A model generated the notes under the pieces. That model worked only from the letters and a program-made list of their open reading frames with translations, ran no database searches and had not been told where the DNA came from. Source: an uncultured Thermodesulfobacterium sp. (GTDB lineage Bacteria > Desulfobacterota > Thermodesulfobacteria > Thermodesulfobacteriales > Thermodesulfobacteriaceae). Taken from it: a stretch of DNA of 64,000 nucleotides. The stretch spans positions 62,001 to 126,000 of the forward strand of contig CALLJG010000005.1 of assembly GCA_938091335.1 (NCBI GenBank). The letters are read 5' to 3'. A program made the translations under genes and the position numbers. The first letter of the stretch is position 1, and every line of letters starts with the position of its first letter. Shown piece after piece: positions 1 through 64,000 of the stretch.

Positions 1-599
1 CCACTTTGAATTTTGGTAAGTACAGTATCATTTCCTTGAAGAGAAGTATTAAAGTAAGTAAGGGTCTTTTCAATACTTAGCATCTTTAAAATTTCTTCAT
101 TCTCGATAGATTTAAATACTTCCTCTTCATATTCTTCTAAGGTTTTATCAATTTGGCGAAGAAGTTTAATATAAAGGGAAGTTACTGCTAACATAAAGTT
201 CAAAATAAAATAAACAGGCTTGTTTAAATCAAAGGCTTTACTCCTATTAGCAAGAGCTATAAATTCCTCAAAGATAGGATGATCCTTTAAACAAACTGTT
301 ATAATATTTTCTTCAGTTAAAATGATACCAATTGGAATAGTTTCATATTTAATAAAAAGACCTCTTGTAACCACATCAGGAATTCTTAATATTATTAAAA
401 TTTGTTGTTCCTCTTTTTCTATTCTAGGTCTTTCTTCTTCATCAAGTGGATATCTCAAGAACTCGGGAAAGATGTGAAATTTTTCTTCTATATAGGATAT
501 TTCTTCTTCTGTGGGATTAAATAGACATACCCAAACATTGGGCAAAATTTTTTCTGCAGGAATAAGAAGTCCTTTTTCAGATTTATAAATTCTGAACAT
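1..599 (-). CDS. corA: CorA-family divalent cation transporter, N-terminal part
   Basis: Open frame running off the left edge of the window; 199 codons of the N-terminal cytoplasmic part are visible and the C-terminal membrane helices with the GMN signature lie outside. The motif LDEEERPRIEKEE at residues 52-64 is typical of the CorA cytoplasmic funnel, followed by the usual alternating beta/helix region (ILIILRIPDV) and a long charged helix. The family moves Mg2+ or Co2+/Ni2+ across the inner membrane as a pentamer. It is the last visible gene of the minus-strand run, 21 bases after pilC. The substrate cannot be told from this part. The family call is fairly sure; the metal is not. Confidence 0.8.
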   Translation of the reverse strand, partial: MFRIYKSEKGLLIPAEKILPNVWVCLFNPTEEEISYIEEKFHIFPEFLRYPLDEEERPRIEKEEQQILIILRIPDVVTRGLFIKYETIPIGIILTEENIITVCLKDHPIFEEFIALANRSKAFDLNKPVYFILNFMLAVTSLYIKLLRQIDKTLEEYEEEVFKSIENEEILKMLSIEKTLTYFNTSLQGNDTVLTKIQS

Positions 600-620
600 T
601 CACCCATTTTCCTATTAATA

Positions 621-1832
621 TTATTTTATTGATCCTACCACTTCTCCAAGTTTAAATATGGGTAGATAAAGTGAAACCAAAATTCCTCCTACCACTACTC
701 CAAGTACAATAACAAGAAAAGGTTCAATAAGAGTTGAAAGGGTATTAACCATTCTATCAACTTCTTCTTCAAAAAAATCAGCTACTCTATTTAACATATC
801 CTCAAGTTTACCAGTAAGTTCACCAACTCTTACCATTTCCACTAAAAGATAGGGGAAAACACCTGTATAAAACATAGGTTCTGCAATAGATTGACCAGCA
901 GAAACATTTATTTTAATTTCTTCCATAGCTTTTCCAAAAACTCTATTACCTGAAGTTTCTCCTGCTACAGTAAGTGCTTGAAGCAAAGGAACTCCTCCTC
1001 CTATAAGACTTGCAAGAGTGCGAGCTATTCTGGAAGTAGCTGCCTTTTGAAATAAAGATCCAAAAAGAGGTAGCTTCAAAATTAATTTATCAATTTGATA
1101 TCTCCCTTTTTCAGTCGTTCGATAATATCTTATACCTATGAAAAGACCTATACAAAGTAAAATTAAAACTAAAAGAATCCATCCAAAATTGCGACTGATA
1201 TTAATTAAAATCTGAGTAGGAAGTGGCAATGCATGTCCTGCTCCTTCATAAATCTCTGCAAACTTAGGAATTACAAAAAGCATTATTATAGAAATAACTG
1301 CTATAGTAACAAGAACTATTACTGAAGGATAAACCATGGCATGTTTTATTTTACTTTTTAAAGAAGCTATTCTTTCTAAATGAAGAGCTAATCTTTTTAA
1401 TACTATATCAAGATTCCCACTTGCCTCCCCAGATCTTATCATTTGCACATAAAGATTATCAAAAACTTTAGGGTATTCTGCCATAGCATCACTTAAAGCA
1501 GTTCCAGTTTCTACTTTTATTTTGATTTCCTGAAGAACCTTCTTAAAATAAAGATTTTTTTGTTGTTCAGCAAGTAGCTCCAAACTTTTTATCATCGGAA
1601 GTCCTGCCTCTAAGACTACTGCAAATTGACGTGTAAAAGTAGCAAGATCTTTTTCTGAAACAGATTTTCTGGTAAATAGTTTAAAAGTAAATTCTTTTTT
1701 AGGTTGGATTTTAATAGGAATTATATTTAAACGTCTCAAGTATACTTCTACTAATTGAGAACTAGGTGCTTCTAAAACCCCTTTTCTAACTTCCCCTGTT
1801 ACTGATTTTCCTTGCCATTCAAATAAAGGCAT
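621..1832 (-). CDS. pilC: Type II secretion / type IV pilus inner-membrane platform protein (GspF/PilC)
   Basis: 403 residues, the usual length for GspF/PilC. It has two homologous cytoplasmic T2SSF domains (about 62-185 and 265-390) and three hydrophobic segments (about 168-190, 218-238 and 370-392). The first domain carries FTRQFAVVLEAGLPMIKSLE and the second RTLASLIGGGVPLLQALTVA, both hallmark helices. The protein is the polytopic platform that links the cytoplasmic ATPase to the growing pseudopilus or pilus. No other pilus genes are in the window, so pilus versus type II secretion cannot be settled; the length and lack of extras favour a PilC role. It begins one base after the guaB stop codon, so it is probably cotranscribed and translationally coupled. 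Confidence 0.88.
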   Translation of the reverse strand: MPLFEWQGKSVTGEVRKGVLEAPSSQLVEVYLRRLNIIPIKIQPKKEFTFKLFTRKSVSEKDLATFTRQFAVVLEAGLPMIKSLELLAEQQKNLYFKKVLQEIKIKVETGTALSDAMAEYPKVFDNLYVQMIRSGEASGNLDIVLKRLALHLERIASLKSKIKHAMVYPSVIVLVTIAVISIIMLFVIPKFAEIYEGAGHALPLPTQILINISRNFGWILLVLILLCIGLFIGIRYYRTTEKGRYQIDKLILKLPLFGSLFQKAATSRIARTLASLIGGGVPLLQALTVAGETSGNRVFGKAMEEIKINVSAGQSIAEPMFYTGVFPYLLVEMVRVGELTGKLEDMLNRVADFFEEEVDRMVNTLSTLIEPFLVIVLGVVVGGILVSLYLPIFKLGEVVGSIK

Positions 1833-1833
1833 T

Positions 1834-3303
1834 TTATTTACCTATCCAATAGTTTGGTGCTTCTTTTAAAATAGTAACATCATGCACGTGACTTTCTCTA
1901 TATCCTGCATGTGTAATTTTAATAAATTTAGCTTTTTTTCTCAGTTCTTCAATATTCTTACACCCACAATATCCCATCCCAGACTTGAGCCCTCCTATAA
2001 GCTGGTAAATCATATTTGAAACAGGACCCCTATAAGGAACCCTTCCTTCTACACCTTCAGGTACAAATTTAGATAGATCTTCTGCCTCTTGTCTATACCT
2101 TTCCCTGGCTCCACTTTTAAACATAGCAGAAAGAGAACCCATTCCTCTATATATTTTGTAAGTCCTACCTTCATAAAGAATTGTTTCTCCTGGAGCCTCT
2201 TCAGTACCTGCAAAAAGATTACCTATCATTACTGCATGAGCCCCTGCTCCTATAGCTTTAGTAATATCTCCAGAAAATCTTATTCCTCCATCTGCAATAA
2301 CAGAAACTCCATATTTATCTGCAACTATTGCACAATTATGTATTGCAGTAAGTTGGGGAACACCAGCTCCAGCAATTATTCTTGTGGTACATATTGAACC
2401 AGGACCAATCCCCACTTTTATACCATCAGCTCCTGCTTTAATCAATGCTTCTGCTCCTTCAGGAGTGCCCACATTTCCAGCAATTAATTGACACTCAGGA
2501 AAATGATACTTTATCTCTATGATTGTATCTATCACATTTTTTGTATATCCATGAGCAGAATCAATAAAAAGAACATCACATCCTGCTTTCAAAAGAGCTT
2601 CAGCTTGCTCTAATCTATTTCTACCTACCCCAATAGCTGCACCTACTCTTAATCTTCCAAGCTCATCTTTACAAGCATTAGGATATTTTTTAATTTTTTC
2701 AATATCTTTAATAGTAATAAGTCCTTTTAAACAAAAATTATCATCTACAATTAACAACTTTTCTATTCTATTAGCATGTAAAATTTTAACTGCTTCATCT
2801 AAGGTTATACCAGGTTTAGCAGTAATTAAATTTTCTCTAGTCATTACTTCTTTAACAGGTCTTTCAAAATGGGTTTCAAACCTTAAGTCACGATTTGTAA
2901 CAATCCCAACTAATTTTTTTTCATGGCCCTCAACTACAGGAATTCCTGATATTTTAAATTCTTCCATTAACTTAAAAACTTCTCTTATAGGAGTATCTGG
3001 AGTTACTACTATTGGATCATAAATCATTCCACTTTCAGACTTTTTAACTTTTTCCACTTCTTTTACCTGCTCTTCTAAACTCATATTTCTATGAATTACA
3101 CCAAGACCACCCTCCCTTGCAATACTTATAGCCATTCTACTCTCAGTAACAGTATCCATAGCAGCTGAAAGTAAAGGAATATTAAGTTTGATCTTAGGCG
3201 TTATATAAGTTGATACATCTACATCTTTTGGCAAAACTTCAGAATAGGAAGGAACAAGCAATAAATCATCAAAAGTATAAGCTTCATATAAAATTTCAAG
3301 CAT
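1834..3303 (-). CDS. guaB: Inosine-5'-monophosphate dehydrogenase
   Basis: 489 residues, standard length. It oxidises IMP to XMP with NAD+, the committed step of guanine nucleotide synthesis. The start ([12 protein letters not shown]) is the normal IMPDH N-terminus. A pair of CBS domains is inserted at about residues 95-205 ([27 protein letters not shown]). The catalytic loop [11 protein letters not shown], with the nucleophilic cysteine near residue 305, is intact, followed by [10 protein letters not shown] and the flap YRGMGS. It lies in the minus run between the HU-Ppx/GppA fusion and pilC. Having a Ppx/GppA-type phosphatase next to guaB is notable because both touch guanine nucleotide pools, but a functional link is only inferred. 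Confidence 0.97.
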
Positions 3304-3352
3304 TTTATTAAACCTAAATTTTTTTTAAAATTATTTTATCGGAAATAATTGG

Positions 3353-4552
3353 CTAATAATTATAATCCTCAATTAAAGAAAGTAAAGTTCCCTCTAAAAT
3401 TCCATATTCGTTAAGGATTGCACTTTCTTTATTGAAGTGATCAAAAATGACTGAATAAATAAGTAAACCTCCTAATATAATATCTTCTCTTCCCTTTTCC
3501 ATACCTCTTATTTTTTGAAGTCTTTCATAATCAAAATTAGCAAGTTTTTTTATTAGTCTTTCTAATCCTTCTTTATTAATTCTAAGCCCATGAAGTGTTT
3601 CTAAATTATAATAAGTTAATTGAAGCTCAAGCCTACCCAATAAACTAGCTGTTCCTCCTGTAATTATTAACTCTTGGAAATTCACTAAAGGTAAAGTACT
3701 TATTTTTTCTTTTATGTAATCTTTTAATGATTTTATTAATTTCAAATTTAAAGGATGCCTTAAATCAAATATTTCCTTCAAAGTAACTACTCCTAAATCT
3801 ATACTTTTAATCCATTCCTTTTTTCCGTTATTAAAATAGATAAATTCAGAAGAAGCCCCCCCAACATCTATTGTAATAAAGTTTTCAATTTTTAGATCAA
3901 AATCTTTTAAACCAAAAAGAATCCCTTTAAGTGAAAGCTCTGCTTCCTCTTCAGGAGAAATTATTTCAATCTCAATCCCTAAATTTTTTTTAACAAAATC
4001 TACAAATTCTTTTGCATTTTCAGCTTTTCTAAAAACCTCTGTTCCAACAGCTTTATATTTTAAAATTTCATATTTAGTAAGTTCTTCTTTAAATTTTTTT
4101 AAAGTTTCTATACCTCTTTGAAAGGCTTGAGAAGAAATTTTTCTCTGACTACCTAATCCTTCACCTAACCTTACATTTTCTTTCCATTTGGCTAAAAAAT
4201 AAACATTTCCATTAAAATTTTTCCCCAAACAAAGTCTGAAACTCTGAGTACCTAAATCAAGAGAGGCTAAAAAGGGAGTATTTAATCTTTTTTTAAACTC
4301 CTTACCTATTTTGAATAAAATTCTACTTTTACTTTTTATATAATATTTTCTATTATTTCTTGGATTTTTAAAAATTATACCCTTAGTTTTTTTTGGAATA
4401 AAAACCCCAAAATCTCTTAACTCGATTCTATTACCTTTTCTTATCTCTTCTTTTAGTATATCAAAAAAAAGATTCATTATAAATTGAAGATCTCCTTTTT
4501 CTATTTCAGGAAATTTATAATTTAATTTTTCAACTAGGTCTTTTTGAGTCAC
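3353..4552 (-). CDS. HU/IHF-type DNA-binding domain fused to Ppx/GppA phosphatase
   Basis: 399 residues with two clear parts. Residues 1-91 read as a complete HU/IHF protomer: N-terminal helices (TQKDLVEKLNYKF, DLQFIMNLFFDILKEEI), then GNRIELRDFGVF and the DNA-binding arm with KNPRNNRKYYIKSK ending in FKIGKEFKKRL. Residues 94-399 are a Ppx/GppA exopolyphosphatase/guanosine pentaphosphatase of the ASKHA fold: SLDLGTQSFRL (phosphate 1), EVFRKAENAKEF, ITIDVGGASSEFIYF (phosphate 2) and a C-terminal GREDIILGGLLI helix. The family hydrolyses polyphosphate or pppGpp. The start is a GTG without a clear Shine-Dalgarno, 12 bases after the upstream sppA reading ends downstream of it. The fusion is unusual; tethering the phosphatase to the nucleoid is inference. 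The domain calls are strong. Confidence 0.88.
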   Translation of the reverse strand: MTQKDLVEKLNYKFPEIEKGDLQFIMNLFFDILKEEIRKGNRIELRDFGVFIPKKTKGIIFKNPRNNRKYYIKSKSRILFKIGKEFKKRLNTPFLASLDLGTQSFRLCLGKNFNGNVYFLAKWKENVRLGEGLGSQRKISSQAFQRGIETLKKFKEELTKYEILKYKAVGTEVFRKAENAKEFVDFVKKNLGIEIEIISPEEEAELSLKGILFGLKDFDLKIENFITIDVGGASSEFIYFNNGKKEWIKSIDLGVVTLKEIFDLRHPLNLKLIKSLKDYIKEKISTLPLVNFQELIITGGTASLLGRLELQLTYYNLETLHGLRINKEGLERLIKKLANFDYERLQKIRGMEKGREDIILGGLLIYSVIFDHFNKESAILNEYGILEGTLLSLIEDYNY

Positions 4553-4564
4553 TTTATAATTAGA

Positions 4565-5437
4565 TTAGAAACTCACTATATATAAAGGTTTTAAGAAAAA
4601 TTCTTCCAAAATAAGAGAAGTTTTTTCTTCTAAAAATTTAGATATAATTCCCTTTTTCTTAGGTAAAAACACAAGTTTAGCCTCTGGAATCCTTGCCAAT
4701 TTTTTTGCTTCTTCTACAGCATCCCAAAAGTTACCAACACTATCTATTAGACCAAGAGAAAGAGCTTCATCTCCAGTAAAAATTCTACCATCTGCCAAAT
4801 TTCTTATTTTTTCTATAGGTATCTTTCTTTCTTCTGAAATAGCCTTTATAAATTGATCATGAATAATTTTAACTTTTTCTGTAAGATATTTTTTTTCTTC
4901 TGAAGTAAGAGGTCTATAAATAGAACCAGTATCTTTATACGCTCCGCTTTTAATAGTTTCTGTTTCTACTCCCAGTTTTTCTAAAAGTTTTTCTATATTA
5001 GGAATTTCTAAGACCACACCTATACTTCCTGTGATTGTCCCTGGAGAAGCAAAAATTTTACTTCCACCTAAAGCTATGTAAAATCCGCCTGAAGCAGCTA
5101 CATTCCCCATGGAAACTACTACAGGTTTTATTTTTTTAGTCTTTTTAAGCTCTTCAAATATTTCTTGAGATGCTCCTACTGATCCCCCAGGAGAGTCAAT
5201 TCTTACTACTATAGCTTTAATGCTATTTTTTTGGTTCATTTCTTTAATGGCTATTAAATAATCTTGAGCATCAAAAATAACTCCTTTAATCTGTAAAATT
5301 CCTATTTGAGGCTTACCGAAGTCCCTTTCTTTAAAAATCATCAAAAAGGATAAAACAAAACTTATGAAAATAAAAATTAATACTAATCCTCCAATAAAAG
5401 CTAATCCATAAATAAGCCAAGGTCTTTTCATACTCAT
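4565..5437 (-). CDS. sppA: Signal peptide peptidase SppA (short, 36K type)
   Basis: 290 residues, matching the short single-domain SppA class rather than the 67K E. coli form. One N-terminal membrane helix (about residues 8-34) anchors a periplasmic serine protease of the ClpP/crotonase fold. The core motif RIDSPGGSVGAS is present, the nucleophile is Ser116 in NVAASGGFYIA, and the general base is Lys168 in SGAYKDTGSIYRPL, so the Ser-Lys dyad is complete. It degrades leftover signal peptides in the membrane. Two in-frame ATG codons lie at the start (5437 and 5431) and neither has a strong Shine-Dalgarno. It sits between cca and the HU-Ppx gene in the packed minus-strand run. Confidence 0.93.
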   Translation of the reverse strand: MSMKRPWLIYGLAFIGGLVLIFIFISFVLSFLMIFKERDFGKPQIGILQIKGVIFDAQDYLIAIKEMNQKNSIKAIVVRIDSPGGSVGASQEIFEELKKTKKIKPVVVSMGNVAASGGFYIALGGSKIFASPGTITGSIGVVLEIPNIEKLLEKLGVETETIKSGAYKDTGSIYRPLTSEEKKYLTEKVKIIHDQFIKAISEERKIPIEKIRNLADGRIFTGDEALSLGLIDSVGNFWDAVEEAKKLARIPEAKLVFLPKKKGIISKFLEEKTSLILEEFFLKPLYIVSF

Positions 5438-5464
5438 TTGAATTTGAATTTTAAATTAATATCC

Positions 5465-6757
5465 CTATTTATTCAAGATCAATTTTTTAACAAATTTTTC
5501 TTCATCTTCTTTAGTTTTTATTTTACCTTCTATTATCTTTTCTCTCAACAGCTCTAAAACTCTTCCTATTTCTTTTCCTTCTTTTATCCCAAATTTTTTT
5601 AAGTCTTCTCCTGTAAGTTGAGGTTTCATTTTCTTGAGTGTTTTTAAAAACTCAATCACTTCTCCTTTCAAAAAAGGATAAGAAACAGCTAAAACTAAAA
5701 GATAGAAAGGTTTGATTTTTTCAAAAATTTTTACTTTTTCTATCAACTTTAAATTATTCCAAAAATTTAATTTCATTTTTATAATTTCAAGAGCTTTTTT
5801 CATTCTTTTTATATCAAATTCATTAAATCCAAGCTTGTAAGCATCATCCAAAACTTCCAAATCAATAAGGCCTAAAAGAAAAGCCTTTTCTATTTCTATA
5901 GAATTTATATGATCTTTTAAGACCTTTATAATCTCTATAAGGGAGTCAAAATTTTCTTTTTTTACTTTAATTCCTAATTTTTCAAAGATATTTAACTCAA
6001 AAGTGGTTTGCAGAAGTGATTTTAAATTTTTTTCTGGTTCTTTTATCAAATATAATTTTAATTCATTTGATATTCTTGATGGAGAAAGTTTCTTAAAAGA
6101 AGATTTTTCAGAACCTATTTTTAAAGCCAAAAAAAATTCTTTAGAAAAATCAAAATCAAATCTTATTTTATATCGAATCCCTCTAAAAACTCTTGTTGGG
6201 TCATCTATAAAAGAATTTAAATAAAGTGGTCTGATAATCCCTTTTTTAAGATCTTCAATCCCATTTACTAAATCAATTAAATAACTTTCATAAGGAGAAG
6301 AAAGTCCTACTATAAGAGCATTGATACTAAAGTCTCTTCTAAATATATCATCCTTAAAATTAGAGGGAAAAACTTTAGGAAGTTTGGCTATCTCCTCATA
6401 TAATTCTTTTCTTGCAGTTATAAAATCTACTAAAAATTCTTTTGTGTTAAGACTAATTTTTACCTTATATGTCAAAAATTGAGACCTTAAAATTATTTTA
6501 CCTTTTATTTTTTTAAAAAGTTCTTTTAAAAATTCGGTAAGATCCCCTTCTAATACCAAATCAAGATCTTTAAAAGATGGAATTTCCCTTTTATACCATT
6601 TTTTAATAAAATAATCTCTCACTATCCCACCTGCAAAATACAAAAACTCTTTTCTTTTTTGGGAAATTTCTTGTAAAAGAAAAATAAATTTTTGAATCTC
6701 TGGATCTGGTAATAGGATATCTAAAAATTCTTTTAAATCTATTTTAGTAATTTGCAT
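5465..6757 (-). CDS. cca: CCA tRNA nucleotidyltransferase / poly(A) polymerase family (class II)
   Basis: 430 residues from the chosen ATG. A longer frame reaches 6865, but that would run deep into xerC; the ATG at 6757 lies 13 bases after the xerC stop and gives the family's normal N-terminus. The nucleotidyltransferase core has GGIVRD (43-48), the metal-binding DLD (64-66), RRDFSINAL (140-148) and DPTRVFRGIRY, all class II signatures. The C-terminus (GEDLKKFGIKEGKEIG) matches the tail of bacterial tRNA nucleotidyltransferases. It adds CCA to tRNA 3' ends. This matters here because tRNA-Val and tRNA-Ser in this window lack an encoded CCA. A split A-adding or CC-adding specificity cannot be excluded. 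Confidence 0.87.
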   Translation of the reverse strand: MQITKIDLKEFLDILLPDPEIQKFIFLLQEISQKRKEFLYFAGGIVRDYFIKKWYKREIPSFKDLDLVLEGDLTEFLKELFKKIKGKIILRSQFLTYKVKISLNTKEFLVDFITARKELYEEIAKLPKVFPSNFKDDIFRRDFSINALIVGLSSPYESYLIDLVNGIEDLKKGIIRPLYLNSFIDDPTRVFRGIRYKIRFDFDFSKEFFLALKIGSEKSSFKKLSPSRISNELKLYLIKEPEKNLKSLLQTTFELNIFEKLGIKVKKENFDSLIEIIKVLKDHINSIEIEKAFLLGLIDLEVLDDAYKLGFNEFDIKRMKKALEIIKMKLNFWNNLKLIEKVKIFEKIKPFYLLVLAVSYPFLKGEVIEFLKTLKKMKPQLTGEDLKKFGIKEGKEIGRVLELLREKIIEGKIKTKEDEEKFVKKLILNK

Positions 6758-6770
6758 TCCAAGATAAAAT

Positions 6771-7649
6771 TTAGGCTCTTGGATGGTATTTTTCGTATAC
6801 CTCTTTAAGTCTTTTATAATCAAGATGGGTATAGATTTGAGTTGTAGAAAGACTTGCATGACCAAGCATCATTTGTAAAGCTCTTAAATCAGCTCCACCT
6901 TGTAATAAATGTGTGGCAAAAGAGTGTCTTATTACATGGGGTGAAACTTTTTCTTTAAGATCACATTTTTCCGCATATTGTTTTATTATTTGCCAAAATC
7001 TTTGTCTTGTTAATGGAGCTCCTCTTTTATTTAAAAAAACAAAATTTTTACTTTTTTGATTAAGAAATTTTGGACGTACCTCTTTTAAGTAGATTTTCAA
7101 AAAATTTAATGCATAATCTCCTATAGGAATAAGTCTTTCTTTAGCTCCTTTTCCCAAAACTCTTACTAAACCAAGTTCTAAATTAATATTATCTAATTTT
7201 AAATTAACTAATTCAGAAACCCTTAAACCTGTAGCATAAAGAAGCTCAAACATAGTTCTGTCTCTATATCCAAGAAGTGTATTTAAATTACAAGCATTTA
7301 AAAGTTTTTCAATTTCTTCTAAACTTAATACTTTAGGCAATCTAAAGGGAAGTTTAGGAGTTTCAAGAAACAAAAAAGGACTTTCTTTTAAACCTTTTTC
7401 TATTTCCAAAAATTTAAAAAAACTTCTTAAACTTGAAATCTTTCTAGCTATACTAAAAGGACTGTACTTCTTTTTTAAATATTCTAAATAATTTATTATT
7501 TTTTTAGAAAAATCTCCTTTATCAAAACTTTCTTTTTCATAAAATTTCACAAAATCTTTTAGATCAGAATAATAAGCCACAATAGTAAGGTAAGAATAAT
7601 TTTTTACCCCTGCAAGATAAGTCAAAAATTCTTCTACTAACTTTTTCAT
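6771..7649 (-). CDS. xerC: Tyrosine recombinase XerC/XerD-like
   Basis: 292 residues, the usual XerC/D size. An N-terminal SAM-like core-binding domain (about 1-85) is followed by a catalytic domain with every active-site residue visible: Arg143 (GLRVSEL), Lys167 (LGKGAKER), His238 and Arg241 (HVIRHSF), His264 (LGHASL) and Tyr273 (IYTHLD). It resolves chromosome dimers at dif, together with a partner in some species. The start codon overlaps the ferritin stop by four bases (ATGA), giving translational coupling. Nothing around it looks like an integron or a phage, so the housekeeping role is favoured. XerC versus a single XerH/XerA-type enzyme cannot be settled from sequence alone. Confidence 0.9.
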   Translation of the reverse strand: MKKLVEEFLTYLAGVKNYSYLTIVAYYSDLKDFVKFYEKESFDKGDFSKKIINYLEYLKKKYSPFSIARKISSLRSFFKFLEIEKGLKESPFLFLETPKLPFRLPKVLSLEEIEKLLNACNLNTLLGYRDRTMFELLYATGLRVSELVNLKLDNINLELGLVRVLGKGAKERLIPIGDYALNFLKIYLKEVRPKFLNQKSKNFVFLNKRGAPLTRQRFWQIIKQYAEKCDLKEKVSPHVIRHSFATHLLQGGADLRALQMMLGHASLSTTQIYTHLDYKRLKEVYEKYHPRA

Positions 7650-8167
7650 TTATTAAACATAAAAATTTGATTAAGATCTAAAGGACGTTGAGATAGTTCT
7701 TTATCAAGAAAGAGAATCCCTTGTAATGATCCTTCTGTCATTTTCAATTTCTCTACAATACTCCCAAAAGAAAACTCTTCTTCTATTTGTTCACTTACAA
7801 ACCATTGAAGAAAAATTTGACTTGCATGGTCATTTTCTTTTTTTGAAAGCTCTACCAAGGTATTTATTCTTTTAGTTACTTCTTTTTCATGATTTAACGC
7901 GAATTCAAAAACATCAATGGGGGACTTAAATTCTGAAGGAGGTTTAGGAATTTCTTCTAAAATAATTTTACTTCCTCTTTCTATAATAAAATTATAAAAT
8001 TTACTTGCATGCATAAGTTCTTCTGCAGTTTGTGCTTTAAACCATTTTGCAAATCCATCCAAACCTTTAACTTCAAAATAAGCAGCCATAGAAAGATAAA
8101 GATAAGCTGAATAAATTTCCCATTTCATTTGTTCATTAAAAGCCCTTTCCAGTTCTTTAGTAAACAT
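7646..8167 (-). CDS. ftnA: Ferritin (Ftn type)
   Basis: 173 residues, non-heme ferritin length. The four-helix-bundle ferroxidase ligands are visible: Glu17 (KWEIYSAY), Glu50 and His53 (AEELMHASKFY), with a further Glu in NHEKEVTKRI and Gln/Glu in WFVSEQIEEEFSF. It oxidises Fe2+ and stores Fe3+ in a 24-subunit shell, also limiting oxidative damage in an anaerobe exposed to oxygen. A strong Shine-Dalgarno (AGGAGG) 6 bases before the ATG lies inside the end of the upstream unknown gene. It overlaps xerC by four bases. The class (ferritin, not heme-bearing bacterioferritin) is inferred from the absence of the bacterioferritin heme methionine context. Confidence 0.94.
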   Translation of the reverse strand: MFTKELERAFNEQMKWEIYSAYLYLSMAAYFEVKGLDGFAKWFKAQTAEELMHASKFYNFIIERGSKIILEEIPKPPSEFKSPIDVFEFALNHEKEVTKRINTLVELSKKENDHASQIFLQWFVSEQIEEEFSFGSIVEKLKMTEGSLQGILFLDKELSQRPLDLNQIFMFNK

Positions 8168-8170
8168 TTT

Positions 8171-8677
8171 TTATCCTCCTTTTATAAGATTTAGTTCCTT
8201 TAAAATTTTTTCCACTTTAAACCCTATTATTTCATCTTTAGAAATTAAAGCAAGAGTTTTTAATTTAGAAAGAATGCTTTGTTTTTCTGAAAAATTTCTA
8301 TTAGGAAAATCGGTTTTTAATTTTTCTAAAGAAGAAAGAACAAGGTTTCTATCATCAACATCCAGAAATAAAAGAAGAGTTCTCCAGTCTTCAGGAATTC
8401 CATACTTTTTAACAAATTCTTTTACTAATTTCTTAAAATTTTTAGTTCCATAACTTTTATGAATATTTTCTATAAAGGCTTGCTTTTCAAGTTCTTCTTT
8501 ATTTACAAAAAGTTTTTCTATTTCTTTTATATATTTTTCCTTAGTTTTGTTATTTTCTTTATATACCTTTTTTTCAGATTTTTCCAATTTTTTTCTTATT
8601 TTAGCAAACCCACTTTGATCTTTTAATTTGTCTATTTCTCTCCAAGAAAGCTTTTTTCTTTCATCATCTTTACTCAT
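8171..8677 (-). CDS. Conserved hypothetical protein, lysine-rich helical
   Basis: 168 residues from the ATG at 8677, chosen because GAGGAG lies seven bases upstream; a start five codons earlier has no such site. The N-terminus (LSWREIDKLKDQSGF) recalls a widespread delta-proteobacterial-type unknown family; this is memory, not a search. The protein is highly charged and predicted helical with no signal peptide, membrane segment or cysteine cluster. The C-terminal half has a compact region (YGIPEDWRTLLLFLDVDDRNLV). Its start overlaps the phosphatase stop by eight bases and its end contains the ferritin Shine-Dalgarno, so the three are coupled. No function is proposed. Confidence 0.7.
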   Translation of the reverse strand: MSKDDERKKLSWREIDKLKDQSGFAKIRKKLEKSEKKVYKENNKTKEKYIKEIEKLFVNKEELEKQAFIENIHKSYGTKNFKKLVKEFVKKYGIPEDWRTLLLFLDVDDRNLVLSSLEKLKTDFPNRNFSEKQSILSKLKTLALISKDEIIGFKVEKILKELNLIKGG

Positions 8678-9347
8678 AGTATCTCTCCTCACATTCTATT
8701 TGGTAAATCTCTTTATAAGGTAATTCAATAGCAGTAAGAGCTCCACCGTATACACAGCCTGTATCAATTCCTATCCTATCTTTTAAAATAAGAGGAATAG
8801 AAAATGGGGTATGCCCAAACACTATAGTTTTAGGAAATGCATAATTAGAGTAGTAAAAACTCTCTCTTATCCATAATAAATCTTCTTCTTGTTGATCTTC
8901 CAAATCTTTACCAGGTCTTAAACCTGCATGAACAAAAATATAATGCTCTGTTTCATAATAAAGTCTAAGCTCTTTTAAAAATTTTAAATGCTCTGGAGGA
9001 ATTTCCAGATAACCACTTTTGTTATAGTAACTTCTAAGAGTGGAACCACCTCCATTATATAAAAATATGTCCACATCTATTCCTTTTAAAAATCTTTCAA
9101 ACATCCATTCATGATTTCCTTTAAGGGTAATTATTTTATCTCCATAAAGCTTTTTAAGCCCTATTATCTTTTCAATAACCCCCTTTGAGTCTGGACCTCT
9201 ATCAATATAATCTCCAAGAAAAATTACCAAATCTTGTCCCCATTTTACAGGAAGAATTTTTAAAAGCTTTTCTAATGCCTCCAAACACCCATGAATATCT
9301 CCTATAGCAAAAATTTTATTATATCCAGAAACGTGCTCTTCTGTCAT
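8670..9347 (-). CDS. Serine/threonine-type metallophosphoesterase (PrpE/Ap4A-hydrolase-like)
   Basis: About 225 residues. All calcineurin-like metal-binding blocks are present in order: GDIHGCLEA, FLGDYIDRGPDS, LKGNHEWMF, VHAGLRPG and FGHTPF. This places it in the PPP family of bacterial phosphatases, near bacteriophage lambda phosphatase, PrpE and diadenosine tetraphosphatases. The substrate could be phosphoprotein or a dinucleoside polyphosphate. The start is ambiguous: ATG at 9347 (chosen) or 9365, both inside the end of the radical SAM gene and both without a clear Shine-Dalgarno. It overlaps the downstream unknown gene by eight bases. Confidence 0.85.
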   Translation of the reverse strand: MTEEHVSGYNKIFAIGDIHGCLEALEKLLKILPVKWGQDLVIFLGDYIDRGPDSKGVIEKIIGLKKLYGDKIITLKGNHEWMFERFLKGIDVDIFLYNGGGSTLRSYYNKSGYLEIPPEHLKFLKELRLYYETEHYIFVHAGLRPGKDLEDQQEEDLLWIRESFYYSNYAFPKTIVFGHTPFSIPLILKDRIGIDTGCVYGGALTAIELPYKEIYQIECEERYYE

Positions 9348-10245
9348 CAAGTCTTGTAAGACCATATTTATAAGCTAATTTAAGAGCTTTTTCCCATTCT
9401 TCTTTAGTAATTTTTCTATCAAGTGGAGGATATTTCCAGGCTTCTCCACAAGGCCTATATTGATCCATAAGATTAAAATAAGTATGAGGAGATATTTCCT
9501 CAGATATAAATTTAATCACTTCCTCTGTTTGAGAAAGATCCCCTGGTAAAATTAAATGTCTAACAATTAAACCCCTTTTAGCAATTCCATTTTCTATTAT
9601 CAAATCTCCTACCTGTCGATGCATTTCTTTTAAAGCAGCTTTAACTACCTTAGAGTAATTTTTTATTTTAGAAAGTCTTAAAGCTACTTGATCATCCATG
9701 TACTTTATATCTGGCATATAAATATCTATTATTCCATCAAGAAGTTCAAGGGTTTCTACAGATTCATATCCTCCACAATTATAAACAATTGGCAAAGTAA
9801 GACCCTTTTCAGCAGCCATCTTTATTGCTTTTACTATGAAGGGAACTTGATGGGTAGGGGTAACAAGATTAATATTATGACAACCCCATATTTGTAAAAT
9901 AAGCATAATTTTTGCTAAATCCTCTTCATCAATTATATCACCTTCTCCCAAATGACTAATTTCCCAATTTTGACAATATACACAAGACAAATTACAATAA
10001 GTAAAAAAAATAGCTCCAGAACCATTTTTTCCTACTAAAGGTCTTTCTTCCCCAAAATGAGGTCCATAGCTTGAAACAATAGGTTTGTTTCCTACTTTAC
10101 ATATTCCCTTCTCCCCATTTAGACGATTAACTTTACACTTATTAGGACAAAGATCACATGAAGAAAGTTTTTCATATAAAATAGATATTCTCTTATCAAG
10201 TTCCCCTGATTTAAACAAATTTAAATAAGAAGGATATTCTTTCAT
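9319..10245 (-). CDS. Radical SAM protein, PflX/pyruvate-formate-lyase-activase-like
   Basis: 308 residues from the ATG at 10245, which overlaps the preceding stop codon as ATGA; a longer frame would run further into the upstream gene. Cys84-x3-Cys88-x2-Cys91 (YCNLSCVYCQNW) is the radical SAM [4Fe-4S] motif. An N-terminal cluster of four cysteines (Cys30, 33, 37 and 49, CDLCPNKC and GICKVG) is characteristic of the PflX-like group and may bind a second cluster or zinc. The family uses S-adenosylmethionine to form a 5'-deoxyadenosyl radical; the partner of this subgroup is generally unknown. No glycyl radical enzyme is in the window, so a true PFL-activase role is unlikely here. Confidence 0.85.
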   Translation of the reverse strand: MKEYPSYLNLFKSGELDKRISILYEKLSSCDLCPNKCKVNRLNGEKGICKVGNKPIVSSYGPHFGEERPLVGKNGSGAIFFTYCNLSCVYCQNWEISHLGEGDIIDEEDLAKIMLILQIWGCHNINLVTPTHQVPFIVKAIKMAAEKGLTLPIVYNCGGYESVETLELLDGIIDIYMPDIKYMDDQVALRLSKIKNYSKVVKAALKEMHRQVGDLIIENGIAKRGLIVRHLILPGDLSQTEEVIKFISEEISPHTYFNLMDQYRPCGEAWKYPPLDRKITKEEWEKALKLAYKYGLTRLDDRRARFWI

Positions 10246-11192
10246 AAAAGCTCTAACCAGTGATAAATTAAAGGAGGTCTTTTTAAAAGTATAGTAAAAT
10301 TTAAATAACATCCTGTACAAAAAGTGGCTAAAATATTGATATTTTCCAAGTTTTTAACCCACTCCCTTTTATATTTTTCTTGAAATCCTTTAGTCCAAAG
10401 AAATATCTTAGGAGACCCACAACAAAATTCTTTTGTTTCTATTTTATTTTTAAACAATTTAAACTCTTCTGTCAAGTGGCAAGAAAGATGAAAAATAATT
10501 TTTTCATTTTTAACTTTCTCTATTAAACTTTTTATCTCTTCATCAGCTATTTCAAAAAGCACTTGATAAGCAGGAACAATTTTTTGTGAAAGCTTCAAAA
10601 ATCTTTGTTCATAAGGAGTTCCTTGAAAAATAAAAGGATAAATCTTTTTAAATATCCAAAGACAAGTAGCACAAAATACTACAAAAGATTTATCTATTTT
10701 TTCTAAAATATTTAAATTTTTAATAGCATTTTTCTTAAATAAAGGAAAAATACCCAGGTTTAGAAAAGGCGCTCCGCAACAAAGAAATTCTTTTATTTTT
10801 TCTACTAAAATATTTTTTTTCTTCATTATAAATATAAATTTTTCCATAGCTTCTGGATATAAATATTTAATTCCACAAGAAGGATAAATCATAATTTGAC
10901 TTTTTTCAGTCTTATAAAACTGAATCTCTTTTTCTTCTAAGGTTAAAAAAGAATTTAAGTTTTTTAAATAAAATAAAGGAAATCCCATACCATGAGGGCA
11001 AATTCTTTCACATTTCTCACAAAGCAAACAAAAATCAAAACTTTCATGAACTCTGTTTTGAGAAATTAAAAAAAGCCTCCCTCTAGGAGAAAAGGCTTCT
11101 TTCTTATATATTCTATAAGAAGGACAAGATGGAACACACTTTCCACAACGAGTACATAAATTAAGAATTTCTCTCAGAGTTTTTTGACTCAT
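10242..11192 (-). CDS. (Fe-S)-binding oxidoreductase subunit, GlcF/HdrD-like with CCG motifs
   Basis: 316 residues. The N-terminus has two [4Fe-4S] ferredoxin motifs: Cys13-16-19-23 (CTRCGKCVPSCP) and Cys55-58-61-65 (CLLCEKCERICP). Two CCG-type cysteine repeats follow (CCGAPF and CCGSPK) with further cysteines in CATC and CTGC. This is the layout of glycolate/lactate oxidase iron-sulfur subunits and of HdrD, but it is shorter than GlcF (about 400). No FAD-linked oxidase partner is adjacent, so the electron donor is not identified. The gene starts 32 bases inside the HD-hydrolase gene and ends in a four-base overlap with the radical SAM gene. Confidence 0.82.
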   Translation of the reverse strand: MSQKTLREILNLCTRCGKCVPSCPSYRIYKKEAFSPRGRLFLISQNRVHESFDFCLLCEKCERICPHGMGFPLFYLKNLNSFLTLEEKEIQFYKTEKSQIMIYPSCGIKYLYPEAMEKFIFIMKKKNILVEKIKEFLCCGAPFLNLGIFPLFKKNAIKNLNILEKIDKSFVVFCATCLWIFKKIYPFIFQGTPYEQRFLKLSQKIVPAYQVLFEIADEEIKSLIEKVKNEKIIFHLSCHLTEEFKLFKNKIETKEFCCGSPKIFLWTKGFQEKYKREWVKNLENINILATFCTGCYLNFTILLKRPPLIYHWLELL

Positions 11193-11757
11193 TATCTTTA
11201 AAAAAATATTCTAACCACCAAGAACACCACTCAATTTCTAATATGGAATCTACCAATTTTTTAGCACACTCTGTAATAAGCCTTCTCTTAGCATACTCAA
11301 TCCATTTATCTGCATAAGGATTATTAAGATCTTTTTGTTCCTTTAATTGTATAATTAAATCTAATATATCTGCATCATGAACAATTTTAGCTTCAAAAGT
11401 TCTTATTTCTCTATACTCTTTCCAAATGGAAAGAATTTCATCTTTAAAATGGGTTTGAGAAAAGGCATCTCCTAAAGCTTTTTCTTCATCAGCTTTATTA
11501 TAAAGTTTATTTACTGCATTAAAATCACCTATTCTTGTTTCAGCAAAATCGTGAATTAAAGCCATTTTTAAAACCTTTTCTTTATCAATAGCTTGAAGAC
11601 AAATTTCAGAAAGAATCCATGCACAAAAAATAACCCCAAAAGAATGGGAAGCCACATTTTCTTTTCCAGTTCCTAAATAGGCATAGCCAGTTCTTTGAAT
11701 TCTTTTTAGCAAAGCAGATTCGAAAAGAAGTTTGGCATATCTATTAAGTTTCTCCAT
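11161..11757 (-). CDS. HD-domain hydrolase, YfbR/HDDC2-like nucleotidase
   Basis: 198 residues from the ATG at 11757; an in-frame TTG at 11769 is the alternative. The HD-domain metal ligands are visible as ASHSFGV, LIHDFAETRIGD and IVHDADILDLI, spaced as in the YfbR and human HDDC2 5'-deoxynucleotidases, which dephosphorylate deoxynucleoside monophosphates. Length and motif order fit. It overlaps the end of speB by 14 bases and the Fe-S gene by 32 bases, so it belongs to the speD-led operon. Substrate specificity is inferred from the family and is only moderately sure. Confidence 0.78.
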   Translation of the reverse strand: MEKLNRYAKLLFESALLKRIQRTGYAYLGTGKENVASHSFGVIFCAWILSEICLQAIDKEKVLKMALIHDFAETRIGDFNAVNKLYNKADEEKALGDAFSQTHFKDEILSIWKEYREIRTFEAKIVHDADILDLIIQLKEQKDLNNPYADKWIEYAKRRLITECAKKLVDSILEIEWCSWWLEYFFKDNESKNSERNS

Positions 11758-12607
11758 ATTTTTCAGCAAGATAAGAAGCTATTTTAAAAATAATTTTAGC
11801 ACTTACATATTCAGTAATAGAATTACAAAGATTTGGTTTTACTTCTACTATATCCATCCCCACTAAATTATATTTAGCCACCAATTTAAGAATTTGCAAA
11901 AACTCATACCAATTCATTCCTCCTGGTTCTGGAGTTCCTACTCCTGGAGCTATGGAAGGATCAAAAACATCCATATCAATTGATAAGTAAATGTTTCCTC
12001 CTTTTAAAAATTGTTCTAATCTTTCTATAGAATTTTCCATATTTTCTTTGATATCCTTCATTTTTATTATAGAAATATTTTCTCTTTTTAAAATCTCATA
12101 TTCTTCTTTACATAAAGCTCTAAATCCCATATTTAGAAGAGGAATCCCCATTTCATAAATTCTTCTCATAACTGTAGCATGACAAAGCTTGCTTTCTAAG
12201 TATTGATCTCTCAAATCTAAATGAGCATCCAAATAAAGAACTTTTAAGTCAGAAAATGTTTCTTTTAAAGCTTTTACAGAAGCTAAGGTAACTGTATGCT
12301 CTCCTCCTATTAAAATAGGAAACTGTTTTTTACTTAATGCATACTTTACTTTGTTATAAATAAATTCCAAAGCCTTATTTATTTCAAAGGGAAGTTCAGG
12401 AATTGGATAAGTAAAAAAACCAAGTATATCTTGAGGTTCAAGATAATTCTCTTCATCAAAAAATTCAAGATTAGAACTAATTTTAAGAATTTCTAAAGGA
12501 GCTTCTTTTGTTCCTTTTTGCCAAGAAGTGGTAATTTCTAAAGGAGCAGGAATAAGGGCTAACCTGGCTTTAGGATGATCAGGTAGCCCTAAAAAATTAA
12601 GTTTCAT
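11744..12607 (-). CDS. speB: Agmatinase / aminopropylagmatine ureohydrolase
   Basis: 287 residues of the arginase/agmatinase superfamily. The binuclear Mn ligands are all visible: GGEHTVTL, DAHLDLRD and SIDMDVFDPSIAPGVGTPEPGG split across two loops. The enzyme removes urea from agmatine (giving putrescine) or, in several thermophiles, from N1-aminopropylagmatine (giving spermidine). The gene starts two bases after the speD stop, so the two form one polyamine unit. No arginine decarboxylase or aminopropyltransferase is in the window. The order AdoMet decarboxylase then ureohydrolase leaves both routes open; the aminopropylagmatine route is inference from the probable thermophilic lifestyle. 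Confidence 0.88.
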   Translation of the reverse strand: MKLNFLGLPDHPKARLALIPAPLEITTSWQKGTKEAPLEILKISSNLEFFDEENYLEPQDILGFFTYPIPELPFEINKALEFIYNKVKYALSKKQFPILIGGEHTVTLASVKALKETFSDLKVLYLDAHLDLRDQYLESKLCHATVMRRIYEMGIPLLNMGFRALCKEEYEILKRENISIIKMKDIKENMENSIERLEQFLKGGNIYLSIDMDVFDPSIAPGVGTPEPGGMNWYEFLQILKLVAKYNLVGMDIVEVKPNLCNSITEYVSAKIIFKIASYLAEKYGET

Positions 12608-12609
12608 TT

Positions 12610-13065
12610 TTATAACATTAAGTCCTTTCTTTCCATGCGAATAAAATTTTCTACAGCCCTTATAGAACGCGGAAATTCAAGACCTCTGTCAAAAAATTTT
12701 ATTTCACTTTTCTTTATTTCAAAAATCTGGATTATATCTGAAATAACTTTATCTGCATCAAAGGGTCTACAAGAAAAGACATCAATACTTAAATAAAGTT
12801 TTTCAGGAAAAGTATGAATACTTATATGACTTTCAGCAATAATTACAAAACCTGAAATTCCCCAATCCTCAGGAACAGGAGCATAATATTTAAAAACATA
12901 AGGGGGAATTATTTTTGTCATCTGAATTTCTTCAGGATATTTACTTAAAAAGTTATATATAAAATCTACATCCATAAGTTTTTCTCTGTTTGCACCATAT
13001 CCATCAATAATTAAGTGCTGTCCAAAGCCATACTCAAATTTCTCCATGTTTTTAAAGTTTTTCAT
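12610..13065 (-). CDS. speD: S-adenosylmethionine decarboxylase proenzyme
   Basis: 151 residues, slightly longer than the usual prokaryotic class 1B (SpeH) type at about 120-130. The self-cleavage motif [12 protein letters not shown] is intact: Glu78-Ser79 is the cleavage site, Ser79 becomes the pyruvoyl group, and His84 and Cys99 (DVFSCRPFD) are the expected processing and catalytic residues. It makes decarboxylated AdoMet, the aminopropyl donor for spermidine. The ATG follows a GGGGGAT-type Shine-Dalgarno. It heads the long minus-strand run, with a readable promoter 36 bases further upstream. Confidence 0.93.
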
Positions 13066-13100
13066 TTTTATCCCCCTAAATACAAATTAAAGACGGCTTA

Positions 13101-13128
13101 AAAATATATCATAAAAATTATTTGTCAA
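13101..13128 (-). promoter_or_regulatory. Probable promoter of the speD-speB operon
   Basis: On the minus strand TTGACA (13123-13128) is followed after 16 bases by TATTTT (13101-13106). The -35 overlaps the last codon and stop of the TonB-receptor gene. It leaves a leader of roughly 30 bases before the speD ATG with its Shine-Dalgarno. Confidence 0.55.
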
Positions 13129-14881
13129 GTGTTATACTTATTCCTATCCATTGAGGAATTCCCTTAACACCTCTAACCTCTTCATACTCTTCATCAAGTA
13201 AATTCTCTACCCATATATTAAAACTTATATTTTTAAATAATTTCTTAGAAAGTTCACAAAAAATTAAGTAAGTTTCTTGTTCTTTATAACGTTTTTGATA
13301 ATTCAATTTTGAAGAAAAACTTGTTTCATAGGGAAGTTTTACCTTAAATCCTAATATTAAATTATGTCTCAAATAACTTCCCATATACCTTGCAGTTTCC
13401 AATTTTTCAGAAATTTGATTCAAATAGGTATAACTAAAAATGAAAGAAAAAGAGCTCTTTTTATAATTAGTATCTATTGTAAAACCTATAGTATCTAATT
13501 TTTCCAAATTTTCAGCTTTTACTATCTTATCCTTTAAAATCCAATCAATTATATCTTCTCCTTTACGATAAAAAAGGGTAGCAGAAAAATCAAAATTTTT
13601 TTTATATCGGTCAAATCCTATCTCAAAATTATAACTTTTTTCTGATAACAATGAGGGATTTCCTTGAATGCCTGGAGACCAATAATAAAGTTCTGTAAAA
13701 CTGGGAATTCTATAAGAGTAGTTAAAAGAAGTTCTAATTTTTAAGTTCTCTTTTAAAAGATAAGCTAAGGCTAAGTTATAGGAAAAAATGTCTTCTCCCT
13801 TAGTAAAATTGTCATATCTTATACCAAAGGCAGGAAAAATTTTTGAATTTATTTTGGGATAAAACCACAAATAGAAGGCTTCTTCAATTCTTAAATGATC
13901 ACCAAGTCTTGAACTATCCAATGTTTCATAAGAATATTCTATTCCAATAAAACAATCCATATATTTCGTTTCTGTTTTAAAAGGTAAATTAACTCTAAAA
14001 ACTTGTGATTTATGAATATTTTTGTAAAAAGAAGGATTTCTGCGATCTAAAATATAGGTATCATAATTTATGCGATAAAGAATCCCTGGCTCAAAAAACC
14101 AATTGAATCCATAAAAAACTTTTTTAGCTAAAAATATATGAGTTTTTGTAGTTTCCCATTCGGTATCCCATTTAAGAGTATAAAAATTCCTTGCTCCAAA
14201 ATCTTTTTCTTGAAAACCATAAAAAAATATTTTTTCTTTATCTTTAGTATAAAAATTAAAAACTCTTATATCAAAATCTCTATTCCAAATAAATCCGGAG
14301 GAATTTTTTTGGGAAAAGATAATATTAATAGGAGAAAAAAAAGTGGAAAAACCAAGATTAAAATAAATATCCTTATAATCATAACTTCCATAAATTCCTG
14401 AAATTTTTATACCAGATGTTGAAGGTTTTAAATTGAAATTTAAAGCTCCTCCAAATCCTCCTGGACCATAAATACTACTTGCTCCTCCTGGTAAAATTTC
14501 TAAATTTTCTAAAATATCTTTTTCAAAAGGAAGATTCATTAAATGATGCCCTGTTTGGGGATCAGAAATTCTAATTCCCTCAAAAGCAATAAGACTTTGC
14601 TCAAAATTTGATCCCCTTATAGAAAGATCACTTTGAACCCCAAAGAAACCTCTTTCTCTTAGCTCAAACCCTGAATAAGTCTCAAATCCCCATTCTTTAA
14701 TTATTTCAGAATCAATTATTTTTACTTCTTGACCTATTCTCTCAAAAGACCTTACCTCAGCAGGTGCAACTACCTTTACTTCCTTTAAAACCTGCGCTTC
14801 TTCAAAAATTTCCTCGCCAAAAGAAAATCCAGAAAAAAAGAAATTTAATAAAAAAATCAATAAAATAAAACTTTTATTCAT
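13118..14881 (-). CDS. TonB-dependent outer-membrane receptor (BtuB/FepA-like)
   Basis: 587 residues from the ATG at 14881 (two in-frame GTG codons just upstream are less likely; GGA lies at a good distance). An N-terminal signal peptide (hydrophobic stretch ending SGFSFG) precedes a plug domain with SIRGSNFEQSLIAFEGIR and LPGGASSIYGPGGFGGALNF, typical plug motifs, then many aromatic-rich amphipathic strands of a 22-stranded barrel ending in GISITLDK. The family imports iron chelates, cobalamin or nickel complexes using TonB energy. No TonB/ExbBD and no periplasmic binding protein are in the window, so the ligand is open. It has its own promoter and a possible operator in the leader. Confidence 0.88.
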   Translation of the reverse strand: MNKSFILLIFLLNFFFSGFSFGEEIFEEAQVLKEVKVVAPAEVRSFERIGQEVKIIDSEIIKEWGFETYSGFELRERGFFGVQSDLSIRGSNFEQSLIAFEGIRISDPQTGHHLMNLPFEKDILENLEILPGGASSIYGPGGFGGALNFNLKPSTSGIKISGIYGSYDYKDIYFNLGFSTFFSPINIIFSQKNSSGFIWNRDFDIRVFNFYTKDKEKIFFYGFQEKDFGARNFYTLKWDTEWETTKTHIFLAKKVFYGFNWFFEPGILYRINYDTYILDRRNPSFYKNIHKSQVFRVNLPFKTETKYMDCFIGIEYSYETLDSSRLGDHLRIEEAFYLWFYPKINSKIFPAFGIRYDNFTKGEDIFSYNLALAYLLKENLKIRTSFNYSYRIPSFTELYYWSPGIQGNPSLLSEKSYNFEIGFDRYKKNFDFSATLFYRKGEDIIDWILKDKIVKAENLEKLDTIGFTIDTNYKKSSFSFIFSYTYLNQISEKLETARYMGSYLRHNLILGFKVKLPYETSFSSKLNYQKRYKEQETYLIFCELSKKLFKNISFNIWVENLLDEEYEEVRGVKGIPQWIGISITLDK

Positions 14882-14903
14882 CACCACATCCTTTAATAAT
14901 CTT

Positions 14904-14931
14904 GTTAACTTATTTATTTAATATGGTTAAC
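14904..14931. promoter_or_regulatory. Two GTTAAC palindromes 22 bp apart, possible operator
   Basis: GTTAAC occurs at 14904-14909 and again at 14926-14931, where it sits inside GGTTAACC. The centres are 22 bp apart, about two helical turns, just downstream of the predicted -10 of the TonB-receptor promoter. This is the layout of a repressor site, but no regulator is assigned and GTTAAC is not rare in AT-rich DNA. Confidence 0.3.
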
Positions 14932-14933
14932 CA

Positions 14934-14961
14934 ATTTTATATAATCTCGACATTTTGTCAA
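14934..14961 (-). promoter_or_regulatory. Probable promoter of the TonB-receptor gene
   Basis: Minus strand: TTGACA (14956-14961), 16-base spacer, TAAAAT (14934-14939). It leaves about 45-50 bases of leader before the receptor ATG. It lies in the 104-base gap between two divergent genes. Confidence 0.55.
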
Positions 14962-14985
14962 GTATTTATTATATTAAAAGGTGTT

Positions 14986-16368
14986 ATGAAAAAGGAAATT
15001 TGGATTTTAGATGACGAAAAGGGAATTTTAGATATACTAGAGGAGATTCTTAAAGATGAAGGATATGAAGTGAGGTGTTACTTATGGGGTAAAGAACTTT
15101 TGAGAGATTTAGAAATAAGGCAACCTAAGGTTATTTTTCTTGATTTATGGTTAAAAGACATAGACGGATTTGAGGTTCTTAAAAGCATTAAAAATCTTTA
15201 TCAGGAAATACAAGTGATTGTTATTTCAGGTCATGGCACTATTGATACTGCAGTTAAAGCTATTAAAATGGGAGCTTTTGATTTTATTGAAAAACCTCTT
15301 TCTTATGAAAGAATTCTTGTAAGTTTAGAAAATGCAATAAAATTAGCTTCTTTAGAAGAAGAAAATAAACGTTTAAGAGAAAGTATATTAGGTAAAGCTA
15401 AACTTTCAGGAGTTTCTCATAGTATTAAAAAAATAAAAGAACTTATTTTAAAAGTAGCACCTACTGATACTACAGTGTTAATTCAAGGAGAATCAGGAGT
15501 AGGGAAGGAGGTAATAGCTAAGTTAATTCATTTACATTCCAAACGAGCTAAAGAGGCTTTTGTAGAAATAAATTGCGCTGCTATTCCTGAAACTCTTATA
15601 GAATCAGAGTTATTTGGTTATGAGAAAGGTGCTTTTACTTCTGCTCAAAGTTCTAAAAAAGGAAAAATTGAAATAGCTAATAAAGGTACCCTTTTTTTGG
15701 ATGAAATAGGAGATCTAAGTCTTTCGGCTCAAGCTAAAATATTAAGAGTGCTTCAGGAAAAAAAATTCGAAAGACTTGGGGGAACTAAATCTATAGAAGT
15801 TGATGTAAGAATAATTGCAGCTACAAATAAAGATCTTGTTAAGCAAATAAAAAATGGAAACTTTAGGGAAGATCTTTATTTTAGAGTAAATGTTTTTCCC
15901 ATTTATATTCCTCCTCTAAGAGAAAGAAAAGAGGATATTCCTATTTTAGTGGAAGAATTTTTAGAGGAATTTAGCTATAAAGTAGGAGTTGAGAAAAAAA
16001 TAATTAAAAAGGATGCCTTAGAGGCTATTCTTAATTATTCTTGGCCTGGAAATGTAAGAGAATTGAGAAATTTTATAGAAAGAATTGTAATAATGAGTTC
16101 TTCTCAAGAAATAGGATATGAAGACTTACCTTATGATTTTAAAAATGCTATAGAAAAAAATAGACCTATTGCAGAAAATAGTGAACCTTGGTTTAAGGAA
16201 AAGACTTTTAAAAATGCTAAAATTCTTTTTGAAAAAGAGTTTCTCGAAAGAAAACTAACAGAATATAAAGGTAATATTTCAAAAACTGCAAGAGAAATAG
16301 GGCTTGGAAGAACTTATTTACAAAAAAAGTTAAAAGAATTAAATATAAAACCTCATATTAAAAACTAA
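14986..16368 (+). CDS. Sigma-54-dependent response regulator (NtrC family)
   Basis: 460 residues from the ATG at 14986, preceded by AAAGGTG; an earlier in-frame start would add an odd 28-residue hydrophobic tail. Receiver domain 1-120 with Asp9, Asp10 and phospho-acceptor Asp53 (FLDLWLKDIDG). Central AAA+ domain with Walker A GESGVGKE, the sigma-54 contact loop GAFTSA, Walker B LFLDEIGD and the RxLQEK region. C-terminal Fis-type helix-turn-helix (ISKTAREIGLGRTYLQKKL). A DNA-bound hexamer opens sigma-54 promoters when phosphorylated. No histidine kinase is adjacent. The layout most resembles NtrX. It faces the TonB-receptor gene divergently and its end overlaps tsaD by 11 bases. Confidence 0.9.
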   Translation: MKKEIWILDDEKGILDILEEILKDEGYEVRCYLWGKELLRDLEIRQPKVIFLDLWLKDIDGFEVLKSIKNLYQEIQVIVISGHGTIDTAVKAIKMGAFDFIEKPLSYERILVSLENAIKLASLEEENKRLRESILGKAKLSGVSHSIKKIKELILKVAPTDTTVLIQGESGVGKEVIAKLIHLHSKRAKEAFVEINCAAIPETLIESELFGYEKGAFTSAQSSKKGKIEIANKGTLFLDEIGDLSLSAQAKILRVLQEKKFERLGGTKSIEVDVRIIAATNKDLVKQIKNGNFREDLYFRVNVFPIYIPPLRERKEDIPILVEEFLEEFSYKVGVEKKIIKKDALEAILNYSWPGNVRELRNFIERIVIMSSSQEIGYEDLPYDFKNAIEKNRPIAENSEPWFKEKTFKNAKILFEKEFLERKLTEYKGNISKTAREIGLGRTYLQKKLKELNIKPHIKN

Positions 16369-17356
16369 ATTTTTTAAAGATTGCCCTAGAATAAGGTTCT
16401 TTTTCTAGTCCATCTATAATATTTTTTTTCCATTTAAAATACCCTACTATTCCTACCATAGCAGCATTATCAGTACAAAAAGAAAGAGAAGGAAAATATA
16501 CTTTTAAATTGGTCTTTTCTGTTTTTTCATAAAAAAGTTCTCTTAATCTTTTATTAGAGGCAACTCCTCCAGTAATTACAAGTCTTGGAATATTTAATTT
16601 TAAACCTGCTTTTATGCTCTTTTCCACCAAAACTTCACATACGGCTTCTTCAAAACTTGCACATATATCTTCAATTTTAAATTCTGAATGAGTTTTAAGA
16701 TAATTTAAAACTGAAGTTTTAAGTCCTGAAAAACTGAAATCAAATGAATTATCCTCTAAAAGCGGTCTTGGAAAGTTTATAGCTCTTTTATCTCCTTTTT
16801 CAGCTATTTTGCTTATTATGGGACCACCTGGATAGGATAAATTTAAAAGTTTTGCTACTTTGTCAAAAGCCTCTCCTGCTGCATCATCCCTTGTATGCCC
16901 CAAAAGAAGATATTCTTCCCAAGAATTAACTACGAATAAAGCAGTATGTCCTCCTGAAACCACAAGTCCTATATAAGGAAAAGAGATTTCTTTTTCTAAA
17001 AATATAGAAAAAAGATGAGCTTGGAGGTGATCTACTGCTATTAAAGGTATTTTTAAAACAAAGCTCAGAGCTTTAGCTAAGGACACCCCAACTAAAAGCG
17101 ACCCTATAAGCCCTGGACCAAAAGTAACACAAATACCTTTTAATTTTTCAAAGGAAACTCCTGTCTCATTTAAAAGCTTTTTGATAAGTGGCATCAAAAC
17201 CTCAAGCTGTTTACGGGAAGCAATTTCAGGAACTATTCCCCCAAAAGGAGAATGTATAGCTACTTGAGAATAAAGAAGATGGTGTAAAAGCTTTCCTTGT
17301 TCAGAAAAAAGAGCAACCCCTGTTTCGTCACAAGAAGTTTCTATAGCAAGAAGCAT
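16358..17356 (-). CDS. tsaD: tRNA N6-adenosine threonylcarbamoyltransferase TsaD
   Basis: 332 residues. The start is ATG at 17356, with a TTG two codons earlier as an alternative. Typical Kae1/TsaD ASKHA motifs: AIETSCDETGVAL, the metal-binding HLQAHLFSIF, GLVVSGGHTAL, and a C-terminal SFCTDNAAMVG. It transfers threonylcarbamoyl to A37 of ANN-decoding tRNAs, with TsaB and TsaE, which are not in the window. It begins three bases after the gmhA stop (or overlaps it if TTG is used), so the two are coupled. Confidence 0.96.
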   Translation of the reverse strand: MLLAIETSCDETGVALFSEQGKLLHHLLYSQVAIHSPFGGIVPEIASRKQLEVLMPLIKKLLNETGVSFEKLKGICVTFGPGLIGSLLVGVSLAKALSFVLKIPLIAVDHLQAHLFSIFLEKEISFPYIGLVVSGGHTALFVVNSWEEYLLLGHTRDDAAGEAFDKVAKLLNLSYPGGPIISKIAEKGDKRAINFPRPLLEDNSFDFSFSGLKTSVLNYLKTHSEFKIEDICASFEEAVCEVLVEKSIKAGLKLNIPRLVITGGVASNKRLRELFYEKTEKTNLKVYFPSLSFCTDNAAMVGIVGYFKWKKNIIDGLEKEPYSRAIFKKFSF

Positions 17357-17358
17357 TC

Positions 17359-17946
17359 TCAACTTGGAAAAAGTATTTCTTCTAAAAGCTCTGAAAATAA
17401 GTGTAAAAATAAAAGATGTCCTTCTTGAATTCTTGGAGTCTCTTTGGTGGGGACCAAAATTAAATAATCACAATAATCTTTCATTAAACCCCCGTTACCT
17501 CCACTTAAACCTACAGTATATAATCCCCTTTCTCTTGCCACCTTAAGAGCATTAATTACATTAGAAGATTTTCCACTTGTACTTATTCCTAAAGCTATAT
17601 CTCCTTTTTTACATAAAGCAATAATTTGTTTTGAAAATATTTGAGAAAAATCATAATCATTTCCAATAGCAGTTATAATGGAAGTATCTGTTGTTAAAGC
17701 TATAGCTGGTAAAGGTATTCTTTCTTTTTTAAACCGGTTTACTAATTCGGCTGCTAAATGTTGAGCATCTGCTGCACTTCCTCCATTTCCAAAAATCAAA
17801 ATCTTTCCTCCTTTACTCAAAACTCTTTTAGCTAAAAATATTACCTCCAAAATTTTATCTATCTCTAACTCAATAAATTTTTCTTGAACTTTTCTTGAAA
17901 TTTCCGAAATTTCTAAAATTTTCTTTTTTAATTCATTTTTTTTCAT
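17359..17946 (-). CDS. gmhA: Sedoheptulose-7-phosphate isomerase (phosphoheptose isomerase)
   Basis: 195 residues, standard GmhA length. A single SIS domain carries FGNGGSAADAQHLAAELVNRF, GISTSGKSSNV and the C-terminal active-site segment TPRIQEGHLLFLH. It makes D-glycero-D-manno-heptose 7-phosphate, the first step to the ADP-heptose of the lipopolysaccharide inner core. With waaA elsewhere in the window it supports a heptose/Kdo outer-membrane core. Its start overlaps the upstream ElyC-like gene by four bases (ATGA). Confidence 0.95.
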   Translation of the reverse strand: MKKNELKKKILEISEISRKVQEKFIELEIDKILEVIFLAKRVLSKGGKILIFGNGGSAADAQHLAAELVNRFKKERIPLPAIALTTDTSIITAIGNDYDFSQIFSKQIIALCKKGDIALGISTSGKSSNVINALKVARERGLYTVGLSGGNGGLMKDYCDYLILVPTKETPRIQEGHLLFLHLFSELLEEILFPS

Positions 17947-18746
17947 TTTATAAACCCTTTTACAAAATATTTTATTTTATAAAAACTTAATGCTAAATAT
18001 TCATGAACAGCTCTGTTAGTAAATCCTAAATATAACTCGTTAGGGAAAAATTCCCAGAAACTAAAAGTGGGTTTACAAAGTTCAGAAAGGTAATTAGTAG
18101 GATAAGGAATAGGAATTAGATTTTCTTTTTTAAAAAGATACATTGCTCTTGGAAGATGATATGCTGAAGTTAAAAGCAAAAAAGGAATACTTGAATTTTT
18201 CTCCTTTTGAAGGAAGTATTCCTTTAAGATTTTTGCTGTGGTTAAGGTATCAAGAGGGGCATCAATTGCTTTTACTTGAAAATTAAAATTTTCTGCCAAT
18301 ATTTTAACATAAGTAGCTCCTTTACCTTCTTTATCTTCATAAGATCCACCAACAAATATGATTTCTTTATCAGGATATTCCTTTTTAAATTTTAAAGCTT
18401 TTAATACCCTTACCAAAGTTTCTCTACTAAATCTTTCTTCCAAATCAAGATGAGGATTTCCATAAATTCTTCCTGTAAGTACTACCACCATTTTGAGGTC
18501 CTTTATTCTTTCTTTAGGAGGAGCTAAATAATTTTTTTCAAGTTGTTTAAGAAGGATATAAGGTAAAAAGGGAGTGGAAGAAACATAATAGAGAAAAATT
18601 GCCAAAAAAAGCAAAAGTCGTCTTCTTCCTTTTCTTTTTTCTAAGATTACATAAATAGATACAAGCAAAAGAAATATAAAAATTAAAGTTGAAGGATAAA
18701 ATAGAAAAAGGAAAAATTTTTTAAGAGAGAAAGTTAATTTAGACAT
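17943..18746 (-). CDS. ElyC/SanA/YdcF family membrane protein (DUF218)
   Basis: 267 residues. Two N-terminal membrane helices (about 8-32 and 42-62) are followed by a DUF218 domain with VVVLTGRIYG, EIIFVGGSYED, APLDTLTTAKIL and LLTSAYHLPRAMYLF. ElyC is linked to envelope integrity and peptidoglycan/lipid-carrier metabolism in E. coli; the biochemical activity is not firmly known. Its position upstream of gmhA with a four-base overlap supports an envelope role. The family is sure, the exact function is not. Confidence 0.85.
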   Translation of the reverse strand: MSKLTFSLKKFFLFLFYPSTLIFIFLLLVSIYVILEKRKGRRRLLLFLAIFLYYVSSTPFLPYILLKQLEKNYLAPPKERIKDLKMVVVLTGRIYGNPHLDLEERFSRETLVRVLKALKFKKEYPDKEIIFVGGSYEDKEGKGATYVKILAENFNFQVKAIDAPLDTLTTAKILKEYFLQKEKNSSIPFLLLTSAYHLPRAMYLFKKENLIPIPYPTNYLSELCKPTFSFWEFFPNELYLGFTNRAVHEYLALSFYKIKYFVKGFIK

Positions 18747-18755
18747 ATAAAATAA

Positions 18756-18833
18756 TGGCGGGGCTGACGGGACTTGAACCCGCGGCCTCCTGCGTGACAG
18801 GCAGGCGCTCTAACCGTGCTGAGCTACAGCCCC
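18756..18833 (-). tRNA. tRNA-Asp (GTC)
   Basis: A complete cloverleaf can be read on the minus strand: 7-bp acceptor GGGGCTG/CAGCCCC, D arm GCTC/GAGC, anticodon stem CCTGC/GCAGG with loop CTGTCAC (anticodon GTC), and T arm with TTCAAGT. The 3' CCA is encoded, unlike in the other two tRNAs of this window. It lies 47 bases downstream of tRNA-Val and is probably cotranscribed with it. Confidence 0.97.
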
Positions 18834-18880
18834 GTTATGCCTAAATAAAAAAATATAATCAAATTTTAAAAATTTTCAAA

Positions 18881-18952
18881 TGGGCGGAAGAGGATTTGAA
18901 CCTCTGACCCCCGGCTTGTAAGGCCGATGCTCTCCCCCTGAGCTATCCGCCC
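18881..18952 (-). tRNA. tRNA-Val (TAC)
   Basis: Complete cloverleaf on the minus strand: acceptor GGGCGGA/TCCGCCC, D arm GCTC/GAGC, anticodon stem TCGGC/GCCGG with loop CTTACAA (anticodon TAC), T arm AGAGG/CCTCT with loop TTCAAAT. No CCA is encoded, so the product depends on the CCA-adding enzyme. Confidence 0.97.
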
Positions 18953-18964
18953 ATTTTTGTGTTT

Positions 18965-18992
18965 AAATTAACCTATTTTTTTCTTTTGTCAA
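18965..18992 (-). promoter_or_regulatory. Probable promoter of the tRNA-Val/tRNA-Asp unit
   Basis: Minus strand: TTGACA (18987-18992), 16-base spacer, TAATTT (18965-18970). The expected transcript start falls about six bases before the tRNA-Val 5' end. Confidence 0.55.
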
Positions 18993-18993
18993 G

Positions 18994-19455
18994 TTAAATA
19001 AAATCAGGATATAAGGTCCAAGAAATAATCCATTCTCCTTTTTCTCCCCTTTCTAAAGCCACTACTCCTGCTTGCCTAAATTTAATAATAGGTTTTTCAT
19101 AATCACCAATGACTAGTAAAGAGCATAACCTTTGAAGATGAGGTAAGTGCCCAACTAACATTATAGAATCTTTTATATTAAATAATTGATTAGCCCATAT
19201 CTCTGGTGAATCAAGGGGGTTTAATCCTTCAGCTTCTATAACCCCTTCTTTTGGACTTAAATAACTACCTAAAATTTCAGCTGTTTCTTTAGCCCTAAGT
19301 TTGCCTGAATGTAAAATCTGGGTTACCTCTATATTCAAATTTTTCAAAACTTTAGCTACTTTTTCTACTTCCTTTTTACCAATCTCAGAAAGAGATTTTT
19401 GGGGATCTTCTGTTTCTGGTTTAGGAATACCATGTTGCACTAAATAAAGCTTCAT
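18994..19455 (-). CDS. sixA: SixA-like phosphohistidine phosphatase (histidine phosphatase superfamily)
   Basis: 153 residues from the ATG at 19455, chosen because AGGAGGT lies seven bases upstream; an in-frame GTG at 19464 overlaps that site. The order of motifs is SixA-like: LYLVQHGIPKPE at the N-terminus, SLSEIGKKEV, LHSGKLRAKETAEIL, and the second catalytic histidine in MLVGHLPHLQRL. The classic RHG is QHG here, with Gln7 in place of Arg. The family removes phosphate from phosphohistidine, for example on phosphorelay or PTS proteins. The substrate is unknown here. It is divergent from the M48 gene. Confidence 0.82.
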   Translation of the reverse strand: MKLYLVQHGIPKPETEDPQKSLSEIGKKEVEKVAKVLKNLNIEVTQILHSGKLRAKETAEILGSYLSPKEGVIEAEGLNPLDSPEIWANQLFNIKDSIMLVGHLPHLQRLCSLLVIGDYEKPIIKFRQAGVVALERGEKGEWIISWTLYPDFI

Positions 19456-19480
19456 GTCTTTCACCTCCTTTTTTTAAAAC

Positions 19481-19508
19481 TTGCTTTTCTCTAATCATTT
19501 TTTATAAT
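19481..19508 (+). promoter_or_regulatory. Probable promoter of the M48 peptidase gene
   Basis: TTGCTT (19481-19486), 16-base spacer, a perfect TATAAT (19503-19508). The expected start is about 7 bases before the ATG at 19522, leaving no room for a Shine-Dalgarno. Confidence 0.6.
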
Positions 19509-19521
19509 TATAAAATCATTT

Positions 19522-20781
19522 ATGAAAAAATTTAAAGTTATTTTTTTAATTATATTAATTTTTATTACTTCTTGTATTTTTTCAGGTTCTAATAGCAAAA
19601 CTTTTTCTCTTATTTCTGAAGAAAAAGAAATAGAGCTTGGAAAACTTTATACTCCCTCTTCAATTAACGAATTTGAAGGTCTTTATCCTGAAAAGGAAGT
19701 ACAAGACTATATAAACGAAATTGGTTTTAAGATTGCTAAGGTTGCCTATAGAAACCTTCCTTATAAATTTTATTTAGTAAATTCAGGAATTGTGAATGCT
19801 TTTGCCCTTCCAGGTGGTCCTGTAATTATTACAAGAGGACTTTTTTTAAAACTTAATAATGAAAGCCAACTTGCAGGAGTTCTTGCACATGAATTGGGTC
19901 ATATAAATGCAAGACATCATGTAAAATTTTTAGAAAAACAATTAGCTTTAAATCTTCTTTTACAAATTGGAAGCCTTCTCCTTCCTCAAGATTTAAAAGG
20001 AGAAATTTTATTTCGTTTAGGACAAATTTCAGCATCCCTTTTAACTCTAAAATTTAGCAGAGATCAAGAAAGAGAAGCCGATAAATACGGTTTTTTATAT
20101 GCTTTCAAGGCTAATTATTCTCCTGAAGGAATGATAGAAGTTTTTGAGACTTTTAAAAGGCTAGAGAAAAAAAATCCTCCTGAGTGGCTTTCAACTCATC
20201 CTTTGCCAGAATCAAGAATAAAAGAAACTAAAAATTATATAAATACCTTTAAACCAAGTGGTGCCCTTATTAAGGATACACAAAGATTTCATTTAATAAA
20301 AAATTTATTACTCCAAACTGAAAAATCTTATGAATATATGGAAAAAGGTAAAAAGGCTTATAAAGAAAAAATTTTTGATTCTGCTAAGCAACAATTTAAG
20401 GAAGCTATTAATTTATATCCAAAAAATACAGTAGCTTTGGTATATCTTTCAAATATCTTTCTTAAAGAAAATAATCTTTATGATGCTAAATATTATATAG
20501 ATTTAGCTATTAAATATGATTCTGAATTTTTTACAGCTAATCTTCTTGCTGGAATTATCTATTTTGAATTAAAAGATTATGATAAAGCTTTAAAATTCTT
20601 TGAAAAGGGAAAAACATTAATTCCTTTTGACGGAATTTCTTTTTACTATACAGGAAGAGTATATGAAGAGAAAAAAGATCTCACATTAGCCCTTCAAAAT
20701 TATGAAAAAGCTCTTGATATTGGGCCAAAAAAAGCACAATGGTATCAAGACTGTTATAAAAGATATCTTTCTTTAAAATAA
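19522..20781 (+). CDS. Periplasmic M48 metallopeptidase with C-terminal TPRs (BepA-like lipoprotein)
   Basis: 419 residues. A lipoprotein signal (FITSC, lipid-modified Cys18) leads into an M48 domain with the zinc motif HELGH (His123, Glu124, His127) and the third ligand region QEREADKYG. From about residue 265 come three to four tetratricopeptide repeats (KKAYKEKIFDSAKQQFKEAI and similar). This is the architecture of BepA/YfgC, which degrades or rescues stalled outer-membrane proteins. No Shine-Dalgarno precedes the ATG, and the promoter sits so close that the message may be leaderless. It is followed 16 bases later by the TSUP permease gene. Confidence 0.9.
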   Translation: MKKFKVIFLIILIFITSCIFSGSNSKTFSLISEEKEIELGKLYTPSSINEFEGLYPEKEVQDYINEIGFKIAKVAYRNLPYKFYLVNSGIVNAFALPGGPVIITRGLFLKLNNESQLAGVLAHELGHINARHHVKFLEKQLALNLLLQIGSLLLPQDLKGEILFRLGQISASLLTLKFSRDQEREADKYGFLYAFKANYSPEGMIEVFETFKRLEKKNPPEWLSTHPLPESRIKETKNYINTFKPSGALIKDTQRFHLIKNLLLQTEKSYEYMEKGKKAYKEKIFDSAKQQFKEAINLYPKNTVALVYLSNIFLKENNLYDAKYYIDLAIKYDSEFFTANLLAGIIYFELKDYDKALKFFEKGKTLIPFDGISFYYTGRVYEEKKDLTLALQNYEKALDIGPKKAQWYQDCYKRYLSLK

Positions 20782-20797
20782 CAACCTGGAGGATATC

Positions 20798-21670
20798 ATG
20801 AATTTACCCTATTCTATTTTTTTCCCTATTTCTGGAGTTAAAACCTCGGTTTTTGTTCCTCCTTTAATTTCTTTTTTTATTTCTTTTTTATGTGCTTCTG
20901 GAGGAATAAGCGGCGCTTTTTTGCTCCTCCCTTTTCAAGTAAGTATTTTAGGCTATACCTCTCCTTCTGTAAGTGCTACCAATCATCTTTATAATATTTT
21001 TGCCATTCCATTTGGAGTAGCTAGATATTGGAAGGAAAAAAGATTTTTTTACCCACTCACCTTAATAATTATAATAGGAACTTTCCCAGGTATCTTTTTA
21101 GGTTATTTTTTAAGAATAAGTTTTTTTGAAGAAGTTAAAAAATTTAAATTGTTAGTTGGGTTGGTACTTTTTATAATTGCTATTAGGCTCATTTATGATT
21201 TCTTTGCTGTAAAGAGGGAAATCAAGTTTTCTTCAAATCCTCCTCAGATAATAACCTTTAATTGGAAAACATTAGAATTTATTTATTCAGAACAGAATTT
21301 TAAAGTAAATTCCCTTATTATTTCTTCTCTTGCCTTTTTAATTGGAATTATTGGGGGAATCTACGGAATCGGTGGAGGAGCCTTAATGGCTCCTATTCTA
21401 CTTGCTTTTTATAGGTTACCAGCTTATGTATTTGCAGGTGCTACTTTAGCTGGAACTTGTGTTACTTCCATAATGGGAGTAATAGTTTTCACTTTAGGAG
21501 GAAATCAACCAGATTGGTTATTGGGATTTCTTTTCGGTATAGGAGGGGCAGCTGGTTTATGGTTTGGGGCACGAATTCAAAAATATTTGCCTCAAAAATA
21601 TATCAGAATAATTATTACTGCCACTGTATTTTTTATAAGTTATAAATATATAATCTCTTTTTTTAAATAG
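20798..21670 (+). CDS. TSUP (TauE/SafE) family permease
   Basis: 290 residues with seven to eight hydrophobic segments. Two related halves each carry the family-type glycine-rich helix: CASGGISGAFLLLPFQV near the start and IGIIGGIYGIGGGALMAP in the middle, the second being the better conserved. The family exports or imports small sulfur or organic anions such as sulfite, sulfoacetate or taurine-derived sulfite. A sulfur-compound role would fit a sulfur-metabolising anaerobe but is only inferred. The Shine-Dalgarno GGAGG is seven bases before the ATG. Its last eight bases overlap the convergent ahbAB gene. Confidence 0.83.
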   Translation: MNLPYSIFFPISGVKTSVFVPPLISFFISFLCASGGISGAFLLLPFQVSILGYTSPSVSATNHLYNIFAIPFGVARYWKEKRFFYPLTLIIIIGTFPGIFLGYFLRISFFEEVKKFKLLVGLVLFIIAIRLIYDFFAVKREIKFSSNPPQIITFNWKTLEFIYSEQNFKVNSLIISSLAFLIGIIGGIYGIGGGALMAPILLAFYRLPAYVFAGATLAGTCVTSIMGVIVFTLGGNQPDWLLGFLFGIGGAAGLWFGARIQKYLPQKYIRIIITATVFFISYKYIISFFK

Positions 21671-22652
21671 AAAAATTTTCTGCATCATAGAATAATTTAA
21701 GCCTAATCTTTTTAAATTCTTTTAAAGTCTCCAATAAAAGAAACTTTTTAATACTCAATTCTTTAGCAAGAAAATATATTTTTTCTTTTTCTTGGTTCTT
21801 TTTAAAATGGCACATAGTATAAAAGTTATATTTCCAATGGGGATAGCTTTTTCTTTCATAACAATGAGTAATAAAGAGGTATTTAGGAAGTTTTTTTATA
21901 AATAGTTCTTTTTTTTCTTTCTCTATTAACCAAACCACCATCACATTTGTCTTAAAACCCATTTTATCATGCTTCAAAAGTGCCCCAAATCTTCTTATAC
22001 CTCCTTTTCTTTTCATTTCTTCTATCCAAGAAAAAAGCTCTCTTTGTTCAATACCAAGTGATTTTGCTATTTCTTGAAATGGCTCTTCTATTAAAGGTAT
22101 AGGTTCTTGAAGTTTTTTTACTAACATTTTATCCCATTCTGTAAAATTATAAGTAATTTTTATATTTTCTTCTTTCTCAAAATCTGTAAGATCTTCTTCC
22201 AATACTGTAGAAGTTTTAAAAACCTTTAAAGCTGGTAAATATAGATATTTTTCTATTTCACAAAGAGAGGCTATTTTTTTTACCTCTTCTAATAATTCTT
22301 TTTCAGGAGGAGAAACCAAAATGAACCATAAATTATACTTATGATTTCTTAAGTAATTATGAGTTACTCCTGGATGCTTATTAATTATAGAAGCTACTTT
22401 TTCAATTCTTTTTGGAGAAACTTGGAAGGCAAAAAGAGCAGACTTATGTCCAAAAAACCAAGGATTAAAAATAGCTGAAATTTGTCTTATCATTTTATTT
22501 TTTTGAAAATTCTTTAAAATTTCAATTACTTTGTTTTCTTTAATATTTAATTTTTGAGCTATTTTTAAAAAAGGTCTCTCTTCTAAAGGAAACTCTTTCT
22601 GAACTATTTTAAGAAGCTCTTTTTTTATGGACTCAGGAAGATTAACTTCCAT
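21663..22652 (-). CDS. ahbAB: Siroheme decarboxylase, fused AhbA-AhbB
   Basis: 329 residues made of two Lrp/AsnC-like halves. The first (about 1-165) has a winged-helix start and the signature GVTHNYLRNHKYNLWF; the second (about 170-329) has EIAKSLGIEQRELFSWIEEM and ITHCYERKSYPHWKYN. These are the substrate-site strands of AhbA/AhbB (NirD/L/G/H) and bear the catalytic histidines and arginines. The enzyme decarboxylates siroheme to didecarboxysiroheme in the alternative heme pathway used by sulfate reducers and archaea. AhbA and AhbB are usually separate; here they form one chain, like NirDL of denitrifiers. It overlaps rpoD by 11 bases. It presumably feeds the heme demand of the many cytochromes here. 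Confidence 0.87.
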   Translation of the reverse strand: MEVNLPESIKKELLKIVQKEFPLEERPFLKIAQKLNIKENKVIEILKNFQKNKMIRQISAIFNPWFFGHKSALFAFQVSPKRIEKVASIINKHPGVTHNYLRNHKYNLWFILVSPPEKELLEEVKKIASLCEIEKYLYLPALKVFKTSTVLEEDLTDFEKEENIKITYNFTEWDKMLVKKLQEPIPLIEEPFQEIAKSLGIEQRELFSWIEEMKRKGGIRRFGALLKHDKMGFKTNVMVVWLIEKEKKELFIKKLPKYLFITHCYERKSYPHWKYNFYTMCHFKKNQEKEKIYFLAKELSIKKFLLLETLKEFKKIRLKLFYDAENFSI

Positions 22653-24180
22653 AAATTAAAAAGTTTTTCAATAATTTAATTCTATTAGGGTGTTTGAGTT
22701 TTCTTAAAGCTATATTTTCAATTTGCCTAATTCTTTCTTTTGTAACTCCAAATTTATTTCCTACTTCCTCAAGTGTACAAGCTTCTCTTTCTCCTATTCC
22801 AAATCTCAATCTTATTATTTTTTCTTCTCTTGGAGAAAGAGTTTTTAAAAGCTCTCTTACCTTTTCAGAAAGAGCCATATTAAAAGTTGCTTCATCTGGT
22901 CTTATTGCATTTTGATCTTCAATAAAATCTCTAAGTGTGATGTCCTCGTTTTCACCTATTGTAGTCTCAAGCGAAACAGGTTGTTTCATTACTTTAAAGA
23001 TATAATTGAGCTTTTCAATTGGTAATCCTGTTTCTTTGGACAATTCATCAAGATTGGGATCCCTTCCATATTCTTGATAAAATTTAGTAGAAATAATTTT
23101 ACTTATCTTATATATGGTCTCAATGATATGAACAGGAACCCTTATAGTCCTTGTATTCTCAGCTAAATATCTAGTAATACTCTGCCTTATCCACCAAGTA
23201 GCATATGTACTAAATTTAAATCCCTTTCTATAATCAAATTTTTCTACAGCTTTAAGCAATCCAATATTACCTTCTTGAATAAGATCACTTAAGAACATAC
23301 CTTTAGGAGAATATTTTCTTGCAAGTGATATAATTAATCTCAAATTAGCATTCACCAATTCTTCTTTATTTTTTTTAATTTCATTAAAAGCTTTACAAAT
23401 TTTTTCACCACTTTGATAAATTTTTTCTAATGACTCTCCAAAATATTCATAAGTTTTATTTAAAAAATTATGATAACTTTCTAATTCTTTTTTAAATTTT
23501 TCTATATTAAACCTTTCTAATTTAAGCTTTTTAATATACCTTTCAACTTTATTTTTCTGTCCATTAAGGGAAAAGATTCTCTCTATATCTTCTCTTTTAA
23601 TTTTTCCTTCCTTTTGGAGATTCTCCTTAAATTTATAAACCTTTTTTAATTTCTCATAGGCTTCAAGAATTTCACAGGAAAGTTCATCTAATAATAATTT
23701 AGTAGGTCTTACTTCATAGATGAAATTTATAACCCTTTCTATTAATTTAGATTTGCTTTTTTTATTAAACTTTTCAACCAACTGATTTAAACTCTTTTCT
23801 AAATCTTTTAACCATTTTTGGGTTTTCACATTATCCTTTGAAAATTCATCATAGTCTCTAAATAAAACACCTAATTTATCTTTGTTACTTGATAGTAAGC
23901 GAAAAAATTTATCTACTTGGGGGTAATAATTTAAAGTTTCTCTGATAATTTCTTTTTCATTTCTTTCTATGCTTTTCCCTATTCTTATTTCATCTTCTCT
24001 AGATAAAAGCTTATGAGAAAAAACCTCTTTAAAATAAATCTTTATGGGATCCTCTGTTTTCCTTCTTTTAAAACTTTTTATTTCTTCCTCTTCTTCAAAC
24101 CACTCATCCTCTTCTTTAATAAAATCTTCAATATTTTCTTCCTCTAAAAAACAAAATCTTTTATTTTCATGGAGGTTCAT
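22642..24180 (-). CDS. rpoD: Primary sigma factor RpoD (sigma-70)
   Basis: 512 residues. Region 1.2 (DPIKIYFKEVFSHKLLSREDE) is followed by a long charged non-conserved insert, then region 2 (ANLRLIISLARKYSPKGMFL, YATWWIRQSITRYLAEN), region 3 and region 4.2 (FGVTKERIRQIENIALRKL). This is a group 1 housekeeping sigma factor. Its predicted -35/-10 contacts fit the TTGACA/TATAAT-type promoters seen in the window. It follows dnaG with a four-base overlap and is followed by ahbAB with an 11-base overlap. Confidence 0.97.
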   Translation of the reverse strand: MNLHENKRFCFLEEENIEDFIKEEDEWFEEEEEIKSFKRRKTEDPIKIYFKEVFSHKLLSREDEIRIGKSIERNEKEIIRETLNYYPQVDKFFRLLSSNKDKLGVLFRDYDEFSKDNVKTQKWLKDLEKSLNQLVEKFNKKSKSKLIERVINFIYEVRPTKLLLDELSCEILEAYEKLKKVYKFKENLQKEGKIKREDIERIFSLNGQKNKVERYIKKLKLERFNIEKFKKELESYHNFLNKTYEYFGESLEKIYQSGEKICKAFNEIKKNKEELVNANLRLIISLARKYSPKGMFLSDLIQEGNIGLLKAVEKFDYRKGFKFSTYATWWIRQSITRYLAENTRTIRVPVHIIETIYKISKIISTKFYQEYGRDPNLDELSKETGLPIEKLNYIFKVMKQPVSLETTIGENEDITLRDFIEDQNAIRPDEATFNMALSEKVRELLKTLSPREEKIIRLRFGIGEREACTLEEVGNKFGVTKERIRQIENIALRKLKHPNRIKLLKNFLIYGS

Positions 24181-25907
24181 AAGTCTACCTCTCTTAATAT
24201 TTTATTTTTTAAAACCCACAAATATTTTTCTATTTCTTCTTTAGACCCTTTCTTTTCAACTATTTTTAAGTTTTCTACCACTTTTCTTATTTCTTTTTTA
24301 GTAAGTTCTTTTTTAATATATTCTTTGATGTGAATTAACACTTCCTTTTTATTCTCAAAAGGTGGACTTAAAAGAAGATCACTTAAAATACTTTGAAATT
24401 CAGGATCAGGTAAATATTCTATTCTTTTATTCCCTCTTTTAAATTCTTCTATCAAATTTTTTAAAAACCTAGTATAAGGAGTAGAAGGTAAGGATTCAAT
24501 TAAATGAGTAACTCCAATAGATTCTAATTCATAAAAGTGTTCAGGATATTCAATCAAAAACTGCGCAATTATTTTTAACCCAGACTCAATTTCAGAAAAA
24601 GTCCCTTTTTCTTCTTTTATATCCCTTTTGGGAGATAAGGATCTAATAAAATATTTTAATACCTCTGTTTCCGGAATTCCTGAATAAAAACTAATCTCTC
24701 GAGCTATCTTATTTCTTAAAATGGGATCCTCTGCAGGTTTAAAAATTTCTATTATTTCTTGAAAAACTTTAGAGGGATTTAGAGAATACTCATTTTTATA
24801 ATATTCAAAAATAAAAGCTATACTATCTAAAGTTAGTTCTTTCATTTTTTCTTTTAAAGCCTCATTGTTTAAATCTTGTTTTCTTACCCAGGAATCAGGA
24901 TCTTCTTTCTCTTGAAGAAAAACACATTTAGGTAATATATTTTCTTTTAAAAATAGTGATATTGCTCTAAGAGTTGCTTTTTTTCCTGCTAAATCACTAT
25001 CATAAAAAATAATCCAATTTTCTGTAAATGTTTTTAATATTTTTACATGTTTCTCACTTAATGCCGTTCCACAAGTGGCAATAACATTTTTTATTCCTTT
25101 TTCCCATAAACTCAAAAAATCGAAATACCCTTCTACTAAAATCCCAAGATCTTCTTTTTTGATAAATTCTTTAGCTTGATAAATTCCATAAAAAGTTTCA
25201 CTTTTTTTATAAATTTTGGATTCCGGGGTATTTAAATATTTTGCTTCTTCATAATTTTCTAAAGCTCTGCCACCAAAACCTATACATTCCCCTCTAAGAT
25301 TAAAAATAGGAAAAACTATTCTGCCCTTAAAAAGATCTATATAAGAACCATCTGATGTTTTTTTAATTATCCCTAATTCCTCACCCATCATTAAATCCTG
25401 AGAAGAATTGCGAAGATAGCTAGCAAGGACTCTTCCATCATAAGGAGCAAATCCTAATAAAAATGTCTTAATAGTATCTTCACTTATACCTCTTTCTTTA
25501 AGATAATTTTTAGCCTTCAAAGAATCAGAGTGAAAATAAAGCTGGTGATGATAGAATTTAGCAATTTTATAATTTAATTCTACTAAACTTTTTTCTCTTT
25601 TCTTTTCAATAAAATATTTTTTATCTATAGAAATACCTACTTTTTCAGCAAGTTCTAAAAGGGCTTCTCTAAAAGATATATCTTTAATTTTCGTATAAAA
25701 GGTGACTACATCCCCTGCTATCCCACAACCAAAACATTTAAAAATTTGTTTTTCCGAACTTACTACAAATGAAGGAACCTTCTCAGAATGAAAAGGACAA
25801 AATCCTATATAATTCCTACCAACTTTTTTAAGTTTCACATAATTAGAAATTAATTCTACTATGTCATAATGATTTTTTACTTCCTCAAAAAGATCTTCTA
25901 TAGACAT
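24177..25907 (-). CDS. dnaG: DNA primase
   Basis: 576 residues. The N-terminal zinc-binding domain has CPFHSEKVPSFVVS and FKCFGCGIAGD; the catalytic core has the TOPRIM elements LVEGYFDFLSL and IIFYDSDLAGKKA; the C-terminal part interacts with the replicative helicase. It makes RNA primers at the replication fork. The gene lies in the conserved rpsU-dnaG-rpoD order, with mutS2 and a 168-base gap on its upstream side. Confidence 0.97.
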   Translation of the reverse strand: MSIEDLFEEVKNHYDIVELISNYVKLKKVGRNYIGFCPFHSEKVPSFVVSSEKQIFKCFGCGIAGDVVTFYTKIKDISFREALLELAEKVGISIDKKYFIEKKREKSLVELNYKIAKFYHHQLYFHSDSLKAKNYLKERGISEDTIKTFLLGFAPYDGRVLASYLRNSSQDLMMGEELGIIKKTSDGSYIDLFKGRIVFPIFNLRGECIGFGGRALENYEEAKYLNTPESKIYKKSETFYGIYQAKEFIKKEDLGILVEGYFDFLSLWEKGIKNVIATCGTALSEKHVKILKTFTENWIIFYDSDLAGKKATLRAISLFLKENILPKCVFLQEKEDPDSWVRKQDLNNEALKEKMKELTLDSIAFIFEYYKNEYSLNPSKVFQEIIEIFKPAEDPILRNKIAREISFYSGIPETEVLKYFIRSLSPKRDIKEEKGTFSEIESGLKIIAQFLIEYPEHFYELESIGVTHLIESLPSTPYTRFLKNLIEEFKRGNKRIEYLPDPEFQSILSDLLLSPPFENKKEVLIHIKEYIKKELTKKEIRKVVENLKIVEKKGSKEEIEKYLWVLKNKILREVDL

Positions 25908-26006
25908 ATTTTAAATTCAAATGTTTTTAAAAAAAATTTATCTTCAACTTAAGAATAACCAGAAATCTAATAGAATAGAAAGAAATATAAAGCTATACTC
26001 CATAGA

Positions 26007-26022
26007 TAATTCGCTCGAATTA
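26007..26022. repeat. Perfect 7-bp inverted repeat in the mutS2-dnaG gap
   Basis: TAATTCG, two bases, CGAATTA: a perfect 7-bp inverted repeat in the 168-base gap upstream of dnaG. The loop is too short for an RNA hairpin terminator and no U-tract follows, so a protein-binding site is more likely. I could not place a convincing promoter in the rest of the gap. Confidence 0.35.
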
Positions 26023-26075
26023 ATTATGATTTTATTTTTCATAACATATTTTTAAAAAAGTTCAAGGGTTTATTT

Positions 26076-28340
26076 TTAATTTTTTTCTTCTAGATATGCT
26101 ATGGTTACTCCTGAACCACCTTCCCAAATATTAGCAAATTCAAAGCTCCTAACTAAAGGATGCTTATTTAAATATTGCCAAATATTGCGTTTAAGTTTTC
26201 CTGTACCATGTCCATGAATTAAATATATCTTTTTAATACCTTCTAAAAAAGCATTATTAATTAATTTTTCAACTTCTTTTAAAGCCTCTTCAACTGTTAA
26301 TCCTATAAGATTTAAAGTTTCTTTATCTCTATTAATCTTATTTATATCTTGAACCTTTTCCCTTTTAGAGAGTATGGAAGAATTCATATAAGATAAAACT
26401 TTTTTAGTGATATTTTCTTTAGGAACCTCAGCCTTAAATTTTCCTATTTTTACTTCTACTAAATTATCTTTTATCTTTAAAATTTCTCCTTCACTTCTAA
26501 AAGGCAAAATCCAAACTTTATCCCCTTCCTTAAAATCTGCTTGTTTTATAAATGTATCTTTTTGAATTTTTTCAAAAAATTTATGATAAGAGCTCAATGC
26601 TTTTTTATAATTTATTCCTTCACTTTTTATTTTTTCTAACAGTTTTTTAAATTCCTCATTCCAAAAATGTATAAGCCTCTGTTTCTCTTTTTCCAATTCT
26701 TGTTTTTTTTCTTCCAGTTGATTTAATTTTGAAGTGAGTTCTTGTTCTTTTATTTTTAATTTTTGTTTTTCTTCTTCCAGACTTTTATAAAACTCCCAAT
26801 TTATTTTGTTTTGTAAATAATTTATAGCTTCTAGTAACAAATCTTCTGGAAAACCCATTCTTTTAGCTAAATCAAAAGCTAAGGACTCACCCCATATCCC
26901 ATAGGTTAATTTATAGTTAGGTTCTTTAGTATCTAAATCATATCCCATGGTAGCCAATTGTAATTCCTTTATTTTGAAGGGGAGATTTTTAAGTATAGGA
27001 GAATGAGTAGTTAGTATTACTTTTGCCTTCTTTTTTATTAACTCTTTTATAATCACTGCAATGAGAGCTGAACCCTCTTCTGGATCTGTTCCCTTACCAG
27101 GTTCATCAAGCAAGATTAAAGTTTTACTATCAGCCTTTTCTAAGATTTTTTTTAAATTTTTTAGATGAGAAGAAAAAGATGATTCTCCTTCTATTATGCT
27201 TTGTTCATTCTCAAAATCTGCAAAAATTTGAGAAAATACGGGAATTTCTGCTTCTTTAGCTGGTATAGGAAAGCCACTTTGTGCCATAAAGACAAGAATT
27301 CCTATCGTTTTTAGCGCAACTGTTTTCCCTCCAAGATTAGGTCCTGAAATAACAAGACCCTTTTCAATAATAAAATTATTGTAAATTACCTTTTTTATTT
27401 TCTCTTCACTTTTTTGCAAAATTAACAGTGGATGAGCTGAAAATAATAATTTGATAGGACCTTCTCTCTTAAGAATAGGAAAAATTCCTTTATAAAGTTT
27501 TCCTAATTTTACCTTGCTAAGAGTTATTTCAAAATCTTGATAAATCTTTTCTAAATTCAAAAAATTTGAATACTTAATAAATATTTCAGAAGAAATCTCT
27601 TTTAAAATCCTAGTTATTTCTCTTTGTTCTTCAAATCTGAGATCTTCTATTTCATTATTTAAAGATATAATACTTGTTGGTTCTATAAATACAGTGGCTC
27701 CACTTTGAGAAACTTCATGCAAAATTCCTTTTATTTTATTTTTGTATTCTCTCTTTATTGGTAAAACATATCTTCCTTCTCTGTGAGTAAATAAATTTTC
27801 TTGAAGGTATCCTTTCTGATAATAGAAATTTTTTAATTTTTCAAGCTTTGAAAAAAGTAATTCCTGAGCTTCTTTCAATTTTTTTCTTATCATAAAAAGA
27901 TTATAAGACGCTTTATCTTTTACTTTAGCTTCTTCATAATCAAGATTTTTATCAAGAATTTTTTCTAAATCTTTAATTTCTTCATAATTACTCAATAATT
28001 CTTCAAAAGGTGAGTCCTTTAATAATGGGCTTAGTTTTTTAAGGTTTATAAACCATTTTTTAATCTCTTCTAACTCTATAGGTAAAAATAGCCCCCTTTT
28101 TAAAGCTTTGTTAAATAACTCTTGTAAAGATTTAAGAGGAATTAATTCTATCTTTTTTTCTTTTTCTAATAATTTATAAATAAACTTAGATTTTTTTTGA
28201 ATTAAAAGTGCTTCTTCAAAAGAAAAAGCAGGTTTTAGAGTTTTAGAGGCTTCTTTTGAAAAATTAGAAAATAAAAATTTTTCAAGATAATTTAAAAACT
28301 TATCCCAATCTAACTTCTCTAAAGACTTAAATTCTATCAA
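26076..28340 (-). CDS. mutS2: Endonuclease MutS2 with Smr domain
   Basis: 754 residues. There is no mismatch-recognition domain; a core/clamp region (1-300) leads to the ATPase with Walker A GPNLGGKTVALKT and Walker B LILLDEPGKGTDPEE, then a long coiled coil (about 510-575, rich in E, K, Q and L) and a C-terminal Smr nuclease domain with LIHGHGTGKLKRNIW. MutS2 suppresses homologous recombination, and in some bacteria splits collided ribosomes. Its position ten bases after rpsU, the gene for a ribosomal protein, is of interest in view of that ribosome role. Confidence 0.95.
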   Translation of the reverse strand: MIEFKSLEKLDWDKFLNYLEKFLFSNFSKEASKTLKPAFSFEEALLIQKKSKFIYKLLEKEKKIELIPLKSLQELFNKALKRGLFLPIELEEIKKWFINLKKLSPLLKDSPFEELLSNYEEIKDLEKILDKNLDYEEAKVKDKASYNLFMIRKKLKEAQELLFSKLEKLKNFYYQKGYLQENLFTHREGRYVLPIKREYKNKIKGILHEVSQSGATVFIEPTSIISLNNEIEDLRFEEQREITRILKEISSEIFIKYSNFLNLEKIYQDFEITLSKVKLGKLYKGIFPILKREGPIKLLFSAHPLLILQKSEEKIKKVIYNNFIIEKGLVISGPNLGGKTVALKTIGILVFMAQSGFPIPAKEAEIPVFSQIFADFENEQSIIEGESSFSSHLKNLKKILEKADSKTLILLDEPGKGTDPEEGSALIAVIIKELIKKKAKVILTTHSPILKNLPFKIKELQLATMGYDLDTKEPNYKLTYGIWGESLAFDLAKRMGFPEDLLLEAINYLQNKINWEFYKSLEEEKQKLKIKEQELTSKLNQLEEKKQELEKEKQRLIHFWNEEFKKLLEKIKSEGINYKKALSSYHKFFEKIQKDTFIKQADFKEGDKVWILPFRSEGEILKIKDNLVEVKIGKFKAEVPKENITKKVLSYMNSSILSKREKVQDINKINRDKETLNLIGLTVEEALKEVEKLINNAFLEGIKKIYLIHGHGTGKLKRNIWQYLNKHPLVRSFEFANIWEGGSGVTIAYLEEKN

Positions 28341-28350
28341 TTAAGATAAC

Positions 28351-28560
28351 TTAACCTTTATTTTTTTGTTGAAGCTTTTTAAGTTTTTTTATTAATTTCT
28401 TTCTTGAAGCTTGAAATTTTTTTCTCCTTTTTACTCCAGGCTTTTCATAAAATTCCCTTTTTTTTACCTCAGACAATATCTTTGTCTTTTCTACTAACCT
28501 TTTAAATCGTTTTAAAGCCTGTTCAAAAGATTCTCCTTCCTTAACTATTATACCTGCCAA
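28351..28560 (-). CDS. rpsU: 30S ribosomal protein S21
   Basis: 69 residues from a TTG start at 28560. The frame is open further upstream to 28620, but that would overlap the promoter -35; GGGGG lies eight bases before the TTG, and the resulting N-terminus [21 protein letters not shown] is that of S21. The basic tail ([20 protein letters not shown]) is typical. S21 assists mRNA binding in initiation. It heads the rpsU-mutS2-dnaG-rpoD-ahbAB run. Confidence 0.92.
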
Positions 28561-28591
28561 AAATATTACCCCCTTTCTCAAATTTTGCTTA

Positions 28592-28620
28592 AGTCTAAAC
28601 TTTTTTTCCAAATTTGTCAA
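28592..28620 (-). promoter_or_regulatory. Promoter of rpsU
   Basis: Minus strand: TTGACA (28615-28620), exact 17-base spacer, TAGACT (28592-28597). The expected start is about 25 bases before the rpsU TTG. Its position also argues against the longer rpsU reading. Confidence 0.65.
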
Positions 28621-28962
28621 GAAAAATAAAACTTAATTTTTAATAAATATTATTTTGCTATTGCTTCAAATCATTTAAGCTCTTGGATTTTACTGACCAA
28701 GGCTAAAGTTTCATTTTATTTTGGAGTTTTTCTGAAAAACTTTAAGACTCAACTTACTAAACTTGCTAATATGGTTATTCTTAGAGTCTTTTTGGTTTCT
28801 CAGAAGAAACTTTAAGAGCAAAAGTGGAAACTTATAACTTAAAATAAGCTTTAAAATATTTTATGGAAATATAAACCAAAAAATCAAGATATTAATTAGT
28901 TGCTAAAATTTAGAAGATGAATTAAAATTTTTTAAAAATAGAGAAAAAAAGAGAAACAAAAA
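28621..28962. other. 342-base gap between rpsU and sufC, no gene recognised
   Basis: Outside the rpsU promoter edge I see no RNA gene or strong hairpin. One plus-strand frame of about 55 codons is open from roughly 28650 to 28815 but has no start codon with a Shine-Dalgarno and resembles nothing I know; it could be chance or decayed coding DNA. Presumably the sufC promoter lies in the right part. Confidence 0.4.
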
Positions 28963-29712
28963 ATGGAAAAACTTTTAGAAATTAAGGATTTATGGGTAGA
29001 GGTAGAAGGTAAAGAAGTATTAAAAGATATTTCTTTAATCTTACCATTGGGGGAAACTCATGTAATTTTTGGAAAAAATGGATCAGGAAAAACTACATTG
29101 TTAATGACTATAATGGGATTCCCTGTTTATAAAATTAAACACGGAAAAATATTCTTTAAAGGTGAGGATATTACTGAGCTTCCTCCTTATGAAAGAGCCA
29201 AAAGAGGAATTGGAATTATGTTTCAAAGACCTCCAACTATAAGGGGAGTTAAATTAAAAGATATTTTAATTTCCTGTATAAGGGAAAATAAAATAAAAAT
29301 TGAAGAATTAGCTCATGAGTTTGGATTTGAAACTTTTTTAGATAGAGAAGTAAATAAGGGGTTTTCAGGAGGAGAACTTAAAAAAAGTGAACTTCTTCAA
29401 TTATTAGTCCAAAATCCAGATTTAGTTCTTTTAGATGAACCAGAATCAGGAGTGGATATAGAAAATATTCAATTTATAGGAAAAATGATAAAAAGACTTT
29501 TACAAAAAGACATACCTCATAAACCAAGAAATAAAAGTGGATTGATAATCACTCATACAGGATTTATTCTTCAATATATTGCTGCAGACCTTGGATACGT
29601 AATTATGGATGGAGAGATATATTGCAAAGGAAATCCCATAGAAATTTTTGAAGGTATTCAAAAATATGGATATGAAGGATGTAAAAAGTGTTTAAAAAGA
29701 TATAGTTTTTAA
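28963..29712 (+). CDS. sufC: Fe-S assembly ATPase, SufC/SmsC type
   Basis: 249 residues of an ABC ATPase without membrane partner. Walker A GKNGSGKTTLL, the Q-loop in MFQRPPTIRG, the signature FSGGELKKSELLQL and Walker B LVLLDEPESGVD are all SufC-specific in wording. It powers Fe-S cluster assembly on SufB. Only a SufB-like partner follows; SufD, SufS and SufU are absent from the locus. This matches the two-gene minimal SUF-like systems (SmsCB) of anaerobes and archaea. There is a 24-base gap to sufB. Confidence 0.92.
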   Translation: MEKLLEIKDLWVEVEGKEVLKDISLILPLGETHVIFGKNGSGKTTLLMTIMGFPVYKIKHGKIFFKGEDITELPPYERAKRGIGIMFQRPPTIRGVKLKDILISCIRENKIKIEELAHEFGFETFLDREVNKGFSGGELKKSELLQLLVQNPDLVLLDEPESGVDIENIQFIGKMIKRLLQKDIPHKPRNKSGLIITHTGFILQYIAADLGYVIMDGEIYCKGNPIEIFEGIQKYGYEGCKKCLKRYSF

Positions 29713-29736
29713 AATAGGCAAAAAGGAGAATATATA

Positions 29737-30894
29737 ATGTCAAATGAGGCTATAGATCTAAAAAATTTTAAATCAGCTAAAAAGGTAAAGCCTTTGAAGG
29801 ATGAGTCAGAATTAAGTGAAGAAGAGAAAGAACGTCTAAAGATTTTGGGATTAGACGAAAAAGCTAAAAGAGGCGGAGAATATATTCAAGTTGATGCTTA
29901 TCCGATTTTATGTAGAAAAAAAATAAAAGGTCTGGAAGTTCTTCCTATAGTATATGCTTTAAAGGAATTCGAATGGCTTCAAGATTATTTGTGGAAATTG
30001 GTTTCTTCTGAAAAAGACAAATTTACCCAGGCTGTAGCTGAGGATTTAGACAATGGCTATTTTATTAGAGTACTTCCTAATCATAAATTAATTTATCCTG
30101 TACAGACTTGTCTTTATATAAGAACTGAAAGTATAGCTCAAAAAGTCCATAATATTGTAATAGTTGAGGAGGGAGCTGAATTAAATTTAATTACTTCTTG
30201 TTCTGTTCATCCTCACATCGGTTCAGCTCTTCATATAGGGATATCAGAATTTTATGTAAAAAAGGGGGCAAAATTAACCTTTACCATGATTCATATGTGG
30301 GGAGAAGGAATTAATGTAAGACCTAGAACAGGAATATTGGTAGAGGAAGGAGGAACTTATATCTCTACTTATATAACTCTATTTCCTGTTAAAAGTATTC
30401 AAACAGCTCCTGTATGCCATTTAATTGGGAAAAATGCAAAAGCTTCCTTTATTTCTATAATCGCAAATTATCCTAATTCCTGTATAGATATAGGAGGAGA
30501 AATTCATTTAGAAGCTGAAGAAACCAAAACAGAAATAGTTTCAAGAAGTGTGGTTTATGGAGGAGAAAACATTGCAAGAGGTAAGATAATTGCTAAGTCT
30601 TCCAAAGTAAAAGGACATCTTGAATGTCAAGGATTGATGCTTTCTGATAATGGAATAATGAAAGCTATACCAGAATTGGATAGTTTTTTTTATGATGTAG
30701 AATTAACTCATGAAGCAGCTGTAGGTAAAATAGCTCAAGAAGAAGTAGAATATCTTATGGCTAGAGGATTAAGTGAGGAAGAAGCAACATCTCTTATTGT
30801 TAAAGGCTTTTTAACTGTGAAGATTGAAGGATTATCTCCTTTTTTACAATCTCATATTGATAAAACTTTAGAACTTGCCAAACTAGGATTTTAA
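29737..30894 (+). CDS. sufB: Fe-S assembly scaffold, SufB/SmsB type
   Basis: 385 residues, shorter than full SufB (about 470-495) and close to archaeal SufB-like scaffolds. The right-handed beta-helix core is recognisable (VHNIVIVEEGAELNLITSC, KGAKLTFTMIHMWGEG, SRSVVYGGENIARGKI), ending with the SufB/D helical tail (LTHEAAVGKIAQEEVEYLMA, GLSEEEATSLIVKGF). With SufC it forms a scaffold complex that builds Fe-S clusters. The Shine-Dalgarno AAAGGAG is present. hisC follows after ten bases. Confidence 0.9.
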   Translation: MSNEAIDLKNFKSAKKVKPLKDESELSEEEKERLKILGLDEKAKRGGEYIQVDAYPILCRKKIKGLEVLPIVYALKEFEWLQDYLWKLVSSEKDKFTQAVAEDLDNGYFIRVLPNHKLIYPVQTCLYIRTESIAQKVHNIVIVEEGAELNLITSCSVHPHIGSALHIGISEFYVKKGAKLTFTMIHMWGEGINVRPRTGILVEEGGTYISTYITLFPVKSIQTAPVCHLIGKNAKASFISIIANYPNSCIDIGGEIHLEAEETKTEIVSRSVVYGGENIARGKIIAKSSKVKGHLECQGLMLSDNGIMKAIPELDSFFYDVELTHEAAVGKIAQEEVEYLMARGLSEEEATSLIVKGFLTVKIEGLSPFLQSHIDKTLELAKLGF

Positions 30895-30904
30895 ACCTTT
30901 AAAA

Positions 30905-31996
30905 ATGAAAATTAGCTCACATCTTAAACATCTTATTCCTTATCCTCCTGGAAAAACTATTGAAGAAATAAAAAAAGAATTTAACATCCCTGGAAAAATT
31001 TATAAATTAAATTCTAATGAAAATCCTTTAGGTCCCTCTCCAAAAGTATTAGAAGTCTTAGAAAGCTACCTTTTACAAATACATCTTTATCCTGAATCAA
31101 GCTATCAAGAGCTAAAAAAAGCCCTAGCAGAAAAATGGAATGTCTTACCTGATCAAATTGTATTAGGTAATGGATCAAATGAGGTAATTGAGCTTTTATT
31201 TAAAACCTTAATAAATCCAAGGGATGAAATTATTATTAGTAAACCAAGTTTTCTAATGTATGAGAAATTTGCTAAAATATATAATACTAAAATAAAATTA
31301 GTGCCACTTAACCATCAACTAAAACATGACCTTAACAAAATAGTTAAAGTTATTACCAAAAACACCAAAATTATCTTTTTAGATCACCCTAATAATCCTA
31401 CAGGAAGTGTTTTAAATGAAAAAGAATGGGAAATTTTTTTAAATTCACTCCCTTCACACATCCTATTAGTAATAGATGAAGCCTACGGAGAATTTGTCGA
31501 AGATGCATCTATACCTTCAGGAATTGAATTTTTAAAAGCAGGATACAAAGTTTTAATTTTAAGAACTTTTTCAAAAGCATATGGACTTGCAGGATTAAGA
31601 TTAGGATATGGAATAACTTTTTTAGAACTTTCTAAAGTGCTTGATTCTGTAAGACAACCTTTTAATATAAATTTATTAGCTTATAAAGCTGGTTTAGCAG
31701 CTTTACAAGATAAAGAATATATAAATAAAACCATTAAAATAGTAAAAGAAGGAAGAAAATATTTAACTCAAAATTTAACTAATTTAGGATTAAAAGTTTA
31801 TCCTTCACAAGCTAACTTTATAATGGTAGAATTTGGAGAAAAAGCTGAAGAGACTTTTAAAAAATTAACCACTCAAGGGATATTAGTAAGACCATTAAAA
31901 GCTTATGGCTTTCCTACTGCTTTAAGAATTTCTATAGGTTTACCTGAAGAAAATGAATTTTTAGTAAAAACTTTAAAAAATTTACTTCAAAAATAA
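30905..31996 (+). CDS. hisC: Histidinol-phosphate aminotransferase
   Basis: 363 residues, a fold-type I PLP aminotransferase. The N-terminal LNSNENPLGPSPKV, the substrate loop LDHPNNPTG, VIDEAYGEF and the PLP lysine segment TFSKAYGLAGLRLGY are the HisC set. It converts imidazole-acetol phosphate to histidinol phosphate and may also act on aromatic amino acids. The other his genes are not nearby. It is ten bases after sufB and likely cotranscribed with it. Confidence 0.92.
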   Translation: MKISSHLKHLIPYPPGKTIEEIKKEFNIPGKIYKLNSNENPLGPSPKVLEVLESYLLQIHLYPESSYQELKKALAEKWNVLPDQIVLGNGSNEVIELLFKTLINPRDEIIISKPSFLMYEKFAKIYNTKIKLVPLNHQLKHDLNKIVKVITKNTKIIFLDHPNNPTGSVLNEKEWEIFLNSLPSHILLVIDEAYGEFVEDASIPSGIEFLKAGYKVLILRTFSKAYGLAGLRLGYGITFLELSKVLDSVRQPFNINLLAYKAGLAALQDKEYINKTIKIVKEGRKYLTQNLTNLGLKVYPSQANFIMVEFGEKAEETFKKLTTQGILVRPLKAYGFPTALRISIGLPEENEFLVKTLKNLLQK

Positions 31997-32005
31997 AAAC
32001 TAAAC

Positions 32006-32034
32006 TTGACAATAATATCTTTTACTATTACTTT
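32006..32034 (+). promoter_or_regulatory. Probable promoter of the small cytochrome gene
   Basis: TTGACA (32006-32011), 17-base spacer, TACTTT (32029-32034). The ATG at 32044 is only about ten bases after the -10, so a leaderless message is likely. Confidence 0.55.
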
Positions 32035-32043
32035 GTATTCATA

Positions 32044-32340
32044 ATGAAAAAAAATTTAAAATTGTTTAATATCTCTATATTACCTTTATTTTTGTTAAGT
32101 GGACTAATTATGTTAGTAACTACCAATTTTGAAAATGATAAAGAAGTAAAAGCGAGAAATTTTAAATGTCTAAAATGTCATAAGGGCTCTAAAAGTCTTG
32201 AGAATATTGTAAAAGAAAAAGAAATTAGTTCAGCAGAAGATCTTAGAAAATTAATAAGAACTGGACCAAAATCTGGACTTCATCTAACAGTTCCAGATGA
32301 AGATTTAAACAAAGCTATTCAATATCTAAATCTTAAATAA
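32044..32340 (+). CDS. Small monoheme c-type cytochrome
   Basis: 98 residues. An N-terminal hydrophobic segment (about 8-27) acts as signal peptide or membrane anchor, followed by one heme motif, Cys42-x2-Cys45-His46 (FKCLKCHKG). The rest is charged; a distal Met is not obvious, though the C-terminal LHLTVPDEDLNKAIQYL resembles the helical end of class I cytochromes. A periplasmic electron carrier is expected; the partner is unknown. No Shine-Dalgarno is visible before the ATG. Confidence 0.75.
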   Translation: MKKNLKLFNISILPLFLLSGLIMLVTTNFENDKEVKARNFKCLKCHKGSKSLENIVKEKEISSAEDLRKLIRTGPKSGLHLTVPDEDLNKAIQYLNLK

Positions 32341-32371
32341 AATTTTTTATGAATAAAAAGTTATTTATTTT

Positions 32372-34498
32372 ATGTCTTTTAAAGAAAAGAATAAATTCTT
32401 TAAAAATTTAGAAGAAGCAATAACTTCTTTATTAAAAAAGCACCAAAAACCTCTTTTCTTAAGAGAAATTTATCATCTTCTTAATATCCCCTCAAAAAAA
32501 AGAAACATGGTTAGAAGTCTTATTAAGAATCTTTTAAATAGAGGAAAATTAATCCAATTAAAGAAAAGAAAATATGGACTCCCTTCCCATTTTTCAGTAT
32601 TTAAGGGTAAATTAAGGGTTCATCATAATGGTTTTGGTTTTGTAGAAACAGAAGATGAAAAAACTATTTTTATACCATCAAGAAAACTTAAACATGCCCT
32701 TAATGGAGATATAGTGTTAGTAAGAATTGAAAAAATAACATCAAAAGGGCCTGAAGGAAGTATACTTAAAGTTTTGGAAAGAAAGAGAAAAAATATTATT
32801 GGATATTTAGTAAAAAGAAAAAAACTTTTTTTTGTTGAACCTGAAGATCCAAGATTTCCTTTTGAAATCTATATTCCAAAAAAGCAGCTTAATAAAGCAA
32901 AAAAAAATCATTTAGTAGTAACTAAAATCATTCAACAAAGATCTGAATCTGGATTTCCTATTGGAGAAATAATAAAAGACTTGGGAGACCCTTATGAGCT
33001 TACATCTCATGTTTGGGCTGTTGTTTATAATTATGAACTTCCTCATATTTGGAATTCAAAAGTAGAAAAGGAATTAGAAAAATTACCTGAGAAAATCCAA
33101 GAAAAAGATAAAAAAGGAAGAATAGATCTTACTAACATACCTTTTGTAACTATTGACGGAGAAAATGCAAAAGATTTTGACGATGCAATTTGTGTAAAAA
33201 AAACTAAAGATGGATATAAATTGTGGGTTGCAATAGCTGATGTATCTCATTATGTTTTAAAAAATTCTTCCCTTGATAAAGAAGCTTATTTAAGAGGAAC
33301 AAGCGTATATTTCCCCAATTTAGTAATTCCTATGTGTCCTGAAAAACTTTCCAATAATCTTTGTAGCTTAAATCCTATGGTAGAACGACTAGCTATGGTA
33401 GTAGAAATAGATTTTACTAAAAACGGAGAAATTATCAAAAATAGTTTTTATCCTGCAGTAATTAAATCTCATGCAAGACTAACTTATACAGAAGTTAAAA
33501 AAATGATAGTGGATAAAGATAAGGAGATTATAAAAAAATATAGAACAATTTATCCTATGCTTGAAACCTCAACAGAACTAAGCCTTATTTTAAGAGCAGA
33601 AAGATTAAAAAGAGGTAGCCTTGATTTTGATCTACCTGAGCCAGAAGTAATCATTAATATGAAAGGACAAATAGAAAATATCATAAAAAGAGAAAGAAAT
33701 TTGGCTCATATGTTAATTGAAGAGTTTATGATTGTTGCTAATGAAGTAGTAGCTAGTTATTTGAATAAAAAAGGATATCCTTTCTTATATAGAATTCACG
33801 AAAATCCTGATTTAAACAAACTTAAACAATTGGAAGAAATATTTTCAGTTTTAGGAATCCAAATAGAATATCCAAAAATTATAACTCCACATTTTTTTCA
33901 ACAATTAATTGAAAAATCAAGTGGAAAACCTTATTATTATTTGTTTAATTCTTTACTTTTAAGGAGTCTTAAACAAGCAAAATATTCTCCAGAAAATGTA
34001 GGTCATTTTGGGCTTGCATCTTCTTGTTATTGCCATTTTACTTCTCCTATAAGAAGATACCCTGATTTAATAGTTCATAGAACCCTTAAATGTGCACTTA
34101 ATAATAAAAAACCCCCTTATACAGAAAAAGAATTAGAAATTATGGGTAAATTCCTTTCAGAAAGAGAAAGAATTGCTGAAGAAGCAGAAAGAGAAGTGTT
34201 AAAAAGATTTCAAGCCTTTTTTATGAAAGATAAAGTAGGAGAAGTTTTCCATGGAATTATTACAGGAGTTACAGCTTTTGGTTTTTTTATAGATTTGGAA
34301 GAATATTTAATAACTGGAGTGGTAAAATTAATAGATATCCCTGATGATTATTATATTTTAGATGAAAAAGGTATTTCCTTAATAGGAAAAAAAACAGGGA
34401 AAGTTTTTAAAATAGGTCAAAAAGTAAGAGTGAAACTTAAGGAAGTAGATTTAAGAAGATTTCACTTAAATTTTGTTTTAGAAAAAAACTCTAAGTAG
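32372..34498 (+). CDS. rnr: Ribonuclease R
   Basis: 708 residues. An N-terminal winged-helix region (1-70) and cold-shock-type OB domains lead to the RNB catalytic domain with TIDGENAKDFDDAIC, carrying the metal-binding aspartates, and YCHFTSPIRRYPDLIVHR; a C-terminal S1 domain (about 625-705, VFHGIITGVTAFGFFIDLEE) closes it. It degrades structured RNA 3' to 5' and takes part in rRNA and tmRNA quality control. Its last eight bases overlap the convergent nikR gene. Confidence 0.95.
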   Translation: MSFKEKNKFFKNLEEAITSLLKKHQKPLFLREIYHLLNIPSKKRNMVRSLIKNLLNRGKLIQLKKRKYGLPSHFSVFKGKLRVHHNGFGFVETEDEKTIFIPSRKLKHALNGDIVLVRIEKITSKGPEGSILKVLERKRKNIIGYLVKRKKLFFVEPEDPRFPFEIYIPKKQLNKAKKNHLVVTKIIQQRSESGFPIGEIIKDLGDPYELTSHVWAVVYNYELPHIWNSKVEKELEKLPEKIQEKDKKGRIDLTNIPFVTIDGENAKDFDDAICVKKTKDGYKLWVAIADVSHYVLKNSSLDKEAYLRGTSVYFPNLVIPMCPEKLSNNLCSLNPMVERLAMVVEIDFTKNGEIIKNSFYPAVIKSHARLTYTEVKKMIVDKDKEIIKKYRTIYPMLETSTELSLILRAERLKRGSLDFDLPEPEVIINMKGQIENIIKRERNLAHMLIEEFMIVANEVVASYLNKKGYPFLYRIHENPDLNKLKQLEEIFSVLGIQIEYPKIITPHFFQQLIEKSSGKPYYYLFNSLLLRSLKQAKYSPENVGHFGLASSCYCHFTSPIRRYPDLIVHRTLKCALNNKKPPYTEKELEIMGKFLSERERIAEEAEREVLKRFQAFFMKDKVGEVFHGIITGVTAFGFFIDLEEYLITGVVKLIDIPDDYYILDEKGISLIGKKTGKVFKIGQKVRVKLKEVDLRRFHLNFVLEKNSK

Positions 34499-34913
34499 GT
34501 ATACTCTTCCCTAAGGTAGTAAGAGCCAGGTTAAGGTGTAATACTCCTTTTTGAGCTTGTATTTTATCTGCAAGTTCTTTTATTTCATTTGCTTTGCCCT
34601 TTACCAAAATAGCTTCTAAACATCTATCATGGTCTATATGAATATGTTGAGTAGTAATAATTTTATTATAATGAATATGTTGAATTTCTATCAATTTATC
34701 TACAAGCTCTCTTTTATGATGCTCATAAATATAAGTTATAACTCCAACTACTTCTTCTTTAGATTCTTTCCATTCTTCTTCTACCAGCTTTTGTCTTATT
34801 AAATCCCTAATTGCTTCAGAACGATTAGCATAATGTTTTCTTTCTATATATTCATCAAAAGCTTTTAAAAGCTCTTTAGGAATAGAAACACCAAATCTTG
34901 ACAATTCTTCCAT
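34491..34913 (-). CDS. nikR: Nickel-responsive repressor NikR
   Basis: 140 residues from the ATG at 34913, preceded by AAGGAGGG. The ribbon-helix-helix domain (RFGVSIPKELLKAFDEYI, ANRSEAIRDLIRQKL) is followed by the ACT-like metal domain with the four nickel ligands at the positions known for E. coli NikR: His79, His90, His92 and Cys98 (TTQHIHIDHDRCLE). It represses nickel uptake or controls nickel enzymes when nickel is high. An extended inverted repeat overlaps its own predicted promoter, suggesting autoregulation. No nickel transporter is adjacent; corA and the TonB receptor in the window are possible but unproven targets. Confidence 0.94.
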   Translation of the reverse strand: MEELSRFGVSIPKELLKAFDEYIERKHYANRSEAIRDLIRQKLVEEEWKESKEEVVGVITYIYEHHKRELVDKLIEIQHIHYNKIITTQHIHIDHDRCLEAILVKGKANEIKELADKIQAQKGVLHLNLALTTLGKSIPT

Positions 34914-34942
34914 TGATCCCTCCTTCATATTTTTAAAAATTT

Positions 34943-34984
34943 TTTATTATTTTTTATGTAATTATTTTATCAAAAAATAATAAA
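34943..34984. promoter_or_regulatory. 13-bp inverted repeat over the nikR promoter, candidate NikR operator
   Basis: TTTATTATTTTTT (34943-34955) and its perfect reverse complement (34972-34984) are separated by 16 bases, the half-site spacing known for the E. coli NikR operator (GTATGA-N16-TCATAC), although the half-site letters differ. The repeat covers the predicted -10. Because it is all A/T, chance is not excluded. Confidence 0.4.
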
Positions 34985-34992
34985 TTTTGCAA
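34964..34992 (-). promoter_or_regulatory. Probable promoter of nikR
   Basis: Minus strand: TTGCAA (34987-34992), 17-base spacer, TAAAAT (34964-34969). The -10 lies between the two arms of the inverted repeat. Confidence 0.5.
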
Positions 34993-35086
34993 GTTTTGAT
35001 AAATTTTTATTTATATTGAAATCTCTATTTTTTGTGATAGTGTTTTTAAACTCAATTAATTTTAAAGACTCTAAAAGGAGATAAAA

Positions 35087-36109
35087 ATGGCGGAGTATAA
35101 TGTAGCAATAGTTGGAGCTACTGGAGCAGTAGGAAGGATGATGTTAACAGTATTAGAAGAAAGAAATTTTCCTATAAAAAATCTAAGATTATTTGCTTCT
35201 TCGAAATCAAAAGGGATCAAACTTGATTTTCAAGGTGAAAAAATCCCTGTAGAGGTTTTGGATGAAACTAAAAATTTTAAAGGGATAGAAATTGCACTTT
35301 TTTCTGCTGGAGCCCAAAGAAGTCTAGATTATGCTCCTCTTTTTGTAAAAGATGGAGCTGTTGTTATTGATAATTCAAGTGCCTGGAGAATGGATCCACA
35401 AATACCTTTAGTTGTTCCTGAAGTTAATCCTCATGCAGTAGCTCATTATAAAAACAAAGGAATAATTGCTAACCCTAACTGTTCAACTATTCAGATGGTG
35501 GTGGCTTTGAAACCTTTACATGATTATGGAAAAATTAAAAGAATTGTGGTAAGTACTTATCAATCAGTTTCTGGAGCTGGACAGAAAGCTATAAATGAAC
35601 TAGAGACACAGATAAAAGCCTGGTGTCAAGGAACTCCTATCCCTCCAGCTAAATATCTACCTCAAATTATAGCTTTTAACTGTGTTCCTCATATAGATGT
35701 CTTTCTTTCAAATAGATACACTAAAGAAGAAATGAAAATGATAGAAGAAACTAAAAAAATTATGGAAGATCCTACTATAAGAGTAACTGCAACTACAGTG
35801 AGAGTTCCTGTATTTTTGGGACATGCTGAATCTGTAAATATTGAAACTAAAAGAAAAATTACTGTAGAAAAAGCTATAGAACTTTTAAAAAATGCTCCGG
35901 GGATTATAATTTTAGACAAACCTGAAGAAAAAGTTTATCCTTTACAAATTAATGTGGCTGGAAAAGATGAGGTATTTGTAGGAAGAATAAGAGAGGATTT
36001 CTCCATAGAAAATGGTCTTAATTTATGGATCGTAGCTGATAACTTAAGAAAAGGTGCTGCAACTAATGCAATTCAAATAGCTGAGATTTTAATTCAAAAT
36101 TACTTATAA
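35087..36109 (+). CDS. asd: Aspartate-semialdehyde dehydrogenase
   Basis: 340 residues. The NADP-binding motif VGATGAVGRMM is at the N-terminus, the catalytic cysteine in NPNCSTIQMV, and the active-site YQSVSGAGQKAINEL and RVPVFLGHAESV regions are intact. It reduces aspartyl phosphate to aspartate semialdehyde for lysine/diaminopimelate, threonine and methionine. The Shine-Dalgarno AAGGAG is clear. Its TAA stop and the next ATG share one base (TAATG), giving coupling. A weak promoter (TTGAAA at 35016, TAGTGT at 35038) can be read upstream, divergent from nikR. Confidence 0.96.
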   Translation: MAEYNVAIVGATGAVGRMMLTVLEERNFPIKNLRLFASSKSKGIKLDFQGEKIPVEVLDETKNFKGIEIALFSAGAQRSLDYAPLFVKDGAVVIDNSSAWRMDPQIPLVVPEVNPHAVAHYKNKGIIANPNCSTIQMVVALKPLHDYGKIKRIVVSTYQSVSGAGQKAINELETQIKAWCQGTPIPPAKYLPQIIAFNCVPHIDVFLSNRYTKEEMKMIEETKKIMEDPTIRVTATTVRVPVFLGHAESVNIETKRKITVEKAIELLKNAPGIIILDKPEEKVYPLQINVAGKDEVFVGRIREDFSIENGLNLWIVADNLRKGAATNAIQIAEILIQNYL

Positions 36110-37209
36110 TGGAAATTTTTATTGAAGGAAACTCTTTAGATTTTCAATTAGCAAAAGAAATTCAAAAGAGATTTCCAGTACAAATTATACCTTCTTATGA
36201 AGAATTTAAATGGGAAACTAAATCCTTGCCGGAATTAATTACTATAGGCAAAAAAAGACTATTCTTAATTAATTATAAAGGAAATTTTTTTAAGCCTTGC
36301 CCAGGAACTACACATTACCTTTGTTGTAATTATAAAATCTTTCATTTTGGAGAGGGATGTCCTTTAGATTGTAGCTATTGTATCTTACAGATCTATTTAA
36401 ATAGACCTGGACTAAAAATTTGGGCTAATTTAATAGAAAGGGGGTTACCTGAATTAGCAAAAATTCTAAATTTTTATAAAAAAAAGAGACAAATTTTAAG
36501 AATTGGAACAGGAGAATTTGCAGATAGTCTTGCTTTAGAAAATATAATTAATGTATCACAAATTTTGATAAATTTCTGGAAAGAGGTGGATCCATTAGCA
36601 ATTTTAGAATTAAAAACCAAAACATCTATTTCTAAAAGTTATTTTTCTCAATTGAAACCTGATCCAAGAATAATATTTGCTTGGTCTGTAAATACGGAGA
36701 AAATTATAAATGAAGAAGAAAAAGGAACTGCTAAATTATCTTCTCGTTTAAAAAGTGCACAAATGGCTGCTAATTATGGTTTTAGTGTAGCTTTTCATTT
36801 TGATCCTATTATTTTTTATGAATATGCAGAGGAAGAGTATCCTAAGGTTTTAGAAAAAATTTTAGAAACCATACCTTTAGATAAAATAGCCTGGATAAGT
36901 TTTGGCACCTTCAGATATCCTAAAGAATTAAAAGATATAGCTGAAAAGAGATTCCCTTCTACAAAAATATATTCTCAAGAATTTATAGAGGGATTAGATA
37001 AGAAAAGGCGATATTTTATAGATGTTAGAAAAAGACTTTATTATTCTTTTCAAAAACTGCTAAATCAAGCTAAAAATATAGTAACTTTCTATTTTTGTAT
37101 GGAGGGAAAAAGAATGTGGGAAGAAATTTTTAATAAAAAAATAACTTCTTCTCTTGAAGTAGCTAATCTTCTTGATAAGGTTGCTTTGAAATTATGTACT
37201 GAAAAATAA
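36109..37209 (+). CDS. Spore photoproduct lyase-like radical SAM protein
   Basis: 366 residues. Cys84-x3-Cys88-x2-Cys91 (GCPLDCSYCILQIYL) followed by a segment typical of SplB-type proteins, with RIGTGEFADSLALE and AFHFDPIIFYE. SplB reverses the spore photoproduct (5-thyminyl-5,6-dihydrothymine) in Bacillus and Clostridium. No spore genes are seen here and the organism looks non-sporulating, so the substrate is likely a different DNA lesion or an unrelated molecule. It shares one base with the asd stop codon and lies 11 bases before rph. The family is fairly sure; the function is open. Confidence 0.78.
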   Translation: MEIFIEGNSLDFQLAKEIQKRFPVQIIPSYEEFKWETKSLPELITIGKKRLFLINYKGNFFKPCPGTTHYLCCNYKIFHFGEGCPLDCSYCILQIYLNRPGLKIWANLIERGLPELAKILNFYKKKRQILRIGTGEFADSLALENIINVSQILINFWKEVDPLAILELKTKTSISKSYFSQLKPDPRIIFAWSVNTEKIINEEEKGTAKLSSRLKSAQMAANYGFSVAFHFDPIIFYEYAEEEYPKVLEKILETIPLDKIAWISFGTFRYPKELKDIAEKRFPSTKIYSQEFIEGLDKKRRYFIDVRKRLYYSFQKLLNQAKNIVTFYFCMEGKRMWEEIFNKKITSSLEVANLLDKVALKLCTEK

Positions 37210-37220
37210 AAGGAGGAATA

Positions 37221-37934
37221 ATGAGAAAAGATGGAAGAAAACCTGATGAAATAAGACCTATTAATTTCATAATAAATTTTTTAAAAAATCCTCTAAGTTC
37301 AGTTCTTATTGAATTAGGTAATACCAAAGTTTTATGTACGGTAAGTTTAGAGGAAAAGGTACCATCTTTTTTAAAAGGAACTGGAACTGGTTGGATTACT
37401 GCAGAATATGCCTTTATTCCTGGAGCTACCACTGAAAGAACTCAAAGGGAATTTATGGGAAGAAAGGGAAGATCTATGGAAATTCAGAGACTTATTGGAA
37501 GAGTATTAAGAGGAGTTGTAGATTTAAATAAGCTTGGTGAAAGGACCCTCTGGGTTGATTGCGAAGTTCTAAATGCTGATGGTGGAACAAGGACTGCTTC
37601 TGTAACAGGAGGATTCGTAGCATTAAAATTAGCTATAAAAAAATTATTAGAAATGGGTATAATAAAAGAAGATCCCATATCAGAATATTTAGCAGGTATT
37701 AGTGTAGGTAAAATAGGGAATGAATTTTATTTAGATCTCAATTTTGAGGAAGATGTAGTAGCAGAAGTTGATGCCAATTTTTTTATTACAGAATCCCAAA
37801 AAATTGTAGAAATTCAAGCTACAGCAGAAAAATTTCCTTTTTCATGGGAAGAATTCAAAATAATGAAAAATCTTGCTCTTAAAGGTATATTAGAATTAAT
37901 AAAGAAACAAAAAGAGTTATTAAAAAATGTCTAA
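37221..37934 (+). CDS. rph: Ribonuclease PH
   Basis: 237 residues, standard length. Typical phosphorolytic RNase motifs: RKDGRKPDEIRPI at the N-terminus, GWITAEYAFIPGATTERTQR, GRSMEIQRLIGRVLRGVVDL and a catalytic DCEVLNADGGTRTASVTGG. It trims tRNA 3' ends using phosphate. The Shine-Dalgarno AAAGGAGG precedes the ATG. It overlaps rdgB by eight bases, a pairing common in bacteria. Confidence 0.97.
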   Translation: MRKDGRKPDEIRPINFIINFLKNPLSSVLIELGNTKVLCTVSLEEKVPSFLKGTGTGWITAEYAFIPGATTERTQREFMGRKGRSMEIQRLIGRVLRGVVDLNKLGERTLWVDCEVLNADGGTRTASVTGGFVALKLAIKKLLEMGIIKEDPISEYLAGISVGKIGNEFYLDLNFEEDVVAEVDANFFITESQKIVEIQATAEKFPFSWEEFKIMKNLALKGILELIKKQKELLKNV

Positions 37935-38550
37935 AACTATTCTTTTAATAGCTACATCTAATTTAGGAAAAACAAAAGAAATAACTCAAGTTTTAAAAGA
38001 TTTGCCCTTAAAGATTAAAAATTTAAAAGAATTTCCTAATATAGAATCACCTAAAGAAAAAGGAAAAACTTTTTTTGAAAATGCCTTTCTTAAGGCTAAA
38101 TACTATGCTGAAAAAACTGGACTTATTTGCTTAGCAGATGATTCTGGATTAGAGGTAGATATTTTAAATAAAGCTCCAGGAATTTACTCATCAAGATTCG
38201 CAGGAGAAAAAGCAACAGATGAAGAAAATAATAAAAAACTTTTGGAATTATTAAAAGGAGTTCCTTTAGAAGAAAGAAAAGCAAGATTTATATGTGTAAT
38301 GGTAGTGTATCATCCCAAGGGAAAATATATTAAAACTGAAGGCATTTGGGAAGGCCTTATAGGATTTGAACCTAAGGGAAATTATGGTTTTGGATATGAT
38401 CCTCTTTTTTTAGTGCCTGAATATAATTACCAAAAAACAGCTGCAGAACTTTCTGTTGAAGAAAAAAATAAAATAAGTCATAGAGGGAAAGCCTTAAATT
38501 TATTAAAAAAGATCTTACCTGATTTCTTAAAACTAACCCAAAATGCTTAA
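37927..38550 (+). CDS. rdgB: XTP/dITP diphosphatase (RdgB/HAM1)
   Basis: 207 residues. The N-terminal ATSNLGKTKEI, FFENAFLKAKYYAEKTG, the metal-site LADDSGLEVD, and GFGYDPLFLVPEY and SHRGKAL near the end are the HAM1 family signatures. It removes pyrophosphate from non-canonical purine nucleotides (ITP, dITP, XTP) to protect DNA and RNA. It overlaps rph and pgeF by eight bases on each side. Confidence 0.96.
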   Translation: MSKTILLIATSNLGKTKEITQVLKDLPLKIKNLKEFPNIESPKEKGKTFFENAFLKAKYYAEKTGLICLADDSGLEVDILNKAPGIYSSRFAGEKATDEENNKKLLELLKGVPLEERKARFICVMVVYHPKGKYIKTEGIWEGLIGFEPKGNYGFGYDPLFLVPEYNYQKTAAELSVEEKNKISHRGKALNLLKKILPDFLKLTQNA

Positions 38551-39274
38551 ATTAACTTTATTAAATAATTTTAAAAAACTTTTCTCAACAGATCTTATTT
38601 ATCCAGAAATTTTTCATTCAACTTGTGCTTTAGGATTTTTCAGTAAAAGACTTCCTTTAAATTTTGATTTCACCTCATTAGATTCCTTTAAAGTTTTTTT
38701 TCCTAAACAAGTTCACAGTACAAAAATTCTTGAAATCGATCAATTAAGAGAAAATTTAAAATTAGAGATGTTTAAAATTGAAGGAGATGGAATTGTAACC
38801 TCACAAGCCTTTTTGTTTATAGGAATTAGGACCGCAGATTGTGTACCCATTTTAATTACTGATAAAACTGAATTTTTAGTAGGAGCTCTTCATGCAGGCT
38901 GGAGAGGCTGTATAGAAGGTTTTTTATATAAATTTTTAAAAAAACTAATAAATTTAGGTATAAATACTGATAATATTCTTATTGCTATTGGTCCCCACAT
39001 AAAATCATGCTGTTATGAAGTAAGAGAAGATGTAATAGAAAAGCTTAAAATAAATTTTGAAAATTATGAAAATTTCTTAGTCTCAAAAAATCAAAAAATT
39101 TATTTAGACTTAGAAAAATTAAATTATTATCAAGCTTTAGAATGTGGAATTCCTACAAAAAACATCTGGATTTCAAAAGACTGTACTTATTGCTTAAAGG
39201 ATAGTTACTGGTCCTATAGATTTTATAAAGAAAAAAATGGATTTCAGATTAGTTTAATAGGAAAAATTAAATAA
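38543..39274 (+). CDS. pgeF: PgeF/YfiH-type multicopper/purine-nucleoside enzyme
   Basis: 243 residues of the DUF152 (laccase domain) family. The metal-binding segments GIRTADCVPILI, GALHAGWRGC and IGPHIKSCCYEV are all present. Members are described as peptidoglycan editing factor (PgeF) and as purine nucleoside phosphorylase/adenosine deaminase. Which activity applies here cannot be told. It overlaps rdgB by eight bases and lies two bases before waaA, an envelope gene, which fits an envelope role loosely. Confidence 0.88.
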   Translation: MLKLTLLNNFKKLFSTDLIYPEIFHSTCALGFFSKRLPLNFDFTSLDSFKVFFPKQVHSTKILEIDQLRENLKLEMFKIEGDGIVTSQAFLFIGIRTADCVPILITDKTEFLVGALHAGWRGCIEGFLYKFLKKLINLGINTDNILIAIGPHIKSCCYEVREDVIEKLKINFENYENFLVSKNQKIYLDLEKLNYYQALECGIPTKNIWISKDCTYCLKDSYWSYRFYKEKNGFQISLIGKIK

Positions 39275-39276
39275 AA

Positions 39277-40539
39277 ATGATTTTTAAACTCTACACCCTT
39301 TTATATTATCTAGTTACTGCCTTCCTATTCCCTAAGGAATTTTTAAAAAGACCTCCTCAATTAAGAAAAAAATGGTTAACAAATAAATGGGGAATTTTTG
39401 AAAAAAAGAGATTGTCTTTTTCCCAGAAACTTATTTGGATTCATGCTGTATCTGTAGGAGAAATCATGGGAATTTCTAAGTTAATAAAAGAGCTTTCTCA
39501 AAGATATAATCTTTTAATAAGCACCATCACTGATACAGGTCAAAAAATAGCTTTAGAGAAATTTAAAAATTTACCAGTAGAAGTGATTTATCTTCCTTTT
39601 GATTGTCCCTTTGCTATAAACAGAACTTTAACAGCCTTTAATCCTTCAGCACTTATTATTGTTGAAACAGAAATATGGCCTAATTTGATTTTAACTGTTT
39701 CTAAAAAAATACCCGTTTTCCTCATAAATGCTCGATTAAGTGATAAATCCTTTAAAAGATATGGAAAAATAAAATTTTTTATATCTCCTATAATAAAAAA
39801 ATTTTCTATTATAGCTGTACAAAACGAAGAATATAAAAAAAAATTTGAAGCTTTGGGAGTGTCATCAGAAAAAATTTTAGTTACAGGAAATACCAAATTT
39901 GATATTGAAATACCTTTTATCTCTTTTCCTTGGGAAAACCTGCTTCCAAAACCAGTTATAATTGCAGGAAGTACCCATTTTCCTGAAGAAAAATTAATAC
40001 TAGAAACTTTTTTAAAAATACCCTATAGGGGTTCACTTTTTATTGTTCCAAGACACCCTGAAAGATATAAAGAAGTTGAAACTACTATAAAAGATTTAAT
40101 AAAAAGTAAAAAAGAAATATTTTTCTTAAAGCTTAGCAAAATTTCTAATTTAGAATTTCCTCAAAAAATATCCAAATTTTTTAAACTAATTATATTAGTT
40201 GATCAAATAGGAATTTTAGCTCCACTTTATAGAATTTGCGATATCGCCATAATAGGAGGTAGTTTTATTCCTCATGGTGGACAAAATCCTTTGGAAGCTA
40301 TTTATTGGAAAAAACCTGTAATTTTTGGACCTTTTATGGACAATTTCCCTTTTGTACAGGAATTTTTAAAAGAAAAAGCCTGTATCCAGACCTCATCAAA
40401 TAATTTAAGTAATACCTTAGAAACCTTTATTAAAAATGAAGATCTCAGAACTGAAATTAGTGAAAAAGCCTATAAACTATTAAAAGAAAAAAGAGGGGCT
40501 ACCGAGAAAATTTTAGAATTACTTTCTAAGTATTTATAA
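39277..40539 (+). CDS. waaA: 3-deoxy-D-manno-octulosonic acid (Kdo) transferase
   Basis: 420 residues. An N-terminal membrane-associated helix, the glycine-rich acceptor-side motif IHAVSVGEIMGI, LIIVETEIWPNLI, and the C-terminal Kdo-binding region IIGGSFIPHGGQNPLEAIYW are diagnostic of the GT-B enzyme KdtA/WaaA. It adds Kdo to lipid IVA in lipopolysaccharide synthesis, so the cell has a Kdo-bearing outer membrane. It is the last protein gene of the asd-led run, before tRNA-Ser. Confidence 0.95.
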   Translation: MIFKLYTLLYYLVTAFLFPKEFLKRPPQLRKKWLTNKWGIFEKKRLSFSQKLIWIHAVSVGEIMGISKLIKELSQRYNLLISTITDTGQKIALEKFKNLPVEVIYLPFDCPFAINRTLTAFNPSALIIVETEIWPNLILTVSKKIPVFLINARLSDKSFKRYGKIKFFISPIIKKFSIIAVQNEEYKKKFEALGVSSEKILVTGNTKFDIEIPFISFPWENLLPKPVIIAGSTHFPEEKLILETFLKIPYRGSLFIVPRHPERYKEVETTIKDLIKSKKEIFFLKLSKISNLEFPQKISKFFKLIILVDQIGILAPLYRICDIAIIGGSFIPHGGQNPLEAIYWKKPVIFGPFMDNFPFVQEFLKEKACIQTSSNNLSNTLETFIKNEDLRTEISEKAYKLLKEKRGATEKILELLSKYL

Positions 40540-40584
40540 CATTTTATTAGCACTTATCTCCAATTTCCTCTTAAGGACAAATTA

Positions 40585-40613
40585 TTGAAAAATTTGAGGT
40601 ATAGGGTTAAAAT
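40585..40613 (+). promoter_or_regulatory. Probable promoter of tRNA-Ser
   Basis: TTGAAA (40585-40590), 17-base spacer, TAAAAT (40608-40613). The tRNA 5' end is 18 bases after the -10. Confidence 0.5.
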
Positions 40614-40631
40614 TTAAAATGAAAAAATTTA

Positions 40632-40722
40632 GGAGGAGTGCCCGAGTGGACGAAGGGGTGCGACTGGAAATCGCATGTGCGAGCTAAAACTCGCACCGCG
40701 GGTTCGAATCCCGCCTCCTCCG
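40632..40722 (+). tRNA. tRNA-Ser (GGA)
   Basis: Complete class II tRNA: acceptor GGAGGAG/CTCCTCC, anticodon loop CTGGAAA (anticodon GGA), long variable arm GTGCGAGctaaaaCTCGCAC, T loop TTCGAAT. Discriminator G; CCA not encoded. Confidence 0.97.
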
Positions 40723-40731
40723 TTAGTATGG

Positions 40732-41571
40732 TTAATCCCAAGAATCAAAAGGTCCAAATTTTTTCAATTTTAGAGATGCTATTTTGGTACAAAATTTCCC
40801 TATCTCATAAAAATCTTCTGAAAACATTAATCTTTTATAAAGATAACCTGCCATATAAGTGTCCCCACATCCAGTAGGATCTATAACTTCAGTTTTTGGC
40901 GGAGGAATAAAAAAAGATCTACCTTTGGCAAAAATTAAACTACCCTTTTTACCTAAAGTAATGATAATCTCTTTTGGACCAAATGAAGCCAACTTTTTTG
41001 CTGCCATTTCTATATCCTTTTCACCAGATAAAATTTTAGCTTCCATTTCATCTGCATGTAATATTTCAACGTAAGAAAGTACTTCCTTTTCTTCCCAATC
41101 TTTCATTTTTACCTGATTTTTTTCTATCTTTCTTAAAAAGCCTTGTACTTCAAGTGCTATTCTATATTTACTCAAATGTCTAAATATTTCTAAAGAAAAG
41201 TCTTCTTTGGTTAGAGAACCTAAGTAAAACATTTTTACTTTTATATTTGGTAAATCTTCTATTTTAAACGGAGAAGCTACAGAAATTATTCTTTGAATTC
41301 TCACATCCTTTTCATAAATATTCTCAAAAATAGTAGTATTTTCACTTTTCCTTAAAATAAAAGGAATTTCATACTTTTTTAACTCATTAAGTAGATATTC
41401 ATCTTTCTCAGAAAGCTTGGTAACTACAAATGGATTTAACCCAAGAGTTTTTAAAGCAATAGATACATAATAGGCTGATCCACCTGTTATTTCTTTTTTA
41501 ATATCACCAATCTTAATTATATCTTTTGTTATATGACCTATTACACCCACATCATATATAACTTCTTTCAT
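40732..41571 (-). CDS. PfkB-family sugar/nucleoside kinase
   Basis: 279 residues from the ATG at 41571, preceded by AGGAG five bases upstream; a longer frame adds a hydrophobic tail without a ribosome site. The ribokinase fold is shown by ITGGSAYYVSIALKTLG near the N-terminus and the ATP/anion-hole motif DPTGCGDTYMAGYL with the catalytic aspartate. The substrate (ribose, adenosine, fructose or a similar sugar) is not clear. It ends ten bases from the tRNA-Ser 3' end and is convergent with it. No sugar operon surrounds it. Confidence 0.83.
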   Translation of the reverse strand: MKEVIYDVGVIGHITKDIIKIGDIKKEITGGSAYYVSIALKTLGLNPFVVTKLSEKDEYLLNELKKYEIPFILRKSENTTIFENIYEKDVRIQRIISVASPFKIEDLPNIKVKMFYLGSLTKEDFSLEIFRHLSKYRIALEVQGFLRKIEKNQVKMKDWEEKEVLSYVEILHADEMEAKILSGEKDIEMAAKKLASFGPKEIIITLGKKGSLIFAKGRSFFIPPPKTEVIDPTGCGDTYMAGYLYKRLMFSEDFYEIGKFCTKIASLKLKKFGPFDSWD

Positions 41572-41588
41572 CTTAACTCCTAATAGAA

Positions 41589-41616
41589 AATATAAATAAA
41601 AGAATACTTGGGTCAA
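41589..41616 (-). promoter_or_regulatory. Probable promoter of the PfkB kinase gene
   Basis: Minus strand: TTGACC (41611-41616), 16-base spacer, TATATT (41589-41594). A short leader of about 11 bases holds the AGGAG site. Confidence 0.5.
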
Positions 41617-41730
41617 TAATTTTTAATTTGACAGAATTTAAAAATTTGACATTTTTAAAAATTTTGTAAAAATTTAACTATCTTTTTCTTTAAATTAATA
41701 CCAATGAGTAAACCAAAGTAACGAATTTTA

Positions 41731-42582
41731 ATGTCAATAATTATTTTAAGAGTAGAGAATCTTATTAAAAAATATGATTCTTTATATGCTTTAAATGGTG
41801 CATCTTTTGAAGTAAAAGAAAAAGAATTATTTGCTTTATTAGGTCCCAATGGAGCTGGAAAGACTACTATTTTAAGAATAATTGCAGGACTAACTAATCC
41901 TACCTCAGGTAAAGTATACATTTTTCAAAAGGATCTTCTTAAAAATCTAATTTGGGCCAAAAGTCAAATAGGAATAATTCCACAACATATTAATTTAGAC
42001 TTAGAATTAACCATAGAGGAAAATCTTTTCATTCATGGTCTTCTATATAAAATGCCTTTATCCCTAATTAAAAAAAGAATTAACGAATTATTAGAATTTG
42101 CAGGATTAAATGAAAGAAGAGATTCAAAAATTAAAGAATTATCTGAGGGATTAAAAAGAAGGGTTTTAATAATAAGAGCACTTATGCATCAACCTAAAAT
42201 TTTGCTTTTAGATGAACCAACTGCTGGTCTTGATCCTCATATAAGACGAAAAATATGGAGTCTTATAAAGAACATACAGACAAGAGGTACCACTATAGTT
42301 TTGACTACTCACTATATGGATGAAGCAGAAAATTTAGCAGATAGAGTAGCTTTTATTTTTTCAGGCAGAATAATTGAAATAGATACTCCACAAAATTTTA
42401 TCAATAAATTGGGGAGTTATGCACTGGATGTATATTTTTCTGATGAGTTAAAAACTTTTTACTTTAATGAGAAAACTGCTGCAGAAAAAGAATTGATAAA
42501 ATATAGTAAAAATTATTTTGTAAGTTTAAGAAAAATTACTTTAGAGGATGTTTTTTTACAATATGTAGAAAAAAGATTATGA
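41731..42582 (+). CDS. ABC-2 type exporter, ATP-binding subunit
   Basis: 283 residues. Walker A GPNGAGKTTILR, the Q-loop, a degenerate signature LSEGLKRRVLI (E for the second G of LSGGQ) and Walker B ILLLDEPTAGLDPH, with a switch histidine in VLTTHYMDEA. The long C-terminal region after about 220 is typical of DrrA/NodI-type ATPases. It overlaps the permease gene by four bases (ATGA). The transported compound (drug, polysaccharide or lipid) is not evident. Two TTGACA boxes lie about 80-100 bases upstream; the second (41646) has TAAAAA at a 15-base spacing and is a weak promoter candidate. Confidence 0.9.
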   Translation: MSIIILRVENLIKKYDSLYALNGASFEVKEKELFALLGPNGAGKTTILRIIAGLTNPTSGKVYIFQKDLLKNLIWAKSQIGIIPQHINLDLELTIEENLFIHGLLYKMPLSLIKKRINELLEFAGLNERRDSKIKELSEGLKRRVLIIRALMHQPKILLLDEPTAGLDPHIRRKIWSLIKNIQTRGTTIVLTTHYMDEAENLADRVAFIFSGRIIEIDTPQNFINKLGSYALDVYFSDELKTFYFNEKTAAEKELIKYSKNYFVSLRKITLEDVFLQYVEKRL

Positions 42583-43313
42583 AAGGTTTTTTAGCTATAT
42601 ATTTAAGGGAAATTTTACTTCTTAAAAAAAGACTCTTTAGGGTGCTTCTTTCTTTCTCTATAAATCCTCTTCTTTACATCTTTGCTTTTGGAATAGGTTT
42701 AGGCAAAAACATAAATATTGAAGGAAAAACCTATCTTGAATTTCTTATCCCCGGACTTATCGCAGCTACAAGTATGCTTCAAGCTTTTGCTATAAATGTA
42801 GAAATAAATATTTCTCGCTTTTATTTAAAAATTTTTGAAGAATTTCAAGCCTCTCCTCTTTCTTGTTTTAATTATGCACTTGGGGAAGTTTTAAGTGGAG
42901 TTACAAGAGCAATCTTATCTACTTTAGTAATTCTTTTAATCTCTTTTTTAACAGGGATTAAACTTTATTTAAATTTTTATTTTTTTCTAACTGTCTTTTT
43001 AAACGCCTTTATTTTTGCCAGTTTAGGACTTACTTCTGCTATGATAATTAAATCTCATGCAGATCAAGCTTTAATTACTAATTTTATTATTACTCCTATG
43101 ATGTTTTTAGGTGGTACCTTTTTCCCCACTGAAAACTTACCTTCATTAATAAAACCTGTTATTGAAACTCTTCCTCTTACTATGACTTCTCATATTCTCA
43201 GAAACATTGCTTTTAATAAATCTTTTGAATTTTCGCATTTATTAATCTTATTTTTTATAGCCTTGCTTTCTTTTATAATGGCTTTTTATTCTTTGAAATG
43301 GGCAAAAGATTAA
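42579..43313 (+). CDS. ABC-2 type exporter, membrane subunit
   Basis: 244 residues with six hydrophobic segments and the ABC-2 permease pattern (LEFLIPGLIAATSMLQAF, FQASPLSCFNYALGEV, TPMMFLGGTFFPTENLPSL). It pairs with the overlapping ATPase gene as a NodJ/DrrB-like half. It overlaps the CDF gene by 16 bases. The substrate is unknown. Confidence 0.88.
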   Translation: MKGFLAIYLREILLLKKRLFRVLLSFSINPLLYIFAFGIGLGKNINIEGKTYLEFLIPGLIAATSMLQAFAINVEINISRFYLKIFEEFQASPLSCFNYALGEVLSGVTRAILSTLVILLISFLTGIKLYLNFYFFLTVFLNAFIFASLGLTSAMIIKSHADQALITNFIITPMMFLGGTFFPTENLPSLIKPVIETLPLTMTSHILRNIAFNKSFEFSHLLILFFIALLSFIMAFYSLKWAKD

Positions 43314-44227
43314 TAAATTCTTATTATCATAAACCTACTTTTAAGGCTCTTAAACTTACCATATTAAGTCTAACAGTAAGTATTTTTATTTTTACTTTAA
43401 AACTTTTAGCTTATTTTATAACTAATTCAGTAGCTATATATTCAGATGCTATAGAATCTATTGTAAATATTATCTCTGCCACTATGGCTCTATTAGGCAT
43501 TAAAGTCGCTTTAAAACCCCCTGATGAAGAACATCCCTATGGACATACTAAATTTGAATATCTAATTTCTATTTCTGAAGCTTTTTTAATTATAGGAGCA
43601 TCTTTCTCTATCTTTTGGAAAGCTTACCAAAGTTTTCTCTCCCCAAAACCTTTAGAAAGTATTCAAATAGGATCTTTCTTAGTATTTATTACTATATTCT
43701 TAAATTCATTTCTTTCTTATATACTTTATAAAGGTGGAAAAAGAGAAAACTCACCCATTTTAATTTCTCACGCTTTTCATCTTTTTACGGATGTATTAAG
43801 TACCTTAGGAATAGTGACGGGGGTTTTAATAGCCCAATTGATCAAAATTTTTATATTAGACCCTTTAATTGCATTCATAATAGGTATTTATATTTTGTAT
43901 TTAGGAGGTAAAATTATTAAAGGTTCTACTATTGCACTTCTTGACGTGAATTTACCTTCTGATCAAATAAAATCTATTCAAGACATAATAAATGATACTA
44001 TTAAAAATTATAAATATAAAGATTATAAAATATATGATGCACACGATTTTAAAAGCAGAAGAGCTGGAAGAAAAGGCTTTGTTGAATTTAATCTAACTGT
44101 ATCAGGAAAAATGTCTGTAAAAGAGGCTCACGATTTATGTAATGAGTTAGAAAAAAAAATAACTAATAAATTTCCTGAATTAACAGTGACTATACATGTA
44201 GAACCAGAAAAAGAAGAAAATAACTAA
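43298..44227 (+). CDS. Cation diffusion facilitator (CDF) transporter
   Basis: 309 residues. Six membrane helices; the metal-site motif YSDAIESIVN in helix 2, HPYGHTKFEYL after it, and FHLFTDVLSTLG in helix 5 are CDF family signatures. A cytoplasmic C-terminal domain (about 210-300) follows with DAHDFKSRRAGRKGFVEFNL. It exports Zn2+, Fe2+ or related ions by proton antiport. The first metal-site position (SDAIES) carries Asp, as in CDF generally. It overlaps the ABC permease by 16 bases and ends four bases over the convergent resB. Confidence 0.9.
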   Translation: MGKRLINSYYHKPTFKALKLTILSLTVSIFIFTLKLLAYFITNSVAIYSDAIESIVNIISATMALLGIKVALKPPDEEHPYGHTKFEYLISISEAFLIIGASFSIFWKAYQSFLSPKPLESIQIGSFLVFITIFLNSFLSYILYKGGKRENSPILISHAFHLFTDVLSTLGIVTGVLIAQLIKIFILDPLIAFIIGIYILYLGGKIIKGSTIALLDVNLPSDQIKSIQDIINDTIKNYKYKDYKIYDAHDFKSRRAGRKGFVEFNLTVSGKMSVKEAHDLCNELEKKITNKFPELTVTIHVEPEKEENN

Positions 44228-45504
44228 GCTTCTCTTTCTAATTTTTCAGCTATTTCTTTAAGCTTTAACTTTATAGTATCTCTTTCTCTTTTTGCTATAG
44301 CTCCTAAATTTATTATTATTTCTTTATCTTTGGGTTTTAAATATATCCAAAAAGTTTTAGGTTCAAAAAAATACACTAAAAATAATCCTATTACCATAAT
44401 AATAAATCCTAAATAAACCAAGGGTAAACCAGGGTCCTTTTTCACCTGTAAAACACTCATATATGTTGTTTTAATATCTTTGATTTCCATTTCCAAAATA
44501 CCATCTCTTAAATTTATTTTTGTAGGCCTTCCTTGAATTAAAAAGTTTTCCATTCCTTTTCCCTCTTTTTCATCAAATATAGTAATTTTAGCAATTATTC
44601 CTCCAGGATGTGGCATATAGTCATCTAAGATTAAAAAGTATCTATTCTCTAAAGAAACTGGTATACCCCACTCAAGCTTTCTTTCTAATATATTTTTTTT
44701 ATACATTATTTTTAAGATAAATTGAGGAATTTGGTCATAACTTGCTTGATAAAAAGTAATTTTTTTATACTTAAAAGGGTGATTTACCTTTATTATGGCA
44801 TCTTTGATAAAATTTTTATCAAGTATAGTTATATTAGAAATATATTCTTTTGGAGTCCCATCAGGATATAATTCTATTCCAAATTTATTAAGTTTCACAT
44901 GAAAATCTAAAAAAAAAGACTTTTCCTCTCGCATAGGAATAATTTGATTAGAAGGAATTCCTTCTATTAAATATAAATAACCTCTAAAACCTTTAAGTGC
45001 TCCTATTATAGCTCCAATGAGAATTATAATTAAAGAGAAATGTACTATATATACTGCAAAATAGGCCCATTTATTTAAATCTTTTATAAATAGGTTATCT
45101 ATCTTTTCTATATTTTCAAATCCTAATCTATCATAAATAAATGTTTTAATTCTTGCTAAGTCTTTAACAATTTTTATAGTAATCAAATTAGGTAATTTTT
45201 CTGGATCAATCTCAGAAGGATCTTTCTTAAAAAGTTTTAAGCTAATAGGGAATCTTTTAATAGAGCAAGTAACAAGATTTATTAAAAATAAAAAAAGAGT
45301 CCCCACATACCACCAAGAATGATAAGCATCATTCAAGTCTAAAACAATAATCAATTTACCTAATTTTTCTCCGTATTTCATTAAGTAAAAACCTGTTTTT
45401 TCTCCTTGAGGAATTATAGTTCCAAAAATAGATATTATTCCTAATATAAAAAAGAGAGTCACAGCAAGTTTAGCAGACCCTAGAAAATCAAAAAATTTTT
45501 TCAC
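44224..45504 (-). CDS. resB: Cytochrome c biogenesis protein ResB (Ccs1)
   Basis: 426 residues. The start is a GTG at 45504 with GGAGG five bases upstream. The first membrane helix carries the ResB opening FLGSAKLAVTLFFILGI, a second helix is near 65-85, a third near 150-170, and one near 375-395 flanks the large periplasmic domain. With CcsA it delivers heme and keeps apocytochrome cysteines reduced (system II). CcsA is not in the window. It follows the octaheme cytochrome gene on the same strand, a sensible client. Confidence 0.9.
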   Translation of the reverse strand: MKKFFDFLGSAKLAVTLFFILGIISIFGTIIPQGEKTGFYLMKYGEKLGKLIIVLDLNDAYHSWWYVGTLFLFLINLVTCSIKRFPISLKLFKKDPSEIDPEKLPNLITIKIVKDLARIKTFIYDRLGFENIEKIDNLFIKDLNKWAYFAVYIVHFSLIIILIGAIIGALKGFRGYLYLIEGIPSNQIIPMREEKSFFLDFHVKLNKFGIELYPDGTPKEYISNITILDKNFIKDAIIKVNHPFKYKKITFYQASYDQIPQFILKIMYKKNILERKLEWGIPVSLENRYFLILDDYMPHPGGIIAKITIFDEKEGKGMENFLIQGRPTKINLRDGILEMEIKDIKTTYMSVLQVKKDPGLPLVYLGFIIMVIGLFLVYFFEPKTFWIYLKPKDKEIIINLGAIAKRERDTIKLKLKEIAEKLEREA

Positions 45505-45569
45505 TTTTCCTCCTAATTTTTTCTAAAATTTAAAGGATGATATCATATTTTATAAGTATAGCAAGTTTA

Positions 45570-47057
45570 TTAATTTTTATTTTTGCTATGCAATTTTATA
45601 ATTTTTTTCATATTTTCTAAATTATGTTTTAATTCCCACCAACCAAGTTTAAAAGTAGCATAATCTGGAGCTCCTGTCATAGCAGAGGCATATCTTATAG
45701 AATTAGCATAAAAAAGCCATTGTTTTATCCATAATTGCTCTATATATTCATCAAAAGGATTTTCTTTATTTGCTATCTTTTTATTCCAAGCATTTACTAA
45801 TACCTGTGTAGCTTGAAATACCATTTCATCTGTTTCTTTTATAGTATTTTCAAATTTTGAAAAATGTCCATTTATATAATCTTTAGAATGGCAGTTGTTA
45901 CAAAGGTTTTTCATCTGATCAAGCCTTTTTTGTTGTTCTGACTCTTCAATTAAATATTCTTTAGCTAACTCTTTATTAAAGGTTATAGGTAAAGGTAATC
46001 CTTCTTTATTTTTTATTAAGGAAGTATCTCCTTTCTTTGGTTGAGGATGAGAATAAATAAGACCAAAAATTCTTACCCACAATCTTTCTCCAAAATTATG
46101 AGTTCTTTCAGCAATCACCTCTCCATCTGGACTTACTATAAGACTGTTATGACATACAGCACAAGTAGGAGCTTTAAAATCTTCTCCTAATACCCAAGGA
46201 ACTGAATCAAATTTCCATTCTTTTTCTTTTGAAAAATATATATTTCCATGTTTGCTTTCTTTATATACATTCCAAGCAGGAACATCTGGATCTAAATGAC
46301 ATTGAGCACAAGTGTATGGTTTTCTTGCTATTTCTATAGAAAAACTATGTCTTGGATGACAAGAAGAGCAGGAACCAAGAGTATTATCTGGATTTTCCCT
46401 TCCCACTCCATGATTAGGCCAATTTGTTAAATCAGGAATTTCTATTTCTCCTATAGGAGTTTTTATTTTTTTAAAACCCTTTACTTGCACTCTTGTTCCA
46501 TGACATCCTAAACAAGTTTCATGAAGTGTACTATTAGAAGGTAAAAGTGTAGAAATATTAGTAATTGTTTCAACTAATTTATTATAAACAGGATTTTCTA
46601 AAAGTATTTTTAATGCATAAGCCTTTTTACTTTCTGAATATTCTTTAAATTCCTTAGAATGACAAACCCCACAATCTTTAGGAGATACTATTATATTTAT
46701 TTTAAATCCCATATGGTCAAAGTTGTCTTTATGCAATTGAGAATTTAAACTATGGCATTCAAAACAACCTATCACATATTCAGGATTAATAAAATCTGGA
46801 AACCTTTCTACAGAAATTCTTCTTTCAAGAGGTGATTTTTTAATAGCTACTGAAGGAAAAGTGCGAGCATGTAGGCTTTCTTTCCAGTCTTTTACTATAC
46901 CAGGAGTATAAATACTATGACATCCTATACATTGTTGAGTTTCAGGAGTTATTTTTAAAATCTTTTCTTCTGAATTTAAAGCCTTATTTAAAAACAGCAA
47001 AAAATTTATAAATAATAAAAAAGCTAACATTTTAAATCCTTTTTTAAAATTTTTCAT
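45570..47057 (-). CDS. Octaheme c-type cytochrome of the hydroxylamine oxidoreductase (HAO) family
   Basis: 495 residues. A signal peptide (about 10-28) is followed by eight CXXCH motifs: CIGCH, CFECH, CGVCH, CLGCH, CSSCH, CAQCH, CAVCH and CNNCH. The segment NHGVGRENPDNTLGSCSSCH then RHSFSIEIARKPYTCAQCHL and YKESKHGNIYF is the HAO-family core. Members oxidise hydroxylamine or, in many anaerobes, reduce nitrite or hydroxylamine. There is no ammonia-oxidation context, so a reductive or detoxifying role is favoured, but that is inference. Whether the P460 cross-linking tyrosine is present cannot be judged without an alignment. Shine-Dalgarno GGAGGAG; resB follows. Confidence 0.9.
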   Translation of the reverse strand: MKNFKKGFKMLAFLLFINFLLFLNKALNSEEKILKITPETQQCIGCHSIYTPGIVKDWKESLHARTFPSVAIKKSPLERRISVERFPDFINPEYVIGCFECHSLNSQLHKDNFDHMGFKINIIVSPKDCGVCHSKEFKEYSESKKAYALKILLENPVYNKLVETITNISTLLPSNSTLHETCLGCHGTRVQVKGFKKIKTPIGEIEIPDLTNWPNHGVGRENPDNTLGSCSSCHPRHSFSIEIARKPYTCAQCHLDPDVPAWNVYKESKHGNIYFSKEKEWKFDSVPWVLGEDFKAPTCAVCHNSLIVSPDGEVIAERTHNFGERLWVRIFGLIYSHPQPKKGDTSLIKNKEGLPLPITFNKELAKEYLIEESEQQKRLDQMKNLCNNCHSKDYINGHFSKFENTIKETDEMVFQATQVLVNAWNKKIANKENPFDEYIEQLWIKQWLFYANSIRYASAMTGAPDYATFKLGWWELKHNLENMKKIIKLHSKNKN

Positions 47058-47071
47058 ATGTCTCCTCCTTT

Positions 47072-47533
47072 TTAAGATACAATTTCTAAAATTTTAAGTA
47101 AAACTTCTTGTGGAGAATTTACATAGTATACACCTGGGATATTTTCCCAGGTTTTAAGACCTATTACAGGCTTCCACATTTTTAAAGCTAAGGCAATTTC
47201 TGATAAGGTTCCATATCCCCCAGAAATTGACACTACACATTCTACAGATCTTATTAAAATCACATTTCTTGCATGGCCCATATCAGTTAATACAATAATT
47301 TTTACATAAGGATTTACTTCCTCCACTTTATGGCCTGGTAAAATTCCTACTGTAATACCTCCAGCATCTAAAGCGCCTTTAGATGCAGCTTCCATCACTC
47401 CACCTAGCCCTCCTGTATAAATAATAGCTCCATTTTGAGCAAGAAGCTTACCTACTTCATAAGCCAAATCATAAATATCTCCTTTTACAATTCCAGCTCC
47501 AATTATACCTATTCTTCTATTCTTTAAATCCAT
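47072..47533 (-). CDS. LOG-like nucleotide-binding protein (TIGR00725 family)
   Basis: 153 residues from the ATG at 47533; a TTG three codons earlier is less likely. The Rossmann-like [25 protein letters not shown] and [18 protein letters not shown] are typical of TIGR00725/LOG-like proteins (lysine decarboxylase-like fold). The LOG catalytic PGGxGTxxE appears as SGGYGTLSE. Some relatives release cytokinin bases or act as molybdenum-cofactor carrier-like proteins; the function here is unclear. It overlaps pcm by 17 bases. Confidence 0.82.
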
Positions 47534-48185
47534 AAGCACCAATTAATTTTACAAATCTTACTGGTTCTAAACTTTTCGTATGAAGAACACCTTCTTTTTT
47601 TATTCCCTTTATTAAAATTTGTGAAAAGGCATCACCAACAGGGATTACTATTCTTCCTCCTTCAAGAAGTTGATCTATAAGGGGCGGAGGAATTTGAGGA
47701 GCTGCTGCAGTAACAATTATAGCATCAAAAGGAGCTACCTCTTTCCAACCTAAAGTCCCATCTCCTAATTTAAAAGAAACGTTTTTATATCCCAATTCAG
47801 CTAAAATTTTTTTAGCCTTTTCTAAAAGTAATGAATATTTTTCTATAGTATATACCCAAAGGGCAAGCTCAGCTAAAATTGCTGTTTGGTATCCAGAACC
47901 TGTTCCTATTTCTAAAACTCTCTCATCCCCTTTTAATTCCAAAGCTTCTGTCATAACAGCTACTATATAAGGCTGAGAAATTGTTTGACCTTCTCCTATA
48001 GGTAAAGGAAAATCTCCGTAAGCCTGATCTCTTAAGGCTTCATCTACAAATAAATGACGCGGAACTTTTAACATAACTTGTAAAACTCGAGAATCTTTTA
48101 TTCCACGAGCCTTAATTTGAGTTTCTACCATCTTTTCCCTTGCAATTCTATATAGCTCCTTTTCTGAATTTTTAATATCCTTCAT
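47517..48185 (-). CDS. pcm: Protein-L-isoaspartate O-methyltransferase
   Basis: 222 residues from the ATG at 48185, which overlaps the upstream stop as ATGA; a longer frame adds residues that belong to the upstream gene. The class I methyltransferase motif [18 protein letters not shown], the Pcm-type [20 protein letters not shown] and [13 protein letters not shown] are diagnostic. It repairs isoaspartyl damage in proteins using AdoMet, useful at high temperature. It lies between a lipoprotein gene and a LOG-like gene in a coupled unit. Confidence 0.95.
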
Positions 48186-48523
48186 CTTTTTTTCCTTAAC
48201 TTCACGGTATAATAAAAACAATCTATCACTTTTTCATCTTTTATTATTATCTTTAATACTTCAGTATAATCTTCTCCTTTATAAGCTTTTACTATAGGAA
48301 CATCTTCCCAAAAATTCTTAACCCTATAATAATAATACCATTCTTCTTTACCATCAGGAAAACTAAATATTTGCACCGGTGGACCCAAAAATTGCAAAAC
48401 CTCTGCTTTAACAGTTTCATTAGAATGAATTAAAGCTGCCTTTGATGCTAAATTAGGACCAGGTTTAACCGCACATCCAAAAATTAAAAAAAAAATCATT
48501 ATTAATATAAGTTTGTTTTTCAT
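48182..48523 (-). CDS. Small SmpA/BamE-like lipoprotein
   Basis: 113 residues from the ATG at 48523. The signal [17 protein letters not shown] has a lipobox ending IFGC, so it is a lipoprotein. The mature part ([27 protein letters not shown]) resembles the BamE/SmpA fold: a helix followed by strands with a Gly-Pro-Pro turn. BamE belongs to the outer-membrane assembly machine, but many unrelated lipoproteins share the fold. Four-base overlap with pcm. Function not assigned. Confidence 0.6.
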
Positions 48524-48651
48524 TTCAAATTTTAAAAAACATTCCAAAGATTTTTAAATTTTAATCTAAATTCTGAATAAGCACAAGCAAACTTAATAAA
48601 TATTTCACACATCCTTTTATAACTTAAATTTCCAGGTTAAAATAAAAATTT

Positions 48652-49869
48652 ATGAATTATTATAATAATTATTCTTTTGTTTGTAAAATTTGTAAAAAAG
48701 AAAAAGCCATTATTAAAATACCATCTCAAAGAATAAAAGTTTGCAAAAATTGCTATAATCAATTTTTCGAAAATAGGATCAAAAAAACTATCGAAAAATA
48801 TAAAATGTTTCATCCTTCTGACAAAATAGGAATTTTTTTATCTGGAGGAAAAGATAGTTCCACTCTTCTTATGGCTTTAAAAAAATTATATCCAGAAATA
48901 AATTTACAAGCCATATTTTTAAATTTAGGAATAAAATATTATTCTGAAAAAATAGAATCTTATGTGAGAGATTTTTGCCAAAAATTGAATGTTCCTCTTT
49001 ATATCCATAATCTTGTCGAAAAAGAAGGATATAAAATAGATGAATTTGTATTTACCCATTTTAAAAATAAAATATGCTCAGCTTGTGGTACTATTAAAAG
49101 ATATTTATTTTCTAAAATAGCAAAGGAGCTTAATTTGACAGTAATAGCTACTGGACACCATTTAGATGACATAGTCTCTACTATGTTAGCTCTTTTTTTT
49201 CAAGGTGAGTTTCTAGGTCTTTCAAGATTAGAACCTGTTTTAAATCCCTTTTTCCCTAATCAAGCAAAAAAGGTAAAACCACTTTATTATATTCCAGAAA
49301 AAGACATAATTTATTATGCTACCTTAAATGATATTCCTGTATCAAATCTTTTATGCCCTCATTCAGAAAAGGGTCCACCAAAAAAAATTAAAAAAATCTT
49401 AGATGAATTAGAAAAAGAAAACAATCAAATAAAATATCAGCTCCTTTCAGTTTTCACCAAAAAATTAATTCCTCTTATAAAATCTCAAAACTTTTATAAA
49501 AAGGAGTCTTTTGTTAGTACCTGTATTAAATGTGGAGAGGTTACCAGTTCATTAAATAATATTTGTAGCAGATGTAAAAAAATAGAACTTTTAAATAAAA
49601 CTGAAAACAAAACCTTAGAATTAACTTACGAAGAATTTATAAATTGCACAAAAAACTTAAATTCTAATTGGATTTTAATAGATTTAAATAACCTAAAAGA
49701 AAAAAATTTGTTAGAATCTTCCTTAAGAAAACTTCACAAATTTTTTATTCCCTATAAAAATAAAAACATATTCTTAATTGGGGAAGATCCAGAAGAAGGC
49801 TATTTTCTTACTTTAAAATTAAGAAAGAAAGGATTCAATGTTTATAATATAAAAAAAGAAAATACTTAG
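48652..49869 (+). CDS. TtuA/Ncs6-type tRNA 2-thiolation enzyme with rhodanese-like tail
   Basis: 405 residues. An N-terminal zinc ribbon (Cys11, 14, 31, 34) is followed by the PP-loop SGGKDSSTL at 64-72, the iron-sulfur cysteines in ICSACGTIKR and NLLCPHSEKG, GHHLDDIVSTM, and a second zinc ribbon (STCIKCGEV, ICSRCKK). This is the TtuA/TtcA layout, which makes 2-thiouridine or 2-thioribothymidine in tRNA, often at U54 in thermophiles. The last 90 residues (TYEEFINCTKNLNSNWILID to the end) look like a rhodanese fold in which the catalytic cysteine loop is replaced by GEDPEEGY. That tail is inferred. Eleven bases before the PhoU-DUF47 gene. Confidence 0.85.
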   Translation: MNYYNNYSFVCKICKKEKAIIKIPSQRIKVCKNCYNQFFENRIKKTIEKYKMFHPSDKIGIFLSGGKDSSTLLMALKKLYPEINLQAIFLNLGIKYYSEKIESYVRDFCQKLNVPLYIHNLVEKEGYKIDEFVFTHFKNKICSACGTIKRYLFSKIAKELNLTVIATGHHLDDIVSTMLALFFQGEFLGLSRLEPVLNPFFPNQAKKVKPLYYIPEKDIIYYATLNDIPVSNLLCPHSEKGPPKKIKKILDELEKENNQIKYQLLSVFTKKLIPLIKSQNFYKKESFVSTCIKCGEVTSSLNNICSRCKKIELLNKTENKTLELTYEEFINCTKNLNSNWILIDLNNLKEKNLLESSLRKLHKFFIPYKNKNIFLIGEDPEEGYFLTLKLRKKGFNVYNIKKENT

Positions 49870-49879
49870 GAGGAAAGTA

Positions 49880-51217
49880 ATGGCAAGAATTGCTTTAGAA
49901 AAAGATTTACAAATCTTAAAAAATCTTTTATTAGATATGGCTAATGTTGTAGATAATATAGTCAATGGAGCGATCCTATCCATGGATAAATTAAATCCTG
50001 AATTAGCTAAAAGGGTTATAGAATTTGATGATCAAGTAGATTATTATGAAAATATGGTTTCTCAAACTGCTCTGGAAATTATTGCTTTACAACAACCTGT
50101 AGCTAAAGACTTAAGATTCATTATCACAGCTATAGATATAGCAAAGAATTTAGAAAGAATAGCTGATCAATGTGTAAATATTAGTTATAGAGTTTTAGAC
50201 TTATATGAAACTAAAGAAAAAAACATACCTCAATGTAAGGTAACTATTATAGAGATGGCTAAAGAAGCCCTTTATATGCTTGAATCTGCTATAAATGCCT
50301 TTGTTACAGAAGATACCAAAAAAGCATATTCAGTAATTGATTACGATGAAATTGTAGATAGATTTCAAAAAGATAATATTGAACAAATAAAAGATTGTAT
50401 GAAAGGAAATCCTGAACTTTTAGATATAGGGATAGATTATATTATTGTAGTCCAAAATTTAGAAAGAGTAGGTGATTTAGCTACTAATATTGCAGAAGGA
50501 GTTATTTTTACAATGGAAGGAAGAATACCTAAATTGGAATTAAAAAAAGTAAAAGATTTAAAAGAAACTATGATAAAAGAACTTCCAATATTTGATCTTT
50601 TAAAAAAGCATGCCCATTTAGTGCTTGAATGTACAGAAAGAGTTTATCTTTCTTTAGAAGCCTATCATTCTAAAAATATAAAAAGACTAGAAGAAATAGC
50701 TAAACATATTTTTGAAATAGAAAAAGAGGCAGATCAATTAAAAAGGAATATAAGAGAACATCTTCCTAAAGGAATTATTTTACCAGTTGAACGCTTTGAA
50801 TTATTTATGTATTTAAAAGAACAAGATGCTATTGCTGATGCAGCTGAAAAAATTCTTAATTGGCTTTCTTTCAAATATATGGAAATTCCAGAAGAATTAT
50901 TTAAAAAGATTGAAGAACTTTTAACTAAAAGTATAGACTCTTTAAAATATTTAGAAAATTTAATTGTGTATTCTGCAAATTTCTTAATCAATAGAAATGA
51001 AGAAAGCAAAAATGAAGCAAAAAATATAATAAGAAACATAAGATACTCTCAATATTTAGCAGAAGGATACGGAAATAAAATAAAAAAGGAACTTTTTACT
51101 AAAATAAATGATCCTTTAAGTTTATTTTATATATTAAACCTTATAGATTTAATACTTCAAATACCTCATCATGCAGAAAATACAGCAGATTTAATGAGAG
51201 CTATGATAGCTAAATAA
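49880..51217 (+). CDS. PhoU-like protein fused to a DUF47 domain
   Basis: 445 residues. The N-terminal ~220 residues hold two PhoU three-helix repeats with the metal-binding DLRFIITAIDIAKNLERIAD and VVQNLERVGDLATNIAEGV. The C-terminal ~220 residues match DUF47/TIGR00153 (HIFEIEKEADQLKRNIREHL, LPVERFELFMYLKEQDAIAD). PhoU regulates phosphate uptake and PhoR signalling; DUF47 proteins accompany Pit-type phosphate transporters. A fused chain suggests a phosphate-homeostasis regulator serving a Pit-like carrier, but no phosphate transporter is in the window. Shine-Dalgarno AGGAGG. Domain calls strong, role inferred. Confidence 0.87.
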   Translation: MARIALEKDLQILKNLLLDMANVVDNIVNGAILSMDKLNPELAKRVIEFDDQVDYYENMVSQTALEIIALQQPVAKDLRFIITAIDIAKNLERIADQCVNISYRVLDLYETKEKNIPQCKVTIIEMAKEALYMLESAINAFVTEDTKKAYSVIDYDEIVDRFQKDNIEQIKDCMKGNPELLDIGIDYIIVVQNLERVGDLATNIAEGVIFTMEGRIPKLELKKVKDLKETMIKELPIFDLLKKHAHLVLECTERVYLSLEAYHSKNIKRLEEIAKHIFEIEKEADQLKRNIREHLPKGIILPVERFELFMYLKEQDAIADAAEKILNWLSFKYMEIPEELFKKIEELLTKSIDSLKYLENLIVYSANFLINRNEESKNEAKNIIRNIRYSQYLAEGYGNKIKKELFTKINDPLSLFYILNLIDLILQIPHHAENTADLMRAMIAK

Positions 51218-51220
51218 TTT

Positions 51221-51502
51221 TTAACTTTTAAGTGTTTTACATATATCTACAGCTAAAATGTTTGCAGCTATAGCTCCTAAAATAGCTGGAATAATATAAA
51301 CTTGCTGATAAACTAATCCTTCAAACCAGTATCCAAAAACTGGACTTCCTAACCAAGCTCCTAACCATCCTACTATAACTTTAGATAAAAAAGAACCCCA
51401 ACCTGGAATTACATAATATTTCAAACCAAAATGAATAATAGCTGAAACTACAACAGAAATTATTAAAAGAATTAAAAAACTAATAAAATCTATTCCTATC
51501 AT
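51221..51502 (-). CDS. GlsB/YeaQ/YmgE family (transglycosylase-associated) membrane protein
   Basis: 93 residues with three hydrophobic segments. The central KVIVGWLGAWLGSPVFG is the family's glycine-rich hairpin. These small inner-membrane proteins are common and often stress induced; their activity is unknown. Shine-Dalgarno GGAGGAGGGG is strong. It follows lepB with a 105-base gap that holds a perfect tandem duplication, so it may have its own regulation. Confidence 0.75.
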   Translation of the reverse strand: MIGIDFISFLILLIISVVVSAIIHFGLKYYVIPGWGSFLSKVIVGWLGAWLGSPVFGYWFEGLVYQQVYIIPAILGAIAANILAVDICKTLKS

Positions 51503-51524
51503 TTCACCCCTCCTCCTTTATTAA

Positions 51525-51570
51525 AATAAATTCTAATTAAAGTATATAATAAATTCTAATTAAAGTATAT
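51525..51570. repeat. Perfect tandem duplication of 23 bp upstream of glsB
   Basis: The 23-base unit AATAAATTCTAATTAAAGTATAT occurs twice without any gap (51525-51547 and 51548-51570), 23 bases ahead of the glsB start and inside its probable promoter region. Perfect identity in an intergenic region suggests a recent duplication or a doubled protein-binding/promoter element. On the minus strand each copy has a TTTAAT that might act as a weak -35 or -10. Confidence 0.85.
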
Positions 51571-51607
51571 TTAAAAAATTTTTAAATGTCAATAGAAAAA
51601 TCAAAAT

Positions 51608-52219
51608 TTATTTGATGAATTTACCTATACGATTTATTCTAATTTTATAATGTTGATTATCCCAAGAAAAATATATTATTAAAGCTCTCCCTTTTAAGTA
51701 GTTTATAGGTACAAATCCCCAAAATCTACTATCATAACTTTGATCTCTATTATCACCCATTACAAAAATACAATTAGGTGGGACCTTTACAGGACCATAA
51801 TTATCTCTTGGGCTTATTTCTTTAGGATAAACTTCAGGATCAGAAAACTTAGCATAAGGTTCTACAAGTAATTTTTCATTTACATAAACTTTTTTATTTA
51901 TAATTTGGACTGTATCTCCAGGAAGAGCTATAACTCTTTTAATAAAATCTAACTTTTTATCTAAAGGATATCTAAACACTACTATTTCTTGTCTTTCAGG
52001 CATTTTTCTAAAATATAAAAATTCGTCCTTAAATGGATTTTTTATCCCATAAGCAAGCTTATTAACTAATAAATAATCTCCTACTAAAAGTGTGGGAATC
52101 ATGGAACCAGAAGGAATTTTATAAGCTTGTACTATAAAAGTTCTTATAAAAAAAGCCAAAATAAGCGCAATTAAAAGACTTTTAGCCCATTCCAAAAATC
52201 TATTTGGATTATCTTTCAT
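51608..52219 (-). CDS. lepB: Signal peptidase I
   Basis: 203 residues. One N-terminal membrane helix (about 12-30), then box B PSGSMIPTLLVGDYLLV with the catalytic serine, box D FIKRVIALPGDTV with the catalytic lysine, and box E VMGDNRDQSYDSRFWG. It removes signal peptides of secreted proteins such as the cytochromes here. Shine-Dalgarno GGAGG. Downstream of lepA by 22 bases, the classic lepA-lepB order. Confidence 0.96.
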   Translation of the reverse strand: MKDNPNRFLEWAKSLLIALILAFFIRTFIVQAYKIPSGSMIPTLLVGDYLLVNKLAYGIKNPFKDEFLYFRKMPERQEIVVFRYPLDKKLDFIKRVIALPGDTVQIINKKVYVNEKLLVEPYAKFSDPEVYPKEISPRDNYGPVKVPPNCIFVMGDNRDQSYDSRFWGFVPINYLKGRALIIYFSWDNQHYKIRINRIGKFIK

Positions 52220-52240
52220 AATAAAGAGCCCTCCTTCTTT

Positions 52241-54040
52241 TCATATTTTCAAAATTGCTAAAAAGGCTTCTTGAGGAATTTCTACCTGACCAATGAGTTT
52301 AAGTCTTTTTTTTCCTTCTTTTTGCTTTTCTAAAAGTTTTTTCTTTCTTGTAACATCACCGCCATAACATTTAGCAAGAACATCTTTTCTTAATGGAGGT
52401 ATTCTTTCACGTGCAATTATTTTACTTCCTATTGCTGCTTGAATTATTACTTCAAAAAGTTGCCTCGGAATAAATTCTTTTAATTTAGATACAAGTTCTC
52501 TTCCTCTATAATAGGCTTTTTCTTTATGAACAATTAAAGATAAAGCATCTACTGGTTGTTTATTTATTAAAATATCTAATTTTACAAGATCTCCTGGTTT
52601 ATATTCAATAAATTGATAGTCTAAAGATGCATATCCTTTAGAATAACTTTTAAGTTTATCATAAAAATCAAGCACTACTTCATTAAAAGGAATTTCATAT
52701 ATTAATATACATCTATGTGGAGTTAAAAACTTTATTTCTTTTTGAATCCCTCTTTTTTCTTCACAAAGTTTTATAAGTGCTCCTATATATTCTTTAGGAG
52801 TATATATTTCAGCTCTTATGTAAGGTTCTAAAACCTCTTCAATTAATGCTGGATCAGGCCAAAGAACAGGATTTTCTACTTCTATCATTTTTCCCTTTTT
52901 TAACTTTATTCTATATTTTACTGAAGGAGCAGTAGAAACAAGATTTAACTTAAATTCTCTTTCTAATCTTTCTTGAACAATTTCCATGTGAAGAAGTCCC
53001 TGAAATCCACATCTAAAACCAAACCCAAGTGCAGCTGAAGTTTCCATCTCATAAGAAAAAGCAGGATCATTAAGCCAAAGTTTTTCTATAGCTTCTTTAA
53101 GATCTTCAAAATCATCATTGTTTACAGGAAAAATACCTGCAAATACTACTGGTTTTACTTCTTTAAATCCAGGTAAAGGTTTAACTTGAGCATTAACCTC
53201 AGTTATAGTATCTCCTATTTTAGCTTCTCTAACTTCTTTTATTCCTGCTGCAATAAAACCAACTTCTCCTGCGAACAAACAATCTAAAGTAGCTGCTTCA
53301 GGAGCAAATACTCCTACTTTAGTAATTTCATATATTTTGCCAGTAGATAAAAACTTTATTTTTTGACCAGGATACAATTTACCATCTACAACTCTTACTA
53401 ATGCTACTACTCCTAAATAAGAGTCATACCAAGAATCAAAAACTAAAGCTCTTAAAGGCCCATCCCTTTTACCTTTAGGTGAAGAGATTTTATGAATAAT
53501 AGATTCTAAAACTTCTTTTATTCCTATACCAAATTTAGCACTTACTAATAGTGCTTCTTTAGCAGAAAGACCAATAATTTCTTCTATTTCTCTTTTTGTT
53601 CTCTCTATATCAGCTTGAGGTAAATCTATTTTGTTTATTACAGGAATTATTTCCAGATTATTTTCTAATGCCAAATAAACATTAGCAATAGTTTGAGCCT
53701 CTACTCCTTGAGAAGCATCAACTACTAATAAAGCTCCCTCACAAGCTGAAAGAGCTCTTGATACCTCATAAGTAAAATCCACGTGTCCTGGTGTATCTAT
53801 TAAGTTTAACTGATAGATTTCTCCATCTTCTCTTTGGTAATAAAGTCTTACTGCTTGAGCTTTTATAGTAATTCCTTTCTCTCTCTCTAATTCCAGTCTA
53901 TCTAAATATTGTTCTCTCATTTCCCTAGCTGAGACTGCTCCAGTAATTTCAAGTAAACGATCTGCAAGTGTAGATTTACCATGGTCAACATGAGCAATAA
54001 TACTAAAATTTCTAATTCTTTCTTGAGGTATACATCTCAT
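52241..54040 (-). CDS. lepA: Elongation factor 4 (LepA) GTPase
   Basis: 599 residues, standard. G1 [15 protein letters not shown]3 [11 protein letters not shown] and G4 NKIDLP, followed by the EF4-specific C-terminal domain with [20 protein letters not shown]. It helps back-translocation or ribosome assembly under stress. It begins the lepA-lepB pair; the gap upstream of it (54041-54208) separates it from the divergent cooC. Confidence 0.97.
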
Positions 54041-54084
54041 TGCAGTTTAAAAATAACAAATTTATTTTAAAAAACAAGACTTTC

Positions 54085-54159
54085 TTATCCTCCAATCTTA
54101 GTGAGTTTACCTATTCTCTCAGCGTTAACAACCTTTTCATAGATACCAATGTGCTCCAT
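54085..54159 (-). other. Short coding-like remnant next to cooC
   Basis: A minus-strand frame encodes MEHIGIYEKVVNAERIGK and six more residues, with a stop at 54085; the frame stays open about seven codons upstream. Its composition is protein-like in contrast to the surrounding A/T tracts, but it is only 24 residues and has no Shine-Dalgarno. It could be a decayed gene end. Identity unknown. Confidence 0.3.
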
Positions 54160-54208
54160 TTGTGTATAAATTTGACTTATTTAATTTTTTGTATTAAAGT
54201 TGTTTTTT

Positions 54209-54967
54209 ATGAAAATTGCAGTATCTGGAAAAGGTGGAACTGGAAAAACAACAGTATCTGCCTGCCTATCACAAGTATATTTAAAAAAGGGAAAAAGAGT
54301 AATTTTAATTGATGCTGACCCTGATTCCAATCTAAAAACAACTTTAAATATCAAAGAAGAAATAACTCCATTAATTGAACTTAAAGAGGTAATTGCAGAA
54401 AGAACACAAACAATCCCTGGTGAAAGAACAATTTTTTTTAAAATGAATCCAGAAGTTGATGATATTCCTGAAAAGTTTTTTTATAAGAATAGAAATTTGC
54501 TTTTAGGAATTATGGGAACTGTGAGAGGGGGAGGGCTTGGATGTATGTGTCCTGAAAATGCTTTTTTAAAGGCAGTTTTGAGGAATTTAATTCTTAAAAG
54601 AGATGAAGTTGTTATTCTTGATATGGAAGCAGGGATTGAACACCTTGGAAGAGGAACAACAGAAGGAATTGACTGGTTACTCATTATATCTGAACCAACT
54701 GAAAAAAGTATAGAAACAACTAAAAGAATTGAAAAACTTGCAAAAGACATTAAAATAAAAAATATTGGTGTTATTGGAAATAAAATTGAAACAGAAGATG
54801 AAAAAATTTTTTTAATTGAAAAATTAAAGGGTATGAAAATACTTGGTTTTATTCCCTATTTTGAAGAATTTAAAAAAAGTGAATTAAAAGGACAAACCCC
54901 ATGGGAAGCAGTTCCTGAAATTTTAAATTATGTTGAAGATATAATTAAAAAAATGGAGGAAAAATAG
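54209..54967 (+). CDS. cooC: CooC-like nickel-insertion ATPase (CO dehydrogenase maturation)
   Basis: 252 residues from the ATG at 54209 (a TTG three codons earlier is the alternative). It is a MinD/NifH-type P-loop ATPase with the deviant Walker A SGKGGTGKTTVSA, LIDADPDSNL, VVILDMEAGIEHLGRG and the CxC pair GLGCMCPENA that binds metal in CooC. CooC inserts nickel into the C-cluster of CO dehydrogenase. No CODH genes are nearby. It uses ACA threonine codons much more than its neighbours, which prefer ACT, and it has coding-like remnants on both sides; this suggests transfer or the remains of a larger cluster. Confidence 0.85.
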   Translation: MKIAVSGKGGTGKTTVSACLSQVYLKKGKRVILIDADPDSNLKTTLNIKEEITPLIELKEVIAERTQTIPGERTIFFKMNPEVDDIPEKFFYKNRNLLLGIMGTVRGGGLGCMCPENAFLKAVLRNLILKRDEVVILDMEAGIEHLGRGTTEGIDWLLIISEPTEKSIETTKRIEKLAKDIKIKNIGVIGNKIETEDEKIFLIEKLKGMKILGFIPYFEEFKKSELKGQTPWEAVPEILNYVEDIIKKMEEK

Positions 54968-54985
54968 AAGATAAAAAGTTCTTAG

Positions 54986-55120
54986 ACGATCTATAAAAAA
55001 GGTCAACCAAAAACTGTAGATGAAATAATAAAGTTTATACTCTTTGGAAGGAGAGATCCCCCAATAAGAGGAATCATAAAAAGAAAAAAATTTTATTTAA
55101 GAAATTTTAGCTTTTTCTAA
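54986..55120 (+). pseudogene. Coding remnant downstream of cooC
   Basis: A plus-strand frame, open from 54986 to the stop at 55118-55120, reads ...KKGQPKTVDEIIKFILF then GRRDPPIRGIIKRKK. It has no start codon or ribosome site and runs into the 3' end of the convergent small basic gene. The text looks like the tail of a real protein that lost its 5' part. I do not recognise the family. Length and lack of start make it a probable gene fragment. Confidence 0.35.
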
Positions 55121-55309
55121 TCTTGCTAAAGCTTCCTCTATTTTCATTATACCCTTTGCTACTGCATAAGCTACATAAGAGTAAACTCGAGGATCATAGC
55201 CTTCTGGTCTCGGAAATAAGCCTTTATTTCGTAATCTTGCAAGTCTTGCTCTTCTTCTCCTCCTTCTTTCAATTTCTTTTTCTCTTTCCCTTTTTTTATG
55301 TCTTGCCAT
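55097..55309 (-). CDS. Small, very basic hypothetical protein
   Basis: 70 residues. The N-terminal third is almost all Arg, Lys and Glu (KKREREKEIERRRRRRARLA), the rest has a short hydrophobic/helical C-terminus (YVAYAVAKGIMKIEEALARL). No known domain is recognised; the composition suggests binding to RNA, ribosomes or DNA. It has a clear promoter (TTGACA, 16, TATATT) and a strong AGGAGG Shine-Dalgarno, so it looks real and expressed. Its 3' end is overlapped by the cooC-side remnant. Confidence 0.7.
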   Translation of the reverse strand: MARHKKREREKEIERRRRRRARLARLRNKGLFPRPEGYDPRVYSYVAYAVAKGIMKIEEALARLEKAKIS

Positions 55310-55328
55310 CTTTACCTCCTAAATTTAA

Positions 55329-58480
<3,152 letters not shown>

Positions 58481-58572
58481 TCTTTTCTCCAATTATATAA
58501 CTTGCAATTTATACAGAATTTTATAAAATATCACAATTTTAAAAAAAATAAACTTGAATTAAATTATAAAAT

Positions 58573-58857
58573 ATGCAATGTAAAAGATTACAATCTCTTA
58601 TAAGAGATTGGTATCAAGAGGTTAGAAGTTATACTCTTGCTCCTTTAAAAATGATGGAATTAGTAGAAAAACATATTAAAGCTTGTAAAATTTGTCAAGA
58701 AGATCAAGATCTATCTTTAGAATTGGATCAATTAAGAGAATTAATTAGAGTTCCTCATTCTTTCCCTTCCATAGAAGAAATATCTTCAGAACTAGAAGAA
58801 CCAGAATATACCTATGAAAAAGAAGAAATTGAAGAAATTGAAGAAGAAGAATATTAA
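58573..58857 (+). CDS. Small acidic hypothetical protein
   Basis: 94 residues. A basic, Cys/His-containing N-terminal half (KHIKACKICQEDQD) resembles a small zinc-binding helix of anti-sigma type (HxxxCxxC), but only one CxxC is present. The C-terminal 30 residues are strongly acidic (about half Glu, ending EEIEEIEEEEY). No known family is recognised. No Shine-Dalgarno lies before the ATG and a TATAAA sits only two bases upstream, so the start is uncertain. It ends at a bidirectional terminator. Confidence 0.55.
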   Translation: MQCKRLQSLIRDWYQEVRSYTLAPLKMMELVEKHIKACKICQEDQDLSLELDQLRELIRVPHSFPSIEEISSELEEPEYTYEKEEIEEIEEEEY

Positions 58858-58860
58858 TTA

Positions 58861-58879
58861 AGAGGGGCTCAGCCCCTCT
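58861..58879. terminator. GC-rich bidirectional intrinsic terminator
   Basis: AGAGGGGC, TCA loop, GCCCCTCT: a perfect 8-bp stem in an otherwise very AT-rich region, with T-rich stretches (TTAGATTTTATTTTTT) on the plus side and TTAATTAATATT on the minus side. It lies between the convergent acidic-protein gene and the tetraheme cytochrome gene. Confidence 0.85.
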
Positions 58880-58887
58880 CTTAGATT

Positions 58888-59271
58888 TTATTTTTTATGA
58901 CATTCGTTACATTTAGTTGGTGCAGCTTTACCTTGTTCAGTATTTACTTTTTGATGACAATCTATACAATTTTTATGATAAGCTAACATATTCTTTGGTG
59001 CATCTGGAGCCTTTTCAGTTCCTCCCATTAATCCATGACAAACTGAACATTTTTTAACTTCTTTAGTTGGATCCTCTTCTTTATGATGACAAATTTTACA
59101 ATCTATTTTATATTCTGTAGCATGTTTTTCATGTGATAATTTAACAGGTGCCATTTTAGCACCTTCTACTATTATTTCACATTCTGTAGGTATTTGTTGA
59201 GCAATCAAAATAGTTGTACTTATTAAAAAAATACTTCCAAAAATCCAAACTAAAAACTTTTTAATCTTCAT
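58888..59271 (-). CDS. Tetraheme c-type cytochrome (c3-like)
   Basis: 127 residues. A signal peptide (about 5-24, ending near IAQQ) is followed by four CXXCH motifs: CKICH, CSVCH, CIDCH and CNECH, with extra histidines (SHEKHATEY, HHKEED, AYHKNC) spaced as in class III cytochromes for bis-His ligation. It carries electrons in the periplasm, in sulfate reducers usually between hydrogenase or formate dehydrogenase and membrane complexes. It is the last gene of the three-gene redox operon. Shine-Dalgarno AGGAGGTG. Confidence 0.9.
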   Translation of the reverse strand: MKIKKFLVWIFGSIFLISTTILIAQQIPTECEIIVEGAKMAPVKLSHEKHATEYKIDCKICHHKEEDPTKEVKKCSVCHGLMGGTEKAPDAPKNMLAYHKNCIDCHQKVNTEQGKAAPTKCNECHKK

Positions 59272-59316
59272 AAACTCACCTCCTTTACAAAGTATTTAGT
59301 TTTAATGTATTTTGTT

Positions 59317-59961
59317 TTAATGTGTTTCTTCATGCTCTTCTGGTTCTTCTTCATATCCAGTTATCATAGCAATAAAATGTGCTAATGGAGTATGACCTAA
59401 AGTAGCTAAATAAAAATGTACTATAATAAAAGCACTAAAAAATATCCATAAAGCAACATGAATTAATGATACAATTTGAATTCCTCCTAAAATTTTTTCT
59501 AAAAAACTAAATTTAACAGGATCCCATAAAACAAGACCTGTAAGAATCTGAAGAGGTATCAAAATAACCATAATGGTTAAATAAGCAACTTGTTGTAAGG
59601 GATTAAATTTATTTTCTGGGGTTGGATGATGAGGATTTTTATCTCCTATCATAATTCCAAAGCCATAATATTTAGCTTGACGAAAAGCCTTTTTAGTAAA
59701 TTCAATAGGTTTCCAAAAGGGAGGAAGATAAATTTTAAAAAACTTTAAAGTAGCAAAATAATAAATAAACCAGATAAAATAATTTGCAAGCAAAATAAAA
59801 CCTGTCCAACTATGAATTTTGACTGCTGTTTTAAAAGACATTAAACCTATTTTATCTACCCACCTTATTTGAAGACCAGTAATAATAAGAATAAGAAAAC
59901 ATATAGCATTTATCCAATGCCAAATCCTTACTGGTATTGGATGTAAATATATTTTTTTCAT
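59317..59961 (-). CDS. Membrane cytochrome b (formate dehydrogenase/thiosulfate reductase gamma-like)
   Basis: 214 residues, four membrane helices. Histidines for two b-type hemes lie in PIPVRIWHWINAICF, VKIHSWTGFILLA, LIHVALWIFFS and IIVHFYLATLGHTPL, the layout of cytochrome b561/FdnI-type subunits. It passes electrons between the quinone pool and the periplasm. It overlaps the 25-heme cytochrome gene by four bases (ATGA), so the two proteins probably form one complex. Confidence 0.88.
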   Translation of the reverse strand: MKKIYLHPIPVRIWHWINAICFLILIITGLQIRWVDKIGLMSFKTAVKIHSWTGFILLANYFIWFIYYFATLKFFKIYLPPFWKPIEFTKKAFRQAKYYGFGIMIGDKNPHHPTPENKFNPLQQVAYLTIMVILIPLQILTGLVLWDPVKFSFLEKILGGIQIVSLIHVALWIFFSAFIIVHFYLATLGHTPLAHFIAMITGYEEEPEEHEETH

Positions 59962-62678
59962 TTTTTATCCTCCCTTCTCTTTCTTCTAATAGGTAGAGTG
60001 ATTATTCTTAAGAAAATATGCCCACCTGCTGCTGCTACTCCTGCGATCACTGCAAGAATAAATAAAGTATCAAGTATATTTATCTTTGAAAGACTTAACA
60101 CATAAAAATCTTTAATATTAGGAATAGACTTAAAAGAATTTAAAGTTGCCCTTTCTAATTCAAATTTTTCTGATTTTTCTCCTAATCTATTAATTTCTAA
60201 CCTTCCCTTAACCAGAGCTTTTGGACTATGACAAATTGCACAATCTTTTATAGCTTCCTTTTTAGAAATTATTTTATGTGCCTCATTCGAATTCTCCATT
60301 ACCAATTTACCTTTCAGTCTAATTTTGGCTTTTTCTTTAAGAGATCCCATAAATTTCCATAATTCATCTTTTTGAATTATTCCATCCTCATTATAATCAA
60401 GCATAGATTTAATTTCTATTGGCTGTTTATTAAAAAGTTTAGAAATTTCTTCAATAGTTAAAGGAGCCTTTTCTAACATCAAAACCAATCTTATAGCCTT
60501 TTCACCTTTGGTATGACAAACTTCACATGAAACTGAACCAAAATGCACATCTACAAAACTTTCTAACTTAAAAGGAGGATTATATAGCCATTTATTATGA
60601 ATTTTTTTAATATTTTTGTCATGACAAATTATACAATTATTATTAAGCTCAGCAATATTAATAGGTAATACTTTGTGAGCATTGTGACAATTGGAGCAAA
60701 CAGGAGCAATTTTTACCCCTTCTTCAAAAACTTTGTAATGTATACTTTCTTTATAACTTTCCTTCTCTTTCTCATGACACCTTATACAAACTTCATATTT
60801 TAATATAGGATTAGGAGTAATTTTAGTAACATTGTGATAGCCATGACATTTGACACAATCAGGAGCATCTTTATTACCTTTTAAAACAGCCATAGCATGA
60901 ATACTGGCATTATATTCTGTAGATTCTTTTTTATGACATTGGTTACACATTTCTTGAGCCTTCTCTCTATATTCACTTATGGACTTAAAACTTCTTATAG
61001 GATGCATTTGGAGAGAAAAGCCAATATGACATTGAGAACATTTTAAATCTTTATGTGCAGAAGTCAAAATCTGTTTTTCATCTACTTTTACTGATAAAAC
61101 TTCTCCATTTTCCATTTTTTTAACTAAACTCATAGAATGACAATTCATACAATACTTATTTTCTGGAACCCCTTTAGCCATCTTTAACGATTTTACATTA
61201 TGATATCCATGACATTCAATACAAATAGCTGTTTTAGAAACAGCATAATGTGTAGGATTTTTCTTAAGTTCTTCTTCAGTATGACAACTCTGACAGATAC
61301 TTTTTGAAAGATTTATAGTATACTCTTTTTTGTTTTTAAAATTATAACTGGGATGTTCTCTTTTTGAAAATCCTTTATGACAAACTATACACTCAAATTG
61401 TTTATGCACAGATTTTTGAAGTTGAGATAAATCAACTTTTAAATTTATCTTCTCTTGACTTGGTAAAGTTTTAATCATATCTAATTTATGACAATACATA
61501 CAATATTCTTGATATCTTAATCTCTCTCTCCATTCTCTAACAGCCTGATTTTTATGATATCCATGGCAATCCACACAAATAATATTTTTTAATTCTATTA
61601 CTTTAGCATGCCCTTTGTGTTTAGAAATTGCATCTTTAGGATGACATCTAAAACACCCAGATGAAATTTTCTCTGTATAGGCTCTTTTACTTTCTATTCT
61701 CATAGGACGGGGGTGATTAGAAAAATTAATTCCCTGATGACACACCCAACATCCTACATCTCCATGAACAGTTTTATAAAAATCTTCTTTGTTTATATAA
61801 AGAGACATTTCTTCTCCACTTGGAAGAACCTTAGGAAGTCTTTTTATAGAATGACACCTCAAACATTTTTCAGTCTCTTTCTTCCATTCAGCTCTTGATT
61901 TAATGTAGTGACTTCCATGGCAACCAAAACATACCATTCTATCTTCCTTCAAAAACCCTTTATGAATTGATGATAAAGTATTTAAAGGATGACAATTAAG
62001 ACAATTTTTAAATATTCCTTTAGCATATTCCTGTTTAGTTGATATTTGAGTTGGAATAGGATGGTTAGCTGGGTCTATATAATTATGACAAAAAAGACAA
62101 CCTATTCTCCCATGAATTGAATTAAAGAATCTTTTTTCTACATAAAGATACATTATCTCTTTATTAGGAAGAATCTTAGTTGAAAATCCCTTAACAGAAT
62201 GACATTCTAAGCACCCCTCTGCTATCTTTTTCAATTCAACCATAGGTTTAATATAGTGAGATCCATGACATTCTGAACAAGATATTTTTCCTTCTTTAAG
62301 AATATTTTTATGAATAGGAGATAAGCCATCTTGTGGATGACAATCTAAACAACTTTGAGAAACTTTTTTAATATATTCTTTTTTACTCCCTATTTTCTCT
62401 GGTCTTGGATGTATAGCTGGCTTTATATCTTTATGACAATCAGTACAACTAAAACTACCATGTATAGATTCCATAAAATCTTCTTTGTTTATATAAAGAG
62501 ACATTTCTTCTCCACTTGGAAGAACCTTAGGAAGTCTTTTTATAGAATGACACCTCAAACAATTACTTTCACTTTTTGCAAAAGAAATTTTTTCAGAAAC
62601 AGAAAATAAATATAAACTTATTAAAAAAGTTAAAAAACATATTCCTATTAAAAAATATAAAAATTTATTTAATTTCAT
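59958..62678 (-). CDS. Membrane-anchored multiheme cytochrome c, 25 CXXCH motifs
   Basis: 906 residues with 25 CXXCH motifs by direct count. An N-terminal signal/anchor (about 5-26) and a C-terminal helix near 870-892 followed by RRKRRE place it in the periplasm anchored to the inner membrane. The first 20 hemes fall into five tandem four-heme units of about 116 residues, each ending CxxCHGxH; four more hemes and one late heme (CAICH) follow. Between the last two is an EF-hand loop DYNEDGIIQKDE. It very likely carries electrons from or to the quinone pool with the adjacent cytochrome b. Promoter and AGGAGG site are clear. Confidence 0.92.
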   Translation of the reverse strand: MKLNKFLYFLIGICFLTFLISLYLFSVSEKISFAKSESNCLRCHSIKRLPKVLPSGEEMSLYINKEDFMESIHGSFSCTDCHKDIKPAIHPRPEKIGSKKEYIKKVSQSCLDCHPQDGLSPIHKNILKEGKISCSECHGSHYIKPMVELKKIAEGCLECHSVKGFSTKILPNKEIMYLYVEKRFFNSIHGRIGCLFCHNYIDPANHPIPTQISTKQEYAKGIFKNCLNCHPLNTLSSIHKGFLKEDRMVCFGCHGSHYIKSRAEWKKETEKCLRCHSIKRLPKVLPSGEEMSLYINKEDFYKTVHGDVGCWVCHQGINFSNHPRPMRIESKRAYTEKISSGCFRCHPKDAISKHKGHAKVIELKNIICVDCHGYHKNQAVREWRERLRYQEYCMYCHKLDMIKTLPSQEKINLKVDLSQLQKSVHKQFECIVCHKGFSKREHPSYNFKNKKEYTINLSKSICQSCHTEEELKKNPTHYAVSKTAICIECHGYHNVKSLKMAKGVPENKYCMNCHSMSLVKKMENGEVLSVKVDEKQILTSAHKDLKCSQCHIGFSLQMHPIRSFKSISEYREKAQEMCNQCHKKESTEYNASIHAMAVLKGNKDAPDCVKCHGYHNVTKITPNPILKYEVCIRCHEKEKESYKESIHYKVFEEGVKIAPVCSNCHNAHKVLPINIAELNNNCIICHDKNIKKIHNKWLYNPPFKLESFVDVHFGSVSCEVCHTKGEKAIRLVLMLEKAPLTIEEISKLFNKQPIEIKSMLDYNEDGIIQKDELWKFMGSLKEKAKIRLKGKLVMENSNEAHKIISKKEAIKDCAICHSPKALVKGRLEINRLGEKSEKFELERATLNSFKSIPNIKDFYVLSLSKINILDTLFILAVIAGVAAAGGHIFLRIITLPIRRKRREDKK
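61779..61865. repeat. 87-bp perfect direct repeat, copy 1
   Basis: Identical to 62475-62561, 696 bases away. It encodes the start of the third tetraheme unit of the 25-heme cytochrome. Perfect DNA identity between units whose flanks have diverged suggests recent duplication or gene conversion. Confidence 0.9.
62475..62561. repeat. 87-bp perfect direct repeat, copy 2
   Basis: Identical to 61779-61865. It encodes the start of the first tetraheme unit of the 25-heme cytochrome. Confidence 0.9.
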
Positions 62679-62733
62679 TAATTACCTCCTCTAAAAATTA
62701 AAAGAGTATTAATTATTTCAAAACTAAAATTAA

Positions 62734-62761
62734 ATCATAAAGAAAGCTTAATTTTTGTCAA
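62734..62761 (-). promoter_or_regulatory. Promoter of the multiheme redox operon
   Basis: Minus strand: TTGACA (62756-62761), 16-base spacer, TATGAT (62734-62739). The leader is about 50 bases and ends in AGAGGAGG before the ATG at 62678. Confidence 0.6.
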
Positions 62762-62848
62762 GAATAATAAAATTAAAATTTGACTTTTTTTATTGAAAAA
62801 AATTTTTAATTTTTATTTTTTTTCTTTATTTTTTCTTTTTATTTTCTA

Positions 62849-63400
62849 TTATTTTAAAATCTTCAAAACTATATTTGCTTTTAACAAACTTTTACAATGA
62901 TCACAAAAATATTTATCTTTTCTATCAGTATCTAAAATGGAGTTAGAAAAATACATCACACATTTTGGATTCTCACAATGGGGTAAATAAAATAGATGCC
63001 CTAATTCATGGGTTGCTTCTTTCAAAATCCTTTCCAAAAATAATTTTTCATTTGGTTTTTGCCTATAAAACTCAGGTCTCAACCTAACAAGAGAAATTAC
63101 ACCTATTCCTGATCTTGGATCAGCTTCTCCAAATATAAAATTCAAACCTTTAGCATATAAATCTACATCTACAATAAGAAGCCATTTTTCATTAATATTT
63201 TTTTTAAAACCTCTTACATTATTAATAATAACTTCAGCTAAATATTGGTTTCTTTTCACATCATAAGCTTGGCTAAAATCAATAGATAAAGAAGAAATTT
63301 CTACTTCTGAGAAAAAGGTCTCCTCTAAGTGCGACTTTAATTTATAAAGAAATTCCTTTTTTAACCCACAAAAGATAAATTTAATTTCTATTTTACCCAT
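62849..63400 (-). CDS. amzA: Archaemetzincin-type metalloprotease
   Basis: 183 residues. The zinc site HELGHLFYLPHC with the four-cysteine set (CENPKC, VM, then CDHC) matches the archaemetzincin signature HExxHxxGxxHC...CxM...CxxC, except that the conserved glycine after the second zinc ligand pair is Tyr here. The spacing to the last CxxC is 16 residues against the usual 17. Family members are zinc proteases of unknown role, frequent in archaea. The ATG is about four bases from the predicted transcript start, so it may be leaderless. Confidence 0.87.
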   Translation of the reverse strand: MGKIEIKFIFCGLKKEFLYKLKSHLEETFFSEVEISSLSIDFSQAYDVKRNQYLAEVIINNVRGFKKNINEKWLLIVDVDLYAKGLNFIFGEADPRSGIGVISLVRLRPEFYRQKPNEKLFLERILKEATHELGHLFYLPHCENPKCVMYFSNSILDTDRKDKYFCDHCKSLLKANIVLKILK

Positions 63401-63410
63401 TTTTTATGGT

Positions 63411-63438
63411 AAAATATTAATAAATCTTTTATTGTCAA
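63411..63438 (-). promoter_or_regulatory. Promoter of the archaemetzincin gene
   Basis: Minus strand: TTGACA (63433-63438), 16-base spacer, TATTTT (63411-63416). Ten bases separate the -10 from the ATG. Confidence 0.55.
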
Positions 63439-63449
63439 TAGATCTTATC

Positions 63450-63477
63450 TTGTTTTTTTATTTTTTTCTAGTATTCT
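63450..63477 (+). promoter_or_regulatory. Possible promoter of the CHASE4 sensor gene
   Basis: TTGTTT (63450-63455), 16-base spacer, TATTCT (63472-63477), 12 bases before the ATG. Weak -35. Confidence 0.4.
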
Positions 63478-63489
63478 ATTTTTTTAAAA

Positions 63490-64000
63490 ATGAATTTTAA
63501 ACGGTTATTTTTTTTGATTTTCCTTTTTTCTCTCTTTTTCCTTTCTTTTATTCATTTTTTCATCTTTCATTTCTTAAAATATAATATTTTATCTTTGAAA
63601 AAGAAACAAAGTGAAGATATAGTTTTAGCAGTAGAAACCTATTTCCAAAATGAGTTAGATAAGTTATTAGGTTTAACAAAAGACTGGGCAGCTTGGAATG
63701 ATGCCTATTATTTTATACTACAAAATAAAAATTCAAATTTTGAAAAAACCAATATTATAAAAGAAACTTTTTTTAACTTAAAAATAGATCTTCTTTTATA
63801 TACTTATTTAAATGGAATTCCTAAAGCTGGAGGATTTTATGATAAAGAGAGAAATAAAATTTATATTAATAAAAATGAGGCAAATAAGATTGCTCATATA
63901 CTTTTTCCTTTAATCAAAAAAAAGAAATTTACTAAATTTCTTTTCTATAATGAAAAACCTTTTATGTTAGCTATTTATCCCGTTTTAAAATCGGATTTTA
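63490..64000 (+). CDS. CHASE4-domain membrane sensor protein, N-terminal part
   Basis: 170 codons visible; the frame continues past the window edge. A strong N-terminal membrane helix (about 5-32) is followed by an extracytoplasmic domain with TKDWAAWNDAYYFI, the hallmark of CHASE4 sensor domains. Such domains sit on histidine kinases, diguanylate cyclases or phosphodiesterases; the output domain lies outside. No Shine-Dalgarno precedes the ATG. Divergent from archaemetzincin. Confidence 0.75.
   Translation, partial: MNFKRLFFLIFLFSLFFLSFIHFFIFHFLKYNILSLKKKQSEDIVLAVETYFQNELDKLLGLTKDWAAWNDAYYFILQNKNSNFEKTNIIKETFFNLKIDLLLYTYLNGIPKAGGFYDKERNKIYINKNEANKIAHILFPLIKKKKFTKFLFYNEKPFMLAIYPVLKSDF

Follow-up and report, generated by a model that had tools for sequence, protein, structure and literature searches.

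The window, i.e. the entire stretch of 64,000 nucleotides analyzed here, carries a gene whose product joins an HU/IHF DNA-binding domain to a phosphatase domain of the Ppx/GppA family (Table 1). HU and IHF are normally small free proteins. The gene is read in a single uninterrupted frame without internal stop. The original prediction, made from the letters of the window, placed both domains intact in one chain and named the motifs RIELRDFGVF and NPRN; this description holds. Both motifs are present in the protein, the Pfam profiles of the two domains (PF00216 and PF02541) are matched above their cut-offs, the key residues are invariant, and the AlphaFold2 model of the full chain reaches a mean pLDDT of 93.0 and a pTM of 0.81. 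This model was computed from 19 alignment rows; an earlier run on three rows (pLDDT 49.8) was discarded. Some other open reading frames nearby deserve mention. As judged by eye, a XerC/D-like tyrosine recombinase frame at 6771-7649(-) overlaps the start of a CCA-adding-enzyme-like frame at 5465-6865(-) by about 95 bases, and for the latter frame the assigned TTG start possibly lies too far upstream. An ApaH/PrpE-like calcineurin-type phosphatase at 8670-9365(-), likewise recognized by eye, is a possible second hydrolase of nucleotide signals.

Table 1. Features of the fusion locus; positions are those of the window, residues those of the fusion protein.
Feature	Position	Strand	Basis or remark
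HU-Ppx fusion gene	3353..4552	-	399 aa, GTG start; start aligns with the Met of nearly all relatives
HU/IHF domain, residues 1-91, IHF-beta-like by best NCBIfam match	4280..4552	-	Pfam, NCBIfam, PDB sequence matches, alignment, AlphaFold
HU beta-ribbon arm, residues 50-78, net charge +10; invariant F61, N63, P64, R77	4319..4405	-	alignment, charge count, AlphaFold
Arm-tip Asn63-Pro64, invariant in aligned fusions	4361..4366	-	alignment
Linker, 3 residues (92-94), HU helix 3 to Ppx strand 1	4271..4279	-	alignment, AlphaFold model
Ppx/GppA domain, two-lobe short form, residues 95-399	3356..4270	-	Pfam, NCBIfam, PDB sequence and fold matches
Arg175, equivalent to catalytic Arg84 of M. tuberculosis PPX1	4028..4030	-	invariant; same R-28-E spacing (PMC3411833)
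Glu203, equivalent to catalytic Glu112 of M. tuberculosis PPX1	3944..3946	-	invariant (PMC3411833)
Asp229, equivalent to metal ligand Asp135 of M. tuberculosis PPX1	3866..3868	-	invariant (PMC3411833)
Glu236, equivalent to metal ligand Glu142 of M. tuberculosis PPX1	3845..3847	-	invariant (PMC3411833)
sppA, upstream neighbor, 12-bp gap, conserved	4565..5437	-	profile matches, gene-order comparison
guaB, downstream neighbor, 49-bp gap, conserved	1834..3303	-	profile matches, gene-order comparison

The first part of the protein matches PF00216 over residues 1-91 (E 2.2e-17; 63.5 bits vs. a cut-off of 22.4) and covers the profile completely, i.e. positions 1-90 of 90. The best HU-type match in NCBIfam is IHF-beta, and the corresponding equivalog cut-offs (NF001222/TIGR00988) are missed with 52.6 vs. 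115 and 44.9 vs. 120 bits; according to these profiles, the HU part is IHF-beta-like, not IHF-beta proper. Sequence matches in the PDB are Hbb, IHF-beta and HU, with E values from 6e-6 to 6e-4. The HU fold expected for residues 1-91 also appears in the AlphaFold model, which predicts the element order of HU/IHF (two helices, a sheet with the arm, and a C-terminal helix): helices at 3-13, 19-38 and 84-91, and strands at 43-45, 49-56, 59-62, 69-72 and 75-82, with pLDDT values of 84-95 by blocks. The list from the structure-based fold search contains Ppx/NTPDase matches only, since the larger domain fills it; the absence of HU matches there is thus no argument against an HU fold.

In HU and IHF, the proline at the tip of the arm intercalates into DNA. 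N63-P64, R46, F48-G49, F61, R77, F80 and G83 are retained without exception among 21 aligned fusions; the usual G-R ahead of the NP is missing from the arm. The net charge of the HU domain ranges from +3 to +15 across the fusions, similar to that of free HUs. For close fused pairs, dN/dS amounts to about 0.02-0.12 in the HU domain vs. 0.07-0.30 in the Ppx domain, with the HU value being lower in most pairs and several dS values lying near saturation. These ratios indicate strong purifying selection on the HU domain, and the intact DNA-contacting features suggest that it dimerizes and binds or bends DNA. On other contigs, the genome of the window contains three more HU-like stretches (L005, L006 and L007); at the arm tip of L005, NLRN stands in place of NP, which makes the usual kinking of DNA by this stretch improbable. 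Given these further stretches, the fusion would not be needed for the bulk HU function, and heterodimers are possible.

The second part matches PF02541 over residues 115-394 (E 2.6e-55; 188 bits vs. a cut-off of 27). The NCBIfam model exo_poly_only (TIGR03706) spans residues 95-394 with 218 bits, i.e. below its cut-off of 307. The best sequence match in the PDB is the Ppx/GppA protein of Aquifex (E 2.5e-33), and residues 91-399 of the AlphaFold model superimpose on solved Ppx/GppA structures with Z values of about 29-40. In PPX1 of M. tuberculosis, Arg84 and Glu112 are catalytic and Asp135 and Glu142 bind the metal (PMC3411833). The equivalent residues R175, E203, D229 and E236 are invariant in 21 of the 21 aligned fusions, and the R-E (28) and D-E (7) spacings match those of PPX1. 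Both domains thus look functional, with DNA binding and catalysis being predicted and a coupling of the two being conceivable. At position 233 (3854-3856), the phosphate loop of the window protein (DVGGASSE) has an alanine in place of the third glycine of the DxGGGS motif, where all other aligned fusions possess glycine (DVGGGS); this could be a sequencing variant or a natural one. A change from N to Q in the GTQ phosphate loop was considered as a mark of the fusion and rejected, because the unfused homologs L014 and L025 carry the same change.

A search for the same architecture in Thermodesulfobacteria and relatives, as suggested with the original prediction, recovered the fusion in 39 out of 41 genomes of the order, distributed over three families, at 38-72% identity. 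Based on two named relatives, Caldimicrobium sp. SKYB6 and a Guaymas Thermodesulfobacteriota MAG, this order is presumably the Thermodesulfobacteriales. Thirty-six of the fused copies are full length and uninterrupted; one runs into the end of its contig (G217), one is truncated (G205), and one is frameshifted in its Ppx part (G225). The frameshift of the latter (L103, G225:C136, about 2691-2700) marks either a pseudogene or a sequencing error. In the two remaining genomes (G219 and G214), neither a fusion nor a full-length guaB was found. The locus is therefore probably absent from these drafts, and a loss of the fusion in these genomes was rejected as an explanation. No fused frame occurs among the matches listed for the roughly 230 genomes sampled from the phylum outside the order, and no fused relative was found on viral contigs. 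Ninety-four plasmid records match, the best-listed of which match the Ppx part only. According to the PF02541 search, the fused gene is the main and usually the only Ppx/GppA gene of a genome, and the sole one in the genome of the window; a few genomes (G209, G213, G223 and G231) contain another copy or an additional match that is weak and partial.

This distribution also settles whether a frameshift, an assembly error or a wrong start has merged two separate genes, an objection that was already foreseen with the original prediction. We found no point in favor of such an artefact, and its probability is practically negligible: the frame is unbroken, and the identical junction recurs independently in 39 genomes, several of which consist of a single contig (G028, G065, G100, G128, G198, G204 and G226). 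The junction is constant across the fusions, with HU helix 3 ending near residue 91 and the Ppx part opening with its first strand at residue 95. HU-Ppx is one protein with a two-domain architecture. A separate Ppx protein made from an internal translation start was rejected as well: in the window gene, ATG, GTG and TTG are absent from the frame between codons 27 and 108, which leaves a free Ppx beginning near residue 94 without any standard start codon.

The gene order sppA-[HU-Ppx]-guaB is found at every fused locus where the contig reaches far enough. Homologs outside the order are separate genes that in some genomes are still neighbors, and these arrangements reveal the origin of the fusion. 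One family (f40; L016, L020, L022 and L023) has sppA-HU-ppx, where HU and ppx are about 20-35 bp apart. A second family (f19; L015, L017-L019 and L021) has sppA-HU-[opposite-strand ORF]-ppx-guaB, the intervening frame being yrdC/Sua5-like as judged solely by its translation. Elsewhere in the phylum, many genomes have ppx adjoining guaB and HU adjoining sppA at another place. The simplest history is that neighboring genes of an ancestral cluster were joined: an HU/IHF-beta-like gene and an adjacent ppx gene of an old sppA-HU-ppx-guaB cluster would have fused a single time, no later than in the common ancestor of the order. The ancestral cluster and the descent from it are evident from the comparison of gene orders; a single event is presumed. 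In the tree of the HU domain (91 columns), the fused HUs group with the sppA-linked HUs of G066 and G029 and are not recovered as one clade; two sppA-linked free HUs are placed among them with modest support. The single origin rests therefore on the shared junction and the gene order.

The adjacency to guaB, to which the original prediction had given functional weight, is real and conserved. Judged by the gene orders of the phylum, it predates the fusion and is not a consequence of it: unfused ppx genes adjoin guaB as well, so the adjacency is no evidence for the role of the fusion and, if anything, points to an old ppx-guaB link. ppGpp inhibits GuaB, and the pairing may matter in this respect.

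The original prediction had named polyP or pppGpp as the substrate, and the gene content of the order bears on both. PPK1 was found in none of the 41 genomes, while control genomes gave matches, and PPK2 reaches its cut-off in none of them either; RelA/SpoT is present in 39 of the 41. Ppx/GppA is near-universal in this order without PPK1 and without a PPK2 match over the cut-off. This profile renders pppGpp the likelier substrate. A role in polyP metabolism would call for a different supply of polyP, which is possible, and is otherwise unlikely. We consider it quite improbable that the fusion acts as a nucleoid-bound exopolyphosphatase on polyP: the missing kinases speak against this role, although the top NCBIfam match is exo_poly_only, albeit below its cut-off, and although in Pseudomonas the histone H1-like protein AlgP links polyP granules to the nucleoid (PMC9239181). 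Hence, pppGpp appears to be the best candidate, and a link of the fusion to alarmone metabolism is plausible. The assignment stays provisional, because members of the Ppx/GppA family can lack the activities in the family name: Rv0496 and Rv1026 of M. tuberculosis do not hydrolyze pppGpp, and Rv1026 does not hydrolyze polyP either (PMC3411833).

We tentatively favor a model in which HU-Ppx is a single bifunctional enzyme held on the nucleoid, formed once, that turns pppGpp into ppGpp. The HU part, with its intact DNA-contacting features, would dimerize and keep the enzyme attached to chromosomal DNA that is bent or distorted. The Ppx part would strip the terminal phosphate from pppGpp on the nucleoid, as suggested by its intact active site, the presence of RelA/SpoT and the lack of polyphosphate kinases. 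The dimer would most likely consist of two HU domains on DNA and two Ppx parts, and the stoichiometries of HU dimers and Ppx/GppA dimers appear to match. With a linker of three residues and little freedom between the domains, binding of DNA and binding of substrate may affect each other. From the sequences, a chromosome-tethered phosphatase seems the most natural reading. We count against the nucleoid-pppGpp model the alanine in place of the third glycine of DxGGGS, the arm without G-R before NP, and the three other HU-like stretches in the genome. A further reading, which we regard as less likely than not, makes the protein a clade-defining nucleoid alarmone phosphatase: the turnover of (p)ppGpp on DNA would directly govern DNA bending or be governed by it, so that one protein would connect the stringent response with chromosome architecture.

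HU is an obligate dimer, and the host organisms are thermophilic. The HU part could thus serve only as a module for dimerization and heat stability of a short Ppx/GppA, with DNA binding being physiologically irrelevant. In agreement with this, the Ppx part is a short two-lobe form without domains III-IV, with which the E. coli enzymes end at the C-terminus, and the E. coli Ppx dimer is thought to be made by domain III (PMC7552824). On the other hand, two-lobe Ppx/GppA homologs of M. tuberculosis dimerize without HU (PMC3411833). The invariant NP at the arm tip and the cationic arm would moreover be superfluous in a pure dimer module, and we judge this explanation unlikely. Ppx/GppA proteins have an actin-like (ASKHA) fold whose lobes close on their ligand. 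The fusion might accordingly be a ligand-controlled nucleoid protein, in which the Ppx lobes mainly sense (p)ppGpp or nucleotides and alter the binding of HU to DNA, while hydrolysis resets the switch. Ligand-driven lobe closure, the linker of only three residues and relatives solved with ppGpp bound (6pc1) speak for such a switch; all catalytic residues are retained, hence the protein is no dead sensor, and we hold this alternative to be rather unlikely.

Under the enzyme model that we favor, the main Ppx/GppA of the order probably sits on the chromosome and could tie stress signaling to chromosome structure. Evolution has fixed the main, and usually only, Ppx/GppA to HU across a whole order of thermophiles, with both parts apparently under strong selection, and a single purified protein suffices to test directly whether alarmone turnover is linked to the structure of the chromosome. 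Furthermore, the order lacks polyphosphate kinases and thereby offers a Ppx/GppA family for which a role in polyP metabolism can probably be set aside.

We found no description of an HU-Ppx/GppA architecture in open-licence papers, which is weak evidence for its novelty. Both families are already known; what appears to be new is their combination, fixed across an order. HU fusions as such have a precedent in HU-HIG (PF18291), where the partner of HU is a wHTH, Ig or Gly-rich part. This profile weakly matches residues 3-92 of the fusion, below its cut-off, but the partner in HU-HIG is not an enzyme and the HU subfamily is a different one. The histone H1-like AlgP of Pseudomonas aeruginosa resembles the polyP reading in being DNA-associated and connected to polyphosphate granules, but is not homologous, contains no enzyme and acts on granule spacing (PMC9239181). 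Residues 1-91 match IHF-beta, HU and Hbb (8flj_F, 1b8z, 2np2) over their full length and share the NP at the arm tip; these are free proteins of 90-100 aa, whereas the HU of the fusion precedes an enzyme and its arm lacks the G-R before NP. The PPX/GppA of Helicobacter pylori (6pc0-6pc3), solved in nucleotide- and ppGpp-bound form, is about 30% identical to the Ppx part (Z 35); unlike the fusion, it has additional C-terminal domains and no HU domain. The short two-lobe Ppx/GppA of Aquifex aeolicus (1t6c, 1t6d, 2j4r) has the same catalytic fold, length and catalytic residues, with 25-26% identity over about 300 residues and Z values of 32-35, and differs from the fusion in being without an HU domain.

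Follow-up and report, generated by a model that had tools for sequence, protein, structure and literature searches.

Complexes of the CbcBA kind couple a b-type subunit, CbcB, to a c-type subunit, CbcA, in a quinone-linked assembly at the inner membrane (PMC10553843, PMC11434368, PMC12307469). The Geobacter complex is described as passing electrons from quinol to extracellular acceptors (PMC12307469), and the reverse direction has been proposed only for Seep-SRB2 (PMC10553843). Where hydrogenases have no membrane subunit, the transfer of electrons from cytochrome c3 to menaquinone is served by Qrc (PMC6303296). How H2 electrons reach the quinones of sulfate reducers that have a soluble periplasmic hydrogenase and no Qrc is an open question.

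Here we analysed a locus in a window of 64,000 nucleotides from an uncultured Thermodesulfobacterium sp. (GCA_938091335.1 CALLJG010000005.1:62001-126000), in which a sequence-only reading had pointed out a 25-heme cytochrome. A literature search combining Thermodesulfobacterium and CbcA returned nothing. Together the results indicate that the protein is probably the c-type subunit of a membrane-bound, CbcBA-type oxidoreductase between menaquinone and cytochrome c, in which the usual 7 or 13 hemes have become 25, and that the complex probably serves the transfer of H2 electrons to menaquinone.

Architecture and predicted heme coordination of the 25-heme cytochrome

The gene lies at 59958-62678 on the minus strand, as do all parts of the locus described below unless noted, begins with ATG and encodes a c-type cytochrome of 906 aa with an N-terminal tetraheme array followed by a CbcA-type core. 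The protein contains 25 CXXCH motifs, the number given by the sequence-only reading; when the same residues were shuffled, 0.17 such motifs arose on average and never more than 2. Fifty of its 51 cysteines are inside these motifs, and the sole non-heme cysteine is Cys14. Orthologues with 25 hemes were found in three further genomes (G004, G005 and G009).

Hemes 1-20 fall into five tandem tetraheme units of 116, 116, 121, 117 and 121 aa, each ending in CxxCHGxH, in agreement with the original description. The units are U1 (aa 38-153, hemes 1-4; 62220-62567), U2 (aa 154-269, hemes 5-8; 61872-62219), U3 (aa 270-390, hemes 9-12; 61509-61871), U4 (aa 391-507, hemes 13-16, the first of the 13-heme core; 61158-61508) and U5 (aa 508-628, hemes 17-20, within the conserved core; 60795-61157). 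Spacings from motif start to motif start are 38-32-24-22 in both U1 and U2, 38-32-26-25 in U3, 37-32-24-24 in U4 and 37-31-30-23 in U5. Units U1-U3 share 38-51% identity with one another, whereas U4 and U5 are more divergent, with 24-35% identity to the other units. Thus the five units are homologous but unequal.

The remaining hemes, 21-25, form a separate pentaheme domain (aa 629-820; 60219-60794) homologous to PDB 28pb, in which a gap of 95 residues precedes heme 25. This linker carries an EF-hand-like segment (aa 759-777; 60348-60404) that matches PF13202 with an E-value of 0.007, below the cut-off of that model, and contains an Asp that is invariant in the alignment of the C-terminal domain profile A3. 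The pentaheme domain is followed by a membrane helix (about aa 868-893; 60000-60077) and a basic tail. This helix carries a His and, four positions on, an Arg, both kept in nearly all CbcA-type c subunits; in the window they are His887 and Arg891 (aa 887-891; 60006-60020), on the predicted cytoplasmic side, and they may provide a heme b ligand or a quinone site.

The protein had been described as anchored at both ends. The C-terminal helix is clear, but the N-terminal segment (aa 1-36; 62571-62678), assigned by hydropathy and sequence and hydrophobic over aa 7-27, may be either an uncleaved anchor or merely a signal peptide. In relatives where the gene is split, the proteins corresponding to the N-terminus of the 906-aa protein begin with ordinary signal peptides.

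Outside the CXXCH motifs the protein has 27 histidines. Each tetraheme unit contributes four and the C-terminal domain five; U3 has an additional one, and the membrane helix holds the last. The four 25-heme orthologues keep the full set, and 25 of the 27 fit one distal ligand for each heme, leaving over the extra U3 histidine and His887. Every heme is thus predicted, from counting and conservation, to be bis-His, and a conserved second histidine for each heme makes the protein look like a carrier and not an enzyme. A terminal reductase or other enzyme with a catalytic heme, similar to NrfA or OTR, would draw support from profile matches to NrfB, DmsE, NrfH and related cytochromes. However, all of these matches are partial, those to NCBIfam models fall below their cut-offs, and the second histidine leaves no open coordination site predicted at any heme. 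With 25 conserved candidate distal histidines, we regard a catalytic role as highly improbable.

An AlphaFold model of the 906-aa protein, calculated with the hemes omitted, reached a pLDDT of 70 and a pTM of 0.41, and a fold search with this poor, heme-less model gave no match at E <= 0.001.

The locus and its relation to known systems

The gene for the 25-heme protein is followed by that for a membrane cytochrome b of 214 aa of the Ni_hydr_CYTB/b561 type (59317-59961), whose start overlaps the end of the multiheme gene by 4 bp, and next downstream by the gene for a tetraheme cytochrome c3 (58888-59271). These are the neighbours that had been claimed, a quinone-linked cytochrome b and a tetraheme c3-like carrier. 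The cytochrome b matches PF01292 (6.8e-28), and its profile matches FdnI (1kqf, 2.5e-7) and HyaC (4gd3). It keeps four histidines (His15, His50, His168 and His182), enough for two b hemes, and together with the C-terminal helix of the 25-heme protein it would form a quinone-reactive membrane part. A search by family for the other cytochromes of this genome, c3 included, identified the operon c3 as the sole c3 that is free-standing, that is, free of HmcA.

Wherever the locus exists in the genus, the order is trpS, a small acidic protein, the c3 in most cases, the cytochrome b and the multiheme gene; in two genomes (G008 and G002) the complex is present without the operon c3. The acidic protein (58573-58857, plus strand), of 91-94 aa with a CxxC motif, is encoded convergently with the c3 gene in the same place throughout the genus and has no match in Pfam or NCBIfam. 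An archaemetzincin metalloprotease gene adjoins the cytochrome locus in most Thermodesulfobacterium genomes (62849-63400, minus strand, in the window) and also adjoins 13-heme core-duplicated homologues in another family (L044:9846-10421, L092:5120-5692 and L094:4957-5526); the protease may act in maturation or turnover. Elsewhere in the window, upstream of a ResB-like protein, a further multiheme cytochrome of 495 aa (44224-47057, minus strand) matches PF13447 and, weakly, hydrazine dehydrogenase.

The closest named match was in a T. geofontis MAG (73% identity), the single locus returned by a scan of genome contigs, and a scan of viral contigs found no relative. The 906-aa protein matches PDB 28pb, a 278-aa 'Cytochrome c', with an E-value of 6e-34 for profile A1. 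This match is confined to the C-terminal domain and a portion of a single unit, and no characterised subunit matched over the full length. In another member of the phylum, a 7-heme protein (L048) matches 28pb over nearly its whole periplasmic part (5e-104), and its gene sits directly before a cytochrome b gene. From gene order we regard both 28pb and the L048 protein as putative CbcA proteins. Profile A3 aligns the core in the window with the 7-heme L048 protein and with 13-heme forms, and detects the core in 45 of the 395 genomes of the phylum that were surveyed. In the loci read, a cytochrome b of the same type is adjacent in nearly all, once as a fusion. Relatives have 7 hemes, 13 where the entire core is duplicated (two A3 matches per ORF), or 13 of the unit type.

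In the unit-type 13-heme homologues (family f27; L096, L097 and L099) the motif spacing, 31-24-25-38-32-30-24-30-22-35-99, is that of the last hemes of the 25-heme protein and the layout is that of its end. In a cytochrome b tree their cytochrome b is the nearest outgroup, at a node with weak support. Unlike the 25-heme protein, these homologues lack an N-terminal array, and neither an array gene nor a c3 gene lies beside them.

On the basis of the pair layout described in the literature, the relation to 28pb and the gene order, we call the locus CbcBA-type, an assignment that we consider likely. The locus shares with CbcBA (Geobacter Cbc5; 28pb) the pentaheme part, the linker, the isolated last heme, the C-terminal helix with its conserved His and Arg, and the adjacent Ni_hydr_CYTB/b561 cytochrome b. 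It differs in its heme number (25, against 7), in its five tetraheme units, in its dedicated operon c3 and, likely, in the opposite direction of electron flow. With 25 hemes and not seven, the protein is a variant of the CbcBA type and not CbcA itself; 13-heme homologues are common and heme number varies throughout the family. The core and its cytochrome b are of an already known and widespread kind, and the enlargement to 25 hemes is the variant.

Other large multiheme systems resemble the locus less. The sequence-only reading recognised no standard Hmc, Tmc or Qrc complex; the locus does differ from all three, but the CbcA-type kind was missed. Like HmcA, the protein is periplasmic and has many hemes and c3-related domains, yet the HmcA model does not match it, and a true HmcA with Hmc-type neighbours is encoded elsewhere in the genome (G000:C5:26429-28120, 487 bits). 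The operon c3 scores 51.9 against a TmcA cut-off of 114, and no TmcBCD-like neighbours were seen. The locus shares with QrcABCD of Desulfovibrio the proposed job of moving electrons from c3 to menaquinone for hydrogenases without a membrane subunit (PMC6303296), but lacks the molybdopterin-like, FeS and NrfD-like subunits, and no QrcA occurs in the genus. PF22113, an OmcA/MtrC model, matches the 906-aa protein; however, a C-terminal membrane helix takes the place of a lipoprotein signal, Cys14, which lies in the N-terminal hydrophobic stretch, lacks a typical lipobox, and none of the genes of the locus was recognised as a porin.

Growth of the array by tetraheme modules

The 13-heme core (U4, U5 and the pentaheme domain) is always there where the locus exists in Thermodesulfobacterium, and up to three tetraheme units are added to it. 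In some species these N-terminal units are encoded by a separate upstream gene with 12 hemes (G010, G013 and G007, the last with a frameshift-like break inside its 13-heme gene, for which the module total is not trusted) or with 8 (G002). In others they are fused to the core, giving 17 hemes (G012, where the array is at a contig end, as it is in G001, and neither total is trusted), 21 (G008) or 25 (the window, G004, G005 and G009). The split genes might be taken for assembly errors; we reject this for the 12+13 form, which is found in two genomes that each consist of a single contig (G010 and G013), with a signal peptide encoded by both genes.

What other species encode as a separate 12-heme gene is the counterpart of units U1-U3. 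A tree of units places U3 of the fused proteins beside unit 3 from these 12-heme genes, and U4 and U5 of the fused proteins beside the core units of the split species; fusion may have occurred once or twice. The nearest outgroup in a cytochrome b tree, whose support is weak at that point, consists of three genomes with a bare 13-heme core and no array gene beside it (G064, G101 and G387). Thus the N-terminal array was probably acquired later, within this genus.

Exact repeats between units were found in three genomes: 87 bp between U1 (62475-62561, minus strand) and U3 (61779-61865, minus strand) in the window, 104 bp between U1 and U2 in G009, and 79 bp in G010. Such repeats indicate that gene conversion has recently taken place among the units, the 87-bp stretch being the presumed tract. 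Growth by unit duplication, as first suggested from the window, is supported by the variable number of units, by the exact repeats of 79-104 bp and by outgroups with fewer units.

Two observations concern the surroundings of the locus in other species. In split-form species a phenylacetate-CoA ligase-like gene lies between the array gene and the archaemetzincin gene (L037:11768-13042, L039:11658-12932, L041:6046-7338 and L042:11224-12498), and in G012 genes near the locus encode two 12-heme cytochromes whose motif spacing is different and shorter (L036:6923-8723).

Module number differs among close species while the neighbours are not obviously changed, which suggests that exact length is non-critical. 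This, with hemes that all appear bis-His, would suit a role in which the extra modules store electrons close to the membrane and buffer intermittent H2 with no defined end-to-end path. The operon nonetheless retains the cytochrome b and usually the c3, which marks the protein as a component of a pathway, and storage alone would leave the conservation of the core unexplained. We therefore consider such a role improbable.

Proposed direction of electron flow and role

A soluble periplasmic [NiFe] hydrogenase would oxidise H2 and pass the electrons to c3; the operon c3 would shuttle them to the 25-heme chain, to which tetraheme modules would have been added at the N-terminal end, far from the membrane. 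The periplasmic heme chain would gather the electrons and deliver them to the two b hemes and from there to menaquinone, which would supply Qmo/Apr in sulfate reduction. In this way the complex would take the part played by Qrc in Desulfovibrio. With a quinone site facing the cytoplasm, as in formate dehydrogenase-N, it would be electrogenic. That electrons from H2 enter menaquinone in this direction is the reading we judge reasonably probable.

Several results favour this role. The operon of the full-length periplasmic-type NiFe hydrogenase encodes only a small (Tat-type) and a large subunit, with neither a cytochrome b nor a C-terminal anchor found. QrcA occurs in none of the 30 family genomes examined, and the same model detects Qrc in other parts of the phylum; outside the genus, QrcA exceeds its cut-off in 1 of 38 genomes with the core, compared to 5 of 17 core-less relatives in the phylum, a comparison that carries no correction for kinship. 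Each of the 11 genomes that have the complex also encodes the hydrogenase, which is missing from both near-complete genomes that lack the complex (G003 and G006); this co-occurrence gives p=0.033 by Fisher's test across 14 genomes, in which the joint absence may represent one loss event. In one genome (G011, 70% complete) the hydrogenase is present and the complex was not found. The absence of a membrane subunit, the presence in the operon of the only free c3, the absence of QrcA and the joint absence of hydrogenase and complex together favour the H2-to-menaquinone role. In all genomes that were read, the genes of the two-subunit NiFe hydrogenase have an aldehyde ferredoxin oxidoreductase-like gene as a neighbour (L140:9895-11868, L143:9660-11621 and L174:3216-5195).

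The dsrA model exceeds its cut-off in 13 of the 14 genomes, which indicates that all are sulfate reducers, with the incomplete G011 perhaps excepted, and the only donors used by T. geofontis are H2 and formate (PMC3624685). Hmc exceeds its cut-off in nine of the 14 genomes, that of the window included, and is a possible parallel route for c3 electrons in those nine. G008 (99% complete) has the hydrogenase and the complex, but no Hmc, Qrc or c3 above cut-off.

The same complex run in the other direction would oxidise menaquinol and send electrons through the 25-heme chain across the periplasm to outer-membrane or extracellular acceptors such as sulfur, Fe(III) or partner cells. The Geobacter CbcBA, a likely homologue, is described as working in this way (PMC12307469), T. 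geofontis also reduces elemental sulfur (PMC3624685), and a chain of 25 hemes could be long enough to reach through much of the periplasm. On the other hand, the donors of T. geofontis are H2 and formate, and no porin or outer-membrane conduit gene was recognised beside the locus in the genomes read. Furthermore, the two near-complete genomes that have no periplasmic-type hydrogenase also lack the complex, a gene profile that resembles the one published for the DIET partner Ca. T. torris, which has no hydrogenases (PMC9539880). For Ca. T. torris, cytochromes with up to 26 motifs have been reported (PMC9539880). That G003 and G006 lack the complex speaks against a role in DIET, and we consider quinol oxidation unlikely overall. 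The complex tracks the hydrogenase, and for this reason an extracellular or interspecies wire is not favoured by the evidence; "molecular wire", the term originally applied to the protein, is a fair structural description.

We return to the transfer of H2 electrons to menaquinone as the preferred role. A further-reaching possibility, which we put forward tentatively and with less confidence than the role itself, is a wire whose length is adjustable in evolution, with tetraheme cassettes added, lost, converted and transferred from a separate gene to the core gene or back, in an inner-membrane complex that may cross the periplasm and that replaces Qrc for H2 electrons. The genus and its relatives provide a natural series, from 13 hemes in the outgroup to 17 (at a contig end), 21 and 25 in Thermodesulfobacterium, with split forms of 8+13 and 12+13, shaped by module duplication and gene conversion, and this series offers a test of whether wire length alters electron transfer. 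Together our results make the complex the best candidate for the missing H2-to-quinone link in Thermodesulfobacterium, and the locus a concrete, testable candidate for that route in a thermophilic genus.
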